This document shows, in pieces, positions 1-64,000 of a DNA stretch of 64,000 bases. The stretch comes from Lacinutrix sp. C3R15 (GTDB taxonomy: Bacteria > Bacteroidota > Bacteroidia > Flavobacteriales > Flavobacteriaceae): NCBI RefSeq assembly GCF_018860825.1, contig NZ_JAHKPZ010000004.1, forward strand, positions 248,001 to 312,000, written 5' to 3'. The first letter of the stretch is position 1; each line of letters begins with the position of its first letter. Position numbers and translations under genes: made by a program. Under the pieces are notes generated by a model. The model was given only the letters and a program-made list of their open reading frames with translations. It did not search any database and was not told where the DNA came from.

Positions 1-1
1 G

Positions 2-3000
2 CCATCAGATTCATGTTTAATTGAAACTGTTAATGGAGATTTTGAAGACTCTGTTTTAGGTTATGTAAGTGGAATAACTTCTATTGCAACCATACAAGTG
101 GTTCCTGGTTGGCGTACAAACTTAACGTCATGGGATGATGGAGCTATTTTTATCTGGGAAGGATTAGTAGCTCCTGGTTTTGAACCTTATGATGGTAGTC
201 AATGTGTACAAATACTAGCAGACATGGCTAATGACCCAGAGGTTAAAGGATACTACCGTGATTTTGATACTTCTGAAACTACTCTCTTTGATTTTAATTA
301 TGCACACCTAGGAAGGTCTGAAGGTAATATCATGCAAGTATATGCTGGTCCTCCTGGTGGGCCTTACACCATGATTAATGAAAATGCGGCTATCGCTCAG
401 GCTTGGACACTTGTGACGGGAGAGTATCAAGTTCCTGAAAACCAAAATACTACTCGATTTGTTTTTAAAGCGAGTGGTGATAGTTATATTGGTAATATTA
501 TTGATGCAGTTAGTTTTACTCCTAACAATGAAATAATAACACCATCAGCTGTAGTTGATTGTACAAACCCAATTGTTTCAGTAGCGGCTAATGGTACAGG
601 AACCTGGATTCCAGATGCTAATAATCCTGGAAATGTTATAATTGACGATGCTAATAGTAATAACACAAATATTTCAGGGTTTTTACAACCTGGTGTTTAT
701 ACATTTACTTGGCAAACACGTTATTGTGAAAATAGTATTGCTTTTACTTATAATGGTATCTCAGATGTTCCAACTATTGAAACGCCATTAGAATATTGTT
801 TAAACACTACAGCGCTACCATTAACAGCAATGCCAACAGGTAGTTATTCTTTAGTGTGGTATACGCAAGCTGTTGGCGGAACAGGTACTAGTACTGCTCC
901 AATTCCAGATACGTCTGTTGTTGGTGATACGTCATACTATGTAGCAAATGCAGATGCAAATGGATGTGAAAGTCCACGTGTTGAAATAATAGTAACTGTA
1001 AATGATGCTATTACTCCAGAAATCTCATTTAGCTATGAAACAACCTGTATTGTTGCTCAAGATAATCCAACACCAGATTTAAGTACTGATTTTGAAACTG
1101 GAGGTTTGTTTACATCACCTACTTTAACAGTAGATGCAACAACTGGAGAAATAGATGTTGCTTCTGCAACAGAAGGAATACATGATGTTGTGTATACGTA
1201 TAATGGAAATGAAGAAACATGTATAAGTGCAGGTGTCTATACCGCAACGATTACTTTTACTGAAGCAGTTCCTGCGATAACTACATTTGATTATGGAGAG
1301 ACTTCTTTCTGTGAACTAGAAAATACAATAGTTACACCTAACTTAGTAAGTGGTTTTACAACTGGAGGAAGCTTTAGTTCTACAACATTAACTGTAGATG
1401 AAACCACTGGTGCGTTAGATTTATCTACTGCAACCATAGGTAATCACGATATTACATACACATACCTAGCAAATGAAACAGCTTGTGAAGAAGATGGTGA
1501 TTTTACACTTAGTATAGAAATTACAGAAGCTACACCAACAATTGCAAATTTCACATATACCGAAAATTCATACTGTTCAAATAATGCTGCTGTTTTACCA
1601 GAATTAGCAACAGGTTTTACAACAGGAGGAATCTTTAGTGCAGAAGATGGTTTATCAATAGACGCTGCTACAGGAGAAATTACTTTTTCTACAAGTACTG
1701 TAGGAGATTATACAGTAAGCTATCAAGTAGATGAAGATATTACTACATGTACCGAAGGTAATTTAAGTACGTTTGCAATTTCTATTCAAGAAATAATTAC
1801 ACCAGAATTATCCTTTAGCTATACAGATACTTGTGAGCTAGTTGCAGATAATGTTATGCCATTATTAAATAACAACTTTGTATTAGGAGGTACCTTTAGT
1901 TCTGCTACCTTAACCGTAGATTCAGCAACTGGAGCAATTGATATTACTTCAGCAACTGCAGGAACACATAACGTAACATATACTTTTGCAGGCGATACAG
2001 ATATGTGTATACTTTCAGGAAATTATACAGCTACAATAACTTTTACACAAGCAATTCCTGCAGTGGCACTATTTGATTATGGAGCAACTTCTTTTTGCGA
2101 ATTAAATGCTACTACGCTAATACCAAATTTAGCAACAGATTTTGCACTTGGAGGAACCTTTAGCTCTACAACATTATCTGTAGATGCTATTACTGGTGCA
2201 TTAGATCTATCAGGAGCAACCTCAGGAATGCATGATGTTGTATATACTTTTGATGGCGATATAACCGCATGTTTAGCATCTGTAAGTTTCACAGTTACTA
2301 TAGAAATAATAGAAAAGACAACGCCAATTACCTCTTTTACTTACTCAGATGATGTGTATTGTGCAACAAGTACTAATGTGCTTCCTGAATTAGCAGCAGG
2401 TTTTACAACTGGAGGAACTTTTAGTGCAGAAACAGGCTTAACAATTAATTCTACAACAGGAGAAGTAAATGTTTCTTCAAGTGCTATAGGAAATTATACT
2501 ATTAACTATGAAGTTGTAGAAGATTCAGCAACATGTACAGAAGCAAGTATAAGCACGTTTAATATTACCATTCTAGATGCTATAGAAGCTTCTATTGATG
2601 GTGCATGTAACAACGAAGAATATTGGTTAACTGTGTCTCCAATTAATAGTTCGTATAACCCAGATGAGGTAACCTACACCTGGATGGATGCCAACGGAAA
2701 TGTGGTTGGTGAAAATTCAGAACTATTTAATGTAACTGCATATGCAGATCAAAACCCAAACCTAACAATACCAACTCAATTTACAGTAAATATTGGTTTT
2801 GGTAACTGTCAAACAACTGCTTCATTTACAACAGATCGTTTTGCTTGTAGAAATATACCTAGAGGAATTTCGCCAGATGGAAATGGTAAAAATGACAGCT
2901 TTGACTTAACAGGTTTCGGAGTTACAAATATGATCATATTTAATAGATACGGAAAAGAAGTATACAGTTTCAGCGGAAACTACTCTAACCAATGGAACGG

Positions 3001-3109
3001 GAAATCAAATAAAGGAAAAGAATTACCAGATGGTACTTATTTCTATAAAATTCAAAAAGAAGATGGAAGCTCTATAACTGGTTGGGTTTACATTAATAGA
3101 GCACACTAA
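2..3109 (+). CDS. T9SS type B (gliding-associated) sorting-domain surface protein, 5' end outside window
   Basis: The frame is open from base 2 with no stop, so the gene begins upstream and the ATG at 98 is internal; 1035 residues are visible. An adhesin-like N-terminal region is followed by an Ig-like segment and then six related modules of about 85-89 residues between 1013 and about 2578. The modules are arranged as three types repeated twice (A-B-C-A-B-C), each with a pattern like GGxFSSxTLxVDxxTG. The last 85 or so residues are the gliding-motility-associated C-terminal domain (SPDGNGKNDSF, IFNRYGKEVY, DGTYFYK), which directs export by the T9SS and attachment at the cell surface. The next gene is a PorP/SprF homologue 22 bases downstream, the usual partner for type B domains. 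The ligand is unknown; an adhesive or matrix role is inferred. Confidence 0.9.
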   Translation, partial: PSDSCLIETVNGDFEDSVLGYVSGITSIATIQVVPGWRTNLTSWDDGAIFIWEGLVAPGFEPYDGSQCVQILADMANDPEVKGYYRDFDTSETTLFDFNYAHLGRSEGNIMQVYAGPPGGPYTMINENAAIAQAWTLVTGEYQVPENQNTTRFVFKASGDSYIGNIIDAVSFTPNNEIITPSAVVDCTNPIVSVAANGTGTWIPDANNPGNVIIDDANSNNTNISGFLQPGVYTFTWQTRYCENSIAFTYNGISDVPTIETPLEYCLNTTALPLTAMPTGSYSLVWYTQAVGGTGTSTAPIPDTSVVGDTSYYVANADANGCESPRVEIIVTVNDAITPEISFSYETTCIVAQDNPTPDLSTDFETGGLFTSPTLTVDATTGEIDVASATEGIHDVVYTYNGNEETCISAGVYTATITFTEAVPAITTFDYGETSFCELENTIVTPNLVSGFTTGGSFSSTTLTVDETTGALDLSTATIGNHDITYTYLANETACEEDGDFTLSIEITEATPTIANFTYTENSYCSNNAAVLPELATGFTTGGIFSAEDGLSIDAATGEITFSTSTVGDYTVSYQVDEDITTCTEGNLSTFAISIQEIITPELSFSYTDTCELVADNVMPLLNNNFVLGGTFSSATLTVDSATGAIDITSATAGTHNVTYTFAGDTDMCILSGNYTATITFTQAIPAVALFDYGATSFCELNATTLIPNLATDFALGGTFSSTTLSVDAITGALDLSGATSGMHDVVYTFDGDITACLASVSFTVTIEIIEKTTPITSFTYSDDVYCATSTNVLPELAAGFTTGGTFSAETGLTINSTTGEVNVSSSAIGNYTINYEVVEDSATCTEASISTFNITILDAIEASIDGACNNEEYWLTVSPINSSYNPDEVTYTWMDANGNVVGENSELFNVTAYADQNPNLTIPTQFTVNIGFGNCQTTASFTTDRFACRNIPRGISPDGNGKNDSFDLTGFGVTNMIIFNRYGKEVYSFSGNYSNQWNGKSNKGKELPDGTYFYKIQKEDGSSITGWVYINRAH
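1013..2578 (+). repeat. Higher-order A-B-C-A-B-C protein repeat inside the first surface protein
   Basis: Six coding modules start at about 1013 (A1), 1268 (B1), 1532 (C1), 1799 (A2), then B2 and C2, ending near 2578. A1 resembles A2 (TPEISFSY against TPELSFSY), B1 resembles B2 (FDYG.TSFCELN), and C1 resembles C2 (FTTGG.FSAE.GL) more than modules of different type resemble each other. The super-unit is 786 bp (262 residues). This points to duplication of an existing three-module block. Confidence 0.8.
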
Positions 3110-3131
3110 TTGTAAATAATTTAATATACAA

Positions 3132-4067
3132 ATGAAAAAAATATATTTAACAATAGTCTTTGTACTTGTGGTTTTTATAAGTGCAAAAGCACAACAAGAC
3201 CCTCAGTACACACAGTACATGTATAATATGAATGTTGTAAATCCAGCATATGCAGGATCTAAAGAAGGAGTAGCATTAGGGTTATTATATCGTTCACAAT
3301 GGGTTGGTATAGAAGATGCTCCAAAAACAGCAACCTTTTCTGTGCATAGTCCTGTTGGAAAAAACGTAGGTTTAGGTTTGTCTGTTGTTTCAGATCAAAT
3401 TGGTCCTGTTGAAGAAAATAATATATATGCAGATTTTTCATATACCCTTAATTTAAATCAATCTCATAAATTAGCATTTGGTTTAAAGGGAGGAGCAACT
3501 TTTCAAAAAATAGGATTGTTTAGCCAAGTAGGTAATGGTTATGTTCCAGATGCAAATGATGAAGCGTTTGGGCAAGATACCAACAATACACATTTAAATT
3601 TAGGAGCAGGAGTATTTTACTATACAGATCATTATTATGTGTCTTTAGCAGTGCCAAACATGTTAAAAAACACCTATCTTGATGTTACAAACAATGGCCA
3701 AGAATATCAATATGGTTCAGATGTTATGCATTACTTTCTTTCTGCTGGTTATGTTTTTAATCTATCAGAAAACACTAAATTTAAACCATCTTTCTTGTTA
3801 AAATCTGCATTTGATGCACCAACCTCTTTAGATGTTTCTGCTAATGTGTTATTTTTTGATAAATTAGAACTAGGTGCAACTTATCGTTTAGAAGATGCTA
3901 TAGGAGCAATGGTGAATTTTGCAATAACTCCAGAATTACGAATAGGTTACGCTTATGATTATACCACCTCAGAATTAGATGTTGTCACTTCGGGTTCACA
4001 TGAAATAATGCTGTTATTCGATTTAAATTTCCCTAAAAAAGTATCTATTTCACCTAGATTTTTCTAA
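3132..4067 (+). CDS. PorP/SprF family type IX secretion outer membrane protein
   Basis: 311 residues with a signal peptide (ending about residue 20, SAKAQQ) and the family N-terminus DPQYTQYMYNMNVVNPAYAGS, here read as DPQYTQYMYN followed by NPAYAG. The rest is amphipathic beta structure expected for an outer membrane barrel. PorP/SprF proteins are T9SS components; paralogues next to gliding-type surface proteins assist the secretion or anchoring of that particular partner (SprF with SprB in Flavobacterium johnsoniae). It lies 22 bases after a type B surface protein and 18 bases before a PorE-like gene, so the three probably form one operon. I assign it as a partner-specific paralogue rather than the core PorP. 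Confidence 0.9.
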   Translation: MKKIYLTIVFVLVVFISAKAQQDPQYTQYMYNMNVVNPAYAGSKEGVALGLLYRSQWVGIEDAPKTATFSVHSPVGKNVGLGLSVVSDQIGPVEENNIYADFSYTLNLNQSHKLAFGLKGGATFQKIGLFSQVGNGYVPDANDEAFGQDTNNTHLNLGAGVFYYTDHYYVSLAVPNMLKNTYLDVTNNGQEYQYGSDVMHYFLSAGYVFNLSENTKFKPSFLLKSAFDAPTSLDVSANVLFFDKLELGATYRLEDAIGAMVNFAITPELRIGYAYDYTTSELDVVTSGSHEIMLLFDLNFPKKVSISPRFF

Positions 4068-4085
4068 TAAAAAAAACAGTTAAAA

Positions 4086-5969
4086 ATGAAAAATATTCTT
4101 AGTCTTTTTTGCTTCTGTTTACTTATAACAACAAGTTACAGTCAAAACAAATATTCAGTACAAGCAGACGAACTTTATAATACTTATCAATATGTAGACG
4201 CCATTGAAGCGTATCTTAAAATTGTAAAAGCTAAAAAAGCAGATAGCTATGTTTACAAACAATTAGCAGATAGCTATTATAATGTTTTTAATATCTCTGA
4301 AGCCGCTACATGGTATGCAAAAGCCATAGATAAAAAACAAGATGCAGAAACCTATTATCGTTATGCCCAAGTTTTAAAATCTCAAGGAAATTACGAAGAG
4401 GCAAACAAACAAATGAATGTGTTTTCTAAAATGTTACCAGAAGATTTAAGAGCAAAAGAGCATTTAATAAACCCTAATTATATACCAAAACTTGCAGATG
4501 AATCTAAATTTTTTGATGTAGAAAGCACAACAATTAATGATGAAGAGCAAAGTGATTTTGGAGCTATTTTATCTAATGACAATATTCTATACTTTGTTAG
4601 TACAAGAGATAATGGCAAAAAAGAAGATAATTGGACAAATAATCCATATTTAGATATCTATAAAACGAATAGAAATGAAGATGGTACATTTACAGACCCT
4701 GAAGCTGTTAATAGTTTAAATACACCTTATCACGATGGTCCAATTACCTTAAGTGAAGACGGAAAAACAATGATTTTTTCTAGAGATGGACATAGTGAAG
4801 GTGTTTATAAAAAAATAGATAAAAAACAAATTAAACTATCACAACAAGGCTTGTATAAAGCAACTTTAGTAGATGGGAAATGGAAAAATATTGAAGCTTT
4901 ACCATTTAACAGCAAAGACTATTCTGTAAGCCATCCAAGCTTAAGCAAAGATGGAAAAACGTTATACTTTGCATCTAATATGCCTGGAGGTTTAGGGAAT
5001 ACAGATATTTGGAAAGTAACTATAAATAATGGTGTTTTTGGTACGCCAGAAAATTTAGGACCTCTAGTAAATACAGCAGACAAGGAAGGTTTTCCTTTTA
5101 TTAGTGATAATAATATTCTTTATTTTTCTTCAAGAGGAAAGAAAGGGTTTGGAGGATTTGATATTTTTAAAGTAGATCTTAATAAAAAAGAAGAGGCTAT
5201 AAACTTGGGAAAGGGGATTAATACTAAAAGTGATGATTTTTCTTTTAGTATTAATACCGAAAAAAAATCAGGATTCTTTTCATCTAATAGATCAGGAGTA
5301 GATAATATTTATTTAGCAATTCCTATCTGTCAATATCAAGTAATAACTTTGGTGCAAGATGCAAAAACAAAGCAACTTATAGCTCAAGCAAATGTTTCCA
5401 TTTTAGATGCTAAAAATAATATAATTGCAACGCAAACAACTAAAGAAGGAAAAACAAGCTTTCAAGTAATCTGTGAATCTAATTATACTATTCATGTAGA
5501 AAAAGAAGGTTACCAAAACCTATCCATTCCTATAAATCGAGAAGATAAAGATGAAGTTGAGGTTAGTGCTTCATTAAAACCTATTGTTAAAGATGCCATA
5601 GAGGAAATGATTACAGACAAAGAAGTGAAGCTTAATAATATTTACTTTGAGTTTAATAAAAGTAACATAACATATCAAGGTGCTAGTGAATTAGATAAAC
5701 TAGTAACTATTATGAAAGCATATCCAGAAATGGAAATCTTAGTTCGTTCACATACAGATACCAAAGGTAGCGCTTCTTATAATTTAAAGCTATCTGAAAG
5801 AAGAGCCCAAGCAACGATGCAATATGTAATTTCTAAAGGAATTAGTAAAAACAGGTTATCTGCAATAGGTTTAGGAAGTAGTGAGCCTAAAATAGATTGT
5901 AAGTCTAACTGTACAGATGCAGAAGATGCTCAAAATAGACGCTCAGAGTTTTTGATAGTAAAAAAATAG
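4086..5969 (+). CDS. PorE-like TPR / beta-propeller / OmpA-domain lipid-free envelope protein
   Basis: 627 residues. A signal peptide (about 1-20) is followed by TPR-like helices (about 25-130), PD40/WD40-like propeller repeats (about 150-410, with blades such as SKDGKTLYFASN and NNILYFSSRGKKG), a carboxypeptidase regulatory-like fold (about 420-500) and a C-terminal OmpA peptidoglycan-binding domain (about 515-627, YFEFNKSNI, RSHTDTKGS, LSERRAQA). This domain order matches PorE, the T9SS protein that tethers the machinery to peptidoglycan. Placed straight after the PorP/SprF gene, it probably anchors the adjacent surface-protein complex. Many flavobacteria have several paralogues, so no gene symbol is assigned. 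Confidence 0.88.
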   Translation: MKNILSLFCFCLLITTSYSQNKYSVQADELYNTYQYVDAIEAYLKIVKAKKADSYVYKQLADSYYNVFNISEAATWYAKAIDKKQDAETYYRYAQVLKSQGNYEEANKQMNVFSKMLPEDLRAKEHLINPNYIPKLADESKFFDVESTTINDEEQSDFGAILSNDNILYFVSTRDNGKKEDNWTNNPYLDIYKTNRNEDGTFTDPEAVNSLNTPYHDGPITLSEDGKTMIFSRDGHSEGVYKKIDKKQIKLSQQGLYKATLVDGKWKNIEALPFNSKDYSVSHPSLSKDGKTLYFASNMPGGLGNTDIWKVTINNGVFGTPENLGPLVNTADKEGFPFISDNNILYFSSRGKKGFGGFDIFKVDLNKKEEAINLGKGINTKSDDFSFSINTEKKSGFFSSNRSGVDNIYLAIPICQYQVITLVQDAKTKQLIAQANVSILDAKNNIIATQTTKEGKTSFQVICESNYTIHVEKEGYQNLSIPINREDKDEVEVSASLKPIVKDAIEEMITDKEVKLNNIYFEFNKSNITYQGASELDKLVTIMKAYPEMEILVRSHTDTKGSASYNLKLSERRAQATMQYVISKGISKNRLSAIGLGSSEPKIDCKSNCTDAEDAQNRRSEFLIVKK

Positions 5970-6043
5970 TTGATTGTTAGTGGTGAAAGTTAAGCATTAT
6001 CTAATTTTTTGCAAGTTAATTTTTAGCTAATAATGAAGAAAAG

Positions 6044-9000
6044 ATGGCAATGAAAAAGTTTTTAATTTTTGGGTTTTTAGTTCTCTTGGTTGCTCAAGTT
6101 CATGCACAGGAACCAAATGATTGTGTAAATGCTATAACTGTTTGTGGTAATGGAAATTTTTCATCTAATGCAAGTGGTATTGGAAACACACAAGAAGTTT
6201 CTGGTTGTGGTGGTTCTGAACATAATTCGTTATGGTTAGAAGTGAATATCGTTCAAGCAGGAACTCTAGGTTTTAATTTAATTCCTGATGATCCAGATAT
6301 TTTGGTCGATTATGATTTTTGGGTATATGGTCCAGATAGGCTATGCTCAAATTTAGGAAGCCCTATTCGTTGCGCTACAACAAACCCTGATGCAGCGGGT
6401 CTTTCAAATAATCACACAGGAATAAATGGTAGTACAACTTTAACTCAAACTGGTCCTGGAGCTAGTGGAAATGGTTATGTGTATTGGCTATCTGTGCTTC
6501 CTGGGCAAACGTATTATTTAGTAATTGACAGACCTCATGGAGATGGTGGTTTTGAAATAGAATGGACAGGAACAGCTATGGCTGGCACAGGGGCTTTTCC
6601 TACACCTCCAGCAGCAAATTCTATTGATGATGTTATTGCTTGTAGTGGTACTCCAGATGTGTCTATCTTCAATTTAAATGGTTTAAGTAGTAGTATTAGT
6701 AATGATTTAGCAAATGAAACCGTTCAGTATTACGAAAATTTAGCTGATGCTACAGATGGTGTTAGTCCTTTACCAGGTATTTATGTAAACAGTTCTAATC
6801 CGCAACTAATTTATGCTAAAGTTTTATCAAGTGTTACAGATTGTTATAGCTTGGTTGAATTTAATTTAGTTGTTTCAGAAATACCAGATGCTACGGTTTC
6901 TGTTTCCGATACAGATATCTGTGAAGGTGAAAATGTGACATTTAATTTTTCAGGAACACCAAATGCAGTGGTAAATTACAACATAAATAGTGGTACTACA
7001 CAACAAATTGTTTTAGATAATGCAGGAGTAGCAACTTTAACGCAAACACTTACCGTTAATACAACCATAACTCTAGAAAATGGCCAAGTTGTTGATGGGT
7101 CTGGAACTATAATTTGTTCGCAAATACTAGTAGATAGTACTACTGTAACGGTAAACCCTAATCTTACACCAACATTTACGCAAGTAGCTGCCATTTGTAG
7201 TGGAGATGCCTTAGCAGCATTGCCAACTACATCTAATAATAGTGTAACAGGAACCTGGAGTCCAGCTATAGATAATACAACCACTACTACCTATACCTTT
7301 ACTCCTGATGCAGGACAATGTGCTACATCAGAAACCATGACTATTACGGTTAACCCAAACCTGACTCCGACATTTACTCAGGTACCAGCCATTTGTAGTG
7401 GAGATGCCTTAGCAGCATTGCCTACAACTTCAAATAATGGTATCACAGGAACTTGGAGTCCTGCTATAGATAATACAGCAACAACAACGTATACCTTTAC
7501 GCCAGATGCAGGACAATGTGCGGTTACAGAAACCATGACTGTTACTGTAAGTTCTAATATTACACCAATATTTACACAAGTAGCTGCCATTTGTAGTGGT
7601 GAAACTTTAGCAGCCTTACCAATTACATCAAATAATGGTGTTACAGGAACTTGGAGTCCAGCTATAGATAATACTGCAACTACAATCTACACATTTACAC
7701 CAGATGTAGGGCAATGTGCGGTTTCAGAAACTATGACCATTACGGTAAACCCAACGGTTACTCCTGTATTTACTCAAGTAGCACCAATCTGTAGTGGTGA
7801 AACCTTAACAGCCTTACCAACTACATCAAATAATGGTGTTACAGGAACTTGGAGTCCAGCTATAGATAATACAACCACTACTACTTATACTTTTACACCA
7901 GACGCAGGACAGTGTGGTGTTACAGAAACCATGACTATTACAGTAAACCCAAGTGTATTACCAACGTTTACGCAAGTAGCACCGATCTGTAGTGGTGAAA
8001 CCTTAACAGCCTTACCAACTACATCAAATAATGGTATCACAGGAACTTGGAGTCCTGCATTAGATAATACAGCAACCACAACGTATACGTTTACGTCAGA
8101 TGCAGGGCAATGTGCAGCAAATACAAGTATGACCATTACTGTAAACCCAACGGTTACCCCTGTATTTACTCAGGTAGCACCAATCTGTAGTGGTGAAACT
8201 TTAGCAGTCTTACCAACTACATCAAATAATGGTGTTACAGGAACTTGGAGTCCTGCTATAGACAACACTGCAACAACAACGTATACCTTTACTCCAGATG
8301 TAGGACAATGTGCGGTTTCAGAAACTATGACCATTACCGTAAACCCAACGGTTACTCCTGTATTTACTCAAGTAGCACCAATCTGTAGTGGTGAAACTTT
8401 AGCAGCCTTACCAACTACATCAAATAATGGTGTTACAGGAACTTGGAGTCCTGCTATAGATAATACAACCACTACAACTTATACTTTTACACCAGACGTA
8501 GGACAGTGTGGTGTTACAGAAACCATGACCATTACAGTAAACCCAAGTGTGTTACCAACGTTTACTCAAGTAGCTGCAATATGTGAAGGAGATACCTTAG
8601 CAGCATTACCTACGACGTCAAACAATGGTATCACAGGAACTTGGAGTCCTGCATTAGATAATACAGCAACAACAACGTATACATTTATGCCAGATCCTGG
8701 ACAATGTGCAGCTACTGCTAGCATGACGATAAGTGTAAATCAAAATATTACACCAACCTTTACACAGGTAGCGGCAATTTGTAATGGTGATACTTTAGCA
8801 GCATTACCAACCACATCAAACAATAATATTACAGGAAGTTGGAGTCCTGCTTTAGATAATACAAACACCACGACATATACCTTTACTCCAGATGTAGGGC
8901 AATGTGCGGTTTCTGAAACCATGACAATTACTGTAAATCCAACGGTTACTCCTGTATTTACACAAGTAGGAGAAATTTGTAGTGGTGAATCCCTCGCGCC

Positions 9001-9919
9001 ATTACCAACTACTTCTAATAATGGTGTAACAGGAAGTTGGAGTCCTGCATTAGATAATACCACCACAACAACCTATACCTTTACGCCAGATGCTGGACAG
9101 TGTAGTGTTACAGAAACCATGACAATTACTGTAAACCCTATTTTAATACCTGTTATTTCTTCTGTAGACGGGAATACGCTTTGTGTGGATTTTCTAACGA
9201 ATGAGGTTCAAAATGCAATTACGCTACAAAGTGATTTACAAAATACCAATTATACTTATACTTGGTATTTAAATGGCGTTGTAATTCCTGGAGCCAACCA
9301 AAGCACGTATACAATTAATACGAATGCTCCTGGGCTTTACACGCTTTCTATAGAAGAAATTTTACCAACAGCTAATTGCACTTCAGATATAAGTGAAGCT
9401 TTTGAAGTGATACAATCAGGACAAGCGGTTTTAGTAAGTGTAACGCAATCAGAATCCTTTGCACCTAACCCTTCTATAAACGTAACTGTAGATGGGTATG
9501 GAGAATATTGGTATCAATTAGATGATGGTCCTATTCTAGATAATGGAGGTGTTTTTACTAATGTTAGTACTGGTGAGCATACTATTTATGTGTATGATAG
9601 AAAGACAGGAACACCATCTTGTGGTTTTATTACTATTGAAGATATTCTTGTAATTGATTACCCAAAAATGTTTACCCCTAATAATGATGGGTATAATGAT
9701 ACTTGGAATGTTTTTGCTGTTAGTGGTTTACCAAATACTAAAGTTACTATTTTTGATAGATATGGTAAGGTTTTAACACAGTTACAGTCAAACTCTCCTG
9801 GTTGGGATGGAACTTTTAAAGGGGAGCCATTGCCAACAAGTGATTACTGGTTTGTATTAAACTATGAAGAAGATGGAGATATAAAAGAATTTAGATCACA
9901 CTTTACTTTAAAAAGATAA
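6044..9919 (+). CDS. Giant T9SS type B sorting-domain protein with ten 66-residue repeats
   Basis: 1291 residues. The signal peptide is MKKFLIFGFLVLL...HAQ. An N-terminal domain (about 25-180) of the kind found in flavobacterial surface proteins (NDCVNAITVC, WLEVNIVQAG) comes next, then Ig-like sequence, then ten tandem 66-residue repeats (core CSGETLAALPTTSNNGVTGTWSP). A short Ig-like stretch precedes the gliding-associated C-terminal domain (FTPNNDGYNDTW, IFDRYGKVL). The protein is expected outside the cell, exported by the T9SS. ATG at 6044 is followed two codons later by another ATG at 6050; the second gives the more typical MKK signal start. It is 74 bases after the PorE-like gene and closes the surface block. 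Function is unknown; adhesion or motility is inferred. Confidence 0.9.
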   Translation: MAMKKFLIFGFLVLLVAQVHAQEPNDCVNAITVCGNGNFSSNASGIGNTQEVSGCGGSEHNSLWLEVNIVQAGTLGFNLIPDDPDILVDYDFWVYGPDRLCSNLGSPIRCATTNPDAAGLSNNHTGINGSTTLTQTGPGASGNGYVYWLSVLPGQTYYLVIDRPHGDGGFEIEWTGTAMAGTGAFPTPPAANSIDDVIACSGTPDVSIFNLNGLSSSISNDLANETVQYYENLADATDGVSPLPGIYVNSSNPQLIYAKVLSSVTDCYSLVEFNLVVSEIPDATVSVSDTDICEGENVTFNFSGTPNAVVNYNINSGTTQQIVLDNAGVATLTQTLTVNTTITLENGQVVDGSGTIICSQILVDSTTVTVNPNLTPTFTQVAAICSGDALAALPTTSNNSVTGTWSPAIDNTTTTTYTFTPDAGQCATSETMTITVNPNLTPTFTQVPAICSGDALAALPTTSNNGITGTWSPAIDNTATTTYTFTPDAGQCAVTETMTVTVSSNITPIFTQVAAICSGETLAALPITSNNGVTGTWSPAIDNTATTIYTFTPDVGQCAVSETMTITVNPTVTPVFTQVAPICSGETLTALPTTSNNGVTGTWSPAIDNTTTTTYTFTPDAGQCGVTETMTITVNPSVLPTFTQVAPICSGETLTALPTTSNNGITGTWSPALDNTATTTYTFTSDAGQCAANTSMTITVNPTVTPVFTQVAPICSGETLAVLPTTSNNGVTGTWSPAIDNTATTTYTFTPDVGQCAVSETMTITVNPTVTPVFTQVAPICSGETLAALPTTSNNGVTGTWSPAIDNTTTTTYTFTPDVGQCGVTETMTITVNPSVLPTFTQVAAICEGDTLAALPTTSNNGITGTWSPALDNTATTTYTFMPDPGQCAATASMTISVNQNITPTFTQVAAICNGDTLAALPTTSNNNITGSWSPALDNTNTTTYTFTPDVGQCAVSETMTITVNPTVTPVFTQVGEICSGESLAPLPTTSNNGVTGSWSPALDNTTTTTYTFTPDAGQCSVTETMTITVNPILIPVISSVDGNTLCVDFLTNEVQNAITLQSDLQNTNYTYTWYLNGVVIPGANQSTYTINTNAPGLYTLSIEEILPTANCTSDISEAFEVIQSGQAVLVSVTQSESFAPNPSINVTVDGYGEYWYQLDDGPILDNGGVFTNVSTGEHTIYVYDRKTGTPSCGFITIEDILVIDYPKMFTPNNDGYNDTWNVFAVSGLPNTKVTIFDRYGKVLTQLQSNSPGWDGTFKGEPLPTSDYWFVLNYEEDGDIKEFRSHFTLKR
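7169..9148 (+). repeat. Ten exact-length 198-bp tandem coding repeats
   Basis: Ten copies of 198 bp start at 7169, 7367, 7565, 7763, 7961, 8159, 8357, 8555, 8753 and 8951, with no length variation. Each encodes a 66-residue module beginning P(T/V)FTQV. Copies 3-4-5 and 6-7-8 match each other unit by unit (CAVSETMT, CGVTETMT, then VLPTFTQ with CAA), and 9-10 continue the same order, so the array also has a 594-bp period. High nucleotide similarity makes copy-number change by recombination or slippage likely. Confidence 0.93.
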
Positions 9920-9928
9920 AGGTTAAAA

Positions 9929-9963
9929 TAAAAAACCCTGTACAAAACTGTACAGGGTTTTTT
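9929..9963. terminator. Bidirectional rho-independent terminator
   Basis: A 14-bp perfect stem (9931-9944 with 9949-9962, core ACCCTGTACA) with loop aaac is flanked by A and T runs on both sides. It sits between the convergent surface-protein gene and hemB, so it can serve both strands. Confidence 0.9.
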
Positions 9964-9984
9964 ATGTGAAAAAAAAATTTATTA

Positions 9985-10974
9985 TTAGTGGAGTAGCTTC
10001 ACAACATCTTTTGCAAAATAACTAGCAATGATGTCTGCTCCAGCACGTTTAATAGCTGTAATTTGTTCTAGCATCACAGCATCATGGTCTAACCATCCTT
10101 TTTCTGCAGCTGCTTTAAGCATTGCATATTCACCAGAAACTTGATATACTGCAACAGGAACATCTACTTCGTTTTTAATTTCGCGTACAATATCTAAATA
10201 ACATAAACCAGGTTTTACCATTACAATATCTGCGCCTTCATCAATATCCATTTCGGTTTCACGTATGGCTTCAAAACGATTTGCATAATCCATTTGATAC
10301 GTTTTTTTGTCTTTAGGAATGTCTTGAGAGTCTACAGGAGCAGAGTCTAAAGCATCACGAAAAGGACCATAAAAAGCAGAGGCATATTTAGCAGAATAAC
10401 TCATAATTCCTGCATCTGTATAGCCTTCGTCTTCAAAAGCTTCGCGTATAGATAAAATACGACCATCCATCATATCACTGGGTGCAACAAAATCTGCTCC
10501 AGCTTCTATATGAGAAACACTCATTTCTGTTAAAACATCTACACTATCATCATTAACTACTTTTCCATTTTCAATAATACCATCATGCCCATAAATAGAA
10601 TATGGATCTAATGCTACATCTGTCATTACCAGCATCTCCGGACAAGCATTTTTAACGGCTTTTATAGCACGTTGCATTAATCCGTTTGGGTTTATTGCTT
10701 CGGTTCCTTTATTGTCTTTTAAATGGTCTGGAACTTTTACAAAAAGTAATACCGATTTTAAGCCTAGTTTCCAAAGTTCTTTAACTTCGGTTTGTAATAA
10801 ATCTAAACTGTAACGGTAGTAATTTGGCATAGAAGCTATTTCTTCTTTAACACCTTTTCCTTCCACTACAAATAATGGTACTAAGAAGTCGTTTGGTGAA
10901 ATAATAGTTTCTCTAACTAAGCTTCTAATAGCTTGGTTTGTTCTTAATCTTCTATTTCTTTTAATAGGATACAT
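9985..10974 (-). CDS. hemB: Delta-aminolevulinic acid dehydratase (porphobilinogen synthase)
   Basis: 329 residues, full length for HemB. The enzyme condenses two 5-aminolevulinate molecules to porphobilinogen in the cytoplasm. The Schiff-base lysines are visible as K196 (SYSAKYASAFYG) and K254 (VMVKPG). The cysteine trio that binds catalytic zinc in many HemB proteins is replaced by A121, D123 and D131 (DVALDPYSIYGHDG), the pattern of the zinc-independent, magnesium- or potassium-dependent class. It lies 6 bases after the YchJ gene, with hemF upstream, in a minus-strand operon. Confidence 0.97.
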   Translation of the reverse strand: MYPIKRNRRLRTNQAIRSLVRETIISPNDFLVPLFVVEGKGVKEEIASMPNYYRYSLDLLQTEVKELWKLGLKSVLLFVKVPDHLKDNKGTEAINPNGLMQRAIKAVKNACPEMLVMTDVALDPYSIYGHDGIIENGKVVNDDSVDVLTEMSVSHIEAGADFVAPSDMMDGRILSIREAFEDEGYTDAGIMSYSAKYASAFYGPFRDALDSAPVDSQDIPKDKKTYQMDYANRFEAIRETEMDIDEGADIVMVKPGLCYLDIVREIKNEVDVPVAVYQVSGEYAMLKAAAEKGWLDHDAVMLEQITAIKRAGADIIASYFAKDVVKLLH

Positions 10975-10980
10975 AATATA

Positions 10981-11370
10981 TTAATTTTTGGCATAACCTA
11001 AGTAATACCATTTGTTGTTTTGTTTGATAAAAGCAGATTTTTCATGAATGACATCTACCTTTCCGTTTTCATAAAAATAGGCGCTAAAGGTAACTGTGCC
11101 TTCTTTGTCATTATCTAAGCCTTTAGTGGTTTCTTGCACTTCTAGTTTAATCCACTCTACAGATTTTGCCCATTTTACAATTTCTTTTTTTTCAGATAAG
11201 GGTCTTGTAGAGGCGTGATGCGTTGCCATTAAATAGTCGCCATTTGCTAAAACAAAAGCACTATATCTAGAGCGCATTAATTGTTCTGCTGTTTTTGTTT
11301 TTCCATTATTTAAATGGTAGACTTCACAGCATGTTTTGTAACTCTTATTATTTCCACAGTAACAATTCAT
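10981..11370 (-). CDS. YchJ family protein with N-terminal SEC-C zinc motif
   Basis: 129 residues. Cysteines C3, C5, C14 and C15 form the SEC-C type metal-binding knuckle (CYCGNNKSYKTCC), followed by the YchJ/UPF0225 core (AEQLMRSRYSAFVLANGDYL). The family is widespread with no established biochemical function. It sits between hemF and hemB with gaps of one and six bases, so it is cotranscribed with haem genes. That context is suggestive but proves no haem role. Confidence 0.85.
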   Translation of the reverse strand: MNCYCGNNKSYKTCCEVYHLNNGKTKTAEQLMRSRYSAFVLANGDYLMATHHASTRPLSEKKEIVKWAKSVEWIKLEVQETTKGLDNDKEGTVTFSAYFYENGKVDVIHEKSAFIKQNNKWYYLGYAKN

Positions 11371-11371
11371 A

Positions 11372-12274
11372 TTACACCCAGTCTTTAGGATTTTGTAATA
11401 CGTTAATTAATCGTTCTTCTTCACTTCCTGCTTCTGGATGATGATTGTAAACCCATTGTACATGTGGCGGAAGACTCATTAAAATACTTTCAATTCTTCC
11501 GTTTGTTTTTAGACCAAAAAGAGTTCCTTTATCGTGTACTAAATTAAATTCTACATAACGACCACGGCGTATTTCTTGCCAATCGCGTTGCTCTTTGGTG
11601 TATTTTAAATCTTTTCTTTTTTCTACAATAGGAACATAAGCTTCTAAGAAACTATCGCCAACTTGAGTAACAAAATTGTACCATTTTTGCATGCTCATTT
11701 CTTCGGAAGCTTTGCAATAATCGAAGAATAAACCACCAATACCACGACCTTCATTTCTGTGTGTATTGTAAAAATATTCGTCGCAACGCGCTTTGTATTT
11801 TGGGTAAAATTCAGGGTTGTGTTTGTCGCAAGCTGTTTTACAGGTAGTATGAAAGTGTTTGGCATCTTCATCAAACAAATAATAAGGTGTAAGGTCTTGA
11901 CCACCACCAAACCATTGGTCTACAATATTTCCTTCTTTATCATACATTTCAAAATAACGCCAATTGGCATGTACTGTGGGTACCATTGGGTTTTTAGGGT
12001 GTAGTACTAAACTTAAACCACAAGCAAAAAAATCGGCATCTTCTACACCAAAATATTTTTGCATAGAGTCTGGTAATTTTCCGTGCACACCAGAAATATT
12101 AACGCCTCCTTTTTCAAAAACATTTCCGTTTTCAATGACACGTGTTCTTCCGCCACCACCTTCAGGGCGTTTCCAAATGTCTTCTTGAAATATTGCTTTG
12201 CCATCTATTGCTTCTAATCCTGAAGTAATACTGTTTTGTAAATCTTGTATGTATTGGTAGAATTTATTTTTCAT
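11372..12274 (-). CDS. hemF: Oxygen-dependent coproporphyrinogen III oxidase
   Basis: 300 residues, typical HemF length. It oxidatively decarboxylates two propionates of coproporphyrinogen III to give protoporphyrinogen IX, using O2. Family sequence is clear throughout: an early GGGGRTRVIENG stretch, FFACGLSLVLHPKNPMVPT, GGGQDLTPYYLF, and RRGRYVEFNLVHDKGT near the C-terminus. Its first codons overlap the end of the upstream GNAT gene by 11 bases. Only this aerobic enzyme, not HemN, is encoded in the window. Confidence 0.97.
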   Translation of the reverse strand: MKNKFYQYIQDLQNSITSGLEAIDGKAIFQEDIWKRPEGGGGRTRVIENGNVFEKGGVNISGVHGKLPDSMQKYFGVEDADFFACGLSLVLHPKNPMVPTVHANWRYFEMYDKEGNIVDQWFGGGQDLTPYYLFDEDAKHFHTTCKTACDKHNPEFYPKYKARCDEYFYNTHRNEGRGIGGLFFDYCKASEEMSMQKWYNFVTQVGDSFLEAYVPIVEKRKDLKYTKEQRDWQEIRRGRYVEFNLVHDKGTLFGLKTNGRIESILMSLPPHVQWVYNHHPEAGSEEERLINVLQNPKDWV

Positions 12275-12803
12275 TATATAATTCGTATAGCTCCATATCT
12301 AAAGGGTTTTCGCCTACTGGAGTAAATTCGTTTTTCAAGGTTTTTATCCATTTAAAACTATTGTTTTCTGCTACTTTTACACTAGGAATATTGTTTTTAT
12401 GTACAATAATTTGAAGTGTTTTTAAATTTAAAGTCTCAAAAGCATATATGGATAAGTACTTGACTGCTTTTGAGGTTAAGCCTTTGCCTTCAAAATTGTA
12501 ATCCATACAGTAGGCAAATTCCCCTTGTTGTTTTTTGTAATCTATTTCTTTAATATAAATTATTCCTGCCAATACTCTGGTTTTGGTTTGTTTTAATGTG
12601 AACAGGAATTCTTCTTTATTTTCAAACTGTTTTACTTTTTTATCGACAAACAATTGCGATAAAGTTGGTGTAAGGTTTTGTTTTAATGTTTTGGGAAAAT
12701 AGCGTTGTAAACGGTCTTGATTTGCAACTATAAAATCACAGATTTTCCATGCATCTCCATTAAGGATTGGGTTAATTTCAAAATCATCAAACTGCATTTT
12801 CAT
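12264..12803 (-). CDS. GNAT family N-acetyltransferase (RimJ/RimL-like)
   Basis: 179 residues with the acetyl-CoA binding GNAT layout: a beta strand region VLAGIIYIKEIDY, then EFAYCMDYNFEGKGLTSKAV (motif A, with GKG in place of the usual Q/RGxGxG/A), then an IIVHKNNIPSVKVAENNSFKW motif resembling ribosomal-protein acetyltransferases; only parts of each are quoted. The substrate cannot be deduced. It overlaps hemF by 11 bases and the EI24 gene by one base, so translation is probably coupled. Confidence 0.85.
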   Translation of the reverse strand: MKMQFDDFEINPILNGDAWKICDFIVANQDRLQRYFPKTLKQNLTPTLSQLFVDKKVKQFENKEEFLFTLKQTKTRVLAGIIYIKEIDYKKQQGEFAYCMDYNFEGKGLTSKAVKYLSIYAFETLNLKTLQIIVHKNNIPSVKVAENNSFKWIKTLKNEFTPVGENPLDMELYELYNEK

Positions 12804-13561
12804 TAGATTGCATTTTTGCTTACAGATTCTTCTTTTAATAGGTTTACTGTGCTTATGGAAGCTGCAGTAACACTAAGTGGTAAAACTAAAATTACACCTA
12901 ATACAGGAATTAATAAAAAGAGTATAAAAACAATACCATTACCAATGGCAACACCTCTGTTTTTTTTAATAAACTGTATGCTTTCTCTATATTTAAAGTG
13001 TCGTTCTAAGGTATAATCCATATTACCAAAACCAGCATAATAAGCTTGTAATAAGAATAATAAAACGGTAGAAAATATATTAACAATGGGAATAAATTTA
13101 AGTACTAATAAAGGGATGGTAAATAAAAGTTCTTTTCCTAAATTTCTAATGTTTATACGTATTCCGCGCCATAATTGTTCTTGAAAGGAAGTATCTCTGT
13201 GCGAATGGCTTTCTATTCCTGTGAGATGTGCTTCAATTTTTTCGGAAACAGGGCTCATAAATGGCGCAGAAAGTGCCATGATAATGTGTTTGTATAGTAT
13301 TAAACCAATTGCTAAAACTGCAATTGCGCCAATAACTGTTGAAATGGTGGAGAAGGTTTCTTTTCCCCATTCCCAAAACCATATTTTTGCTATAAACGCA
13401 CCAATATTATCAGAAAAACCATAGGCGGTAACACCAATAATTATAGCTGTTATTACACTTATGATGATTGGTATAAAAAAGAATTTCCAGAGTTTTAATT
13501 GGGAAATTAATGCGAAACTATTTGCGTATGCTTTTAAGCCTTTTAGTATGTTTTTAACCAT
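12803..13561 (-). CDS. EI24/CysZ-like multi-pass membrane protein
   Basis: 252 residues with several strongly hydrophobic segments (about residues 28-50, 70-95, 150-175 and 210-235). It resembles the EI24 domain family that includes the sulfate transporter CysZ (FFIPIIISVITAI; APFMSPVSEKIE; YAGFGNMDYTLERH). Sulfate uptake is established only for CysZ; in Bacteroidetes these proteins are uncharacterised. It is the first gene of the run ending at hemB, with its start just after an intergenic repeat element. Confidence 0.75.
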   Translation of the reverse strand: MVKNILKGLKAYANSFALISQLKLWKFFFIPIIISVITAIIIGVTAYGFSDNIGAFIAKIWFWEWGKETFSTISTVIGAIAVLAIGLILYKHIIMALSAPFMSPVSEKIEAHLTGIESHSHRDTSFQEQLWRGIRINIRNLGKELLFTIPLLVLKFIPIVNIFSTVLLFLLQAYYAGFGNMDYTLERHFKYRESIQFIKKNRGVAIGNGIVFILFLLIPVLGVILVLPLSVTAASISTVNLLKEESVSKNAI

Positions 13562-13586
13562 AGTCTTTGTTTTAAAACCAAGCCTT

Positions 13587-13711
13587 GCGTTAGCGATTGA
13601 GCTATTTGTTTGAGCTCCTCGCAGAGAGCGAGTAGTGAAAGCGCGACCTATTTTTTATACTTATTTGTTGCAATTTATAAGAAATTGTTACTTCAAAAAA
13701 ATAGGTAACGC
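13587..13711 (-). repeat. REP-like intergenic element with GCGTTA/TAACGC ends, copy 1
   Basis: Read on the minus strand this 125-bp element begins GCGTTACC and ends CTAACGC, so its ends are inverted repeats. Inside it has the sequence CACTACTCGCT and a GAGCTCAAAC stretch that are also found, in the same order, in the element at 29141-29245. It fills most of the gap between the EI24 gene and hemE. Similar short palindromic elements are common between genes in Flavobacteriaceae; some families are mobilised by RAYT transposases, but none is seen here. Confidence 0.65.
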
Positions 13712-13799
13712 CCAAATTTTTATCTCTATTCCGTTGTAACGGAAAGCAAATTCACATGTTTAATTCTTTTGCCGAAGCAGTATCTTTCTTTTGGAAAGA

Positions 13800-14831
13800 T
13801 TAAGAAGGGCTTTTGTACTCTTTTACCGCATCTATAAATGCCTTAGCGTTTTCTAACGGAATGTTAGGTAAAATACCATGACCAAGATTTACAATGTATT
13901 TGTCTTTACCAAAATCGTTAATCATTTGGGTAACCATTTTTTTAATTTCTGCAGGAGGTGAAAATAATCGTGTAGGATCAAAATTACCTTGCAACGTAAT
14001 GTTTCCACCAGTTAAATAACGTGCGTTTTTAGCAGAGCAAGTCCAGTCTACACCTAAAGCTGCAGCGCCAGATTTTGCCATAGTGTCTAAGGCAAACCAG
14101 CAACCTTTACCAAAAGCAATTACAGGAGCGTCTTCTTTTAAAGCATCGATTATTTGTTGTATATATTGCCAAGAAAATTCTTGATAATCAGTAGGAGAAA
14201 GCATGCCTCCCCAAGAATCGAATACCTGAACAGCATTACAACCTGCTTTTACTTTTTGTTTTAAGTAAGCAATGGTGGTATCTGTAATTTTTTGCAATAA
14301 ACCATGTGCAGCAACTGGGTTTGTAAAACAAAACTCTTTGGCTTTATCAAAGTTTTTGGAGCCTTGACCTTGTACGCAATAGCAAAGTATGGTCCATGGA
14401 GAACCTGCAAAACCAATTAACGGAATTTCGTCATTTAGTTTTTCTTTGGTTGCTTTTATGGCTTGGTACACATAATCTAAAGCTTCTGTTACATCTGGTA
14501 CAATAACATTGTCTACGTCTTTTTGAGAGCGAATAGGATTTGGTAAATATGGACCAAAATTAGGTTTCATTTGTACCTCAATATTCATTGCTTGCGGAAT
14601 GACTAAGATGTCTGAAAACAGAATAGCTGCATCCATTCCGAAACGACGAATAGGTTGTACTGTAATTTCACTTGCTAATTCTGGTGTTTGGCAACGTGTA
14701 AAGAAATCGTATTTTGCTTTTATCTCCATAAATTCTGGAAGATAGCGTCCTGCTTGACGCATCATCCAAACTGGTGGACGTTCTACGGTTTCTCCTTTTA
14801 ATGCTCTTAAAAATAAATCGTTTTTAATCAT
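13800..14831 (-). CDS. hemE: Uroporphyrinogen decarboxylase
   Basis: 343 residues, full length. It removes the four acetate carboxyls of uroporphyrinogen III to give coproporphyrinogen III. The two family signatures are present: [15 protein letters not shown] near residue 20, with the substrate-binding arginines, and [20 protein letters not shown] near residue 140. It is the last gene of a minus-strand run hemA, hemCD, hemE, separated from hemCD by 91 bases that carry two small hairpins. Confidence 0.97.
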
Positions 14832-14833
14832 AT

Positions 14834-14916
14834 TTTTGTCATTCCTACTAAGGCTGGAATTTTTTTATTGAAACTTTATTTTATTAATACAGATTCCTGT
14901 CTACGCAGGAATAACA
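14834..14916. repeat. Pair of REP-like hairpins between hemE and hemCD
   Basis: Two related hairpins lie in this gap: ATTCC-TACTAAGGCT-GGAAT near 14837 and ATTCCTG-TCTACG-CAGGAAT near 14890, both flanked by GTCATT or AATAAC. They resemble the GCGAAGGCAGGAATCT sequence at about 32643. Such TTCCTGC...GCAGGAA elements recur in flavobacterial intergenic DNA. Confidence 0.5.
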
Positions 14917-14922
14917 AGTATA

Positions 14923-16506
14923 TTAAACATAATGCTCATTGACCAATTGTATCACACTTTCTACGGTTGGTACTTTGGCGATACGTATGTCTTTAAAGTG
15001 TTTTTTTGCTTCTTGAGCAGTGGTTTCCCCAATGCAAAAAGCAATCATATTATCTTTTGCTGTATTCTCTTGTTTAAAACTTTGTACTGTAGACGGACTG
15101 TAAAATAAAACAGCTTCAACAGTATCTTTAATTTTTACTGCGTCATATTTTGTTTGGTAGGCTTCAACCTCATGAACAGTAATATTGTTTTCTGTTAGTA
15201 TTGTTGGTAAAGCATCTAGTCTTAAATCGCTACAAAAATAAGTAACTTCTGTACCTTCAATATAATCTACTAGGTAGTCAGCAAGTTTTTTAGCGTTAGG
15301 CTCTACGTGTTTTACTTTACCAATACGTTTTTCTACCAAACGTTTTGTTCTACGACCTACGCAGTATATGTTTTGAAATTGTAATTCTACAGCAGAAAAA
15401 TTTTGAAGTAATGCTTCTACTGCATTTTTACTGGTAATTATTACATTTTGTATAGGGTTTCTAACCAATTGTGGTTTTAACCTGTTGGTGCTTATTTTTA
15501 TAAAGTCTGAGCTTTCTACACCTAAGTTTTCATTTACTAATAAACGTTGGTCTTCGGTAAGTGATTTTGTAGAGTATACTTTTGTTGGCTTGCTAACTTC
15601 ATTAAGAGCATCCATTAATCTTTTACCACCTTTTTCTATTACGTAATTGGCACACCATTCTGCTAAATCATGATGTTCACCTAATTTTTTGCTACGTTGT
15701 ACGGTTATTTTTTTGCTTCCGTTAGGACTTAATAAAACGCCATCAAAATGTATTTCTTCGTCTTTTATATAGCATAAAGCGCCAATAGGAGCCGTGCAGC
15801 CACCTTCTAAACGATTTAAAAACTCACGTTCAATTTGTGTACAGGTTTGTGTTTCTTCGTCGTTAATTTCGGTTAAAATAGCTCTTGTTTCTTCGTCTTC
15901 TTCTAGTGCAACAGCTACTATAGCACCTTGTGCTGCAGCAGGAATCATCCAATCTAAATTTAAAGCAGTTTCAGGACGTAAACCTAAGCGTCCAATTCCT
16001 GCTGCTGCAAAAATAGCAGCATCAAAATGTTCTGTTTCTTTTAGCTTTTGTAAACGCGTGTTTACGTTACCACGTATATCTTCTACAGTATGTGTTGGGT
16101 AACGGTTTAGCCATTGCGCTTTTCTGCGTAAGCTACTAGTAGCAATTACGGCATTTTTTGCGCCTAAAAATTCTTCGGTAGTTTTAAATACTAAAGTATC
16201 ACGTACGTTACCACGTTTTAATACTGCTGCTTGTACAATACCTTTAGGTAAAACGGTTGGTACATCTTTTAAAGAATGTACAGCAATATCTATATCACCA
16301 TTTAACATGGCAATGTCTAACGTTTTAGTAAAAATACCAGTTATTCCTAGCTCGTATAATGGTTTGTTTAGTTGTAAATCTCCAGTAGATTTTACAGGAA
16401 CTAATTGTACGTTATGGCCAAGATGTTCTAATTGACTTTTTACTATGTTGGCTTGGTATAAGGCAAGTTCGCTATCGCGAGTACCAATTCTTATTGTTTT
16501 AGGCAT
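14923..16506 (-). CDS. hemC: Fused hydroxymethylbilane synthase / uroporphyrinogen-III synthase
   Basis: 527 residues, about 200 longer than HemC alone. Residues 1 to about 305 are porphobilinogen deaminase, which links four porphobilinogens; the dipyrromethane cofactor cysteine is C237 in LEGGCTAPIG, and GTRDSELALYQA opens the protein. Residues from about 305 to 527 fit the weakly conserved HemD fold that closes the ring (NVIITSKNAVEAL, VLFYSPSTVQSF). The fusion would keep the unstable linear tetrapyrrole close to the cyclising enzyme. It overlaps hemA by 8 bases. Separate hemD is not seen in the window, supporting the fusion reading. Confidence 0.92.
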   Translation of the reverse strand: MPKTIRIGTRDSELALYQANIVKSQLEHLGHNVQLVPVKSTGDLQLNKPLYELGITGIFTKTLDIAMLNGDIDIAVHSLKDVPTVLPKGIVQAAVLKRGNVRDTLVFKTTEEFLGAKNAVIATSSLRRKAQWLNRYPTHTVEDIRGNVNTRLQKLKETEHFDAAIFAAAGIGRLGLRPETALNLDWMIPAAAQGAIVAVALEEDEETRAILTEINDEETQTCTQIEREFLNRLEGGCTAPIGALCYIKDEEIHFDGVLLSPNGSKKITVQRSKKLGEHHDLAEWCANYVIEKGGKRLMDALNEVSKPTKVYSTKSLTEDQRLLVNENLGVESSDFIKISTNRLKPQLVRNPIQNVIITSKNAVEALLQNFSAVELQFQNIYCVGRRTKRLVEKRIGKVKHVEPNAKKLADYLVDYIEGTEVTYFCSDLRLDALPTILTENNITVHEVEAYQTKYDAVKIKDTVEAVLFYSPSTVQSFKQENTAKDNMIAFCIGETTAQEAKKHFKDIRIAKVPTVESVIQLVNEHYV

Positions 16507-17761
16507 TTTTTGTCGCTGTTTCTAGTTGAAACACTTTTTTTATAAGTTCTAGACTTTCGTCTGTAGAGATAGCATCATCTTTTAAGTGATGTGCAAAATG
16601 GTTTGTTATTTTTTGAATAATTTTATTACCAATAATTTCGGCTTGTTCTTCATTAAAGTTAGCCATTTTTTTACGTTGCGTATCTAATTCGGCATTTTTA
16701 AAGTCTTGTAATTTATGCTTTAACGCTTTAATTGTTGGTGCAAACTTTCTGGTTTCTAGCCAAGCGTTAAACTCGGTTTTTACCTCTTCAATTATTGTTT
16801 CGGCAAGCGGAATGTGCTCTTTGCGTTTCTCTAAAGTATTGTCTGTTATTTTAGATAAATGATCTAAATGTACTAAGGTTACATTTTCTAATTCAGCTAC
16901 GTTATCATTTACGTTTTTAGGTATAGATAAATCTAAAATTAAAAGCGGTTTGTTGTTTTGAATTATGTGTTTGTCAACTGTTGGCATTTGTGCTCCTGTT
17001 GCCACAATTAATATGTCTGAAGTATGAATTTCTTCTTGTAAGTTACTGTAATCTTTAACTACTAGATTAAACTTTCCAGCAATAGCTTCGGCTTTATCTT
17101 TGGTTCTGTTAATTAAAGTTATTTGCTTGTTTTGAGAGTGTTTTACTAGGTTTTCGCAGGTGTTTCTTCCTATTTTTCCTGTTCCAAAAAGCAAAATATT
17201 TTTTTCAGAAACGTTTTCTACTTCATTTAAAATATACTGTACAGAGGCAAAAGATACAGATGTAGCTCCTGTAGAGATCTCTGTTTCTGTTTTAATGCGT
17301 TTGCTGGCTTGTATTACAGCATTAACTAAGCGTTCTAAAAAATGATTTAATAAACCTTCTTTTTTAGATTGTGAGGCTGCGTGTTTTAACTGTCCGATAA
17401 TTTCAAAATCGCCTAAAATTTGGCTATCTAAACCAGAGCCAACTCTAAACATGTGTGAAATAGCATCTTTGTTTTTAAAAACAAAGGCAACTTTTTGAAA
17501 CTCTTCAACTGTGCCAACAGTATTGTCACAAAGTAATTTTATAAGTTGAAAAGGGTGTTGTGCAAAACCGTAAATTTCGGTTCTGTTACATGTAGAAGTA
17601 ACAACAAGGCTTTCTATGCCTTCTTGCTTAGCTTGTTCTAGTAAGTTTATTTTAGAATCGGTGTCTAAACTAAAGTGCCCACGAATTTTGGCATCTGCTT
17701 TTTTATAGCTTAAACCTATTGCGTAAAATGAATTGCCTTTAGAAATATTGTATTGCTCCAT
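16499..17761 (-). CDS. hemA: Glutamyl-tRNA reductase
   Basis: 420 residues. It reduces glutamyl-tRNA to glutamate-1-semialdehyde with NADPH, the committed step of C5 haem synthesis. The catalytic cysteine is C58 (VVTSTCNRTEIYG); the substrate-site signature GLDSQILGDFEIIGQLK and the Rossmann motif FGTGKIGRN are present. It heads the minus-strand run hemA-hemCD-hemE, divergent from an AraC-family gene, with a -7 box at 17785-17792. Residue quality is intact throughout. Confidence 0.97.
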   Translation of the reverse strand: MEQYNISKGNSFYAIGLSYKKADAKIRGHFSLDTDSKINLLEQAKQEGIESLVVTSTCNRTEIYGFAQHPFQLIKLLCDNTVGTVEEFQKVAFVFKNKDAISHMFRVGSGLDSQILGDFEIIGQLKHAASQSKKEGLLNHFLERLVNAVIQASKRIKTETEISTGATSVSFASVQYILNEVENVSEKNILLFGTGKIGRNTCENLVKHSQNKQITLINRTKDKAEAIAGKFNLVVKDYSNLQEEIHTSDILIVATGAQMPTVDKHIIQNNKPLLILDLSIPKNVNDNVAELENVTLVHLDHLSKITDNTLEKRKEHIPLAETIIEEVKTEFNAWLETRKFAPTIKALKHKLQDFKNAELDTQRKKMANFNEEQAEIIGNKIIQKITNHFAHHLKDDAISTDESLELIKKVFQLETATKNA

Positions 17762-17784
17762 TACCTGATTTGGATATTACCAGA

Positions 17785-17792
17785 CAAAAGTA
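17785..17792 (-). promoter_or_regulatory. -7 box for hemA
   Basis: On the minus strand this reads TACTTTTG, a match to the Bacteroidetes TAnnTTTG -7 element, about 24 bases before the hemA ATG. No clear TTTG -33 element is seen. Confidence 0.55.
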
Positions 17793-17813
17793 AAGCGCTT
17801 ATATCTATAAAAG

Positions 17814-17859
17814 TAACGCTAAAAGAACTTTTAGTGTCGTTTGTGGTTTTTTAGCGTTA
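17814..17859. promoter_or_regulatory. Candidate operator: 11-bp inverted repeat between hemA and the AraC gene
   Basis: TAACGCTAAAA at 17814-17824 is the perfect reverse complement of TTTTAGCGTTA at 17849-17859. A second palindrome, CTAAAAG-AA-CTTTTAG (17819-17834), overlaps its left arm. The site lies between the divergent -7 boxes of hemA and the AraC-family gene, where a shared regulator would act. Confidence 0.5.
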
Positions 17860-17886
17860 TTTTTTAATATTATATGAAAAATGTCA

Positions 17887-17894
17887 TACTTTTG
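17887..17894 (+). promoter_or_regulatory. -7 box for the AraC-family regulator
   Basis: TACTTTTG matches TAnnTTTG. Transcription from here would leave a leader of about 54 bases before the ATG at 17955. Confidence 0.5.
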
Positions 17895-17954
17895 TAGGGA
17901 TAACAACGTATTTTCGTGTTGCTGTTTAGAACTATTCTAAATAATATTTTAAAA

Positions 17955-18851
17955 ATGAAAGAGATTACTACTTTAAAAAATGTCGCTAGAGGTACTTTTA
18001 CAGAAACGCAAGTTGATGATGGTTTTTTTGTGTTAACCTATCAAAATGAAAACCAGTTAGTTGAAACCTTAGAGCGTGAAATTGATAGTAGTTTTATTCA
18101 GTTTCATTTTTGTATTAAAGGGTCTGCAGCTTTTTTATTTAATAAAGGAAGTTATACTTTAAATATTCAAGATGAAACTTCTTTACTGTTGTATAATCCG
18201 CAACGTGATTTGCCAATTCACTTACAAGTAGAAGCCAAGACTTGGTTGGTTTCTGTTTTAATTTCTATTAAAAAATTTCATGGTTTGTTTAGTCAAGAAG
18301 CAGATTATATTACATTTTTAAGTAGTGATAATAAAGACAAGAAGTATTATAAAGACGGAAAAATTTCTCCTTCAATGTCTATTGTTTTAAACCAATTAAT
18401 ACATTATAATTTAAATCAATCTATTAAAAATCTTTATTTTAAAGGGAAGGCGTATGAGCTTTTAAGCTTGTATTTTAATAGAAATGAAGATGCAGATGTA
18501 GAGCAATGTCCTTTTTTGGTAGACGAAACTAATGTTATTAAAATAAGAAAAGCGAAAGATATTATAATATCTAGAATGGCAGAGCCACCAAGTCTGCAAG
18601 AATTAGCAGATGAAATTGGTTTAAGCTTAAAGAAACTTAAAGAAGGGTTTAAGCAAATTTATGGCGATTCTGTATTTAGTTTTTTGTTAGATTATAAAAT
18701 GGAAGTAGCCAGAAAGTTATTAGAATCTGGAGACCATAATGTAAATGAAGTAGGGCTAAAAGTTGGTTATAGTACCTCCAGTCATTTTATTGCTGCTTTT
18801 AAAAAGAAGTATGGTACCACTCCTAAAAAATATATACAATCTATAAATTAA
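17955..18851 (+). CDS. AraC family transcriptional regulator, divergent from hemA
   Basis: 298 residues from ATG 17955 (MKEITTLKNV); an upstream in-frame ATG at 17916 would add 13 residues without family character. The N-terminal half is a PchR-like sensory domain (HFCIKGSAAFLFNKGSY); the C-terminal 100 residues are a double helix-turn-helix (LQELADEIGLSLKKLKEGF and VNEVGLKVGYSTSSHFIAAF). Position between hemA and hemH, with an inverted repeat in the hemA side, suggests that it controls haem synthesis; that is inference. PchR-like regulators typically respond to iron chelates. Confidence 0.88.
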   Translation: MKEITTLKNVARGTFTETQVDDGFFVLTYQNENQLVETLEREIDSSFIQFHFCIKGSAAFLFNKGSYTLNIQDETSLLLYNPQRDLPIHLQVEAKTWLVSVLISIKKFHGLFSQEADYITFLSSDNKDKKYYKDGKISPSMSIVLNQLIHYNLNQSIKNLYFKGKAYELLSLYFNRNEDADVEQCPFLVDETNVIKIRKAKDIIISRMAEPPSLQELADEIGLSLKKLKEGFKQIYGDSVFSFLLDYKMEVARKLLESGDHNVNEVGLKVGYSTSSHFIAAFKKKYGTTPKKYIQSIN

Positions 18852-18884
18852 AATGTTTCCACTTTTGTGGTACGTAATAAGCAT

Positions 18885-19916
18885 ATGAGTAAAGGAATAT
18901 TATTAGTAAATCTAGGGTCGCCAGATAGTCCAGAACCTAAAGATGTTAAAAGATATTTAGGTGAATTTTTAATGGATGAAAGAGTCATAGATTTACCTGT
19001 TTTAGCTAGAACAGCATTGGTAAAAGGTATTATTTTAAATACCAGGCCAAAAGCATCTGCAGCAGCCTATAAAAAAATATGGTGGGAAGAAGGTTCTCCG
19101 CTAATAGTGCTTTCAGAAAGACTTCAAAAGAAAGTGCAAAAACAAACAGCAATGCCAGTGGCTTTGGCAATGCGTTATGGAAGCATGACCATTAAAAAAG
19201 GATTTCAAGAATTGGTAGATAAGGGAGTAGATGAAGTTTTACTTTTTCCGTTATATCCTCAATTTGCTATGGCAACCACAGAAACTATTACTGTTAAGGC
19301 AGAAAAACTACGTCAAAAGTTTTTTCCTAATTTAAAAATAGAATCTGTTCCTGCGTTTTATAATAAACCAGATTATATTGAAGTCTTATCTAATAGTATT
19401 GCAAGACACTTACAGGGTAAAAACTATGAGCATGTATTGTTTTCTTATCATGGTGTACCAGAAAGACATATTAGAAAAAGTGATGTTACAAAATCGCATT
19501 GTAAAATAGATGGAAGTTGTTGTGCAACACCTAGTAAAGCGCATGAGTTTTGCTACAGACATCAATGTTTAGAAGTAACGCGTTTGGTTGCTGAAAAGTT
19601 ACAGTTTAAAGAAGGAGCCTTTTCTACATCCTTTCAATCTAGATTAGGATTTGATCCTTGGTTACAACCCTATACAGATAGAACTATTGAGCGTTTAGGT
19701 AAAGAAGGTGTAAAAAGTATGGCAATTATAACACCTGCCTTTGTTAGTGATTGTTTAGAAACTTTAGAGGAAATAGCCATGGAAGGACAAGAGATTTTTC
19801 ATGAAATGGGAGGAAAAGAATTTACAACAGTTCCTTGTTTAAATGATGATGACGAATGGGTTGCATTACTTGCAAAATGGGTTAATAACTGGGCTCTATC
19901 TAAAACGAAAGCCTAA
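18885..19916 (+). CDS. hemH: Ferrochelatase
   Basis: 343 residues from ATG 18885 (MSKGILLVNLGSPDSP). An upstream GTG at 18867 would start inside a CACTTTTG -7-like box and is rejected. HemH inserts Fe2+ into protoporphyrin IX at the membrane face. The family motifs are LFPLYPQFAMATTET, the active-site histidine in VLFSYHGVPERHI, and SFQSRLGFDPWLQPYTD. A C-C-containing stretch (CKIDGSCCATPSKAHEFC) is conserved in many bacterial ferrochelatases. It follows the AraC gene by 33 bases and precedes a MATE gene by two bases. Confidence 0.96.
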   Translation: MSKGILLVNLGSPDSPEPKDVKRYLGEFLMDERVIDLPVLARTALVKGIILNTRPKASAAAYKKIWWEEGSPLIVLSERLQKKVQKQTAMPVALAMRYGSMTIKKGFQELVDKGVDEVLLFPLYPQFAMATTETITVKAEKLRQKFFPNLKIESVPAFYNKPDYIEVLSNSIARHLQGKNYEHVLFSYHGVPERHIRKSDVTKSHCKIDGSCCATPSKAHEFCYRHQCLEVTRLVAEKLQFKEGAFSTSFQSRLGFDPWLQPYTDRTIERLGKEGVKSMAIITPAFVSDCLETLEEIAMEGQEIFHEMGGKEFTTVPCLNDDDEWVALLAKWVNNWALSKTKA

Positions 19917-19918
19917 AA

Positions 19919-21271
19919 ATGGCTAAAGTATCTTCAGAAGATTTGGGTTCTAAACCCATTAGTAAATTGCTTATTAAGCAAGCTGTTCCTGCATCTATTG
20001 GTGTATTGGTAATGTCTCTAAATGTATTAGTAGATACTATTTTTGTTGGTAATTGGATTGGAGCTGAAGCTATTGCTGCTATAAATATAGTATTACCTGT
20101 TTCTTTTTTTATTGCAGCCTTAGGAATGAGTATTGGTGTAGGAGGTGCTTCTATTATTTCACGAGCACTTGGTGCATTAAACTACGAAAAAGCATTAAAA
20201 ACTTTTGGAAACCAAATAACACTAGTTTTGTTATTAACAGTTTCTATTGTTGCTCTTGGCTTGTATTATGTAGATGATATTATTTTTTTGTTTGGCGGTA
20301 AAGGAGTTATTTTTGATCCTGCAAAAATTTATTATAAAATAGTGCTTTACGGAGTTCCTTTATTGGCGTTATCTATGCTTGGAAATAATGTAATACGCGC
20401 AGAAGGAAAACCAAAATTTGCCATGTACGCCATGATGATTCCGTCTGTAGGAAACCTGGTTTTAGATTATATTTTTATTTATATTCTAGATTATGGAATG
20501 GCAGGAGCAGCTTGGGCAACTACTATTTCTTATAGTTTATCTTTTTTGTTTGTGCTTTGGTTTTTTCTTTCTAAATATTCTGAACTAAAAATAAGTATAC
20601 CTCATTTTGGCTTAGATTTTTCTATAGTAAAAGAAATAGGAACTTTGGGTTTTGTTACTCTTGCAAGACAGGCAGTAGTGAGTGTGACCTATTTATTTAT
20701 GAATAATATTTTATTTGATCTAGGAGGCGCAACCTCTGTTACAGCCTATGCCATTGTTGGTAGAATGCTAATGTTTGCTTTGTTTCCTGTATTAGGAGTT
20801 ACCCAAGGATTTTTACCTATTGCAGGTTTTAATTATGGCGCTAAAAATTATGAAAGAGTACGAGAGAGTATTAATATTGCCATAAAATATGCAGCTATTT
20901 TAGCAACTATCATATTTGTTTTACTCATGCTTTTTCCTGTAGCTATTACTAAAGCTTTTACTACAGATATTGCTGTTTTAAATCAAGCACCAAATGATAT
21001 GCGTTGGGTATTTGCCGCTACACCTATAATTGCATTACAGCTTATTGGTGCAGCTTATTTTCAAGCCATTGGTAAAGCTACTCCTGCATTATTGCTTACT
21101 TTATCTAGGCAAGGGTTTTTCTTTATTCCGTTAATCTTAATTTTACCTAAATTTTATGGCGAGTTAGGTGTGTGGATGTCATTTCCTATTTCTGATGTGC
21201 TTTCAACAGTGGTAACAGGGTATTTTTTAAATCGAGAAATTAGAAGCACTTTAATTAAAAAAACAATATAA
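19919..21271 (+). CDS. MATE family efflux transporter
   Basis: 450 residues with about twelve membrane segments in two homologous halves, typical of multidrug and toxic compound extrusion transporters (GVLVMSLNVLVDTIFVGNWIG near the N-terminus, GVTQGFLPIAGFNYGAKNYERV in the second half). It is expected to export substrate in exchange for Na+ or H+ at the inner membrane. The start is two bases after hemH and the end is 12 bases before hemJ, so it is part of the haem operon. Export of porphyrins is an attractive but unproved idea. Confidence 0.92.
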   Translation: MAKVSSEDLGSKPISKLLIKQAVPASIGVLVMSLNVLVDTIFVGNWIGAEAIAAINIVLPVSFFIAALGMSIGVGGASIISRALGALNYEKALKTFGNQITLVLLLTVSIVALGLYYVDDIIFLFGGKGVIFDPAKIYYKIVLYGVPLLALSMLGNNVIRAEGKPKFAMYAMMIPSVGNLVLDYIFIYILDYGMAGAAWATTISYSLSFLFVLWFFLSKYSELKISIPHFGLDFSIVKEIGTLGFVTLARQAVVSVTYLFMNNILFDLGGATSVTAYAIVGRMLMFALFPVLGVTQGFLPIAGFNYGAKNYERVRESINIAIKYAAILATIIFVLLMLFPVAITKAFTTDIAVLNQAPNDMRWVFAATPIIALQLIGAAYFQAIGKATPALLLTLSRQGFFFIPLILILPKFYGELGVWMSFPISDVLSTVVTGYFLNREIRSTLIKKTI

Positions 21272-21283
21272 ACTAGTTGCATT

Positions 21284-21832
21284 ATGGAATACTATCAATA
21301 CATAAAAGCATTACATCTTATTTTTGTAATTACATGGTTTGCAGGTTTGTTTTATATTCCTAGATTGTTTGTGTATCAAATAGAAGCTTTTCATAAACCT
21401 TCTCCTGAAAAAGAAATTTTAGGCAAACAGTTAAAGCTTATGGCAAAACGTTTATGGAGTATTATTACCTGGCCTTCTGCTATTTTAGCAACTTTTTTTG
21501 CAGTTTGGTTGCTTATTTTACAACCTGTTTGGTTACAACAACCATGGATGCATGTAAAACTAACCTTTGTAGTTTTGTTAATCTTATATCATTTAAAAAC
21601 CCATCAGTTTTATAAGCAATTACAAAGAGATGAGGTTAAAAAGACCTCTAATTTTATGCGTTTATGGAATGAAGGCGCAACCTTTATATTGTTTGCAGTA
21701 GTATTTCTTGTAATACTTAAAAGCGCTTTTAATTGGATTTTTGGTGTTATAGGAATTTTTGTTCTTGGCGTACTTTTAATGCTTGGTTTTAAGTTTTATA
21801 AAAAAATACGTAATAAAAATCCGGAGGCATAG
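21284..21832 (+). CDS. hemJ: Protoporphyrinogen IX oxidase, HemJ type
   Basis: 182 residues with about five membrane segments. The N-terminus YIKALHLIFVITWFAGLFYI with a following PRLFVYQ is the hallmark of HemJ (formerly UPF0093), and the WMHVKLTFVVLLILYHL segment also fits. HemJ oxidises protoporphyrinogen IX to protoporphyrin IX at the inner membrane in bacteria lacking HemG or HemY, neither of which is in the window. Its place after hemH and the MATE gene supports the assignment. It supplies the substrate of ferrochelatase. Confidence 0.93.
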   Translation: MEYYQYIKALHLIFVITWFAGLFYIPRLFVYQIEAFHKPSPEKEILGKQLKLMAKRLWSIITWPSAILATFFAVWLLILQPVWLQQPWMHVKLTFVVLLILYHLKTHQFYKQLQRDEVKKTSNFMRLWNEGATFILFAVVFLVILKSAFNWIFGVIGIFVLGVLLMLGFKFYKKIRNKNPEA

Positions 21833-21970
21833 AAGTGGTTATAGAAGATGTGTTGGCTCTTTTGTATATAAATGGAACCATCAAGATTCTTTTAATGTTT
21901 GGTGTGATTATTGTTATATTTAGAGAATTACAAATACTAATTTAAGATACCTGTTTATATAGGCATTTCT

Positions 21971-23422
21971 ATGAAGCTAAAAAAACTCTCCTTACGTTTT
22001 CGCATATTTATAGCCATGATTTTTCTGGTGCTTGTTGCTTCTATTCTTATTACAGGAGTTGCTGTATACCAATACAAAGAAGAAACCCAAGATTATCATG
22101 AGCAAAGACTAGAACGTAAAGAGTCTGCTATACAAAGGCATATAAATTTTGTAATTCAAGAAACTTCATTTGAGGTAAAAACCGATAAGCTACCTTTTAT
22201 TTTTAAAGAAGAAATTTATAAAATAGCAACCATACATGATTTGCCAATAAACCTTTATGATTTAGGAGGTCAGCTTTTAAAATCATCTATAGCAACATTA
22301 ACACAAGATTCTATTCAAACCTGTTTAAATGCTGAGGTTTTAAATGCTTTATCTAATACAGTAGAACATAGGTTGGTAGAAAAACGTCAGGTAAATGGAG
22401 AAACCTACCAATCGTCATTTACCTATATAAAAGACCAAAAATCAAAACCTATCGCTATTTTAAATCTACCATTACTAGAAAATGATGATTTTTTAGCTAA
22501 AGAATTAGATGAGTTTTTAGAGCGTATTGCTTTTGCGTATTTGTTTATGTTGCTTATGGCAATAGTTTTGGCTTATGTTTTGTCTAAATATATTACTAAG
22601 TCGCTTAATACTATAAGTGATAAAATAAATGCTACCAGACTAGAAAAACGCAATCAAAAAATTGAATTAGATTCTGCAACTGTTGAAATAGCTGCTCTTG
22701 TTAAATCTTATAATAGTATGATTGATGAGTTAGAAGAAAGTGCTGTGCAATTAGCAACTAGTGAGCGTGAACAAGCATGGCGAGAAATGGCAAAACAGGT
22801 AGCACATGAAATTAAAAATCCGTTAACTCCAATGCGTTTAAGTGTTCAAAGTTTTCAACGTAAGTTTGATCCTTCAGACCCAAACATACATCAAAAAGTA
22901 GATGAATATAGTAAAACATTAATTCAGCAAATAGACACTATGAGCTCTATTGCGTCTGCGTTTTCAAACTTTGCTAAAATGCCAGCGCAGAAAAATGAAA
23001 TGTTGAATGTAGTTGAAATTGTAAATCTTTCATTAGATATTTTTAATGAAGATTATATTGCGTTTTCTTCTAATAAAGAACAAATTATTGCCAAGTTTGA
23101 TAGAACCCAACTTATTCGTGTGGTTACTAATTTAATAAAAAATGCTATTCAGTCTATTTCTAATGACACCACACCAAGAATTACGGTAAACGTTTTAGAG
23201 GAAAAAGATACTGTTAAAATTACAGTGGCTGATAATGGAGTAGGAATTAAAGCAGAAAACAAATTAAAAATATTTGAACCAAAGTTTACCACCAAAACCA
23301 GCGGAATGGGATTAGGACTTGCGATGGTGAAAAATATTATGGAAACTTATAACGGAAGTATTACCTTTACATCTCAAATAGGTGAAGGCACAACTTTTAC
23401 AGTTACTTTTCCTAAAGAATAG
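21971..23422 (+). CDS. NtrY-like sensor histidine kinase
   Basis: 483 residues. Two membrane segments (about 12-32 and 187-208) enclose a periplasmic region of about 150 residues; a HAMP-like linker follows (SKYITKSLNTISDKIN). The phospho-acceptor is H279 in QVAHEIKNPLTPMRLS, the NtrY-type H-box, and the ATPase domain shows NLIKNAIQS, DNGVGIKAE and GMGLGLAMVKNIM. No receiver gene is adjacent, so the partner is unknown. It starts 138 bases after hemJ and ends 21 bases before the crotonase. Confidence 0.93.
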   Translation: MKLKKLSLRFRIFIAMIFLVLVASILITGVAVYQYKEETQDYHEQRLERKESAIQRHINFVIQETSFEVKTDKLPFIFKEEIYKIATIHDLPINLYDLGGQLLKSSIATLTQDSIQTCLNAEVLNALSNTVEHRLVEKRQVNGETYQSSFTYIKDQKSKPIAILNLPLLENDDFLAKELDEFLERIAFAYLFMLLMAIVLAYVLSKYITKSLNTISDKINATRLEKRNQKIELDSATVEIAALVKSYNSMIDELEESAVQLATSEREQAWREMAKQVAHEIKNPLTPMRLSVQSFQRKFDPSDPNIHQKVDEYSKTLIQQIDTMSSIASAFSNFAKMPAQKNEMLNVVEIVNLSLDIFNEDYIAFSSNKEQIIAKFDRTQLIRVVTNLIKNAIQSISNDTTPRITVNVLEEKDTVKITVADNGVGIKAENKLKIFEPKFTTKTSGMGLGLAMVKNIMETYNGSITFTSQIGEGTTFTVTFPKE

Positions 23423-23443
23423 ACTAAATTAATACAAACTAAA

Positions 23444-24226
23444 ATGGCATACAACAACATATTATCTAAAACAGAAGAAGGGATAACAACCATTACTATT
23501 AATAGACCTAGTAAATTAAATGCATTAAATAAAGAAACTATTCAAGAACTACACGAAGGCTTTAAGGCTGCAGATGCAGATGCAAATACAAAGGTTATTA
23601 TTGTAACAGGAAGTGGTGAAAAAGCTTTTGTTGCAGGAGCAGATATTAGTGAATTTGCAAACTTTAGTGTAGAAAATGGAGGTAAACTTGCAGCTAAAGG
23701 ACAAGAATTATTGTTTGATTTTATTGAAAACTTACAAACTCCAGTTATTGCAGCTGTTAATGGTTTTGCACTTGGTGGAGGATTAGAGTTAGCTATGGCT
23801 TGCCATTTTAGAGTAGCAAGTGATACTGCTAAAATGGGATTACCAGAAGTGTCATTAGGTGTAATACCTGGTTATGGTGGTACGCAGCGTTTACCGCAAT
23901 TAGTAGGTAAAGGACGCGCTATGGAAATGGTAATGACTGCAGGTATGATTGATGCAGAAACAGCAAAAAATTACGGATTAGTAAACCATGTAACTACACA
24001 AGAAGAATTACTGCCTCTAGCTAAAAAAATAGCGAGTAAGATAATGCGTAATTCTACCGTTGCTATTGGTAAAGCTATAAAAGCTATTAATGCCAATTAT
24101 AAGGATGGTGAAAATGGTTTTAAAGAAGAAATAAAACAATTTGGAGCGTGCTTTGGTACAGCAGATTTTAAAGAAGGAACAACAGCCTTTTTAGAAAAAC
24201 GCAAAGCAGATTTTCCTGGTAAATAG
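23444..24226 (+). CDS. Enoyl-CoA hydratase / crotonase family
   Basis: 260 residues, full crotonase length. The oxyanion-hole segments are KAFVAGADISEF and VNGFALGGGLELAMACHF, with the catalytic glutamates in LPEVSLGVIPGYGGTQRL. It hydrates enoyl-CoA in fatty-acid or amino-acid degradation; the acyl substrate cannot be fixed. It is followed by a strong terminator at 24264. Confidence 0.92.
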   Translation: MAYNNILSKTEEGITTITINRPSKLNALNKETIQELHEGFKAADADANTKVIIVTGSGEKAFVAGADISEFANFSVENGGKLAAKGQELLFDFIENLQTPVIAAVNGFALGGGLELAMACHFRVASDTAKMGLPEVSLGVIPGYGGTQRLPQLVGKGRAMEMVMTAGMIDAETAKNYGLVNHVTTQEELLPLAKKIASKIMRNSTVAIGKAIKAINANYKDGENGFKEEIKQFGACFGTADFKEGTTAFLEKRKADFPGK

Positions 24227-24263
24227 TACATGTTTATATCTTAAACAAGAATGTATTTATACT

Positions 24264-24293
24264 AAAAAAGCGAGCATCATGCTCGCTTTTTTT
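24264..24293. terminator. Rho-independent terminator after the crotonase gene
   Basis: A stem of AAAAAAGCGAGCA with TGCTCGCTTTTTT around a short loop, T-rich on the plus strand and A-rich before it. It serves the plus-strand crotonase and possibly the convergent minus-strand gene. Confidence 0.88.
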
Positions 24294-24319
24294 AAGAGGG
24301 AATAATTATATAAATCTAA

Positions 24320-24916
24320 CTAAAACTGTATATAATCAACAAACGTTCTTCCTTCTGTTTTTGTTTCAATTCTGTATTTTCCTTTTTTCTCAATATCTAA
24401 ATTTAATAATCTACTAATATTGTTAGTTCCTTCAAGAGTTTCAGAGTAAATTAACTCAAAATCATTAATGTCTAAATTTTCGTAATAAACATTAATTTCT
24501 AATGGTTCTAAGTTTAAGGATAGTTTATTAATATAAACTTTATTCTCTTTATTTCTAATTGAAGGTTTAAAAATAGTAGTTTCTTTATCACTTTTAAATG
24601 CAACTACATTGTTAGAAACATTAAAAGGAATTATTTTAATTTGAAAATCTTTATTCAATTCAAAAAAGTAATCACCTTTTGGTAATTCTGTTAAATCAAA
24701 ACCTTTGTTGTAACTACCAGAATTTTTAATGGTTTCTTTATAAAGAATAATTCCGTAGGCATTTTTAATTAAAAGCTCATCTCCTTGTTTAACATCATTT
24801 AGTGTTAAAACCGTCTTTCTTACATCATTTAAATCGTTTAAAGATGTGTTCGCGTTTGCTAGTAAAGCAGTAAACAGTACTACTATTACTAAAGTGTTTT
24901 TCATTAATTTTTTCAT
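24320..24916 (-). CDS. Secreted protein of unknown function
   Basis: 198 residues with a signal peptide (MKKLMKNTLVIVVLFTALLANA) and a mature part rich in beta strands (LTLNDVKQGDELLIKNAYG; LTELPKGDYFFELN; FNVSNNVVAF). The strands resemble the bent beta-sandwich of T9SS sorting domains or of small periplasmic proteins, but no terminal sorting motif is seen. Function is unknown. A -7 box lies 29 bases upstream of the start. Confidence 0.75.
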   Translation of the reverse strand: MKKLMKNTLVIVVLFTALLANANTSLNDLNDVRKTVLTLNDVKQGDELLIKNAYGIILYKETIKNSGSYNKGFDLTELPKGDYFFELNKDFQIKIIPFNVSNNVVAFKSDKETTIFKPSIRNKENKVYINKLSLNLEPLEINVYYENLDINDFELIYSETLEGTNNISRLLNLDIEKKGKYRIETKTEGRTFVDYIQF

Positions 24917-24944
24917 AATCTTAGTGTTTTAATGATTATGTGGA

Positions 24945-24952
24945 CAAAGGTA
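24945..24952 (-). promoter_or_regulatory. -7 box for the secreted protein gene
   Basis: Minus strand TACCTTTG fits TAnnTTTG; a TTG lies 23 bases further upstream (24976-24978), slightly wider than the usual -33 spacing. Confidence 0.45.
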
Positions 24953-25093
24953 TAGGGATAGAAGAGTTTATTTAGCAACTATATTTACAACTATATGTGT
25001 TATTTTAACCTAATTAAAGGTTACGAAAACGTAATATGATAAAATAGCATATATTAGTGGTAAATTAACACATACTAAAATTTTTATTATTTG

Positions 25094-25101
25094 TAATTTT
25101 G
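25094..25101 (+). promoter_or_regulatory. -7 box for the cupin-AraC regulator
   Basis: TAATTTTG matches TAnnTTTG and lies 28 bases before the TTG start codon at 25130. Confidence 0.5.
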
Positions 25102-25129
25102 CTAAAAGATTTAATACTTAGAATATATT

Positions 25130-25999
25130 TTGCAATTAAAACCAACATTTAAAAAAATAACACCAGATTTTGGAAGCTCAATAACCGCTATTCAAAAAAC
25201 TAAAAAGCGTAAAAGAAGTGAGGCTTTCTGGCATTTTCACCCTGAGTTAGAGTTGGTATATGTTAATAAAGGTAAAGGAAGAAGACATATTGGTAACCAT
25301 CTTTCTTACTTTAATAATAGTCAATTAATACTAATAGGTTCTAATTTACCTCATAATGGGTTTACAGATCGTTTAACCTCTAAAGGAAAAGAAACTATGG
25401 TGCAGTTTCATCCTGAGTTTTTAGGAGACTTGTTTAATAAGCTGCCAGAAATGAAAAACATTGTGCAGTTAATAGAGCGTGCTAAAAAGGGTATTTTGTT
25501 TAAACGCGAAATAAAAGACGTGGTTGGTCCTAAAATTGAAAAATTGCCAAAATATGAAGGTATAAAACGCGTTACAAAGCTTTTAGAGATTTTAGAATTA
25601 CTGGCCCTAAGTACCGATTATGTGCTGTTAAATGAAAATGGTTATATGTTTGAAACCCAACCACAAGACAGTAGTAAAATAGATAAAATTTTTAAATACG
25701 TTAATAAAAACTATCAAGAACATATAACTTTAGATGAAATTGCTGCACATGTAAATTTAACAGTTCCTGCTTTTTGTAGGTATTTTAAAAAAGTAACCGG
25801 AAAAACATTTACACAGTTTGTAAATGAGTGTAGAGTGTTTTATGCAACTAAGTTATTAACAGAAAGTCAAAGTAGTATAACCGATATTTGTTTTGAGTGT
25901 GGTTTTAATAATTTTTCACACTTTAATAAGGTATTTAATGAGGTAATTGGTAAAAGTGCATCAAAATATAGAAATGAAATGCGACTAATCATTCAATAA
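25130..25999 (+). CDS. AraC family regulator with cupin sensor domain
   Basis: 289 residues from a TTG codon at 25130. No ATG occurs before residue 88, and the sequence from MQLKPTFKKITPDFGSS reads as a complete cupin N-terminus, so TTG is accepted. The cupin is seen in FWHFHPELELVYVNKGKGRRHIG; the C-terminal double helix-turn-helix is ITLDEIAAHVNLTVPAFCRYF and SITDICFECGFNNFSHFNKVF. Cupin-AraC proteins usually sense sugars or small carbon compounds. Neighbours do not suggest a target. Confidence 0.9.
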   Translation: MQLKPTFKKITPDFGSSITAIQKTKKRKRSEAFWHFHPELELVYVNKGKGRRHIGNHLSYFNNSQLILIGSNLPHNGFTDRLTSKGKETMVQFHPEFLGDLFNKLPEMKNIVQLIERAKKGILFKREIKDVVGPKIEKLPKYEGIKRVTKLLEILELLALSTDYVLLNENGYMFETQPQDSSKIDKIFKYVNKNYQEHITLDEIAAHVNLTVPAFCRYFKKVTGKTFTQFVNECRVFYATKLLTESQSSITDICFECGFNNFSHFNKVFNEVIGKSASKYRNEMRLIIQ

Positions 26000-26067
26000 A
26001 ACGCATTTCAATAAAATAGATAAACGTATAGCGTTACCGTTCAAGAACTGCTTAAAAAAAGTATAGT

Positions 26068-26724
26068 TTATTTTTCTCCATTCCATTCTGCATAAAATTG
26101 CTCTAAAAAGCCTTCCATATAGTGGTGTCTTTCTTGTGCAATACGCTTTCCTGTTTTGGTATGCATTTTATCTTTTAGTAATAATAGTTTTTCGTAAAAA
26201 TGATTAATGGTAGGGGCATTTGATTTTTTATAAGCTGCTGCACTCATTTTTAAGTTGGGTTTAATTTCAGGATGGTAAAGTGCTCTGTTTTTAAAACCAC
26301 CATAATTAAAACAACGTGCAATACCAATAGCACCAATAGCATCTAATCTATCTGCATCTTGTACTACTTTTAACTCTTTAGAGGTAAAAAGAGCAATGTC
26401 TTCTAACGATTTGTTAAAAGACATATTTGCTATAATTTTTACCACATGGTCTATTGTTGTGGTGTTTACTTGTTGCTCAGTTAAAAATTCTCGAGCTACT
26501 CGAGGTCCAACCGTGTCATCACCATCATAAAATTTGCTGTCTGCAATATCGTGTAACAGAGCAGCTAAAGAAACTACTAGTAAATCTACATCTTCACTTT
26601 TGGCAATAAGTAGGGTGTTTTTGTATACACGCTCTATATGAAACCAATCGTGACCACCTTCTGCATTTTTAAGTTTGTCTTTTACAAAAGTTTTAGTCGT
26701 TTCAATAATCTGGTTGTTATGCAT
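26068..26724 (-). CDS. HD domain phosphohydrolase
   Basis: 218 residues. The metal-binding H...HD...D pattern is HDWFHIERV, then LAALLHDIADSKF, then VVQDADRLDAIGAIGIAR, as in the YedJ/uncharacterised HD hydrolases. It probably cleaves a phosphate ester or nucleotide in the cytoplasm; the substrate is unknown. It is 6 bases after the desaturase gene and closes the plsC-desaturase run. Confidence 0.88.
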   Translation of the reverse strand: MHNNQIIETTKTFVKDKLKNAEGGHDWFHIERVYKNTLLIAKSEDVDLLVVSLAALLHDIADSKFYDGDDTVGPRVAREFLTEQQVNTTTIDHVVKIIANMSFNKSLEDIALFTSKELKVVQDADRLDAIGAIGIARCFNYGGFKNRALYHPEIKPNLKMSAAAYKKSNAPTINHFYEKLLLLKDKMHTKTGKRIAQERHHYMEGFLEQFYAEWNGEK

Positions 26725-26730
26725 TGCTTT

Positions 26731-27717
26731 TTATAGTTTTGCAGGTTCTACCCATTTAAATTCAAAAGAATTGTCAGATATTTTCATGCGTTCTGCAATA
26801 CGAATCATTCTAGAAGGAAGTTTCATAAGGTAGTCTCTAGCTTTTTCGGCTTCATCTGTAAGGTTGGTAACCTTATCTATTTCCCAGCGTTTAATAAGTT
26901 TCTCTAATATATCTACATAATCTGTAGCTGTATACACACCAATACGTTGTGCTGTGTTAGAAAATTCTTCAAAAGCAGTACTTATTTTATTTCCAGACTC
27001 TCTTAAAAAATGTGCAGGCATGGTGATTTTTTGTTTCATCATGTATTGAAATGCAAGCATCATTTCGCTTGGGTCTACGGCAAAAATACGCTCTACAAAC
27101 TCGCAGTAGGCGTGGTGGTGTCTCATTTCGTCTCCAGAAATAATTTTACACATTTTAGAGAGTTGTTTGTTGCCTTTTTGTTTGGCAATTTTAGCAACTC
27201 TATTGTGTGAAATATAAGTAGCTAATTCTTGAAAACTTGTATATAAAAAGTTTTTATATGGATCTCTTCCTGTACCAATGTCAAAACCATCTGCAATAAG
27301 GTGCTGTGTGGTTTTTTCAATTTCCTTCATGTTTACACGTCCAGAAAGGTAAAGGTATTTGTTAAGCACATCGCCATGTCTGTTTTCTTCTGCAGTCCAA
27401 TGGCTAACCCATTTAGACCATCCGTTTCTTCCTACTTGGTCTACACCTTCTACGTCCATTAACCAAGACTCATAGGTTGGTAGTGCTTCTTCGGTTATCA
27501 TGTCACCTACTAAAACTACCCAAAAATCATAAGGTAACTCTTTTGCAAGTTCTCTAATTTCTTTTACTTCTTCAAAAAATTGATCTCCTTCACTATTTGG
27601 TAAAAAATCTGTTGGTTGCCAAATGGTGTCTACAGGAATTAAATATTTTTGAATTAAGGCATCTATGTCTTTTTCTAAAAACGACATTACTTCTAATCTT
27701 ACATTTTTTATCGACAT
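26731..27717 (-). CDS. Acyl-ACP desaturase (soluble di-iron)
   Basis: 328 residues. The two di-iron carboxylate/histidine motifs are TAEENRHGDVLNKYL (EENRH) and SGDEMRHHHAYCEF (DEMRH), with additional glutamates upstream, as in plant-type stearoyl-ACP desaturases. It introduces a double bond into acyl chains bound to acyl carrier protein. The neighbour plsC, five bases upstream, uses acyl chains for membrane lipid synthesis, so the operon fits membrane fluidity control. Confidence 0.92.
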   Translation of the reverse strand: MSIKNVRLEVMSFLEKDIDALIQKYLIPVDTIWQPTDFLPNSEGDQFFEEVKEIRELAKELPYDFWVVLVGDMITEEALPTYESWLMDVEGVDQVGRNGWSKWVSHWTAEENRHGDVLNKYLYLSGRVNMKEIEKTTQHLIADGFDIGTGRDPYKNFLYTSFQELATYISHNRVAKIAKQKGNKQLSKMCKIISGDEMRHHHAYCEFVERIFAVDPSEMMLAFQYMMKQKITMPAHFLRESGNKISTAFEEFSNTAQRIGVYTATDYVDILEKLIKRWEIDKVTNLTDEAEKARDYLMKLPSRMIRIAERMKISDNSFEFKWVEPAKL

Positions 27718-27721
27718 AATT

Positions 27722-28459
27722 TTATATTTTAATACTATTTATAATTGTTGATTCAATATGTTTTATTAATAATTCTTTGCTTTCAAAATCACCAAGTTTA
27801 ACCGGTTTGTGTGCTGTAAAAGTTAAGTGATTTCCTATGCCTAATGGAAATTTACCATAGCAAAGGTTTTTCCAAGAATTATTAATAGTTACAGGTATAA
27901 TTACAGCATTAGGTATATATTTTATAAGTGTTTCTAACCCTTTAGTTCGAAAAGGTTTAGGTTTGCCATCACGACTTCTAGTACCTTCCGGAAAAATTAC
28001 TGCTGCACGATTTGTAGATTTTATATAATCTGCAAATTTGCGTATAGCAACAATAGATTGTCGTGCATTTTTTCTGTCTATTAAAACAGAACCTCCATGG
28101 CGTAAGTTGTAAGACACACTAGGTATACCTTTTCCTAATTCTTTTTTACTTACAAATTTAACATGGTGTTTTCTAAAATACCACATTAAAGGTGGTATAT
28201 CTGCCATACTTTGGTGGTTAGAAACTATTATTACAGGCTGTGAAGTGTCTATATTATAAGCGTTGTAAAAGGAATGTCTGGAGCCCAAAAGGTTAATACA
28301 TCGCATTAAACAAAACTGTAAAGCATCTACACTCTTTTTATGAGCTTGATAGCCTAAAACATTAAAGCAAAACCATTGTATAGGATGAAATATTAATAAA
28401 GACATCCCAAAAAAAAGATAATAAATACAGGTTAAAGGATATGCTAATAGTTTTCTCAT
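27722..28459 (-). CDS. plsC: 1-acyl-sn-glycerol-3-phosphate acyltransferase
   Basis: 245 residues from ATG 28459 (MRKLLAYPLT); the longer frame to 28498 adds residues that overlap a terminator stem and is rejected. The HX4D catalytic motif is VSNHQSMADIPPL, and the phosphate-binding motif is FPEGTRSRDGKP. PlsC makes phosphatidic acid at the inner membrane. It begins an operon with the acyl-ACP desaturase and HD hydrolase. Confidence 0.92.
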   Translation of the reverse strand: MRKLLAYPLTCIYYLFFGMSLLIFHPIQWFCFNVLGYQAHKKSVDALQFCLMRCINLLGSRHSFYNAYNIDTSQPVIIVSNHQSMADIPPLMWYFRKHHVKFVSKKELGKGIPSVSYNLRHGGSVLIDRKNARQSIVAIRKFADYIKSTNRAAVIFPEGTRSRDGKPKPFRTKGLETLIKYIPNAVIIPVTINNSWKNLCYGKFPLGIGNHLTFTAHKPVKLGDFESKELLIKHIESTIINSIKI

Positions 28460-28484
28460 TATAATATAATAAATATCCTTCAAA

Positions 28485-28516
28485 AATAAAAAAACCACGT
28501 CTATAAAACGTGGTTT
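28485..28516 (-). terminator. Rho-independent terminator after the bacilliredoxin gene
   Basis: On the minus strand a 9-bp stem AAACCACGT / ACGTGGTTT around loop TTATAG is followed by a run of T. It separates the bacilliredoxin gene from plsC, which begins within 30 bases of it. Confidence 0.8.
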
Positions 28517-28561
28517 AATACTAATAGTTTGTCTATTTTAACATATAGAAGTTAAAACGTT

Positions 28562-28972
28562 CTAACAATGTTCGTTATAAGCGTCCATAAGGTTTTCAGC
28601 AATCATTTCTGCTGGTCTACCTTCAATATGGTGACGTTCTAGCATATGCACTAATTCACCGTTTTTAAATAAAGCCATACATGGTGAGCTAGGAGGAAAA
28701 GGAATCATATATTCACGCGCTTTATCTACTGCTTCTTTGTCTACACCAGCAAAAACCGTAGTTATGTGGTCTGGTTTTTTTGCATTTTGTAAACTCATTC
28801 TAGCTCCTGGTCTTGCATTAGCTGCTGCACAACCACAAACCGAATTTACAACCACTAAAGTTGTTCCTTCTTTTGCTATAGCAGCATCCACATCTGCAAC
28901 TGTATGTAATTCTTCAAAACCTACGTTAGTTAAGTCTTCACGCATTGGTTTTACTAATTCTGCTGGATACAT
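28562..28972 (-). CDS. BrxA/BrxB family bacilliredoxin
   Basis: 136 residues from ATG 28972 (MYPAELVKPM), the usual family start; the longer frame to 29020 adds 16 unsupported residues. The active-site CGC motif is VVNSVCGCAAANARPG. Bacilliredoxins remove bacillithiol (or a similar thiol cofactor) from protein mixed disulfides in Firmicutes; in Bacteroidetes a general thiol-disulfide role is assumed. It stands alone, with a terminator after it. Confidence 0.9.
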   Translation of the reverse strand: MYPAELVKPMREDLTNVGFEELHTVADVDAAIAKEGTTLVVVNSVCGCAAANARPGARMSLQNAKKPDHITTVFAGVDKEAVDKAREYMIPFPPSSPCMALFKNGELVHMLERHHIEGRPAEMIAENLMDAYNEHC

Positions 28973-29140
28973 ATTTTGTAATTTTATATTTATAAATCTA
29001 TTTCTTGCAAAGATAATCAAAAACCATGCAATTAAATGAGATAGCTGTTTTTAAAGACACAATGACGCATAAAAATGAAATAATCCAATTAATTATCTTG
29101 TAAAACAGAATCTTATTCATCTAGTTGTCGTTTTATTATG

Positions 29141-29245
29141 GCGTTACCTTACAACACTTATGGTGTCATAAGGTCAGGCTATCACTACTCGCTTTTTTGT
29201 AGAAAAAACAAAAAGAGCTTAAACATGCCGTTCTATCCTTAACGC
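29141..29245 (+). repeat. REP-like intergenic element with GCGTTA/TAACGC ends, copy 2
   Basis: The 105-bp element starts GCGTTACC and ends CTTAACGC. It contains a hairpin (CCTTACAACACTTATGG... with ATAAGG), then CACTACTCGCT and GAGCTTAAAC, matching the order in the 13587-13711 copy. The internal hairpin arms differ between copies while the ends and the CACTACTCGCT block are conserved. Confidence 0.65.
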
Positions 29246-29290
29246 ATTTTAGATTGTAACAAAACCATATACATTGTAACCAACAAATAG

Positions 29291-29298
29291 TATATTTG
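29291..29298 (+). promoter_or_regulatory. -7 box for the DjlA-like gene
   Basis: TATATTTG, an exact TAnnTTTG match, 20 bases before the ATG. The expected -33 TTG is not at standard spacing. Confidence 0.5.
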
Positions 29299-29317
29299 AA
29301 CCTTAAAAAAAATAAAA

Positions 29318-30100
29318 ATGAGTTTTGGAAAATGGATAGGAGCATCTTTAGGATGGTCTTTTGGAGGGCCAATTGGTGCCATTGTAGGATTAGCACTTGG
29401 TAGTTTTGTAGATACCTTGTCTTCTGGAAAAGGAGGCTTTACTATTGATCAAGGTAGCAGAAGAAGAGAACCACAAAGTGGTAGAAGCTACAGAAGCCAG
29501 CAACAACGTAGAGCGCAAACCACTTCTGGAGATTTTGAAGTAAGTTTACTAGTACTTGCCTCTGTGGTAATAAAAGCAGATGGTGTACAAGACCAAAGAG
29601 AATTAGATTTTGTGCGCAATCAATTTGTGAGCATGTATGGTAAAGATAGAGCTAATAAAGCATTTAAGCTTTTTAAAAACATTAATAAGCAAACCATACC
29701 ACTACGTCAAGTATGCCATCAAATACAACAAATGATGGATCATGCATCGCGTTTGCAATTGATGCATTTTCTTTTTGGAATTGCCAAAGCTGACGGAATG
29801 GTGACAGAAGATGAAGAAAGCCAAATTTATATCATTGCTGGTTATTTAGGTATAAACGCTAGAGATTATAGTAGTATTAAAGCGATGTTTTATAATAGTA
29901 GTGATAATGCTTATAAAATTTTAGAAATTACTAAATCTGCAACTGTAGATGAAATTAAAAAAGCCTATAGAAAAATGGCTAAAAAATACCATCCAGATAA
30001 AGTAGAGCATCTTGGTGAAGAACACAAAAAAGGAGCAGAAGAGAAATTTAAACAAGTGCAAAAAGCGTATGAGCAGTTGCAAAAAGAAAGAGGTTTTTAA
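29318..30100 (+). CDS. DjlA-like TerB/J-domain co-chaperone
   Basis: 260 residues. A glycine-rich hydrophobic N-terminus ([18 protein letters not shown]) can associate with membrane, a TerB-like helical domain follows (about 75-180, [16 protein letters not shown] and [15 protein letters not shown]), and the last 65 residues are a J-domain with the HPD tripeptide ([10 protein letters not shown]). This is the DjlA layout: it recruits DnaK to membrane-associated clients. A small minus-strand reading frame overlaps its last bases. Confidence 0.9.
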
Positions 30101-30243
30101 TGCTTCTTTTTGCTGTTTACTCTTTTTTCAACACTCTTAAAATAGCGTTTTTCTTTCCATTTTCTAACAAAATAGACTACAGTAACAACTAGTCCAAGAA
30201 TTAGTATTCCTTCTTTTCCTGTTAGGTATTCTAATATTTTCAT
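30097..30243 (-). CDS. Small single-pass membrane protein, 48 residues
   Basis: ATG at 30243 opens a frame ending at 30097, overlapping the convergent DjlA-like gene by four bases. The product begins [19 protein letters not shown], has one hydrophobic segment, then a strongly basic tail ([20 protein letters not shown]). The layout of one membrane helix plus a basic tail is typical of real small membrane proteins. No homologue is recognised. It could be spurious. Confidence 0.45.
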
Positions 30244-30356
30244 GATTATTATTTAGAGGTGTAAAAGTCGTAATTAAATATAGAAACTTTCAGTATATAG
30301 CTGGTTTTTTAATTTTCATTACATAGATTTTCGCTTCTTTTTAAATGGCATTAGTT

Positions 30357-31517
30357 TTAACCTCTAAACAAAAAGAAGTCCTCTTTCATGTCTTCTATTT
30401 GTGCATCTTCATTGGTAATAATATAATCAATAGCTTTAGAGGTAAAGGTGTCTCCTTTATTGGTTAAAGAAACAATGTTTTTGTTCATGGTAATCATGTT
30501 GTTTTTTTGTGCCAAATCTAAAACCGTTTTAGCTCTCACTTTTTGCCAGTTAATATGTTCTTGTAAGTGGTTAACATGGCGTTCCCGTTCTTCGGTATGG
30601 TTTTTTAAATGCAATAAAAAAGTAAGTAAAGATACTTCGGTACGTTGTTGTTTTTCTCTATACATAACAGCAATAATTCCTTTGCTAGGAGCAAATAAAA
30701 AGACTATTAGAAAGATAAAACCTAACATAGTGGTTATAGATCCAGCAATAGATGCATCTAGCCAGTGTGCAAACCAATATCCTGAAATAGCACTTAACAC
30801 ACCAAAACCAATAGCAAGACTTAGCATTTTCTTTAAGTCTGTTGTCAGTAAATATGCAGTAGCAGCAGGAGCAATCATTAAGGCAACCACTAAAATAGCG
30901 CCAACAGCATCAAAAGCACCAACCGTTGTTACAGATGCTACAGACATTAAGCCATAATGAATAATTACTGGAGAAAAACCCAAAGAAGCCGCCAAGCCTT
31001 TGTCAAAAGTGCTTAGTTTTAACTCTTTAAAAAAAGCAAGTAATAAGGTAATTGTAATTAATAGAATGCTTCCAATAATCCAAAGCGATTTTGGTCCAAC
31101 ATCTGTTCCTTCAATAAATAATCTATCAAAAGGAGCAAAGGCTAGTTCGCCAAGTAAAACGGCATCTACATCTAAATGTACATCATTGGCATTTTTTGCA
31201 ATTAATATAACGCCAATACTAAACAGTGCAGGAAAAACTAAACCAATGGCTGTGTCTTCTTTTACTAACCCTGTTTTTTGTATATACTCTACCAAAACTA
31301 CGGTAATAATTCCTGTAAATGCTGCTAGTAAAATAAGTAATGGAGAGTTGAGGTCTTGTGTAATAAAAAAACCAACCACAATTCCTGGTAAAATAGAATG
31401 ACTAATAGCATCACTAATCATTGCCATTTTACGCAGTACTAAAAATGTACCAGGAATAGCACATGCAATAGCAACCAGGCTAGCAATAAGTTGTATTTCT
31501 ATTTGCGCACTATTCAT
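30357..31517 (-). CDS. Metal ABC transporter permease with C-terminal winged-helix-like domain
   Basis: 386 residues; the ZnuB/TroC/MntB permease family is normally about 260-290. Residues 1 to about 285 hold eight or so membrane helices with family sequence (ATVALACAIPGTFLVLRK-like start, ISDAISHSILPGIVVGF). The last 95 residues are soluble: helices around LLTFLLHLKNHTEERERHV and LDLAQKNNMI, then a beta wing VSLTNKGDTF. This looks like a winged helix of the DtxR kind, as in the YtgC-YtgR permease-repressor fusion of Chlamydia. Overlaps the upstream permease gene by 8 bases. Confidence 0.9.
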   Translation of the reverse strand: MNSAQIEIQLIASLVAIACAIPGTFLVLRKMAMISDAISHSILPGIVVGFFITQDLNSPLLILLAAFTGIITVVLVEYIQKTGLVKEDTAIGLVFPALFSIGVILIAKNANDVHLDVDAVLLGELAFAPFDRLFIEGTDVGPKSLWIIGSILLITITLLLAFFKELKLSTFDKGLAASLGFSPVIIHYGLMSVASVTTVGAFDAVGAILVVALMIAPAATAYLLTTDLKKMLSLAIGFGVLSAISGYWFAHWLDASIAGSITTMLGFIFLIVFLFAPSKGIIAVMYREKQQRTEVSLLTFLLHLKNHTEERERHVNHLQEHINWQKVRAKTVLDLAQKNNMITMNKNIVSLTNKGDTFTSKAIDYIITNEDAQIEDMKEDFFLFRG

Positions 31518-32637
31518 TTTTTGTTTCTTGTTTGTTATATAGGTTTTTGGCTGTTTTAAAACCTAAATCGGTTAAGCTCCATTTAGAACCATCTATGGTT
31601 GCGTAATTTTTTTCTACTAACTTTTGAAGGGTTTTTTTAGTAAAACCTTGAAAGTTGTTTAGTAATTTAATAGCATGAGGATGCGAGGTGTTTTCATGTG
31701 TTTCTGCAATATGATACATAAAAGATAAGGTTTTATGAAGCTCTAAATCACGTCTGTTTTTTATAAATCTAATTTGTTTAAAAAGCAATCCTCTACTTGG
31801 TGAAAAGATAAAAGAAAATACTACAAAAACAGCAGCAACTAATACAATTACTGGTCCTGTAGAAAGATTGTTTTGGCTGGCGCTAATTGCAGTTCCGAAG
31901 ACACCAGAAAATGCACCAAAAACAGCAGCAAGAAAAACCATTGTACTAAGGCTATTGGTCCATTGTCTTGCAGCAGCAGCAGGAGCAAGTAGCATAGCAC
32001 TCATTAAAACAACACCAACGGTTTGCAAGCCTAATACAATTGCTAAAACAATAAAACTAGTAATTAAAACATCTATAAATTTGGTGTTAAATCCTAAGGT
32101 TTTGGTGTAATCTGCATCAAACAACAGAATTTTAAATTCTTTCCAAAATAGTAAGAGTACTAATAGGCAAACTCCTGTAACAATAGCCATTAACCAAACA
32201 TCACTTTCTACAAGTGTTGCTGCTTGGCCAAATAAATATTTATCTAAACCTGCTTGGTTAGCGTTTGGTTGTTTTTGAATAAAGGTAAGTAGTAACATAC
32301 CAAAACCAAAAAAGAGTGATAAAATTAAACCCAAAGCAGTATCACTTTTTAAATGTGTTTTTGTGATTATTCCTCGAATCCAGAAGGTGCCAATAAGACC
32401 ACTAACCAAAGCACCAATTAATAACGTATTTGTGTCTTTTGCACCAGTGATTAAAAAGGCGATTGCAATTCCTGGTAAAGCAGCATGCGAAATGGCATCA
32501 CCAAGAAGACTTTGTTTTCTTAGTACAGCAAAACTACCAAGCATGCCTGTAACAGCTCCTAAAATTGCAGTTCCAAGTGTGATGGTTCTTAGTGTGTAGT
32601 CACTAAATACTAATTTAAAATATTCTGTTATGTCCAT
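31510..32637 (-). CDS. Metal ABC transporter permease with C-terminal winged-helix-like domain
   Basis: 375 residues. The permease core spans residues 1 to about 285 (MLGSFAVLRKQSLLGDAISHA, VVLMSAMLLAPAAAARQW). As in its neighbour there is a C-terminal extension of about 90 residues, with SFMYHIAETHENTSHPHA, then LQKLVEKNYATI and a WSLTDLGFKTAKNLY segment resembling the second half of a winged helix (compare LTEEGRYVAINII in the DtxR-type regulator of this window). The two permeases presumably pair as a heterodimer for manganese, zinc or iron uptake. Confidence 0.9.
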   Translation of the reverse strand: MDITEYFKLVFSDYTLRTITLGTAILGAVTGMLGSFAVLRKQSLLGDAISHAALPGIAIAFLITGAKDTNTLLIGALVSGLIGTFWIRGIITKTHLKSDTALGLILSLFFGFGMLLLTFIQKQPNANQAGLDKYLFGQAATLVESDVWLMAIVTGVCLLVLLLFWKEFKILLFDADYTKTLGFNTKFIDVLITSFIVLAIVLGLQTVGVVLMSAMLLAPAAAARQWTNSLSTMVFLAAVFGAFSGVFGTAISASQNNLSTGPVIVLVAAVFVVFSFIFSPSRGLLFKQIRFIKNRRDLELHKTLSFMYHIAETHENTSHPHAIKLLNNFQGFTKKTLQKLVEKNYATIDGSKWSLTDLGFKTAKNLYNKQETKNE

Positions 32638-33063
32638 AATTTCTGCGAAGGCAGGAATCTCTTCCTGCTACGCAATCAGTTTTTTTATTGTTATTGCGAG
32701 ACTTTTTGAAGTCGTGGCAATCTGTTGGTTTTTTGTTTTGTTTCTATTCATTTTGTCTTGATACAAAACGAACCAAAAAATCACAATCAAAATTAGGAAA
32801 CTGCTAAAGCATTTTTCGTTTTCGAGATTTCGTGCTTGAAGCTGCGCTTCGCATCTTCATCTCTTCGCTCAATATTTCTGAATTTTGATGTTTTCCGACT
32901 TTGTCGGAATTTCAAGTTTAATTTCAATTTTGACTTTCATTATTTAAATCAAATAACTTTCCCATTTTTTTAAGGGAAGGATTTTTTCTTCGGAATTACT
33001 CGAAGTGACATGATTTTATTTAGTCGAGTAAGCACTGAAAACGGAACACTGCCTACTTTTTTT
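32638..33063. other. Intergenic region made of several interspersed repeat types
   Basis: 426 bases without a gene. They hold a GCGAAGGCAGGAATCT hairpin remnant (about 32643-32672), an ATTGCGAG...CGTGGCAATCT element (about 32693-32732), the first copy of a 178-bp repeat (32741-32918), and a TTCGGAATTACTCGAAGTGACA element (about 32990-33010). Such elements accumulate between flavobacterial genes. They sit inside what otherwise looks like one ABC transporter operon. Confidence 0.65.
32741..32918 (+). repeat. 178-bp interspersed repeat, copy 1
   Basis: Aligns without gaps to 33845-34022; by hand count 27 of 178 positions differ (about 85 percent identity). Marked by CTTGATACAAAACGAACC, TTCGTGCTTGAAGCT and TCTGAATTTTGATGTTTTCC. 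The two copies flank the ATPase gene in direct orientation. Confidence 0.85.
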
Positions 33064-33837
33064 CTACTCTTGTATACTTACTTTATAGTTAATGCCGTAG
33101 GTTTTTGTTAAATTATCATCATTAAAAATATCTTTAACAGGACCTGTTGCTATTTTCTTTACATTTAAAAAAGTAACCCAATCAAAATACTCTGGAACGG
33201 TTTGTAAATCGTGATGTACTACAATAACTGTTTTACCAGCTTTTCGTAATTCTTTTAAAATATTAATAATAGCAATTTCTGTGGTGGCATCTACTCCTTG
33301 AAAAGGTTCATCCATAAAATAAATAGATGCGTTTTGTACTAAAGCTCTCGCTAAAAATATTCGTTGTTGTTGCCCTCCAGAAAGCTGACTAATTTGCCTG
33401 CTTTTAAAGGCTAGCATTCCAACTTTTTCTAAAGCTTCTAAAGCTGCTTTTTTTTCTTTTTGTTTAGGTCTTTTAATCCAACCCAAACTTCCGTAGGTTC
33501 CCATCATAACAACGTCTAAGGCTGTAGTTGGGAAGTCCCAATCTACACTTCCTTTTTGTGGCACGTAGGCCACTAATTTGCGTTGTTTGTTATATGGTTT
33601 ACCATAAATACTAACGCTTCCAGCAATGGGTTTTAAGATGCCTAAAATAGATTTTATAAGCGTAGATTTTCCAGCGCCATTTGGGCCAACAATAGCCATA
33701 AGAACACCTTCTGGAATTTCTAAATCAATATCCCAAAGTACAGGTTTGTAGTTGTATGCAACGGTTAAATCGTCAACTTTTACTGCTAATACTCCTGAAT
33801 AGTTAGGAGTCTTTTTATTTTGTGATTGTTCTTTCAT
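33064..33837 (-). CDS. Metal ABC transporter ATP-binding protein
   Basis: 257 residues from ATG 33837 ([10 protein letters not shown]). A longer frame to 33930 exists, but its first 30 or so residues are encoded by the 178-bp repeat and are discarded. Walker A is GPNGAGKST, the ABC signature is [15 protein letters not shown] and Walker B is [12 protein letters not shown]; the H-loop is VIVVHHDL. It is the ZnuC/MntA-type ATPase that powers the two permeases downstream. The repeat DNA on each side separates it from its operon partners. Confidence 0.94.
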
Positions 33838-33844
33838 AATTTTA

Positions 33845-34022
33845 TTTCTGTTCATTTTGCCTTGATGCAAAACAAACCAAAAGATCACGATCAAAATTAG
33901 GAAATTGCTAAAGCAACATTCACTATACAAACTTCGTGCTTGAAGCTTTGCTTCGCATCTTTGTTCTTTCGCTCATTATTTCTGAATTTTGATGTTTTCC
34001 GACTGTGTCAGAATTTCAAGTT
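33845..34022 (+). repeat. 178-bp interspersed repeat, copy 2
   Basis: Second copy of the element at 32741, same orientation and length. After both copies, a looser similarity continues (GAGTAAGCACTG... with GAGTACGCACTG..., both ending ACTGCCTACTT), so the duplicated unit may be longer than 178 bp. Confidence 0.85.
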
Positions 34023-34102
34023 CCATTTATATTTTTGTTTTAAGTATTATAATTTGTTTTCAACCGAGTACGCACTGCAAACTGCTACTCAATACTGCCT
34101 AC

Positions 34103-35014
34103 TTACTTTAAGGCATTTACAATAGTATTTACATTATATTCAAACATACCAATATATGTTCCTTCTACAGTGCTATCATTTCCTAAGGCATCCGAATACA
34201 GGGTTCCGCCAATAACAACTTCATGATTTTTAGAGTTTACAGCTGCTTGTAGCGCTTCAATAGTACGTTTAGGTACAGAGCTTTCTACAAAAATAGCTTT
34301 CACTTTTTTATTTATTATAAAAGTAGCTAATTTTTGAACATCTTGCACACCAGCTTCTGTTGCAGTAGATAATCCTTGTAAACCAACAACCTCAAAGTCG
34401 TAGTTTTTTCCGAAATAATTAAAGGCATCATGTGCTGTTACTAGAATTCTTTTTTCTTTTGGAAGCGTTTCAATTGTTGCCTTAATCTTAGTTTCTAGAA
34501 AAGTTAATTTTGCTAAATATTGCTTTTGGTTTTCTTTGTAGTTTAAAGCGTTTTCAGGATCTTTTTCCGAGAGCACTTGAGTTACTTTTTTAGCGAATTG
34601 TTTAAAGTATTCAATATTAAACCAAACATGAGGATCATAATTAGATGCAAAATAATCAGAACCAATTAAAGTGCTTTTATCAATAACTTCTGCTAAAGCG
34701 ATAGGTGTTTTGGTTTTGCTTCCCATTTTTTCAAAAACCTCTACAAGTTTTCCTTCTAAATGTAAACCATTATAAAAAATAATATCTGCATTAACTAGTT
34801 TGGTAACATCGCCTTCGCTTGCTTTGTATAAGTGAGGATCTACACCAGAACCCATTAAACCTTGTGTGTTTACATGTTCTCCACCAATATTTTTAACCAG
34901 ATCTGTTATCATGGTTGTGGTCGTTACTATGTTGAGTTTTCCGTTTTCTTTAGTGTCGTTTTTACAAGCAATTAACGTTGTGGTGATTACTAATAGAAAA
35001 ATTATTTTTTTCAT
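34103..35014 (-). CDS. Metal ABC transporter substrate-binding lipoprotein (ZnuA/TroA-like)
   Basis: 303 residues. The signal ends in lipobox LIAC (C17). The cluster A-I binding protein fold is clear: metal-ligand histidines in GVDPHLYKASEGD, YDPHVWFNIEYF and LVTAHDAFNYFG, and an acidic ligand near the C-terminus. There is no histidine-rich loop of the kind seen in ZnuA, which slightly favours manganese or iron over zinc. Forty bases after the TonB receptor gene in the same operon. Confidence 0.93.
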   Translation of the reverse strand: MKKIIFLLVITTTLIACKNDTKENGKLNIVTTTTMITDLVKNIGGEHVNTQGLMGSGVDPHLYKASEGDVTKLVNADIIFYNGLHLEGKLVEVFEKMGSKTKTPIALAEVIDKSTLIGSDYFASNYDPHVWFNIEYFKQFAKKVTQVLSEKDPENALNYKENQKQYLAKLTFLETKIKATIETLPKEKRILVTAHDAFNYFGKNYDFEVVGLQGLSTATEAGVQDVQKLATFIINKKVKAIFVESSVPKRTIEALQAAVNSKNHEVVIGGTLYSDALGNDSTVEGTYIGMFEYNVNTIVNALK

Positions 35015-35054
35015 CTATCTAAATATTTATTACGAAGGTACTAAAAATGAATGA

Positions 35055-37310
35055 TTAATTTAGTGTATATCTTAAACCAAAAAACAAACGAATACCTTGA
35101 TTTGGGCCATAAACATATGAAGGGTCAAAGGTTAGCGCATACGGATTGTCTGCGGTTGCAATAACAGCACCATTAGTATCAAACTGTACGTTCTCATCAA
35201 AAGGATCGTCTGCTCTTGCTATTATAAAAGGATTTCCTTTGTTAGGTGTCCAGTTTAATAGGTTTTTTACGCCTCCATAAATTTCTAAATTCTGTAAACC
35301 ATCATGTGTTATTTGTATGTTTTGAATGCTCCATGTTGGCGAATATTCTTGTCTTGGGTCTAAATCTCCTAGTAGTGGTAGTCGCATTGGACCATAAATG
35401 TTTCCGGTATAATCTACAGTAAGGTTTGTTGGGTAGTTTTTGTAGCTTAAAGACCATACGCCAGAATATTTTTCTGTGAGTATTTGTTCTGTTCGCTCTC
35501 CATTTTCGGTTTGTGATACTTCTTGATAGGTAGCGCCAATAGAAGCTTTGATTCCGTTTTTTAAAACAGCATCTATATTAAAACTAAGCCCTTTTGATGT
35601 AGAATGACCATCTAGATTATCATAAATAATCTGATTTGGATTGGTGTCATAATCTGGAATAATAGCATTTGTAAAATACGTGTACCAAGCAGAAGTATCT
35701 AAAGTAAAATACATGCCGTTTTTTAGGTATAATTTTTTCAAATAATTAAGTGTAACATTATAAGATTCTTCAGGTTTTAGTTCTTCTTCAATAATAACAT
35801 CTCTAGCTCCTGTAAGTGCTGCATGTTCTTCGGTAAATAAATTTACAACTCTAAAACCAGTGCCGGCATTTACACGAATAATATCTGTGTCTGTTGGTTT
35901 GTATTTGTAAGCAATTCTTGGTGTATAAATACTACCATGCCTTTTATCATAATCATAACGCATTCCTAATAACAGGCTTTGTTTTTTGCTAAAGCCAATT
36001 TCATCCTGAATAAATAAAGAAGGAATAGTTACTTTGTCTGCATTTGGTGTTGCTGTAGTGTTGTCGTTATAATAATTATAACGTATGGCAGTGCCGAGCA
36101 ATAAGTCATGTTTGTTTATTTTTTTGTCCCAAATAAACTGCCCAAAAGCAATACGTTGCTGTGCTAAATATGGCGTATCACCATACACCGAATTTTGGTC
36201 ATGATCAGAATACGAAAATTGAAGGTTTACTTTTTCTTTGATAGGGAGTTCATAGTTTCCTAGTATCTCAAATCGAGAGGTGTATATGCTTTCCCCATAA
36301 ACTTCGTTGCCACCTCTATCTGCTTTGGTCCACTGTAATTCTCCTCCCCAACGATCTTCATAAAAATAACGACCTGCAAGGGATAGTTTTTTATTATTTG
36401 CTCTTTTAAAATCCCATTTTTGAAAAATTGAAATTCTATCTTGTAGTGTTAAATCGGTAAAATTATCATGATTATTATCTATAATATTATCATATTTAAA
36501 ATAATTAGCACCAAATAAAACAGTTGCTTTTTCTCCTACATTAGCCTTAAAACCTGCATCTATATTTACTTCTCCCCAACCTGTAACAAAGCTGTCTGCA
36601 AAAAACCTTGGTGCATTTTCTGGTAATTTAGTGATTACATTAATTAAACCACCTACTGCTTCGCTTCCATATAGTGAAGATGCTGGGCCTTTTACCACTT
36701 CTATTTGCTCTATTAAAGAATTTGGTATTCCAGATAAACCATACACTGTAGATAAACCACTAACAATTGGCATACCATCAATTAAAACCAGAGTATAAGG
36801 ACCTTCTAAACCATTAATATGAATATCACCAGTATTACAAACATTACAGTTTAATTGCGGTCTAACACCATTTACATTTTGTAGTGCTTCAAAAATATTA
36901 GGTGTTGGGTTTTTCTTTAAAAAAGTTGGTGAGTACACTTCTACAGGAACAGGGCTTTCTAATCTTGTTACTGCTTTGAGAGTTCCTGTAACAATTACTT
37001 CTTCTAAATCTTCATTTTCATTTAAATGGAAGGTTATAAATACGTTTTTGTTTGAAATACGAATGGTTTTCTTTTGTGTTTTGTATCCAGTAAATGAAGC
37101 TGTTACAGCGTAATTTCCAGCGTTTACATTTTCAATTACAAAAAAACCATTTTCATTGGTTGTGCTTCCTTTTTCGGTATTTTCAATATAAATGTTTGCA
37201 AATGGAAGGGGTTTTCCGTTAGATAAAACTTTCCCTTCTACCTTATAAGTGGTTTGTGCTGCTATAGTAGCGCAGTAAAATGTTACAATTAAAAAATTTA
37301 TTAGTTTCAT
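35055..37310 (-). CDS. TonB-dependent receptor with carboxypeptidase regulatory-like N-terminus
   Basis: 751 residues. Signal peptide, a CarboxypepD-like domain (about 20-105, VEGKVLSNGKPLPFANIYIE), plug domain (about 115-225, NVNGVRPQLNCNVCNTGDIHI, VLIDGMPIVSGLSTVYGL) and a 22-strand barrel ending in an aromatic-rich RLFFGLRYTLN. It would import a metal chelate across the outer membrane using TonB. The operon with a metal ABC system and the adjacent DtxR-type box suggest manganese, iron or zinc. The CNVCNTG motif in the plug could hold metal. Confidence 0.92.
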   Translation of the reverse strand: MKLINFLIVTFYCATIAAQTTYKVEGKVLSNGKPLPFANIYIENTEKGSTTNENGFFVIENVNAGNYAVTASFTGYKTQKKTIRISNKNVFITFHLNENEDLEEVIVTGTLKAVTRLESPVPVEVYSPTFLKKNPTPNIFEALQNVNGVRPQLNCNVCNTGDIHINGLEGPYTLVLIDGMPIVSGLSTVYGLSGIPNSLIEQIEVVKGPASSLYGSEAVGGLINVITKLPENAPRFFADSFVTGWGEVNIDAGFKANVGEKATVLFGANYFKYDNIIDNNHDNFTDLTLQDRISIFQKWDFKRANNKKLSLAGRYFYEDRWGGELQWTKADRGGNEVYGESIYTSRFEILGNYELPIKEKVNLQFSYSDHDQNSVYGDTPYLAQQRIAFGQFIWDKKINKHDLLLGTAIRYNYYNDNTTATPNADKVTIPSLFIQDEIGFSKKQSLLLGMRYDYDKRHGSIYTPRIAYKYKPTDTDIIRVNAGTGFRVVNLFTEEHAALTGARDVIIEEELKPEESYNVTLNYLKKLYLKNGMYFTLDTSAWYTYFTNAIIPDYDTNPNQIIYDNLDGHSTSKGLSFNIDAVLKNGIKASIGATYQEVSQTENGERTEQILTEKYSGVWSLSYKNYPTNLTVDYTGNIYGPMRLPLLGDLDPRQEYSPTWSIQNIQITHDGLQNLEIYGGVKNLLNWTPNKGNPFIIARADDPFDENVQFDTNGAVIATADNPYALTFDPSYVYGPNQGIRLFFGLRYTLN

Positions 37311-37327
37311 CTTTATTTATTTTTAAG

Positions 37328-37335
37328 CAAATATA
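37328..37335 (-). promoter_or_regulatory. -7 box for the TonB/ABC operon
   Basis: Minus strand TATATTTG, an exact TAnnTTTG match 18 bases upstream of the receptor start. Confidence 0.55.
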
Positions 37336-37343
37336 AAATAAAG

Positions 37344-37359
37344 TTTAGATTAGTCTAAA
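37344..37359. promoter_or_regulatory. DtxR/MntR-type operator
   Basis: TTTAGATTAGTCTAAA is a perfect 6-bp inverted repeat around TTAG. It closely resembles the iron or manganese box TTAGGTTAGCCTAA bound by DtxR-family repressors. It lies between the divergent -7 boxes of the TonB receptor operon and the DtxR-type gene, 8 bases upstream of the receptor's -7 box. Confidence 0.8.
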
Positions 37360-37384
37360 AATATTTTAAGAAATATATCTTTTC

Positions 37385-37392
37385 TATATTTG
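37385..37392 (+). promoter_or_regulatory. -7 box for the DtxR-type regulator
   Basis: TATATTTG, an exact match, 17 bases before the ATG at 37410. Confidence 0.55.
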
Positions 37393-37409
37393 TAACAGAT
37401 AATATTACT

Positions 37410-38066
37410 ATGATAACATTAACAGAAGAAAATTATATTAAGGCTATTTATCATCTTGGCAGCAATGGTGAAAAATCTGTAAATACAAATGCTATAGCTT
37501 CGGTTATGCAAACAAAGGCATCTTCTGTTACAGATATGGTTAAAAAGTTGTCTGAAAAGAAATACGCCAATTACAAAAAATACCAAGGCGTAACTTTAAC
37601 CGAAGAAGGCAGGTATGTAGCGATTAATATTATTAGAAAACATCGTTTATGGGAAGTGTTTTTAGTTGAAAAACTAAATTTTTCTTGGGATGAGGTTCAT
37701 GAAGTTGCAGAGCACTTAGAGCATATAAAATCTGAAAAACTTATTAATGAATTGGATGCTTTTTTAGAATTTCCTACCTATGATCCGCATGGAGACCCAA
37801 TACCAAATAAAGAAGGAAAATTTAAGCATGTAGAAAAAATTGTTTTAGCAAAGGCCGAAGTAGGTGATACATATAAATGTGTGGGTGTAGATGATACTTC
37901 TTCTAATTTTTTAAAATACTTAGATGGTAATAAAATAGGTCTTGGTACTATAATTACTATAAAACATAAGGAGCCTTATGATAATTCTATAAAGTTGGCA
38001 CTAGAAAATACAGAAATAGTAGTTTCGCAAAATGTGGCTAAAAACCTGTATTTAAAGAAGGTTTAA
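37410..38066 (+). CDS. DtxR/MntR family metal-dependent transcriptional regulator
   Basis: 218 residues. An N-terminal winged helix (MITLTEENYIKAIYHL; KASSVTDMVKKLSEKKYANY) is followed by a dimerisation and metal-binding domain (RKHRLWEVFLVEKL, HEVAEHLEHIKSEKLI, with DPHGDPIP) and a C-terminal FeoA-like SH3 domain (about 145-217). Metal-loaded dimers repress uptake genes; the box at 37344 in the shared promoter fits autoregulation and control of the TonB/ABC operon. The choice between iron and manganese sensing cannot be made by eye. Confidence 0.94.
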   Translation: MITLTEENYIKAIYHLGSNGEKSVNTNAIASVMQTKASSVTDMVKKLSEKKYANYKKYQGVTLTEEGRYVAINIIRKHRLWEVFLVEKLNFSWDEVHEVAEHLEHIKSEKLINELDAFLEFPTYDPHGDPIPNKEGKFKHVEKIVLAKAEVGDTYKCVGVDDTSSNFLKYLDGNKIGLGTIITIKHKEPYDNSIKLALENTEIVVSQNVAKNLYLKKV

Positions 38067-38112
38067 TTTTGTAAAACTAGAATATTAAACTAAAATTTTT
38101 TTTAAAGTGGTT

Positions 38113-38244
38113 TTAATGACAGCCACAATCATCTGTTCCGCATGCTTTTTTAGTTTTCTTTTTGTAGAAATATTTTCTAACAAGAAATCCTACTGCTAGT
38201 AAAACTGCAGAAAAAGCAAGTATGTTTTGAATGATTGTGTTCAT
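38113..38244 (-). CDS. FeoB-associated Cys-rich membrane protein
   Basis: 43 residues, begins MNTIIQNILAFSAVLLAVGF, one membrane helix, then basic residues and a cysteine-rich end (KKACGTDDCGCH). This is the layout of the FeoB-associated Cys-rich family. It lies 41 bases downstream of feoB on the same strand, ending the feoA-feoB operon. It may pass or sense ferrous iron at the transporter; the role is not established. Confidence 0.85.
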   Translation of the reverse strand: MNTIIQNILAFSAVLLAVGFLVRKYFYKKKTKKACGTDDCGCH

Positions 38245-38285
38245 GTTTATTTGGTCGTAATTTGCTCTAAAAATTTACAAAAAAA

Positions 38286-40385
38286 CTATTTTAAAAACTG
38301 ATAAGCAATTAATGCTGCTATGTATGCAATAGCTGTCATGATTATTAATTGTAAGGTTGGCCATTTCCAGGAATTGGTTTCTTTTTGAACAATAGCTAAA
38401 GTACTCATGCATTGCATAGCAAAGGCATAAAAAAGCAGTAATGAAATACCAGAAGCTAGATTAAATAATGGTCCGCCAAGAATAGGGTTTACCTCACCAG
38501 CCATTCTATTTTTTATGGTTTCTTCTTCGTCACTACCTACACTATAAATAGTTGCTAGTGTACCTACAAATACTTCACGAGCCGCAAAAGAACTAACAAT
38601 GGCAATACCAATTTTCCAATCGTAACCTAAAGGTCTTATAGCAGGTTCAATAGCTCTACCAGTAATACCAATAAAAGAATGTTCTAGCTTATGTGAAGCT
38701 ATTTTTTGGTTTAATTCATTTTCAGATAAATTTTGCGAAGCATACTCTGTTTTTACAATTTCTTCGGCATTGTTAAAATTTTCTCCAGGTCCGTAAGATG
38801 CTAAAAACCAAAGAACAATAGAGATGGCTAAAATTATTTTACCTGCGCCAAATACAAAAGATTTTGTTTTTTCTAAAACGGTTAAGGTAACGTTTTTAAT
38901 AAGTGGTATTTTGTAGTTAGGCATTTCTACTACAAAAAAGCTTTTGTTTTTAATTTTTAGTATTTTATTTAATATGTATGCAGAAATAATAGCTGCTCCA
39001 AATCCTATTAAATATAAAAGCATTAGAGTTAATGCTTGGTAGCTTAAGCCAAAGAATCTGCCTTCAGGAATTACCAGCGCAATAATAATTAAATATACAG
39101 GAAGCCTAGCAGAACAGGTGGTAAAAGGAGTTACTAAAATAGTGATTAGTCGTTCTTTCCAGCTTTCAATATTTCTGGTTGCCATAATAGCAGGAATAGC
39201 GCAAGCAGTACCAGAAATAAGAGGTACCACGCTTTTTCCGCTTAAACCAAAGCGACGCATAATTCTATCCATTAAAAATACCACACGACTCATATAACCA
39301 CTTTCTTCAAGAATGGATATAAATAGAAATAAAAATGCAATTTGTGGTATAAAAATAACAATTCCGCCAAGTCCAGGAATTATACCTTCGGCAATTAAAT
39401 TAGTAAAAGCACCTTGAGGTAATGTGTTTTTTGTCCACTCACTTAAAGATGCAAAAGCAGAGTCAATAAAGTCCATTGGTATACTTGACCAATCGTAAAT
39501 TGCTTGAAATATAGTAAGTAAAATGAATGCAAAAATGACATAACCCCAAACTTTATGCGTTAGTATTTTATCAATTTTAGCGCGTAAGCCTTTAGCTTGA
39601 GAAACATCTATAGTTTGTCCTTTTTTAAGAACATTATTAATAAATTGGTAGCGTTTTATGGTTTCTTTTTGCTGAAGCCTTTTAAGGTCACCTTTAGATT
39701 TTGTTTTAAAACTAGCTATAGCTTCAACTTCTTGTCTGCTTGTTTTACCAAAATTTACATCTTGTGTAATTACTAGCCACAGTTTGTATAAAAGCTGATT
39801 AGGAAAAGCTTGACGTAACCTGTCGAAATACTCTTTATCAATTTCAGAGGCATTTAAACAAGGTGTAATAGGTAGCTCTTTATAATTAGCTATAAGTTGT
39901 TTTAAGGTGTCAATACCTTCTTTTTTACGTGTACTTATTAATGCAATTTTGGTTTCTAGATGCTTTTCTAAATAATCTATGTCTAATGAAATACCTTTGT
40001 AAATCATTCTGTCTGCCATGTTAATTACAAGAATACAAGGGATTTCTAAATCTTTAATTTGTGTAAAAAGCAGTAAGTTTCTTTTTAAGTTTTCTACATC
40101 GCTTACTACTATTGCAACATCTGGATAGTCTTTGTCTGTTTTATTTAAAAGCAGTTCTATAACCACATTTTCATCTAGTGAAGAAGCGTTTAAACTATAG
40201 GTTCCTGGTAAATCTATAATGTGGGCTTTTACACCACGAGGTAATTTACAGATACCTTCTTTTTTTTCAACAGTAATTCCAGGGTAGTTACCAACTTTTT
40301 GGTGTAAGCCAGTAAGTGCGTTAAATACAGAAGTTTTTCCTGTATTCGGATTTCCAATAAGCGCAACATTTATTTGTTTACTCAT
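38286..40385 (-). CDS. feoB: Ferrous iron transporter FeoB
   Basis: 699 residues. The N-terminal G protein has G1 GNPNTGKTS (residues 11-19), G3 DLPGTYSL and a G4 NMAD; a helical GDI-like domain follows and then the two Gate domains of the membrane part (VVFLMDRIMRRFGLSGKS; VPLISGTACAIPAIMATR). It transports Fe2+ into the cytoplasm. It overlaps feoA by 8 bases, with the cysteine-rich small gene downstream. Confidence 0.97.
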   Translation of the reverse strand: MSKQINVALIGNPNTGKTSVFNALTGLHQKVGNYPGITVEKKEGICKLPRGVKAHIIDLPGTYSLNASSLDENVVIELLLNKTDKDYPDVAIVVSDVENLKRNLLLFTQIKDLEIPCILVINMADRMIYKGISLDIDYLEKHLETKIALISTRKKEGIDTLKQLIANYKELPITPCLNASEIDKEYFDRLRQAFPNQLLYKLWLVITQDVNFGKTSRQEVEAIASFKTKSKGDLKRLQQKETIKRYQFINNVLKKGQTIDVSQAKGLRAKIDKILTHKVWGYVIFAFILLTIFQAIYDWSSIPMDFIDSAFASLSEWTKNTLPQGAFTNLIAEGIIPGLGGIVIFIPQIAFLFLFISILEESGYMSRVVFLMDRIMRRFGLSGKSVVPLISGTACAIPAIMATRNIESWKERLITILVTPFTTCSARLPVYLIIIALVIPEGRFFGLSYQALTLMLLYLIGFGAAIISAYILNKILKIKNKSFFVVEMPNYKIPLIKNVTLTVLEKTKSFVFGAGKIILAISIVLWFLASYGPGENFNNAEEIVKTEYASQNLSENELNQKIASHKLEHSFIGITGRAIEPAIRPLGYDWKIGIAIVSSFAAREVFVGTLATIYSVGSDEEETIKNRMAGEVNPILGGPLFNLASGISLLLFYAFAMQCMSTLAIVQKETNSWKWPTLQLIIMTAIAYIAALIAYQFLK

Positions 40386-40614
40386 GGATTGTTTTTTCTA
40401 TGATTATATAACTTGCAGTTTCTTTTCTAATCGCTAAATGTGTGCCATTAATGTTAAGATACATAGGGTCTTGAAAAGGAGCAACCTGTAAAAGTTTTAC
40501 GGTGTTACCAGGAAGACAGCCCATTTCTAGAAGTTTTAATGGTATGTGCGCTGACGAAACATCAATAATGATGCCTTGTTCTCCACGTTTAAGATCTGCT
40601 ATAGTTATCTGCAA
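40378..40614 (-). CDS. feoA: Ferrous iron transport protein A
   Basis: 78 residues forming a small SH3-like FeoA domain (GEQGIIIDVSSAHIPLKLLEMG, MYLNINGTHLAIRKE). FeoA binds and modulates FeoB. It is the first gene of the feo operon, overlapping feoB by 8 bases. A -7 box and a weak metal-box candidate lie just upstream. Confidence 0.94.
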   Translation of the reverse strand: MQITIADLKRGEQGIIIDVSSAHIPLKLLEMGCLPGNTVKLLQVAPFQDPMYLNINGTHLAIRKETASYIIIEKTIHE

Positions 40615-40619
40615 GCTTA

Positions 40620-40636
40620 TTTAGATTGATTTTAAA
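40620..40636. promoter_or_regulatory. Weak DtxR-type box at feoA
   Basis: TTTAGATTGATTTTAAA shares the left half TTTAGATT with the box at 37344 but has a degenerate right half. It overlaps the predicted start of feoA transcription, the position expected of a repressor site. Confidence 0.35.
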
Positions 40637-40640
40637 GAAG

Positions 40641-40648
40641 CAAAAGTA
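40641..40648 (-). promoter_or_regulatory. -7 box for feoA
   Basis: Minus strand TACTTTTG, an exact TAnnTTTG match 27 bases upstream of the feoA ATG. Confidence 0.55.
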
Positions 40649-40687
40649 ATATAAAAGTTCTTGCTAAAAAAATTGTAACCTAATAAA

Positions 40688-41359
40688 CTATTTATATTCT
40701 TTTTTTAGTGTTTTAATATCTTCTAATAAAAGGTTTATATCTTCTAGCTTTGTGCCATCATAAAAGCCTCTAATTTGTTGTTTTTTGTCTATAAGCATAA
40801 AGTTTTCTGTATGCACCATATCAAAAGGGCCTCCATCTCCATCATCTTTAACTGCTAGGTAGCTTTTTCTGGCAAGGGTGTAAATTTGTTTTTTATCTCC
40901 TGTTACTAAATTCCATTTGGCATCATTAACTCCTTTTTTTATAGCATATTTTTTTAATTGTGCTACACTATCTATTTCAGGAGTAACAGAATGTGAAAGT
41001 AGCATCACGTCATCATCGTGAAGTATTGCTTTTTGTATAATAACCATGTTATCTGTCATTAAAGGACAAATAGTTTGGCAGGTTGTAAAGAAGAAATCTG
41101 CCACATAAATTTTATCTTTATAATCTTCTTGGGTTATGGTTTTACCGTTTTGATTAGTAAGGCTGAAATTGGCAATTTTATGGTATTTTTTTTTGTACTG
41201 TATGGTGCTGTCTACTAGTTCTGCATTTACCGAAGCAGGCTGGTAAATAGGAAGTACTTTTTCTACCTTTAAAATATTATAGAAAATAGAAAGTATAATA
41301 ACAGATAAGATGCCTAAAACTATAGCAAAATATTTGTAGTCTTTAAAAAATGAAAGCAT
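40688..41359 (-). CDS. SCO1/SenC family copper chaperone
   Basis: 223 residues from ATG 41359 (MLSFFKDYKY). The longer frame to 41380 would begin upstream of the expected transcript start, given the -7 box at 41378-41385. One membrane anchor is followed by a thioredoxin fold with the copper-binding C94-x3-C98 pair (TTCQTICPLM) and the conserved histidine in MVHTENFML. SCO proteins deliver copper to cytochrome oxidase CuA or act as thiol reductases at the cell envelope. Confidence 0.92.
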   Translation of the reverse strand: MLSFFKDYKYFAIVLGILSVIILSIFYNILKVEKVLPIYQPASVNAELVDSTIQYKKKYHKIANFSLTNQNGKTITQEDYKDKIYVADFFFTTCQTICPLMTDNMVIIQKAILHDDDVMLLSHSVTPEIDSVAQLKKYAIKKGVNDAKWNLVTGDKKQIYTLARKSYLAVKDDGDGGPFDMVHTENFMLIDKKQQIRGFYDGTKLEDINLLLEDIKTLKKEYK

Positions 41360-41377
41360 AAAATGAAATTTATTATG

Positions 41378-41385
41378 CAAAATTA
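41378..41385 (-). promoter_or_regulatory. -7 box for the SCO gene
   Basis: Minus strand TAATTTTG matches TAnnTTTG. It fixes the start at 41359, because 41380 lies inside the box. Confidence 0.5.
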
Positions 41386-41470
41386 CAATTTATTTCAAGC
41401 TCTACTAGTAACTGAGGTTACATAAATTTCAACAAAATATTGTAACTTTCATCCTTAAAATGTTATCCCA

Positions 41471-43411
41471 ATGAAATATTATTTTTTGTTCATGGCGTTA
41501 TTATCTGTGTCCTTCTCTTTTTCACAAATAGAGGAAACCGATTTTAATGCTATTGTTGAAGCAGAAGCTAAAGCTGCTTCAAATAGAATTTACAACCATA
41601 GAGTAAATATAAATACCGGAAATTATGATGTTACATATCACAAATTAGAATTTACGGTAGACCCAAGTGTAGCAAGTATTTCTGGAGTAGTAACTACTCA
41701 TTTTATTGCCAAAGAAGCCATGACAGAGGTGACTTTTGATCTGGCAGATAATATGACTGTTTCACAAGTTTTACAAAACGGAAACTCTTTGTCATTTACT
41801 CAAAATTCAGATGATGAATTAGTAATTACTTTACAAGGAACTTTAAATATTGGTGAAACAGGAATTGTAGAAATTACCTATTCTGGAAACCCAATAAGTT
41901 CTGGTTTTGGCTCTTTTGCTCAAACTACACATAATGGAGACCCTATAATATGGACACTTTCTGAACCTTATGGAGCAAAAGGTTGGTGGCCTTGCAAACA
42001 AGATTTAAATGATAAAATAGAAAGTATCGATGTATATATTACAACACCACAATTTAATACAGATAACGAAGAATATATTGCTGTTAGTAATGGTGTAGAG
42101 CAGAGCCAAATCATAAACGGATCGACTAAAACTACATATTATAAGCACGAATTTCCTATTCCTGCTTATTTAGTAGCTATTGCAGTAACTAATTATGAAG
42201 TGTATTCACATACGGTTCCTAATAACGGTAATTCTTTTGAAATTGTAAATTACGTATACCCAGAAAATTATGATTATGTTCAGGAAAGTACTGCCATTAC
42301 AGTAGATATTATGGAATTATTTTCTACTAAATTTGAAGAGTATCCTTATGCATCAGAAAAATATGGTCATGCTCAATTTGGTTGGGGAGGAGGTATGGAG
42401 CATACTACTGTTTCCTTTATGGGAAGCTTTGGAAGAGAATTAATAGCTCATGAATTAGCACATCAATGGTTTGGTGATAAAATTACTTGTGGTAGTTGGA
42501 AAGATATTTGGTTAAACGAAGGTTTTGCAACTTATTTATCTGGATTGGTCATTGAAGATTTTGATGGTAACGAAGATTTTACAAGCTGGAAACAAGCTAA
42601 AGTAAACTCTATCACATCACAAACAGATGGAGCGGTATATTTATCAGATGCAGATACTACAAGTGTTAGTAGAATTTTTAGTAGCAGACTCAGCTATAAT
42701 AAAGGCTCTATGGTGTTGCACATGCTTAGAAAAAAAGTGGGTGACGTTCCTTTTTATCAAGGTATGCAAGATTATTTAAGTGATACAGATTTAGCGTTTA
42801 ATTATGCTAAAACACCAGATTATCAAGCTAAAATGGAAGCAGCTAGCGGAGCGGATTTAACCGAGTTTTTTAACGATTGGATTTATAATGAAGGCTATCC
42901 AAGTTATACCATAAATGCTAATTGGGTAAATACCAATCAACTTCAATTTCAAGTAATTCAAACACAAAGTGATGCTTCTGTAGATTATTTTGAAGCGCCA
43001 ATTCCGTTGCGAATTGTTGGTACAAATAACGAAACTTTAGATGTTGTTTTAAATAACACTTTTTCTAATGAAACCTTTGTAGAAACAGTAAATTTTGACG
43101 TAAGTGAAATAATATTTGACCCAGAAGTAGATTTAATTTCTAAAAATAATACTATTACATTAAGTACTAATTCCTTTCAAACAGAGCAAAGCTTAATTAT
43201 GTATCCTAACCCTACATCTAGCCTAATATATATAACAAAACCAGATGCATTAGTAGTAGATAGCATTCAAATATTTGATGTATTAGGTAAATTAGTGTTA
43301 GAAACTAATTTTCAAGAAAGTATACGTACAGAAAGCTTAGCTTCAGGAGTGCATTTTGTAAAGTTTTCTACAAATCAAGGAGATTTTCATAAAAGGCTGT
43401 TAAAGGAGTAA
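41471..43411 (+). CDS. T9SS-exported M1 family aminopeptidase
   Basis: 646 residues with a signal peptide (MKYYFLFMALLSVSFSFSQ). The zinc site is HELAH (327-331) and E350 in WLNEGFAT. The substrate motif usually GAMEN appears as GGGMEHTTVSF. The last 75 residues are a type A T9SS sorting domain (MYPNPTSSLIYIT, IFDVLGKLVLET, ASGVHFVKF), so it is released or anchored outside. It should trim N-terminal residues from peptides outside the cell. The spacing to RseP is 72 bases, with its own promoter between. Confidence 0.92.
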   Translation: MKYYFLFMALLSVSFSFSQIEETDFNAIVEAEAKAASNRIYNHRVNINTGNYDVTYHKLEFTVDPSVASISGVVTTHFIAKEAMTEVTFDLADNMTVSQVLQNGNSLSFTQNSDDELVITLQGTLNIGETGIVEITYSGNPISSGFGSFAQTTHNGDPIIWTLSEPYGAKGWWPCKQDLNDKIESIDVYITTPQFNTDNEEYIAVSNGVEQSQIINGSTKTTYYKHEFPIPAYLVAIAVTNYEVYSHTVPNNGNSFEIVNYVYPENYDYVQESTAITVDIMELFSTKFEEYPYASEKYGHAQFGWGGGMEHTTVSFMGSFGRELIAHELAHQWFGDKITCGSWKDIWLNEGFATYLSGLVIEDFDGNEDFTSWKQAKVNSITSQTDGAVYLSDADTTSVSRIFSSRLSYNKGSMVLHMLRKKVGDVPFYQGMQDYLSDTDLAFNYAKTPDYQAKMEAASGADLTEFFNDWIYNEGYPSYTINANWVNTNQLQFQVIQTQSDASVDYFEAPIPLRIVGTNNETLDVVLNNTFSNETFVETVNFDVSEIIFDPEVDLISKNNTITLSTNSFQTEQSLIMYPNPTSSLIYITKPDALVVDSIQIFDVLGKLVLETNFQESIRTESLASGVHFVKFSTNQGDFHKRLLKE

Positions 43412-43451
43412 GCAATACCTCTTTGCACTTTTTTTAGTTAGTATAAAAGCG

Positions 43452-43459
43452 TACTTTTG
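43452..43459 (+). promoter_or_regulatory. -7 box for rseP
   Basis: TACTTTTG, an exact match. A TTG codon inside the box (43457) opens the longest frame, but translation cannot start there; ATG 43484 follows at a suitable distance. Confidence 0.6.
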
Positions 43460-43483
43460 CACGTTATAAACAAAACCCAATAC

Positions 43484-44824
43484 ATGACTGTATTTATAAT
43501 TAAAGCCGCTCAGTTATTTTTGAGCCTTTCTATACTAGTTGTTTTGCATGAATTAGGACACTTCATTCCTGCAAAACTATTTAAAACCAAAGTGGAAAAA
43601 TTCTACTTATTCTTTGATGTTAAATTTTCATTATTCAAGAAAAAAATTGGCGAAACCGTTTATGGTATTGGTTGGTTGCCACTTGGAGGTTATGTAAAAA
43701 TAGCAGGAATGATAGATGAGAGTATGGATAAAGAACAAATGGCGAAACCGCCACAGCCTTGGGAGTTTCGTTCTAAACCAACTTGGCAACGTTTAATAAT
43801 TATGCTAGGTGGTGTTTTTATGAATTTTGTATTAGCATTTTTTCTTTTTGCTGTCATGCTTTTTGTTTGGGGAGGAAAATACCTTACCAAAGACAGCGTA
43901 AAATATGGTTATGCTGTAAGTAAAACATTAGAAAATTACGGCTTTCAACAAGGAGATAAAATTATATCAATAGATGGTGAACCAATAGAAAACCTAACCG
44001 AAGATGTTGGTAAATACCTTATGTTTAGAAATGTTGAAAACATTAAAGTAGAACATGAAAACGGGGTAGCAGAAAATATTGCTATTCCAGAAGATATAGG
44101 AAAACAACTTTTTGCAGCAGGAGATTATCCTGGTTTAGAGCCACGTTCTCCTTTTCAATTAGATTCTGTGCAAGCAGGATTACCAGCTGCTAAAGCTGGA
44201 CTGTTAGCTAGTGATAAAATTTTAGCTATTAACGGAAAACCAATTAACTACCTATCTGATTTTACTTACGAATTAAAAAACAGCAACAATAAAGATGTTG
44301 TTTTACAAGTAGCACGTGATAATCAAGAAAAAGAACTTGTAATAACACCTACCGAAGATAAAATGATAGGTATTGTTTATAGTAGAACAGATCCTGATTT
44401 TATAAAATACAACGATAGAACTTATACTTTTGGAGAAAGTATTTCTGGAGGTATTAGTAAAGGCTATTGGGAAATTAAAGATTACTTAGCACAGTTTCAA
44501 TATATCTTTACTAAAAAAGGGGCTTCACAAATTGGAGGCTTTGCTGCTATAGGTCAAATGTTTCCTTCACAATGGAACTGGCAAGCCTTTTGGTACTTAA
44601 CAGCATTCCTGTCTATAATGTTAGGAGTTTTAAATTTGTTACCAATTCCTGCTTTAGATGGAGGTCATGTAATGTTTTTATTATATGAAATGATTTCTGG
44701 AAGAAAACCAGGAGATAAGTTTATGGAATACGCGCAATTAGTTGGTTTTGTTTTGCTTATAGGTTTGGTTTTATTTGCGAACGGTAATGACGCTTTCAAA
44801 GCAATACAAGATTGGTTAAATTAA
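43484..44824 (+). CDS. rseP: Site-2 intramembrane metalloprotease RseP
   Basis: 446 residues from ATG 43484. The zinc motif HELGH is at 22-26 in the first membrane helix, and the second ligand is in NLLPIPALDGGHV near the C-terminus. PDZ-like regions lie between (VSKTLENYGFQQGDKIISIDGEP; AGLLASDKILAINGKPI). It cleaves transmembrane substrates such as anti-sigma factors and signal-peptide remnants in the inner membrane. It is the last gene before tRNA-Asn. Confidence 0.96.
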   Translation: MTVFIIKAAQLFLSLSILVVLHELGHFIPAKLFKTKVEKFYLFFDVKFSLFKKKIGETVYGIGWLPLGGYVKIAGMIDESMDKEQMAKPPQPWEFRSKPTWQRLIIMLGGVFMNFVLAFFLFAVMLFVWGGKYLTKDSVKYGYAVSKTLENYGFQQGDKIISIDGEPIENLTEDVGKYLMFRNVENIKVEHENGVAENIAIPEDIGKQLFAAGDYPGLEPRSPFQLDSVQAGLPAAKAGLLASDKILAINGKPINYLSDFTYELKNSNNKDVVLQVARDNQEKELVITPTEDKMIGIVYSRTDPDFIKYNDRTYTFGESISGGISKGYWEIKDYLAQFQYIFTKKGASQIGGFAAIGQMFPSQWNWQAFWYLTAFLSIMLGVLNLLPIPALDGGHVMFLLYEMISGRKPGDKFMEYAQLVGFVLLIGLVLFANGNDAFKAIQDWLN

Positions 44825-44856
44825 TTTAAATTTTTTTTATTTTTTTTTAAAATATG

Positions 44857-44887
44857 TTTGTAGAATTTAAAATATAATATATATTTG
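44857..44887 (+). promoter_or_regulatory. Promoter of tRNA-Asn
   Basis: TTTG (44857-44860), 19-base spacer, TATATTTG (44880-44887): a complete Bacteroidetes -33/-7 promoter, 23 bases before the tRNA. Confidence 0.8.
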
Positions 44888-44909
44888 CACTCGCAAAAGC
44901 GAATAACAC

Positions 44910-44983
44910 TCCTCCTTAGCTCAGTTGGTTAGAGCATCTGACTGTTAATCAGAGGGTCCTTAGTTCGAGCCTAAGAGGAGGAG
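44910..44983 (+). tRNA. tRNA-Asn (GTT)
   Basis: 74 bases without encoded CCA. Acceptor stem TCCTCCT with AGGAGGA, D-arm GCTC/GAGC, anticodon loop CTGTTAA giving anticodon GTT for asparagine, and T-arm CTTAG-TTCGAGC-CTAAG. Its 3' part is copied at 50715. Confidence 0.97.
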
Positions 44984-45024
44984 CAAGTTAGAATAAGCCA
45001 CTAGAAATAGTGGCTTTTTTTATG
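44959..45024 (+). repeat. Left copy of 66-bp direct repeat (tRNA-Asn 3' end plus terminator), putative att site
   Basis: Runs from the T-arm through the end of the tRNA and its terminator. It matches 50715-50780 at 65 of 66 positions; the only difference is G at 44991 against T at 50747. The two copies are in direct orientation, 5756 bp apart. Confidence 0.9.
44995..45023 (+). terminator. Terminator after tRNA-Asn
   Basis: GCCACTA-GAAA-TAGTGGC stem-loop followed by seven T. Confidence 0.92.
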
Positions 45025-45210
45025 CTTAATTTTTACGAAACTTAAACAAATGATGCAGTAACTAATTAAGTTAATAGTTAAAACGGATTTTTTTAAAGAG
45101 CAAGAGAAGCTTCTTTTTTAATAGAACTATAAATAATTTATATGAAGTTAAAAATGAACTAGCTAATACTATAATATTTTATATTTTCGTAGTTCTAAAA
45201 CCCCAAATTA

Positions 45211-46434
45211 GTGAACTTTAAAATCTATTTATACATACTTTTTTGCATATTTCCATGTCTAATCATTGCAAAAAATATAGATCCAATTGCTTTAGAAAAT
45301 GAAATCTCTAAACTGAATGATCAACAAAAATACGAAGTTTCTTTTCTGAAATTAGATAAAATCATAGATGACCCTAGCTCAGATTCGTTTGATAGGGCTC
45401 ATGCGTACATTCAAATGTCCTATACGTTTAAAAGGGTATATAATCATGTTATGACTGTTCATATGCTTAAGCTTGCAGAACAAGAAGCCTTAAAATCGAC
45501 TCATAAAAATGAGTTAGAAGCTAAAATTTTGGCCGAGCGTATGTTTTTCTATTTTGAAATTAAAGATTTTGAAAACGTTACGTTAATTCTTGATAAGTTT
45601 AATTCAGATAAAGTTAGTTATTTATCCAGAGAAACACTTGCTCATTATCATTCTATTCTAGCAGCTGTAGCTGTTTGGGATGAAGACTACAAGAAAGCTG
45701 AAGAAAATTATAATATTGCAGCATCAATTTTAGAACAAGTGAACCCCAAACATTTGCCTAGCGTTTATCGCGCAACTTTAGCAATGCATTCGTTGGTAGG
45801 TGACTCTATAAAAGTTATTCAAGCTTTTGAAAAAGGACTTTATTATGCTAAAAAATATGAAGTACCTCTTTATGATTTAATAATGCATGAAAGTTTAACT
45901 AAGCATTATAAAAAGAAAGGGGATTATGAAAATGCTTTAAAAATGGAGGAACTCGTTAATATTAAACGCAAAGAATATGATGCCGCAAATAGTAACGATA
46001 AACTAGTGTCTTTAAGAAATAAAATTAAAAAAGAAAGAGAAGAGCTAGCTTTAAAAGCTGAAAATAATCGCATTTATTATTGGTCCATTATATCTGTAAT
46101 AATAACTGTTTTAGTTATTACGCTATTAGTTTTACTAGGTGTTTATAAACAAAAAAATAAGTTAATATCTAACGAAAATAAATATATCCGTTTAGAAGTT
46201 GAGAGACTTTCAAAAGAAATAGACACTAACAATAATAAGGGTATTATAGAAATAGAGAATCTTACAGAAAGACAACTAGAGGTTGTTAAGTTGGTTAAAC
46301 AAGGGAAAACAAATAAAGAAATAGGAAACGAGCTTTTTATTTCTGAAAATACTGTTAAATATCATTTAAAAGCTATTTATGAAATTTTAGGTGTACCCAA
46401 TAGAATTATGCTTAGGCAAAACTATAAACTTTAG
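45211..46434 (+). CDS. TPR-containing LuxR-type transcriptional regulator with membrane anchor
   Basis: 407 residues from GTG 45211; the next residues (NFKIYLYILFCIFPCLIIA) form a signal peptide, which supports this start. TPR-like helices fill about residues 35-260, a membrane helix lies at about 287-309 (WSIISVIITVLVITLLVLL), then a coiled coil and a LuxR helix-turn-helix (LTERQLEVVKLVKQGKTNKEIG, TVKYHLKAIY). The sensory TPR part is probably periplasmic and the DNA-binding part cytoplasmic. No receiver domain. It is next to a T9SS protein it may control. Confidence 0.9.
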   Translation: MNFKIYLYILFCIFPCLIIAKNIDPIALENEISKLNDQQKYEVSFLKLDKIIDDPSSDSFDRAHAYIQMSYTFKRVYNHVMTVHMLKLAEQEALKSTHKNELEAKILAERMFFYFEIKDFENVTLILDKFNSDKVSYLSRETLAHYHSILAAVAVWDEDYKKAEENYNIAASILEQVNPKHLPSVYRATLAMHSLVGDSIKVIQAFEKGLYYAKKYEVPLYDLIMHESLTKHYKKKGDYENALKMEELVNIKRKEYDAANSNDKLVSLRNKIKKEREELALKAENNRIYYWSIISVIITVLVITLLVLLGVYKQKNKLISNENKYIRLEVERLSKEIDTNNNKGIIEIENLTERQLEVVKLVKQGKTNKEIGNELFISENTVKYHLKAIYEILGVPNRIMLRQNYKL

Positions 46435-46466
46435 TTTGTTTTGAGTTCATTTAAATAATAATTAAG

Positions 46467-46490
46467 AAACCGCTTTTAGCGGTTTTTTTT
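46467..46490 (+). terminator. Terminator after the TPR-LuxR gene
   Basis: AAACCGCT-TTT-AGCGGTTT, an 8-bp perfect stem followed by T residues. Confidence 0.9.
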
Positions 46491-46631
46491 TATAATAACT
46501 TTTAATAAAAGAAATTTAGTAGTGCACATCCTTAATGTTCTATTTATAAGCTATAACAGTATAGCTAAAAACTAAAAATAGACACATTTCAGTTTTTATG
46601 TATATCGCTATTAATGAGTGTTTTAATATGT

Positions 46632-46676
46632 ACTACCCTGTGGGTAGTTATAAAAACTACACCAAACCTACCCTGT
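46632..46676. promoter_or_regulatory. Palindromic operator candidate with a second half-site
   Basis: ACTACCC-TGT-GGGTAGT (46632-46648) is a perfect 7-bp palindrome. The half CTACCCTGT recurs at 46668-46676, 35 bp from its first occurrence. LuxR-type dimers bind palindromes, and the adjacent gene encodes one, so it is a candidate site for it. Confidence 0.5.
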
Positions 46677-46881
46677 AAGATTTTACTTATTTTATTTATT
46701 TCCTAGACATTTGAGCTATTCAAACTAAAAGCAATTCATGTTCCTGTTTTTAGCAGTGCAAACGTAAAATATGTATATAAATAACTAGCAGATATTATTT
46801 CTGTGGCATGCAACAAATTTTTAGTGAAATAAACATGACTATTATAAACCAAAATAATTATTAATCAAATCGAAGAAAGTA

Positions 46882-49800
46882 ATGAAAAAAAATTTACTAA
46901 ACCTACTAATAGTATTAATGCTCGCTATGTCCTGGCATGGTATGGCACAAGAAGTCGAAATTGGGTATGGTACAAGTATTAAAAGTTATCCATTAGGAAC
47001 TTCATATTTATATGAAAGATCAAGTACTATATATACTTCTTCAGAAATTGGTACAACTGGTACTATTTATAGAATAGCCTGGAATGCAAGTTATGGAGAA
47101 AGAGCTGCTAGACCTATTAAAATATATTTGAGAGAGACATCAGATGAGTTACAAACAGGGGTAACTTGGGCATCTAAAATAGCTGGTGCTACTGTTGTTT
47201 ATGATGAAATAGTAAATCCAATTACAGGGTGGAATTACTTTGTCTTAACAACTCCTTTTTCGTATTCTGGTAATAATTTAGAGGTAATGGTGGAAGCAAA
47301 TTATGGCGATATGTCAACAAATCCTTATGGTCTTACTAAGTATGCAATTGGTAGTGGTATTTCGTATACTTTGAAAACAAATTCTCACGCAAGATGGTCA
47401 CAGGATTTTGGAGCTCCAACAGGTACTGGAACCGTGGATAATAGACGACCTAATATTACTATAGATTTTGGAGGTGTAACCTGTAGTTCAGTTACAAATG
47501 TAACCACAGTTAATCGAGCAGATACTACTGCTGATATTTCTTGGGAATCAGACAGTTTTGGAACGTCCTGGAATATTTCATGGGGATCCCCTGGGTTTAC
47601 CCCTGGAGGCGCTAATGAGATTGGTTCAGATGTAAGTATTACTACAGATTATCAAATTACAGGATTAACCGATACAACAGCTTATGAGTATTATATTCAA
47701 ACAGATTGTGGGGCTAGTTATGTTAGTGATTGGGCTGGACCTTTTAGTTTTAATACACGATGTGTAGCTCCTACAGATTTGGTAGCAAATAACTATGACG
47801 TAGCAGATACAACAGCGCAGGTTTCATGGACAGCAGGTGATGTAGAGACAGCTTGGAATATTTCTTGGGGACCAAATGGTTATGCTCCTGGTGATGCCAA
47901 TGAGGTTGGTAGAGGTACATCTACAACTACATCTTATACCATTACGGGATTAATGGAGCAAACATATTATGATTTTTATATTCAGGCCGATTGTGGAGGT
48001 GGAGACGTTGGTGTGTGGTCTGAACGTATTGGGTTTACTACCGATTGTACTTACATAGATTATTTATATGAAAATTTCGATGCTTATGATATTTCTTATT
48101 CTATTAGTGAAATGCCAGATTGTTGGGTAAGACTAGATTTATATGGGTTTACAGACGATTGTAGTTATGGTATAAGGGATAATTCTTCAGCATCAGGAAC
48201 GCAAAGTCTTCAGTTGCATACACCTAGTTCTAACTTCGGTATTATAGGTGTTTTACCTTCGTTTAGTAATGTAAATGCTGGAACGCATTGGTTACGTTTT
48301 AAGGCAAAAGTAAGTAATGCAGACGGTCTCCTTTATGTTGGATATGTTACTAATGAAAGAGATTGGGGAGATTTTACAATAATAGAAAGCCTAAACATAA
48401 CTAATGACAGCTGGGATATAGATTCAGAATATATTGTATTGATTCCTGAAACGATTCCTAGTAATGCTAAATTAGCTATAAAGAGTATGCATGATAATGA
48501 AAATTACTTTATAGATGATTTATATTGGGAGCCAATACCATCTTGTACACCTCCTGCAGATTTAGTTACTACAGATATAGGAATAAATACAGTTTCCTTT
48601 TCGTGGGAAGAAATTCCTGATTCTTTATATAATTTAAGATACCGTGAAGTAGGATCTACCACATGGACAACTATATATGATATTCCAACAAATACATATG
48701 ATCTTTCCGGGCTTAAGCAATATACCGAGTATGAAGTTAGTGTAAGTAGTAATTGTGTAGGTGGTGATCCATCTATATTCTTAACAACCATAGATTTCAT
48801 GACTGGAGGATTTTATTGTTATTCTGAAGTATCGCAACCAAGAGACTATTATTATATAAGCCGAGTTGGTTTAAATACTATAGATAATAGTTCATCATAT
48901 AGTGCTTATACCGACTTTACAGATATAAGTACAAATCTAGTTGCTGGTGATACCTATAGTATTTTCATTACGGTTACTGCAGATAATAATTACAATACTT
49001 CTTATGGAGTATGGATAGATTATAATGCTGATGGGGTTTATGATTCAGAGGAAAGGGTTTTTGCAACCAATATGGGTTCAAACGTTCCGGCAGCTGGGAC
49101 TTTTACTGTTCCAGAAGATGTAATTTCAACAACTACTTCTATGCGTGTTTCAATGAGAAATGGATCTTCTATACCCCAACCTTGTGAGGATTATTCTATT
49201 GGAGAAGTTGAAGAATATACCATTAATCTTCAAGTTCAAGGTGCTCCTAGTTGTGAAGATTCCTTACCAGAGAATATTGTTATTCAGGACGTAAGTCATA
49301 CTACAGCTACTGTTAATTGGACCGTTACAACGGCACCTGCTGAAGGATATGTAGTGGAAGTGTATGAAACAGGAGCTAGTCAAGGTGTTGATACACCTGT
49401 GTTTATATATAATGTAGATTCCAGTAATCTTAGTTCTGTTTTAAGTGGCCTTAGTTTAGGTACAACTTATGATGTTTATGTTATTTCAGAATGTGATAGT
49501 GATACTAATATTATTTCTGATGTAAATACATTTACCACATCTAGTTGTGATGCTGTAACAGGAGTAACCATTACCACTGTTACACACAATAGTGCTGTGC
49601 TCTATTGGACAGCTTCAGCTAATGCAAGTGAGGGATATCAGGTAAATGTTTATGAACAAGGTGCTACAACTCCTTTTATAACAGGTACTGTTGCAGCAAG
49701 TACTACTGCTGTAAATTTAACGAATCTGTCTCCAGAAACAACTTATGAGGTAGAAGTAATTTCTTATTGTGATACAGTATCTACAACGTCTAGTAAAATA

Positions 49801-50550
49801 AACTTTACTACAGGAGTAGATATGGATACAGATTATTGCGATTCCACTATATATACGGTAGAGTCTATAACTAGAGTTTTATTTGCAGGAATAGATAATG
49901 CTTCTACAGCAGTTGGAGCATCAGAATATGAAGATTTCTCTGCTATAGTAGGGCAAGTAGAAACAGGCGCTACTTATGGTTTCTCGGCAGAAGGATATAC
50001 AGATGGTAATTTTACAAACTATTTTACAGTATGGATAGATTGGAACCAAGATTTCGAATTTCAAACAGAAGAAATGTATGAAATAGGGGCTATACTTAAT
50101 TCCGACGGAACAGATGGGCAACAAGCTACGTCTAATATAGCTGTGCCAAGTACTGCATTAGAAGGAAATACACGTATGCGTGTTATTAAAAATTTTAATA
50201 CATCACCTACAGATTCTTGCGGTACTTATAGCTATGGTCAAATAGAAGATTATACCATTAATGTTTCTTATCCATTATCAATAGCTGATAGTAGTTTATT
50301 ATCTAATGTACAATTATATCCTAATCCGATAAGTACTAATACATTTTACATTAATGCTTCAAGTATAAAAGAAACAACGGTTTCTGTTAAAGTAAATGAT
50401 ATACTTGGTAGAGAAATTTATAATGTTCAGCATGATGTTTATAATGATAAGATACAAGTGAAGCTAGATCAGAATTTAAATGATGGAGTTTATTTGGTTA
50501 CCATATCTTTAAAAGGAATGAGTCGTGTTTTTAGAGTTGTAAAACGTTAA
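46882..50550 (+). CDS. T9SS type A exported protein with fibronectin III and GEVED domains
   Basis: 1222 residues. Signal peptide MKKNLLNLLIVLMLAMSWHGMAQ; a beta-rich N-terminal region (about 25-200); fibronectin type III modules (about 202-292, 293-386, 548-640) with a jelly-roll like segment between the second and third; a GEVED domain (about 644-782, YGVWIDYNADGVYDSEE, GEVEEYTINL); two more FnIII modules (about 785-975); a second GEVED domain (about 983-1130, WIDWNQDFEFQTEEM); and a type A sorting domain (about 1145-1222, LYPNPISTNTFYI). Such proteins are secreted adhesins or carry enzymes; no catalytic domain is seen. It is preceded by a LuxR-type regulator and lies inside the tRNA-bounded island. 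Confidence 0.92.
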   Translation: MKKNLLNLLIVLMLAMSWHGMAQEVEIGYGTSIKSYPLGTSYLYERSSTIYTSSEIGTTGTIYRIAWNASYGERAARPIKIYLRETSDELQTGVTWASKIAGATVVYDEIVNPITGWNYFVLTTPFSYSGNNLEVMVEANYGDMSTNPYGLTKYAIGSGISYTLKTNSHARWSQDFGAPTGTGTVDNRRPNITIDFGGVTCSSVTNVTTVNRADTTADISWESDSFGTSWNISWGSPGFTPGGANEIGSDVSITTDYQITGLTDTTAYEYYIQTDCGASYVSDWAGPFSFNTRCVAPTDLVANNYDVADTTAQVSWTAGDVETAWNISWGPNGYAPGDANEVGRGTSTTTSYTITGLMEQTYYDFYIQADCGGGDVGVWSERIGFTTDCTYIDYLYENFDAYDISYSISEMPDCWVRLDLYGFTDDCSYGIRDNSSASGTQSLQLHTPSSNFGIIGVLPSFSNVNAGTHWLRFKAKVSNADGLLYVGYVTNERDWGDFTIIESLNITNDSWDIDSEYIVLIPETIPSNAKLAIKSMHDNENYFIDDLYWEPIPSCTPPADLVTTDIGINTVSFSWEEIPDSLYNLRYREVGSTTWTTIYDIPTNTYDLSGLKQYTEYEVSVSSNCVGGDPSIFLTTIDFMTGGFYCYSEVSQPRDYYYISRVGLNTIDNSSSYSAYTDFTDISTNLVAGDTYSIFITVTADNNYNTSYGVWIDYNADGVYDSEERVFATNMGSNVPAAGTFTVPEDVISTTTSMRVSMRNGSSIPQPCEDYSIGEVEEYTINLQVQGAPSCEDSLPENIVIQDVSHTTATVNWTVTTAPAEGYVVEVYETGASQGVDTPVFIYNVDSSNLSSVLSGLSLGTTYDVYVISECDSDTNIISDVNTFTTSSCDAVTGVTITTVTHNSAVLYWTASANASEGYQVNVYEQGATTPFITGTVAASTTAVNLTNLSPETTYEVEVISYCDTVSTTSSKINFTTGVDMDTDYCDSTIYTVESITRVLFAGIDNASTAVGASEYEDFSAIVGQVETGATYGFSAEGYTDGNFTNYFTVWIDWNQDFEFQTEEMYEIGAILNSDGTDGQQATSNIAVPSTALEGNTRMRVIKNFNTSPTDSCGTYSYGQIEDYTINVSYPLSIADSSLLSNVQLYPNPISTNTFYINASSIKETTVSVKVNDILGREIYNVQHDVYNDKIQVKLDQNLNDGVYLVTISLKGMSRVFRVVKR

Positions 50551-50597
50551 AAATTAGTTTTTATTTTTTAGTTAATTATTGAAGGGGGGTTTAAGAG

Positions 50598-50629
50598 ATA
50601 AGAGGGGTTTTTAAGTAAATCCCTCTTAT
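50598..50629 (+). terminator. Hairpin after the FnIII/GEVED gene
   Basis: Perfect 9-bp stem ATAAGAGGG/CCCTCTTAT with a 14-base loop, followed by only a weak T/A-rich tail. Confidence 0.5.
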
Positions 50630-50714
50630 TATATTTAAATTATTCTAATTTTAAAATTCAGGCATCTATTTTCTTTTTAAAATGGATTAGGTTTAAATTA
50701 CAGCATATCTTTTT

Positions 50715-50780
50715 CTTAGTTCGAGCCTAAGAGGAGGAGCAAGTTATAATAAGCCACTAGAAATAGTGGCTTTTTTTATG
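50715..50780 (+). repeat. tRNA-Asn 3' fragment plus terminator, right copy of 66-bp repeat
   Basis: Contains the T-arm and 3' acceptor strand of tRNA-Asn but no 5' half, D-arm or anticodon, so it is not a functional tRNA. The terminator stem GCCACTA-GAAA-TAGTGGC is intact. See 44959-45024. Confidence 0.92.
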
Positions 50781-50862
50781 GAATAAAATGAAATGCTATA
50801 CATTAAATTGTTTTATGGTTTTTATTTTCTGTATTTGTTTGATTGTTAGTATTTTAAAAAAC

Positions 50863-50952
50863 CATTCATCTACACTTATTTAACATTCATCTACTTAAAC
50901 AAGCGGTTTTGTAGAAAGTTTTATAATGCACCTTAATCTTCATTTAATTTTA
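50863..50952 (+). promoter_or_regulatory. Paired LytTR-type sites and -7 box of the orphan gene
   Basis: CATTCATCTACAC (50863-50875) and CATTCATCTACTT (50884-50896) start 21 bp apart. A -7-like TAATTTTA begins at 50945, 61 bp from the start of the second site. The layout equals that of three other promoters here and puts the transcript start downstream of the ATG at 50926. Confidence 0.7.
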
Positions 50953-50976
50953 CCCTTGTTAATCCAAACAAGTGTT

Positions 50977-51312
50977 ATGTTATACAAAAAACTACCCTCA
51001 GGACGCTTTTTAAAAAAAATAAGTAAATGTGTCTTTAAAAGAAATAAAACAATACAATCCGTTAGTAAAAATGACGATAAAATACTGGTATTAGAAAACA
51101 ATAGTGAAGCTAGTAATTTGCAAGTTGTTAAAATAGATGTAGTAGATAAAAGCATTAAAAACTTAGAGTTTATTAATCATTTAGAAATGAATTTAAAAGA
51201 CAAGCAATTAGATAATTTGCCGATGGAGTTTTTAACAGATTTAAAACAACAAAAGCAGCATTCTCAAAAGAATCTTCTTATTAATTTAGAATCTAAAGAT
51301 CATAAAAAATAA
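50977..51312 (+). CDS. Small orphan protein under the LytTR-type promoter
   Basis: 111 residues from ATG 50977 (MLYKKLPSGRFLKKISK). An upstream in-frame ATG at 50926 lies before the -7 box and is rejected. The product is lysine-rich, with no signal peptide in this reading, no membrane helix and no recognised domain; the C-terminal third is predicted helical (EFLTDLKQQKQHSQKN). It sits between the tRNA fragment and the signalling operon, transcribed in the same direction, 137 bases before the first operon gene, and shares its paired operator. Function unknown. Confidence 0.65.
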   Translation: MLYKKLPSGRFLKKISKCVFKRNKTIQSVSKNDDKILVLENNSEASNLQVVKIDVVDKSIKNLEFINHLEMNLKDKQLDNLPMEFLTDLKQQKQHSQKNLLINLESKDHKK

Positions 51313-51335
51313 AAATATTTACAGATTTGTAAAAC

Positions 51336-51424
51336 CATTCGTCTACACTTAAGCGTCATTCGTCTACACTTAGATTATTATAAACGAATTAAAATTTTTA
51401 AATTACTGAATTCAACTAATTTTA
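51336..51424 (+). promoter_or_regulatory. Paired LytTR-type sites and -7 box of the H-NOX/FIST operon
   Basis: CATTCGTCTACAC at 51336-51348 and again at 51357-51369, identical and 21 bp apart. TAATTTTA begins at 51417, 60 bp from the second site. The operon's last gene encodes a LytTR regulator, so this is a candidate autoregulatory promoter. Confidence 0.75.
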
Positions 51425-51449
51425 TTCAGATTCATAATATACCCTCTAT

Positions 51450-51863
51450 ATGACTAAGAAACTAAAAATTCTTCTTATTGAAGATGACATGATAGAAATA
51501 ATGAAATTGAATAGAACAATTTCCACATTAAAATTAGACCACACCATAATTGAAGCCAATAATGGTGAAGATGCGCTACAATTATTAGAACAAAAAGATA
51601 ATTTACCAGATATTATTTTACTAGATTTAAATATGCCTAAAATTAATGGCATTGAATTTTTAAGTATTTTGAAAAAAGACGATGTTTTAAAATATATACC
51701 TACAATTATTTTAACTACTTCTAACAATCAAAAAGATTTATTAGAATGCTATAAAATAGGAGTTGCTGGATATGTTTTAAAACCTTTAAAATATGAAGAA
51801 TATGTTAGTAAAATTGAGAAATTATTGTCATATTGGAGTATTAACGAATTAATTGTAGTTTAA
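51450..51863 (+). CDS. Stand-alone receiver-domain response regulator
   Basis: 137 residues, receiver domain only. Acidic pocket D12/D13 (LLIEDDMIE), phospho-acceptor D59 (ILLDLNMPKINGIEF), T in ILTTSNN and lysine in YVLKPLKYEEY. No output domain, so it acts by protein contact or as a phosphate shuttle. First gene of the seven-gene operon, four bases before the H-NOX gene. Confidence 0.94.
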   Translation: MTKKLKILLIEDDMIEIMKLNRTISTLKLDHTIIEANNGEDALQLLEQKDNLPDIILLDLNMPKINGIEFLSILKKDDVLKYIPTIILTTSNNQKDLLECYKIGVAGYVLKPLKYEEYVSKIEKLLSYWSINELIVV

Positions 51864-51867
51864 AGCA

Positions 51868-52407
51868 ATGAAAGGAATAGTTTTTACCGAATTTTTAGAA
51901 TTAGTAGAAGATAAATTTGGATTAGAAATGGTAGATAATATTATCTCTAGTTCTACATTAGAATCTGAAGGTATTTACACTGCAGTTGGAACGTATAGTT
52001 TTTCCGAAATGTTACAATTATTAGGGCATTTAAGCGAAAACACAGGTATATCAATAGATAATTTACTGTTGGTATATGCCGAACATTTTTTTAGTGTTAT
52101 TGAAAAAAGTTATCCAGGGCTTTTAGCAACTTATAAAGACCCAATAGAAATGATTTCATCTATAGAAAATCATATTCACGTAGAGGTACGTAAAATTTAT
52201 CCAGATGCAGAATTGCCAACTTTTGAGGTTACTGATAAAACAGAAAACTCACTAGTAATGATATACAAATCCAGTCGTGCAATGCATCATTTTGGTTTGG
52301 GTTTAATGAATAAAACCTTCGAGCACTTTAACACAACAGCAAAAATAGATTTAGAAAAAATTAAAGAAGACGGAACGGAAGTTAGATTTATTATTCATAA
52401 AAATTAA
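51868..52407 (+). CDS. H-NOX haem nitric-oxide binding sensor protein
   Basis: 179 residues, full length for a stand-alone H-NOX. The haem-ligand histidine is H104 in NHIHVEVRKIYPDAELP and the haem-propionate motif YxSxR is Y133-S135-R137 (YKSSR). The N-terminus MKGIVFTEFLELVEDKFG is typical. Bacterial H-NOX proteins bind NO through ferrous haem and modulate a partner histidine kinase. Here the partner is almost certainly the kinase encoded next, whose ATG overlaps this stop codon (TAATG). Confidence 0.95.
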   Translation: MKGIVFTEFLELVEDKFGLEMVDNIISSSTLESEGIYTAVGTYSFSEMLQLLGHLSENTGISIDNLLLVYAEHFFSVIEKSYPGLLATYKDPIEMISSIENHIHVEVRKIYPDAELPTFEVTDKTENSLVMIYKSSRAMHHFGLGLMNKTFEHFNTTAKIDLEKIKEDGTEVRFIIHKN

Positions 52408-54368
52408 TGAGTCAAGAGCAAGTACAAATATTACAACGTGCTTTAAAAAGAGAAAAAGCAGCAAGAAAAGCAGCCGAAAGTATTCTAGAAGAAAAATCAA
52501 GAGAACTTTACTTTACATCACAACGACTAGAACAATTACTAGACGAGAAATCTTCACAATTACAAGGTGTATTTGAAAACATTGTAGATGCATATGTTGT
52601 TATGGATTTACAAGGTAATTTTATAAAATTTAATGAAGCAGCAACTAAATTATTTGGTTACGACATTAGCAGAGAAAAGGTAAACGTTGTAAAACTTATT
52701 TATAAAGAAGATTATCCATACGCTATAGCTTCTTTTACACAGCTACAAACTAAAGGCTATTTTAAAAATTACGAAGCTAGAGTATACACCAAATCTAAAG
52801 AGGTTAAATGGGTACACATAAATGCAAGTGTGATTTTTGATAAAGATAAAAATCCAGTTGCTGCACAAGGTATTGTTAGAGATATAACAGACCAAAAAGA
52901 ATCTGAAGAAAAATTAATTGCATCAGAAAACAGATTAGCATCACTAATTGTAAATCTAGATAGTGGTATAGTGTTAGAAGACGAAAACCGAAACATTGTA
53001 CTTACAAATAATAAATTTTGTGAGCTTTTTAATATAGAAGCAAAACCATCAGATTTAATAGGAATGGATTGCAAAGCAGCTTCCGAAAAAAATAAAGTGC
53101 TCTTTAAAAACCCAGAATCCTTTCTGCAAAGAATACGTGCTATTGATGCAGCTAAAAAAGTAGTTATTGGTGATGATTTAGAAATGGTAGATGGTAAAAT
53201 ACTTGAGCGAAACTACATTCCAATAATAATAGGTGGTTCAAACAAAGGCTACTTATGGACATTTAAAGATGTAACCTTAAACAGAACCTATAGAAAAAGC
53301 CTTGAAGTTCAAAAACAAAAGTATTACAATATTATTGCCAACATGCATTTAGGCTTAATTGAAGTAGATACAAAAGGAAAAATTTTAATGGTAAATCAAA
53401 GTTTTTCTGAAATGTCAGGCTATAGCATGCAAGAACTTTCTGGTAAATTGTCAAAAGAGGTTTTTCCTATTGATAAAAAAAGCTCAGAAATAATAAAAGA
53501 TGAAAATATCAAGCGTAATAAAGGAGAGGCTAACTCTTACGAAATTCAAATAAAAAACAAAAACGGAGAAGAAAAATATTGGTTGGTAAGTGCTGCTCCT
53601 AATATTAATATAGAAGGAGTACAAACAGGATCTATTGGTGTTACTTTAGATATTACCGACTTTAAAAACCTTGAACTTCAAAAAGAAAAACTACTAAGCA
53701 AGCTTGAAAAAAGTAACGACGAGTTACAAGAGTATGCGCATATTGTATCACATGATTTAAAATCTCCATTGCGAAGTATACACGCATTAGTAAGTTGGTT
53801 AAAAGAAGACAATCAAGGCAAGCTAGATGATGTAAGTATACAAAATATAGGGCTAATTGAAACCACATTAGAGAAAATGGAACAACTTATTACAGATGTT
53901 TTAAATTACTCAAGTGTAGGTGCAGAGACCTCTTTAAAAACAGAAGTAGATTTAAATAGCTTAGTAAATGAATTAGTGTCTATTTTATATATTCCTGAGC
54001 ATATACAAATTAAAAGTTTACATGCATTACCAAATATAAATGGAGATAGAACCAAACTGCAACAGCTATTTCAAAATTTAATTAGTAATGCCGTTAAATT
54101 TATAGATAAAGAACAAGGTAGTATTATAATAGATGTTGAAGATTTAAAAAGTCACTACAAATTTTCAATCCAAGACAATGGTATTGGTATAGAAAAAAAA
54201 TACCACGATAAAATATTTAAGATATTCCACTCTTTAAAGAAAAGTAAAGATTCCTCAGGAATTGGTTTATCTATTGTTAAAAAAATTGTCAATTTACACG
54301 AAGGAGAAATTTGGTTAGATAGCAAACCAAACATAGGAACCACTTTTTATTTTACATTAAAAAAATAA
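52407..54368 (+). CDS. Multi-PAS histidine kinase paired with H-NOX
   Basis: 653 residues, no signal peptide or membrane helix, so cytoplasmic. An N-terminal coiled coil (about 1-52) is followed by PAS domains (about 53-170, 172-285 and 300-425; IVDAYVVMDLQGNFIKFNEAA and MHLGLIEVDTKGKILMVNQS), the phospho-acceptor H449 (YAHIVSHDLKSPLRSI) and an HATPase domain (NLISNAVKF, DNGIGIEKK, SSGIGLSIVKKIV). There is no receiver domain in cis, so the phosphate must pass to the separate receiver, Hpt and LytTR proteins. Translationally coupled to H-NOX. Confidence 0.95.
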   Translation: MSQEQVQILQRALKREKAARKAAESILEEKSRELYFTSQRLEQLLDEKSSQLQGVFENIVDAYVVMDLQGNFIKFNEAATKLFGYDISREKVNVVKLIYKEDYPYAIASFTQLQTKGYFKNYEARVYTKSKEVKWVHINASVIFDKDKNPVAAQGIVRDITDQKESEEKLIASENRLASLIVNLDSGIVLEDENRNIVLTNNKFCELFNIEAKPSDLIGMDCKAASEKNKVLFKNPESFLQRIRAIDAAKKVVIGDDLEMVDGKILERNYIPIIIGGSNKGYLWTFKDVTLNRTYRKSLEVQKQKYYNIIANMHLGLIEVDTKGKILMVNQSFSEMSGYSMQELSGKLSKEVFPIDKKSSEIIKDENIKRNKGEANSYEIQIKNKNGEEKYWLVSAAPNINIEGVQTGSIGVTLDITDFKNLELQKEKLLSKLEKSNDELQEYAHIVSHDLKSPLRSIHALVSWLKEDNQGKLDDVSIQNIGLIETTLEKMEQLITDVLNYSSVGAETSLKTEVDLNSLVNELVSILYIPEHIQIKSLHALPNINGDRTKLQQLFQNLISNAVKFIDKEQGSIIIDVEDLKSHYKFSIQDNGIGIEKKYHDKIFKIFHSLKKSKDSSGIGLSIVKKIVNLHEGEIWLDSKPNIGTTFYFTLKK

Positions 54369-54370
54369 CC

Positions 54371-55504
54371 ATGAAAACTGTACAATTAGTAAAACATAAA
54401 AATAAAGATTGGGAATATGTTATTAAAAAACAAGAGTTAAAAGAACCTTTAGTCTTGGTTTTTGGTAACAGATATATGTTAGAAGCCAAAGATGTTTATA
54501 AAGATATTAAGCAATTATTTCCAGATGGACATATTGTTTTTGCATCCTCATGTGCAGAAATTTCATCGAATACAGTAAATCAAGATAGCATTACTATAAC
54601 AGCTATCGAGTTTGAAAAAAGTAAGTTTGTAATTAAAACAAGTAATGTTTTAAACGCAGATTTAGATAGCTATAAAACAGGAAATGATCTTATTAAACAA
54701 TTACCTCCAGAAGGTTTAAAATATGTATTTGTAGTTTCTGAAGGTAGTTTTATTAATGGTAGCCAACTTACCAAAGGTATGAGTGCTGCTCCAGCAGATA
54801 ATTTAATAATAACAGGAGGTTTATGTGGTGATGATGCTCGTTTTGAAAAAACACTAGCAGCCTACAATGAAAACCCAAAAGAAGGAGAATTAGTGGCTAT
54901 TGGCTTTTATGGAGACACACTAGAAATTTCTTTTTCTATTCATGGTGGTTGGACACCTTTTGGACCAGAGCGTACAGTAACAAAATCTAAAGGAAATACC
55001 TTGTTTGAGTTAGATGGCAAACCAGCTCTTGATTTATACAAAACCTATTTAGGTGATAAAGCTAAAGATTTACCAGGAGCAGCTTTATTATATCCTTTAA
55101 ATGTGAAGTCTACAGACCAAAAACAATCTATTGTAAGGTCTATTTTAAATATAAATGAAGATGAAAATGCTGTAATTCTAGCAGGAGATATTAAAGAAAA
55201 CTCTAAAGTACAGCTCATGATGACCAATGTAGATCATATTGCAAACGCATCAGAACGTGCCGCTAAGCAAGCATTAGAGTACAGAAATAATAAACCAGAA
55301 TTAGCAATATTAGTAAGTTGTATTGGTAGAAAATTAGTGCTAGATCAACGTGTAGAAGAAGAAATTGAAGAGGTTATTGAGGTTATAGGTAAAGACGCCG
55401 TTATTAGTGGTTTTTATTCTTATGGCGAAATTGCGCCTTTTAATAACGAAATGGCTTGTCAATTACACAACCAAACCATGACTGTAACGCTAATTAGCGA
55501 ATAA
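54371..55504 (+). CDS. FIST domain sensor protein (NosP-like)
   Basis: 377 residues with FIST_N (about 30-215, GHIVFASSCAEISS, GGLCGDDARFEKTLAAYN) and FIST_C (about 220-360, GKPALDLYKTYLG, VSCIGRKLVLDQRVEEE, SYGEIAPFNNEMACQLHNQT; quoted in part). FIST proteins include NosP, a haem protein that senses NO and regulates an adjacent histidine kinase in several proteobacteria. Two bases after the H-NOX kinase gene and overlapping the next kinase gene by one base, it is placed to be the sensor of the second kinase. Haem binding cannot be shown from sequence. Confidence 0.93.
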   Translation: MKTVQLVKHKNKDWEYVIKKQELKEPLVLVFGNRYMLEAKDVYKDIKQLFPDGHIVFASSCAEISSNTVNQDSITITAIEFEKSKFVIKTSNVLNADLDSYKTGNDLIKQLPPEGLKYVFVVSEGSFINGSQLTKGMSAAPADNLIITGGLCGDDARFEKTLAAYNENPKEGELVAIGFYGDTLEISFSIHGGWTPFGPERTVTKSKGNTLFELDGKPALDLYKTYLGDKAKDLPGAALLYPLNVKSTDQKQSIVRSILNINEDENAVILAGDIKENSKVQLMMTNVDHIANASERAAKQALEYRNNKPELAILVSCIGRKLVLDQRVEEEIEEVIEVIGKDAVISGFYSYGEIAPFNNEMACQLHNQTMTVTLISE

Positions 55505-56568
55505 TGAATTCATTACTAAAAAGACAGATTCGTAAATATTTAAGCGAAGATTTAAAAAATAATGCCGAAATAGCTGCATTTATTAATGCGGTGAATCTTT
55601 CTTACAATAATTTTGACGAACAATCTAGCATGATTCAAAGAGCTATGTCTATTAGTTCTGATGAGTTATATGCTGCTAATAGAAAATTACAAAACGAAGC
55701 AGAAGAACAAAAAAAAGTAATAGAGAAGTTAAAAAGTGTTATTAATACCCTAAAATATTATAACCTAGAAGAAGACCATAAACCAGGAAATGTTGAGCTA
55801 ACAGGTTCTAATTTGGTAGATTTTATAGATAATCAAACCAAAGAGATCATTGAAATGAACAAGCAAAAACAAGCGCTTTTAAATGAATTAGCACACCAAA
55901 ATCAGGAACTTAGTGACTATGCACACATGGTGTCTCATGATTTAAAATCACCATTGCGTAGTATTGATACCTTAACGGCTTGGTTGGCACAAGATTATAA
56001 CGATATTTTTGATGCTAATGGTATAAAAACGTTAAACCTTATTAGAGACAATGTAGAAAAAATGGATACCTTAATTAGTGGTATTTTAGAGTATTCAACC
56101 ATTGGTAAAAATGAAGTAGCAATTTATGATGTAGACGTAAACAATCTAATAGATAACTTAATAAAAACGCTTCATATTCCTAAACATATTCATATTACAA
56201 AAACCAATTTACCAATAATTAAAGGAGATAAATACAGGTTACAACAACTGTTTCAAAACCTAATTGGCAATGCTGTAAAGTATAATGATAAAGCAAAAGG
56301 AACTATTGAAATTGGTGTAAAAAACCTAGATACATACTGGCAATTTTATATAAAAGATAATGGTAAAGGTATTGAAGAGGCTTATTTTGATAAAATTTTT
56401 AAAACCTTTGAAAAATTAGAAAACAATCCAGATTCTTCAGGTATTGGTTTGTCTATTGTAAAAAAAATTGTCGAATTATATGGTGGCAAAATATGGCTAG
56501 AATCTCAAGTTAATATAGGAACCACTTTTTATTTCACCTTAAAAAAATCACCCAATGGAACAGCCTAA
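55504..56568 (+). CDS. Cytoplasmic histidine kinase paired with FIST protein
   Basis: 354 residues. No PAS or membrane segment; an N-terminal helical region (about 1-125, coiled coil ELYAANRKLQNEAEEQKKVIE) leads into H145 (YAHMVSHDLKSPLRSI) and an HATPase domain (NLIGNAVKY, DNGKGIEEA, SSGIGLSIVKKIV). Its H-box and catalytic half are close to those of the H-NOX-linked kinase, pointing to duplication within the operon. The stop of the FIST gene and this start share an A (TAATG). It overlaps the Hpt gene by 14 bases. Confidence 0.94.
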   Translation: MNSLLKRQIRKYLSEDLKNNAEIAAFINAVNLSYNNFDEQSSMIQRAMSISSDELYAANRKLQNEAEEQKKVIEKLKSVINTLKYYNLEEDHKPGNVELTGSNLVDFIDNQTKEIIEMNKQKQALLNELAHQNQELSDYAHMVSHDLKSPLRSIDTLTAWLAQDYNDIFDANGIKTLNLIRDNVEKMDTLISGILEYSTIGKNEVAIYDVDVNNLIDNLIKTLHIPKHIHITKTNLPIIKGDKYRLQQLFQNLIGNAVKYNDKAKGTIEIGVKNLDTYWQFYIKDNGKGIEEAYFDKIFKTFEKLENNPDSSGIGLSIVKKIVELYGGKIWLESQVNIGTTFYFTLKKSPNGTA

Positions 56569-56872
56569 TCAATCTTACATTAACAGCTTGTCTGGAGGCG
56601 ATGAAGCTTTTAAACAAAAATTAATAAACGTTATTAAAAAAGAGTTTCCAGAAGAGAAACAAGTGTATTTAAATAACTATAATGCTAAAAATTATAAGTT
56701 AGCAGCAGATAATGTACATAAACTTAAACATAAAATTAGTATTTTAGGCCTTGAAAAAGGGTATGACGTTGCCGTAGCTTATGAAAATAATTTACTTGAA
56801 GGTTCTACAAACCAGAAAGAAGCATTTGAAGCTATTTTAAATAGCATAACAACATACCTAGAAGAACTTTAA
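56555..56872 (+). CDS. Hpt domain phosphotransfer protein
   Basis: 105 residues. The phospho-histidine is H55 in ADNVHKLKHKISILGL, a slightly altered HxLKG motif with K-H-K in place of K-G-S. It carries phosphate between receiver domains. Lying between two kinases upstream and a LytTR regulator downstream, it is the natural meeting point of both branches. It is nine bases before the LytTR gene. Confidence 0.88.
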   Translation: MEQPNQSYINSLSGGDEAFKQKLINVIKKEFPEEKQVYLNNYNAKNYKLAADNVHKLKHKISILGLEKGYDVAVAYENNLLEGSTNQKEAFEAILNSITTYLEEL

Positions 56873-56881
56873 ATTTACCTT

Positions 56882-57595
56882 ATGAATTGTATTGTTATTG
56901 ACGACGAAGCTACAGCAAGAATGATTATTTCGCAATTGTGTTCTAATGTGCCAAGTCTTACTGTTTTAGAAGAGTTTCCTAATGCAATGCAAGCCATAAA
57001 ATACTTAAATCAAAACGAAGTAGATTTAATTTTCTTAGATATACATATGCCAGATTTTACAGGTTTCGATTTTATTGAAACCCTAAAAACTCCTCCAAAA
57101 ATAATTCTTACTACCTCAGATCCTAATTTTGCAATTCAAGCTTTTGAGTATGATTGTATAGTAGATTATTTGGTAAAGCCAATAACCCAAGAACGTTTTA
57201 ATAAAGCTATAGCTAAAGCCGAAGCAAAACAGAACAAACCAGTTGCAACTAATTCAAAAATAGAAAAGGTAGCAGCTACTTCTGGTAATGATTTATATGT
57301 AAATATTGATAGACGCTTAATTAAAATTGATATACCAAGTATTTATTTAGTAGAAGCTAAAGGAGATTATATTCAGGTTAAAACCGAAGATAAAAACTAT
57401 ACAGTACATTCTACTTTAAAAAAAATTGAAGAAAAACTTCCTGATAGTTTGTTCTTAAAAGTACACAGGTCATATATTATTAATGTCATGAAAATTATTG
57501 ATATTGAAGATAACAGTGTTTTAATTAAAAAAGATGTTATTCCTGTTAGCAGATCTAATAGACCAGAATTAATGAAAAGACTAAATTTATTGTAA
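56882..57595 (+). CDS. LytTR family response regulator
   Basis: 237 residues. Receiver domain (1 to about 120) with D53 as phospho-acceptor (IFLDIHMPDFTGF) and K in YLVKPITQE; LytTR DNA-binding domain (about 135-237, VEAKGDYIQVKTEDKNYTVHS, KVHRSYIINVMKI, RSNRPELMKRL). LytTR domains bind paired direct repeats about two helical turns apart, which fits the 21-bp spaced elements before four nearby promoters. Last gene of the operon and the presumed output. Confidence 0.95.
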   Translation: MNCIVIDDEATARMIISQLCSNVPSLTVLEEFPNAMQAIKYLNQNEVDLIFLDIHMPDFTGFDFIETLKTPPKIILTTSDPNFAIQAFEYDCIVDYLVKPITQERFNKAIAKAEAKQNKPVATNSKIEKVAATSGNDLYVNIDRRLIKIDIPSIYLVEAKGDYIQVKTEDKNYTVHSTLKKIEEKLPDSLFLKVHRSYIINVMKIIDIEDNSVLIKKDVIPVSRSNRPELMKRLNLL

Positions 57596-57723
57596 ATCTA
57601 GTATTACATCGGTTTTTTAAGTCGTTTGTCTTAAAACATTTTCAAACTCTATTTAAAATAACAATTAATAGTATTCCTATTACCTTTACATAGTAATCAG
57701 TTTAAGGGTATATTGATTTCTAT

Positions 57724-57760
57724 AAAAAAAAGACAGAAAACTAATTTTCTGTCTTTTTTT
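57724..57760 (+). terminator. Terminator of the H-NOX/FIST operon
   Basis: AAAAAAAGACAGAAAA-CTAA-TTTTCTGTCTTTTTTT, a long perfect hairpin ending in a T run. It separates the operon from the CAP lipoprotein gene. Confidence 0.92.
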
Positions 57761-57798
57761 ATGCATAAAATTTTATAAAAGTAACACAGTGTTTATTG

Positions 57799-57888
57799 TG
57801 TTTGTCTTCAGTGGTTTACTGTTTGTCTATACTTAGAAATGCACTAATCGAAAAACATAAAAAATAATAGTCTTTCCGTCTAGTTTTG
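57799..57888 (+). promoter_or_regulatory. Paired LytTR-type sites and -7 box of the CAP lipoprotein gene
   Basis: TGTTTGTCTTCAG (57799-57811) and TGTTTGTCTATAC (57820-57832) are 21 bp apart; TAGTTTTG, an exact -7 match, begins at 57881, 61 bp from the second site. A further GCACTAATCGAAAAACA block follows the pair and recurs at 58454. Confidence 0.75.
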
Positions 57889-57910
57889 TCATCAAATAAA
57901 CCTAATCACG

Positions 57911-58405
57911 ATGAAAAAAATAGTCATAGTAGCAGTCTTTTTATTAAGTGCTTTTTTAACATCTTGTTCTGTAGAAGAAACAAGTAATACCGAAAAAGCC
58001 TTTAGTGCAGAAACCATACAAGTAGAATACACCATTCTAGATTATGAAATTGCAGAGTTAATAAATGCACACAGAATTTCAATAGGTATTAATGCTTTAA
58101 ATATAATAGACCATGCTTCGTTTGAAGCAATTACGCATAACCAATATATGGTTGATCAGGGCGAATTGAGTCATGATAACTTTAGTTTACGTTCTCAAAA
58201 CTTACAAGAAGCAGTTCATGCAATAAAGGTGTCAGAAAATGTTGGCTATGGTTATTCTTCTGCAGCATCTTTAGTTAATGCTTGGTTGCAAAGTGAAGGT
58301 CATAGAGAAACAATAGAAAACACAACGTTTACAGATTTTGGTATTTCTTCTAAAAAAGATGAAGCAGGTAAAGATTATGTTACTAATATTTTTATAAAAC
58401 TATAA
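57911..58405 (+). CDS. CAP/SCP domain lipoprotein
   Basis: 164 residues. Signal peptide with lipobox LTSC (C19), so it is anchored to a membrane. The CAP (SCP/PR1) cavity residues are visible: H in ITHNQYMVDQG, E in KVSENVGYGYSS and H in SEGHRETIENTTF. CAP proteins bind lipids or sterols or act on cell-surface polymers; the role in bacteria is largely unknown. It has its own paired-site promoter, so it is a probable target of the LytTR regulator. Confidence 0.9.
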   Translation: MKKIVIVAVFLLSAFLTSCSVEETSNTEKAFSAETIQVEYTILDYEIAELINAHRISIGINALNIIDHASFEAITHNQYMVDQGELSHDNFSLRSQNLQEAVHAIKVSENVGYGYSSAASLVNAWLQSEGHRETIENTTFTDFGISSKKDEAGKDYVTNIFIKL

Positions 58406-58412
58406 TTAAAAT

Positions 58413-58501
58413 AGTTTATCTACACATAATTACCATTCGTCTACACTAAAATTGCACTAAACGAAAAACACATTTTAAGGCTAATTTGTAAAGTAAATTT
58501 G
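58413..58501 (+). promoter_or_regulatory. Paired LytTR-type sites and -7 box of the T9SS protein gene
   Basis: AGTTTATCTACAC (58413-58425) and CATTCGTCTACAC (58434-58446) are 21 bp apart. TAAATTTG, an exact -7 match, starts at 58494, 60 bp from the second site. GCACTAAACGAAAAACA follows the pair, as at the CAP promoter. Confidence 0.78.
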
Positions 58502-58526
58502 TCTTGTAAATAAGAAATATACAACC

Positions 58527-61133
58527 ATGAAAACAAAAGTACACACCTTAAATAATCAAATACTAGCAATTGCATTATTGCTATTAAGTGTTACATTACA
58601 TGCACAAAACACACCTTTTAATTGCGATTTTAGTGCATACTTATTTCAACGTAATGATGTATACGCAATCGATTTGGCGTCTGGAAACGCTTACCTAGCT
58701 GCAACAGATATTACAGATGGAAATATTAATGCAACAGCTTACAATCCTGCAGATGGTTTTATTTGGGGATATGTAAGTACACCTTCTAAAACAATTATTA
58801 GAATTGGTAAAGATTTTCAAACAACTTCTTTTACCATACCAGAACTAACTACAGGAAATAAATATGTTGGAGATATTAGCCCAGAGGGTATTTATTATAT
58901 GAAAGCTGGAGGAACAAGCTATTTTAAAGTGGATTTAAATCCTGATTCAGCAACCTATACACAATACCTATCTACAGAAAATTTATCACAAAATATTAGC
59001 ATTCACGATTGGGCATTTAATGCAGTAGATGGTAATATATATGCAGTAGAAAAATCTTCAAATATTTTATATCGAATAGACCCAACAACAAGTGTGGTAC
59101 AGGCTTTAGGTGAAGTACCAATTTTATCTGGATTAGGCTATACGTATGGAGCTGTTTATTTTGATGCAGATGGTCGTTTTTATATTTCTGCTAATGAAAC
59201 AGGAACTATTTATGTAATACAAAGTGTTCAAGATTTAAACACGACATCTACTATGGACTCTAACTTATTTGCATTTGGCCCTTCAAGTTCTAGTAACGAT
59301 GGTGCACGTTGCCCAACAGCTCCTGTAGCTCAAGAAATTTGCGATAACGGTATTGATGATGATGGCGATGGTTTAATAGATTGCGAAGACCCTTCTTGTT
59401 CTGGTTTTGGTAGCTGCGAAGTGATTGCGCCTCCAACAACAGCTAACGATGGTGGCTTAGAAAGTAACGGAAGATTATCTGAAGCAATTAGCAAACGTAA
59501 CTTTAATCGTGCTAAAAAAAGTTATGCGTTTGACCAAATGTCGGCAAAGCGTGTTACTGCAAATAATGTAAATTATACTAGCAGAACAGATGGTAGTTTT
59601 CAGCTGCAAGATTTTGTGCCATTAACAACTATTAATGAAGATTATGCCGTAGAATCTACACCAACAGATTTATTACAAATTACCAATGCAACAGAAGTGT
59701 ACGCTGTAGATTATATGCAAAATGATGCCTCTATAGCTTCGGTTTTAGCTTTAAAAACTGAAAATGGCGTATATGAACACACTAAATATATCTGCGATAG
59801 GTTGTTAGGAGCAGAATTAATTTCGGTGTCTACCGTAGATCTTAATGAACAAGCATTTATTAAATCTATTATAAAAAATGCAGATGGTTCTTTTGAATAC
59901 GTATTGAGTTTATCTGCTAAAATAAAAAACAACGATGCTAATTTTGAGGTAGAATCGCATTGGAATTTAGATGCGTACGAAGAAAATGTAACCTTCTATA
60001 ACTTTCAAATATGGTCCAATTCTATAGATGATTTATATAGCCTGTCACAAGAAGTTTTAAACCTGTTGGCAGCTGTAAAACCAATTTCAGATTACCAGTT
60101 ATCTACACCTCCAACAGTTTTTGTTAGAAAAGGACAATATAACAATGGCGCTCTAGATCTTCAAATAATAAATACCAATGCAACGCAAAATGTAACCTTA
60201 GATTCTGGTTACAGAGTAACAGAAACTAGCGCGTTTAATTATACATCGTCTAGCCTTAACTTAAACCAAAATTACATTACAGATATACAAGTACCTACAG
60301 GAAACCTGTTTGATATAGGATTTAGAATTGGAGATGGTGTAAACACTCCAGACGATTTGTTTATGTCTGATGGTCCTTGGGGAATAGATGATTCGCAACC
60401 AGATACAGTAGTAAATAACTACACTATTTCAGCTAATACGGATACTTTTAATACTGAAGATTTTCCGGTAGAAAGAAACCTAGAATTACATGCAACAACA
60501 AGTACTTATTTTGCAGCTTATAGAGCATTAACACCACGTTTTAAAGCAGTAGATCTAACAGATTATGATAGTTTTAAACTAAAAGCAAAAGGTACTGGAA
60601 ACTTAGAAATAGCTTTTGTAAAACAAAGCATCACCAATTGGGATGAGCAATATAAAACAACTATTGCTTTAACAGATCAATTTCAAGATTTTGCAATTCC
60701 TTTTTCTGCATTTACTTCTTCTTTAAACCAAGACTTACAATTAAATGATATTGTTACCATAGTCTTTACAATGGTAAGTGAAGATGGTTCAAGAACAACA
60801 AAAGAGATGCATTTGCAAAACGTACGTTTCTCTACAGGAAATACTTTATCTGTAACCAATTTTGAAACAGTGATTAGCGCAAACGCTTTAAAAGCATATC
60901 CAAACCCAATGGTAAATGCTTCTAACATTCACTTTACAACAAATCAAAACGAAGCGGTACAACTAGTTATTTATAATCAATTAGGAAAAATAGTATTTGC
61001 TAAAACCGTAAATGCACAAGCAGGTAAAAACCAAATAGAAATACAAAGACAGAACCTTAGTTCTGGTCTATACATCTGTAAATTAACAAGTACACAAACT
61101 AATTATAACCCTTTAAAATTACTAGTAAAATAA
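58527..61133 (+). CDS. T9SS type A exported protein with propeller-like N-terminus
   Basis: 868 residues. Signal peptide ends HAQ (about residue 27). Residues about 30-265 look like a DUF6923-type beta-propeller (VYAIDLASGNAYLAATDITD; DGFIWGYVS). A calcium-loop-like segment follows (ICDNGIDDDGDGLIDCED), then a large beta-rich middle with a carbohydrate-binding-like region (about 640-770, LKAKGTGNLEIAFVKQS) and a type A sorting domain at the end (AYPNPMVNASNIHF, LSSGLYICKL). Expected on or outside the cell. Its promoter carries the LytTR-type pair, so it is a probable output of the signalling operon. Confidence 0.9.
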   Translation: MKTKVHTLNNQILAIALLLLSVTLHAQNTPFNCDFSAYLFQRNDVYAIDLASGNAYLAATDITDGNINATAYNPADGFIWGYVSTPSKTIIRIGKDFQTTSFTIPELTTGNKYVGDISPEGIYYMKAGGTSYFKVDLNPDSATYTQYLSTENLSQNISIHDWAFNAVDGNIYAVEKSSNILYRIDPTTSVVQALGEVPILSGLGYTYGAVYFDADGRFYISANETGTIYVIQSVQDLNTTSTMDSNLFAFGPSSSSNDGARCPTAPVAQEICDNGIDDDGDGLIDCEDPSCSGFGSCEVIAPPTTANDGGLESNGRLSEAISKRNFNRAKKSYAFDQMSAKRVTANNVNYTSRTDGSFQLQDFVPLTTINEDYAVESTPTDLLQITNATEVYAVDYMQNDASIASVLALKTENGVYEHTKYICDRLLGAELISVSTVDLNEQAFIKSIIKNADGSFEYVLSLSAKIKNNDANFEVESHWNLDAYEENVTFYNFQIWSNSIDDLYSLSQEVLNLLAAVKPISDYQLSTPPTVFVRKGQYNNGALDLQIINTNATQNVTLDSGYRVTETSAFNYTSSSLNLNQNYITDIQVPTGNLFDIGFRIGDGVNTPDDLFMSDGPWGIDDSQPDTVVNNYTISANTDTFNTEDFPVERNLELHATTSTYFAAYRALTPRFKAVDLTDYDSFKLKAKGTGNLEIAFVKQSITNWDEQYKTTIALTDQFQDFAIPFSAFTSSLNQDLQLNDIVTIVFTMVSEDGSRTTKEMHLQNVRFSTGNTLSVTNFETVISANALKAYPNPMVNASNIHFTTNQNEAVQLVIYNQLGKIVFAKTVNAQAGKNQIEIQRQNLSSGLYICKLTSTQTNYNPLKLLVK

Positions 61134-61209
61134 CCCTAATTATTTAATTCTGATTAATAGCGTAGAAACTAAAAACGAATAATAGCTTATAAGTTGGTTT
61201 CTATAAAAG

Positions 61210-61238
61210 GCAAGAACACGAGGGGTCTTGCTTTTTTT
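61210..61238 (+). terminator. Terminator after the T9SS protein gene
   Basis: GGCAAGA...TCTTGC hairpin followed by seven T. Confidence 0.8.
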
Positions 61239-61421
61239 GTTTTTAAGTTTCCTTTTTATTTAAAAGGATGCATTGGTATGTTAAATAGGAAGCATGAATG
61301 TAGAGAAACTACGTTTAATAAATTGTTGGTACTTTAAAAACAGACTATTCCTAACAGAAATTATTGCATATAAATTAAACCTTTTACAATGCTTAAAGTC
61401 TAATAAAATAAAAATAAGATT

Positions 61422-61985
61422 TTGATAATACCTAAAGTTTTAAAAAACAATGCAAAACCGTTTTTTTTGCTGCTGTTTGTATTCTGTATTTCTATAAGTT
61501 GTAACAAGAGTAAAAAAGAAATAGCTACACCAAATAAAACAATTTCTGCCAATACTTCTAGTAACCAAAGTATTCCTGTTTATAATTTTGACCAATTAGA
61601 ACCTTTATTGTATACAGAAAGTAACAAAACTTATATTGTTAACTTTTGGGCTATGTGGTGTGCGCCTTGCGTAAAAGAGCTTCCTTATATTCAAGAATAT
61701 GCAAATAAAAATCCAGAGGTAGAGGTACTGTTGGTTAGTATGGATTTTCCTAAAGACATAGATACCAAACTAAAGCCTTTTTTAAAAGAAAAAAACATAA
61801 GCAATAAAGTGGTAATTTTAGACGATCCTGATGCAAATACATGGATAAATAAAATTGATGCTAATTGGTCTGGAGCAATACCATTTACTATTATATTTAA
61901 TAATAAAAAACGTGCTTTTTTTGAACGATCTTTTGCGAGTTTAGAAGATTTAGAAACCGAAATAAATAACACCTTAAATAATTAA
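61422..61985 (+). CDS. TlpA-like thioredoxin-fold lipoprotein
   Basis: 187 residues from TTG 61422; no ATG gives the signal peptide, and the sequence MIIPKVLKNNAKPFFLLLF runs into lipobox SISC (C27). The redox site is C80-x2-C83 in FWAMWCAPCVKELP, the TlpA/ResA pattern. It should reduce disulfides in the periplasm, for example for cytochrome c maturation or surface-protein folding. It is six bases before another thioredoxin-fold lipoprotein gene, so they form a pair. Confidence 0.88.
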   Translation: MIIPKVLKNNAKPFFLLLFVFCISISCNKSKKEIATPNKTISANTSSNQSIPVYNFDQLEPLLYTESNKTYIVNFWAMWCAPCVKELPYIQEYANKNPEVEVLLVSMDFPKDIDTKLKPFLKEKNISNKVVILDDPDANTWINKIDANWSGAIPFTIIFNNKKRAFFERSFASLEDLETEINNTLNN

Positions 61986-61991
61986 TTAAAA

Positions 61992-62783
61992 ATGAAGAGA
62001 ATATCTGTAATACTTACTATGGTTGCGCTATCTGCAATTGTACTAGTTTCTTGTAAAGATAAAGCTAGTGATAAAAAAGAAACTGTTAAAGAGCAAAAAC
62101 GCCACCAACATGGTCCAGATGGTGAACATCCAGAAGATGGAAAAGGACATCCACATGATGGAGATCATAAAGGGCCTCCTCCTGGAGGAGACAGAAAAGG
62201 TCCACCTAGAGGAGGAAGTCCAGAGCAAACAAAAACTTTAGAAGAAATAGGGGGTTATAAAATTGGAGAAGTTGCTACCGATTTTAGTCTTAAAAATGTA
62301 GATGGTTCTATGGTTTCTTTAGCAAGTATTGAAAATGCTAAAGGTTATATTGTAACGTTTACATGTAACGAATGTCCTTTTGCCAAATTATATGAAGACC
62401 GTTTAATTGCATTGCATAATACCTATGCACCTCAAGGTTATTCTGTAATTGCAATTAACCCAAACAGTCCAGAAAATGAAAAAGAAGGCTATGCTGCAAT
62501 GCAAGCAAGAGCAAAAGAAAAAGGATTTCCGTTTCCGTATCTTGTAGATGAAGGACAAAAAATATATCCACAATATGGAGCAGTTAGAACGCCTCACGTG
62601 TTTTTATTAGACCAAGATCGTAAAGTACAATATATTGGAGCAATAGATGATAATTCTAAATCTCCTGAAGATGTAAAAGTGAAGTATGTAGAAGATGCAA
62701 TTAAGGCTTTACAAGCAGGTAAAACGCCAAGTATTACTTTAACAAAAGCAATAGGATGTCCTGTAAAACCTAGTAGAGGTTAA
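61992..62783 (+). CDS. Redoxin-family lipoprotein with His/Gly/Pro-rich linker
   Basis: 263 residues. Lipobox LVSC (C21) is followed by a low-complexity segment (about 37-79) with repeated HxHG, DGEHPEDG, GHPHDGDH and GGDRKGPPRGG elements that could bind metal. An AhpC/TSA-type redoxin fold follows (IGEVATDFSLKNVDGSMVSL) with C125-x2-C128 in FTCNECPFAKLY. Predicted thiol-disulfide or metal handling protein at the cell envelope. Paired with the TlpA-like gene upstream. Confidence 0.87.
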   Translation: MKRISVILTMVALSAIVLVSCKDKASDKKETVKEQKRHQHGPDGEHPEDGKGHPHDGDHKGPPPGGDRKGPPRGGSPEQTKTLEEIGGYKIGEVATDFSLKNVDGSMVSLASIENAKGYIVTFTCNECPFAKLYEDRLIALHNTYAPQGYSVIAINPNSPENEKEGYAAMQARAKEKGFPFPYLVDEGQKIYPQYGAVRTPHVFLLDQDRKVQYIGAIDDNSKSPEDVKVKYVEDAIKALQAGKTPSITLTKAIGCPVKPSRG

Positions 62784-62798
62784 TTAAAATCTAAAATT

Positions 62799-62839
62799 CA
62801 CAAAAAAAAACACAAGCATTATGCTTGTGTTTTTTTTTG
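62799..62839. terminator. Bidirectional terminator
   Basis: AAAAAACACAAGCAT/ATGCTTGTGTTTTTT hairpin with A and T runs on both sides, between the redoxin gene and the convergent gene at 62864. Confidence 0.9.
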
Positions 62840-62863
62840 TAACCAATTGTAAATACAAAGGTT

Positions 62864-64000
62864 TTACTCTCTAAAAATTGGCTTCTCAAACAACAACCAT
62901 TTAAAACGAATACCTATCTCATTATAGGTGAATCCTGCTGCAGTTGCAGATGCAATATTACTTCGTGTAGCAAATATATTTGCCATACAACGAGTAGAAA
63001 ACTTATAACCTAATTTTCCTTGAAAGCGATAGGTACTTTGGCTGCTATCATTATCAATATATTGTAAACCAGTTGCAGCTGTTAGCTCATAAAACCATTC
63101 TTTAGGTTTTGCTGTGTTTTCGTCTTTAATAATATTAGCAAATACTTCAGCCGCATTAAATTTTTCTGGCGAAAAATAGATTGTTGGTACTTGGTTTTTA
63201 AAGGTTATGTATTGGTAGTTTATTCCTGCCTTTAAGGATGGTTTTGGTAAAATGTTATAATATAAAGAAGTAAATAATAAGTTTCTGGCATTATCATCAC
63301 TCTGGCTGGTATAAAAATACTGTGTAAACCAACCCAAGTTAAAATTTGTATTTAAACTGTAGTTTGCATAATAGTTGTTTTGTACAATTTCTCTGTCTAA
63401 TAATTCGGCATTAAAACTTTGTAATTCACGTTTATAACCAACGGTTAAATCTTGTAGTTTAAACGGTTTTATGTTTATAGAAATATCTGTTAAAAATTGG
63501 GTGTAGTCATTGGTAGTTGCTTTTGCCGAAGTTAAACCTGCTGTTCCTTTAAAAGTTGTGTTTGGGAATAATTGATAGGAAATACCTAAACTAAAGTCGT
63601 TTGAAGTTGCTTCGTTATTTGTTACAGGATTGTTTGTGCTTCTGTAATTATAACTTCCTAAGATTTTAAATTTTGTGGAAAAAGGAAATTCTAAAGTATT
63701 ATTAAATGCAAAAGCTTCGTTATCTCCATTATCAAAAGAGTAGGAAGCTTTTCCTTCATAAAAGGGAGTAAAGGTGGTGTTGAGGTTTTTTATAAAGTTT
63801 GTTGCATCTTTTTGGTTTTTGTAAAACTTCAAGGTGTTTTCTGCAGAAGTATATGCATCTTCATATTTTCCTAATGCTTTTAAAGCATTTGCATTTCCTA
63901 AGTTTCCATCAAAAGAAGTGCTGTCGTTAACCAAAATCTGGTCATAATCTTTTACACTTTTTTTAAAGTCACTTTTGTAAATGTTAAGTGTTGCACGTAA
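62864..64000 (-). CDS. TPR plus outer-membrane beta-barrel protein, N-terminus outside window
   Basis: The frame is open to base 64000, so the gene continues beyond the window and the TTG at 63934 is internal; 378 residues are visible. The first part (LRATLNIYKSDFKKSV; LGKYEDAYTSAENTLKFY) is TPR-like. From about residue 75 the sequence alternates like transmembrane strands of an outer membrane barrel (FNNTLEFPFSTKFKILGSYN, FSLGISYQLFPNTTF), ending IGIRFKWLLFEKPIFRE. Function unknown; an export or assembly pore with a TPR periplasmic domain is possible. Confidence 0.75.
   Translation of the reverse strand, partial: LRATLNIYKSDFKKSVKDYDQILVNDSTSFDGNLGNANALKALGKYEDAYTSAENTLKFYKNQKDATNFIKNLNTTFTPFYEGKASYSFDNGDNEAFAFNNTLEFPFSTKFKILGSYNYRSTNNPVTNNEATSNDFSLGISYQLFPNTTFKGTAGLTSAKATTNDYTQFLTDISINIKPFKLQDLTVGYKRELQSFNAELLDREIVQNNYYANYSLNTNFNLGWFTQYFYTSQSDDNARNLLFTSLYYNILPKPSLKAGINYQYITFKNQVPTIYFSPEKFNAAEVFANIIKDENTAKPKEWFYELTAATGLQYIDNDSSQSTYRFQGKLGYKFSTRCMANIFATRSNIASATAAGFTYNEIGIRFKWLLFEKPIFRE

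Follow-up and report, generated by a model that had tools for sequence, protein, structure and literature searches.

Four promoters in the 64-kb stretch of Lacinutrix sp. C3R15 DNA analysed here (the window) are preceded by similar paired elements. This raises the question of which regulator binds them, which signal that regulator serves and which genes it controls. A preliminary description had proposed that the elements are operators of the LytTR regulator encoded at 56882. All eight half-sites that it listed were found, each pair spaced by 21 bp, and the −7 boxes begin 61, 60, 61 and 60 bp past the start of the second site (at 50945, 51417, 57881 and 58494, respectively). The pairs are thus real, but the operators proved to be tandem triplets (~0, 21 and 42–44 bp), the third repeat being degenerate. 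In the following list, bits are for a profile trained on relatives only.

50863..50896 (+): small-protein operator, repeats 1 and 2 (starts 50863/50884, 21 bp apart; 34.7 bits, match at 50865)
50908..50918 (+): degenerate third repeat (TTTGTAGAAAG) of the small-protein operator, 43 bp after repeat 1, read from the sequence
50945..50952 (+): −7 box TAATTTTA of the small-protein promoter, from the sequence
51336..51369 (+): signalling-operon operator, repeats 1 and 2 (starts 51336/51357; 54.1 bits, match at 51338)
51382..51392 (+): degenerate third repeat (ATAAACGAATT) of the signalling-operon operator, 44 bp after repeat 1, from the sequence
51417..51424 (+): −7 box TAATTTTA of the signalling-operon promoter, from the sequence
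57730..57760 (+): terminator-like hairpin followed by a T run, separating the signalling operon from the CAP operator, found by eye
57799..57832 (+): CAP operator, repeats 1 and 2 (starts 57799/57820; weakest of the four, 2.8 bits, match at 57801)
57844..57854 (+): degenerate third repeat (CTAATCGAAAA) of the CAP operator, 43 bp after repeat 1, from the sequence
57881..57888 (+): −7 box TAGTTTTG of the CAP promoter, from the sequence
58413..58446 (+): operator of the type IX secretion (T9SS) protein, repeats 1 and 2 (starts 58413/58434; 36.2 bits, match at 58415)
58457..58467 (+): degenerate third repeat (CTAAACGAAAA) of the T9SS operator, 42 bp after repeat 1, from the sequence
58494..58501 (+): −7 box TAAATTTG of the T9SS promoter, from the sequence

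The repeat is of the type TTNNNCG/CT in the relatives' profile, and its consensus in the longer form is CCATTCGTCKACACTTAA. Both in the window and in the relatives, direct repeats in a 21-bp register, about two turns of the helix, stand upstream of the target promoters. Among 77 operators of the relatives that precede the receiver (REC) gene, the best match for a third repeat lay at +42/43 in 53, while no other offset was found more than 4 times; the third repeat of the small-protein operator has the same register as in the relatives. Since the third repeats of the window lie at +42 to +44, their last interval is 21–23 bp. The shared element that follows repeat 2, ahead of the −7 box, had also been considered as the site of a separate factor or as an inverted half-site. 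This was dropped, because the element is near the 21-bp register and has TTNNNCGA in common with the repeats.

The signalling operon, its possible signal and its promoter type

The second of the four operators precedes an operon of seven genes, which were assigned by domain searches as follows.

51450..51863 (+): stand-alone receiver (REC) protein (Pfam Response_reg, 80.6 bits)
51868..52407 (+): H-NOX (HNOB) haem NO sensor (Pfam HNOB, 136.8 bits, cut-off 25.5; PDB 6bdd, E 3.6e-95, 179/179 residues)
52407..54368 (+): PAS histidine kinase (Pfam PAS in 3 stretches, HisKA, HATPase_c)
54371..55504 (+): NosP-like FIST/FIST_C protein (FIST and FIST_C domains; below the NosP cut-off)
55504..56568 (+): second histidine kinase (Pfam HisKA, HATPase_c)
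56555..56872 (+): Hpt-like phosphotransfer protein (Pfam Hpt, 19.7 bits, under the cut-off of 24.6)
56882..57595 (+): REC-LytTR response regulator, the proposed operator binder (LytTR, 74.4 bits, cut-off 22.6; Response_reg, 66.9 bits, cut-off 30.2)

The HNOB-domain gene adjoins the histidine kinase gene at 52407, as in H-NOX signalling systems. The Hpt-like gene is compatible with an Hpt function in its size, its place in the gene order and its presence in 79 of 80 loci of relatives, and LytTR was the sole DNA-binding domain that a Pfam search found in the operon. Judging from these domains, the H-NOX and FIST proteins would set the activity of both kinases, and phosphate would pass from kinase to stand-alone REC, to Hpt and to REC-LytTR. 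The phosphorylated regulator would then activate its own operon along with the gene of the small protein, those of the two surface proteins (CAP and T9SS) and the neighbouring polysaccharide genes.

A link of this regulon to NO is plausible. H-NOX is present in 100 of the 113 genomes that carry an ortholog of this LytTR regulator, and the window H-NOX is closely similar to one of solved structure. Both observations speak against a different reading, which we consider rather unlikely: that the regulon is real and its signal is another one, H-NOX and FIST having been added as accessory inputs to a kinase-Hpt-LytTR core that responds to something else, e.g., redox state or surface contact. That reading draws on FIST having been found in only 43 of the 80 loci (E 1e-15), and on two genomes (G115 and G005) whose operators occur with REC-kinase-Hpt-LytTR and no H-NOX alongside, neither genome being in the H-NOX list. 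Because of these two genomes H-NOX was rejected as the sole input; it is a common yet dispensable one.

Promoters of Bacteroidota consist of a −7 box, TAnnTTTG, and a −33 box. Two of the four −7 boxes in the window fit this pattern strictly and two end in A. When 182 operators were examined, a −7-like box stood at the fixed offsets in 95, against a background of ~0.6–1 per position, and was absent there in 87. In an alignment of the 95, the stretch from the third repeat (which starts ~35–37 bp ahead of the −7 box) to the −7 box was AT-rich but otherwise showed no conserved element. Spaced by two helical turns, the three tandem repeats would all face the same side of the DNA, and the last would sit immediately 5′ of the would-be −33 position. 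A Bacteroidota −7 box with no recognizable −33 box points to a regulator acting as an activator, and this is most likely how the REC-LytTR protein works at these promoters. A repressor that blocks RNA polymerase has a published precedent in CoxC, a LytTR repressor whose three-repeat operator overlaps the −35 box (PMC11347149); phosphorylation or NO would then lift the repression. Such a mode is unlikely here, the position of the third repeat and the lack of a conserved −33 box downstream of it fitting activator-dependent promoters better.

Probable assignment of the operators to the LytTR regulator

The genome contains 14 LytTR genes in total, so cross-talk is possible. The sites might therefore be bound by a different factor, such as one of the remaining 13 LytTR regulators, the nearby LytTR gene being just one of its targets. 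When 299 genomes were searched at E 0.01, the operator was found in 102 of the 113 genomes with an ortholog of this LytTR and in 13 of the 186 without (LytTR only, 11; neither, 173). The related genomes are not independent, and a Fisher p for this table therefore overstates the case; a stricter search filter, in use whenever more than 40 genomes are searched, may explain part of the discordant ones, the rest being perhaps real exceptions. G002, G018, G063 and G135 do show profile hits (as L098, L146, L131 and L150). Ten sampled genomes that lack the ortholog retain 3–18 other LytTR genes, and none of the ten had an operator at E 0.01 (G006 reached E 0.054). The 13 matches in ortholog-less genomes are in favour of another factor; the tracking of this ortholog by the operator, and the ten sampled genomes, make that factor very improbable.

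Placement points the same way. In two genomes (G172 and G227) in which REC-LytTR is encoded apart from H-NOX, the operator sits with REC-LytTR. Together with the co-occurrence of the ortholog and with the operators of G115 and G005, which have no H-NOX alongside, this does not favour a tie of the operator to H-NOX instead of LytTR. Genomes with only one of the two genes differed in the expected direction (operator in 9/13 versus 2/6), in a test that is small and not significant (p 0.32). The proposal that the window sites are operators of the regulator encoded at 56882 is thereby strengthened, and on the basis of co-occurrence and placement we regard them as its candidate operators, with a probability of about 0.86.

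The binding site is kept across the family Flavobacteriaceae. A double site was present within the 200 bp that precede REC in 77 of the 80 loci of relatives, compared with 2 of 4000 shuffled sequences. With held-out halves, 38–40 of 40 loci were recovered in each repeat run, and 0 of 40 shuffled ones in all 10 runs. Elsewhere in these loci, 112 co-oriented sites exceeded 12 bits as against 2 on the opposite strand; a reversed profile gave 1 + 1 and column-permuted profiles a mean of 0.5. An ATG frame of at least 80 codons started 60–135 bp on from 78 of the 112 sites (368 of 1600 random positions).

TTYRTCT-N14-TTYRTCT, the pattern with which a genome-wide scan had been proposed, has exactly four matches in the window, all of them at the four promoters, while 100 dinucleotide shuffles of the window gave a mean of 0.04 and a maximum of 1. 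Genome-wide, this seven-base pair pattern was at chance level, with 21 exact matches, 17 of them outside the four window sites, and no enrichment; with at most one mismatch, the whole genome gave 133 + 92 matches versus 180 + 163 for a reversed control. The specificity is therefore ascribed to the longer repeat, the third repeat and the promoter register, and profiles, which in their full form proved selective, were used in place of the short pattern. In the window, two unrelated places on the minus strand reach 3.7 and 3.2 bits with the relatives-only profile, and the CAP site is therefore inseparable from them by that profile. An own-genome profile, in whose construction each of the four window sites was included, gave E values of 5.6e-10 for the signalling operon, 6.9e-9 for T9SS, 7e-7 for the small protein and 0.011 for CAP. 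The best 7 of its 9 matches in the 3.6-Mb genome fall in one 24-kb stretch (C42:298860-322772). This search scored 150 of 1559 first-look candidates, and the search across genomes 21 in each, so that sites may be missed. That the resemblance is due to chance, or to repeat DNA with no regulatory role, can be set aside despite the unenriched short pattern, being already contradicted by the 77 conserved loci, the strand bias, the near-zero controls and the fixed distance to the −7 box.

Probable targets, related circuits and implications

The remaining genes of interest in the window are the following.

50977..51312 (+): small protein, 111 aa from the ATG 3′ of the −7 box, member of a conserved family
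57911..58405 (+): CAP-domain protein (Pfam CAP, 47.4 bits; lipoprotein-like N-terminal signal by eye)
58527..61133 (+): DUF6923 protein with a type IX secretion tail (domain searches)
62864..64000 (−): C-terminal part of a 686-aa TPR protein, the gene continuing beyond the window end

The small protein gave no Pfam or NCBIfam match (Pfam was searched with a longer form of the ORF). It had been called an orphan, which does not hold: it belongs to a small family with 18 ORFs in 15 of 81 stretches searched, all upstream of this signalling operon. CAP genes are preceded by operators in four loci of relatives as well (L077, L078, L081 and L082). The TPR protein, with a partial PgaA match (50 bits, cut-off 367), probably has an outer-membrane barrel; its gene is divergent from the next operator (C42:312971, equivalent to window position 64971).

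The regulon had been put at four targets. Those four sites stand, and three further promoters just past the window end, all among the seven best matches, precede polysaccharide genes. The T9SS protein is one probable target among several. The adjacent genes are those for a STAS-flippase, a glycosyltransferase and REC-GT2/GT2/phosphomannose isomerase. The proposed regulon is polysaccharide-centred and larger than the four-gene set. Very probably, a single regulator, whose gene belongs to a sensor operon of the nitric-oxide type, controls this operon and the neighbouring surface-polysaccharide cluster. Operators accompany target genes away from the signalling operon in G196 and G288; in G175, G213 and G229 they lie away from the operon and not before recognizable polysaccharide genes.

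The circuit was compared with known systems as described in excerpts of the cited papers. AgrA (direct repeats) and AlgR (CCGTTCGTC) share the LytTR output domain. The half-site CCATTCGTC is one base off the AlgR consensus (PMC4064291), and the 21-bp register fits the canonical LytTR pair, 9-bp repeats spaced 10–13 bp (PMC11347149). AlgR sites are not necessarily direct repeats with 12-bp spacing, and AlgR also controls alginate polysaccharide genes (PMC4064291). In contrast with both, the present operators form a fixed three-repeat array at a fixed distance from a Bacteroidota −7 box, and their inputs are other proteins. Two LytTR regulators that respond to gas, RcoM1 and CoxC, are alike in tying LytTR to gas sensing and in having three direct repeats spaced by some two turns of the helix (PMC11347149). 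The present operators agree with this three-repeat type, whose intervals are 18–21 bp, the first interval being 21 bp here and the last, in the window, 21–23 bp. The repeat of RcoM1 and CoxC is TTNNNGCN, their CO sensor is on the same protein and their targets are CO oxidation genes; the regulator described here has only REC and LytTR domains, would recognize a TTNNNCG-type repeat and is encoded with kinases.

In Vibrio fischeri, H-NOX acts on a kinase, named HahK (PMC6769237), and its effect reaches transcription of the exopolysaccharide (syp) genes, probably by way of the Hpt domain of SypF (PMC8738867). The excerpts of these two papers mention no LytTR and no FIST partner, both of which the window operon has. 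NO-H-NOX lowers biofilm there (PMC8738867); here NO may turn the regulon up or down. In the excerpts of these two reviews, most H-NOX outputs go by way of c-di-GMP enzymes or the phosphorelays of Vibrio (PMC8738867, PMC6769237). The window H-NOX aligns end to end with that of Kordia algicida (PDB 6BDD, Ka H-NOX in PMC7356049), for which the excerpt deals with structure and gas migration and describes no downstream circuit. The FIST protein resembles NosP, a FIST-domain NO sensor, in its FIST and FIST_C domains and in having its gene beside kinases. An identification as NosP was rejected, the partial match to the NosP model (60.2 bits) being far under the cut-off of 450. No paper on this circuit was found among the matches listed in the PMC open-licence literature. 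The circuit is a variation on LytTR and H-NOX circuits already described.

For the Flavobacteriaceae, the seven promoters in this genome, with a profile that finds others in the family, make up a testable list of candidate H-NOX targets, and Bacteroidota gain a promoter type whose geometry is fixed and which seems to depend on an activator. More tentatively, a family-wide matrix regulon is possible, in which H-NOX and a NosP-like FIST protein would feed one split phosphorelay, and polysaccharide output would be set both at transcription, through the three-repeat LytTR operators, and at enzyme activity, through receivers that, within the same islands, are directly fused to glycosyltransferases or to sugar transferases. 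If true, this would be a route from NO to the biofilm matrix with no need for cyclic-di-GMP. A search of this genome found no GGDEF domain, and the H-NOX type whose structure was solved from Kordia may here have a role in controlling matrix polysaccharide and secreted surface proteins.

The double site and the conserved signalling operon

Re-reading of the sequence agreed with the preliminary description for all eight half-sites, their 21-bp steps and the four distances to the -7 box. The features concerned are:

50863, paired repeats before the small-protein gene 50977-51312
51336, paired repeats before the signalling operon
51450-57595 (+), signalling operon: REC, H-NOX, PAS kinase, FIST, kinase, Hpt-like, REC-LytTR (56882)
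57799, paired repeats before the CAP gene
58413, paired repeats before the gene for the T9SS protein

The short pattern TTYRTCT-N14-TTYRTCT occurred in the 64-kb window at 4 places, which were these sites only, and 100 dinucleotide shuffles of the window gave a mean of 0.04 matches (maximum 1). The whole 3.61-Mb genome contained 21 exact matches, 17 of them outside the four sites, and with one mismatch allowed the pattern was rarer than its reversed control. Hence, the preliminary description's own condition for refutation, chance frequency across the genome, would apply to the short pattern alone, but not to the longer element.

The window's H-NOX protein was found in 106 of 299 genomes of the family, its own genome counted. 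Of the 105 further genomes with a match, 80 supplied stretches of about 13.5 kb for comparison. The gene order REC, H-NOX, PAS kinase, (FIST), kinase, Hpt, LytTR was kept in most of these loci. At E 1e-4, REC, H-NOX and both kinases were detected in 80/80 loci, Hpt in 79, LytTR in 78, and FIST in 45. A double site (consensus CCATTCGTCKACACTTAA twice, 21 bp apart) was present within 200 bp 5' of REC in 77 of the 80 loci, the exceptions being L130, L142, and L147. Only 2 of 4000 shuffled control sequences exceeded the threshold, and 38-40 of 40 sites were recovered in held-out halves. Among 80 named relatives (including Lacinutrix, Olleya, Winogradskyella, Psychroserpens, and Algibacter), which overlap the first 80 loci and are not independent of them, it occurred in 78 of the 79 with a co-oriented REC. 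Of 295 genomes sampled across the class, 4 had the LytTR ortholog, all of the same family and the window's own among them.

Relative to the first repeat, the best match to a third, degenerate repeat, TTNNNCGAA, was offset by 42 or 43 bp in 53 of the 77 REC operators, and by any other distance in at most 4 each; all four window promoters carry such a repeat at +42 to +44. On the same count, the -7 box lies at +79 to +81. A matching box at this distance, or at one repeat less (+58/+59), was seen for 95 of the 182 operators in the 80 loci and was absent at these offsets in 87, against a background of about 0.6-1 hit per position elsewhere. With the -7 boxes brought into register, the repeats stood out at three positions, about -79, -58, and -37, and the place expected for a -33 box showed AT richness but no other element. 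Such a geometry, with three repeats at a fixed distance and nothing at -33, suggests an activator-dependent promoter.

The probable regulator and its proposed inputs

At an operator threshold of E 0.01, matches were found in 102 of 113 genomes with the LytTR ortholog (limit E <=1e-70, chosen after viewing the hit list), compared with 13 of 186 without it; since the genomes are related, a p value for this co-occurrence is not to be taken literally. This result and the conservation 5' of REC argue that the preliminary description was right in its main claim, that the sites are probably operators of the LytTR protein encoded at 56882. Ten sampled genomes lacking the ortholog had 3 to 18 other LytTR genes each, and none of the ten was among the operator-bearing genomes of the family-wide search. 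In a smaller run (operator E 0.1), a match occurred in 17/17 H-NOX-bearing genomes and in 2/7 without H-NOX. Among genomes with a single one of the two proteins, the operator was present in 9 of 13 with LytTR only and 2 of 6 with H-NOX only, small counts that do not differ significantly.

The H-NOX operons of G172 and G227 (L142, L147) have neither LytTR nor operator; in both genomes, REC and LytTR are encoded elsewhere, with a strong operator 5' of REC (42.2 and 40.4 bits). In two other genomes (G115, G005) no H-NOX was seen, yet they retain REC, kinase, Hpt, and LytTR along with operators. On a separate contig, G196 has an operator on a REC-GT2 gene, and G288 has several in a cluster resembling the polysaccharide cluster of G034. 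Other distant operators are harder to interpret: the one in G213 precedes a gene whose 1004-aa product is apparently secreted, the one in G229 precedes a gene for a 237-aa unknown protein, and the one in G175 could not be linked to a target. The match in G025, which lacks LytTR, had no relative of the signalling operon nearby.

In separate observations, G131 carries the LytTR ortholog twice in tandem (C1:1376298-1378238; 71 and 69% identity to that of the window). The REC-LytTR module of G172 and G227 (L175, L176) lies just 3' of assimilatory nitrite reductase-like genes, as judged by eye from N-terminal sequences; these neighbours may hint at a nitrogen-oxide context.

The window's H-NOX matched PDB 6bdd over its full length (E 3.6e-95), an entry used as Kordia algicida H-NOX in text of PMC7356049. 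The chains of 6bdd and 6bde are H-NOX, though the molecule name reads '2,4-dihydroxyhept-2-ene-1,7-dioic acid aldolase'. The FIST protein resembles the NosP model at 60 bits, well below the NosP cut-off of 450, and the Hpt protein scored below the Pfam cut-off. As the Pfam scan detected no receiver domain in the two kinases, the stand-alone REC and the Hpt protein would complete a split phosphorelay. The usual output of H-NOX is c-di-GMP. No GGDEF match was found in the window's genome by a search that was positive in 8/14 control genomes; that output is therefore probably unavailable here.

Other operator-bearing genes

The 'orphan' gene at 50977-51312 belongs to a family of 18 ORFs in 15 of 81 stretches (window included), each 5' of the REC operon. 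They share a C-terminal motif around NLKxLEFINxLE, had no Pfam match among the members scanned, and carry an operator near their start in 13 of 18 cases, including that of the window.

Across the remainder of the 80 loci, 112 sites exceeded 12 bits on the operon strand compared with 2 on the opposite strand; on the same loci a reversed profile gave 1 and 1, and column-permuted profiles a mean of 0.5. An ATG reading frame of at least 80 codons started 60-135 bp downstream of 78/112 sites, compared with 368/1600 random positions. Among the genes that follow are those for T9SS, CAP, small, and STAS proteins, glycosyltransferases, UDP-glucose/GDP-mannose dehydrogenases, and flippase-like membrane proteins, one without a Pfam match.

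A sequence-only model built from 36 sites (R1) was run on the window's own genome, where 150 of 1559 first-look candidates were scored, and yielded 9 hits with E <=1 among these. The best seven all lay on one strand of the window's contig (NZ_JAHKPZ010000004.1:298860-322772); the remaining two had E 0.7 and 0.9. The four window sites were used in building R1 and match by construction. The other three, past the window end, had no part in building it, though it did include sites that precede similar genes in relatives. These three are:

Operator past window end (1): upstream of a 92-aa STAS protein, then a Polysacc_synt flippase
Operator past window end (2): upstream of a group 1 glycosyltransferase
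Operator past window end (3): upstream of a receiver-glycosyltransferase-2 fusion, a second GT2, and phosphomannose isomerase

The operator-bearing genes are in the same order in the nearest relative (G168), as far as its stretch extends. The CAP site of the window scores poorly (2.8 bits with a relatives-only profile); its standing as a candidate operator comes mainly from its register and from the operators that precede CAP genes in four relatives' loci (L077, L078, L081, L082). The scope of the four-promoter regulon put forward in the preliminary description was too modest, with three more candidate operators before polysaccharide genes; the proposed signal is NO, and control would probably be by activation.

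Between the operator-bearing genes past the window (L166:8861-14675, minus strand) lie genes for a glycosyl-hydrolase-like protein and for two proteins of 405 and 1029 aa, the latter without a Pfam match; their order is the same in three other genomes (G168, G091, G014), and they form a possible polysaccharide module. In G071, three equal-scoring operator-model matches (C1:2367442, 2367680, 2367918) are spaced exactly 238 bp apart, which suggests a tandemly repeated unit. The fusion past the window (L166:14856-16040, contig positions 322856-324040) joins Response_reg (85.7 bits) to Glycos_transf_2 (77.8), and a bacterial sugar transferase at L172:5272-6459 combines Bac_transf (180 bits) with Response_reg (35.7). 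The phosphorelay might act directly on such receiver-fused enzymes.

Comparison with known systems

Text of PMC11347149 describes LytTR proteins as usually binding a pair of 9-bp direct repeats spaced by 10-13 bp; three direct repeats are used by RcoM1 and CoxC. AlgR, whose binding sequence is CCGTTCGTC, drives alginate genes (from text of PMC4064291). The H-NOX of V. fischeri influences the syp polysaccharide genes by way of a kinase and, probably, of the Hpt domain in SypF (from text of PMC8738867). The combination of these elements, with family-wide, fixed three-repeat operators, was not found in the open-licence literature, among the matches listed; each element of the circuit has a precedent among the LytTR, AlgR, and V. 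fischeri H-NOX systems.
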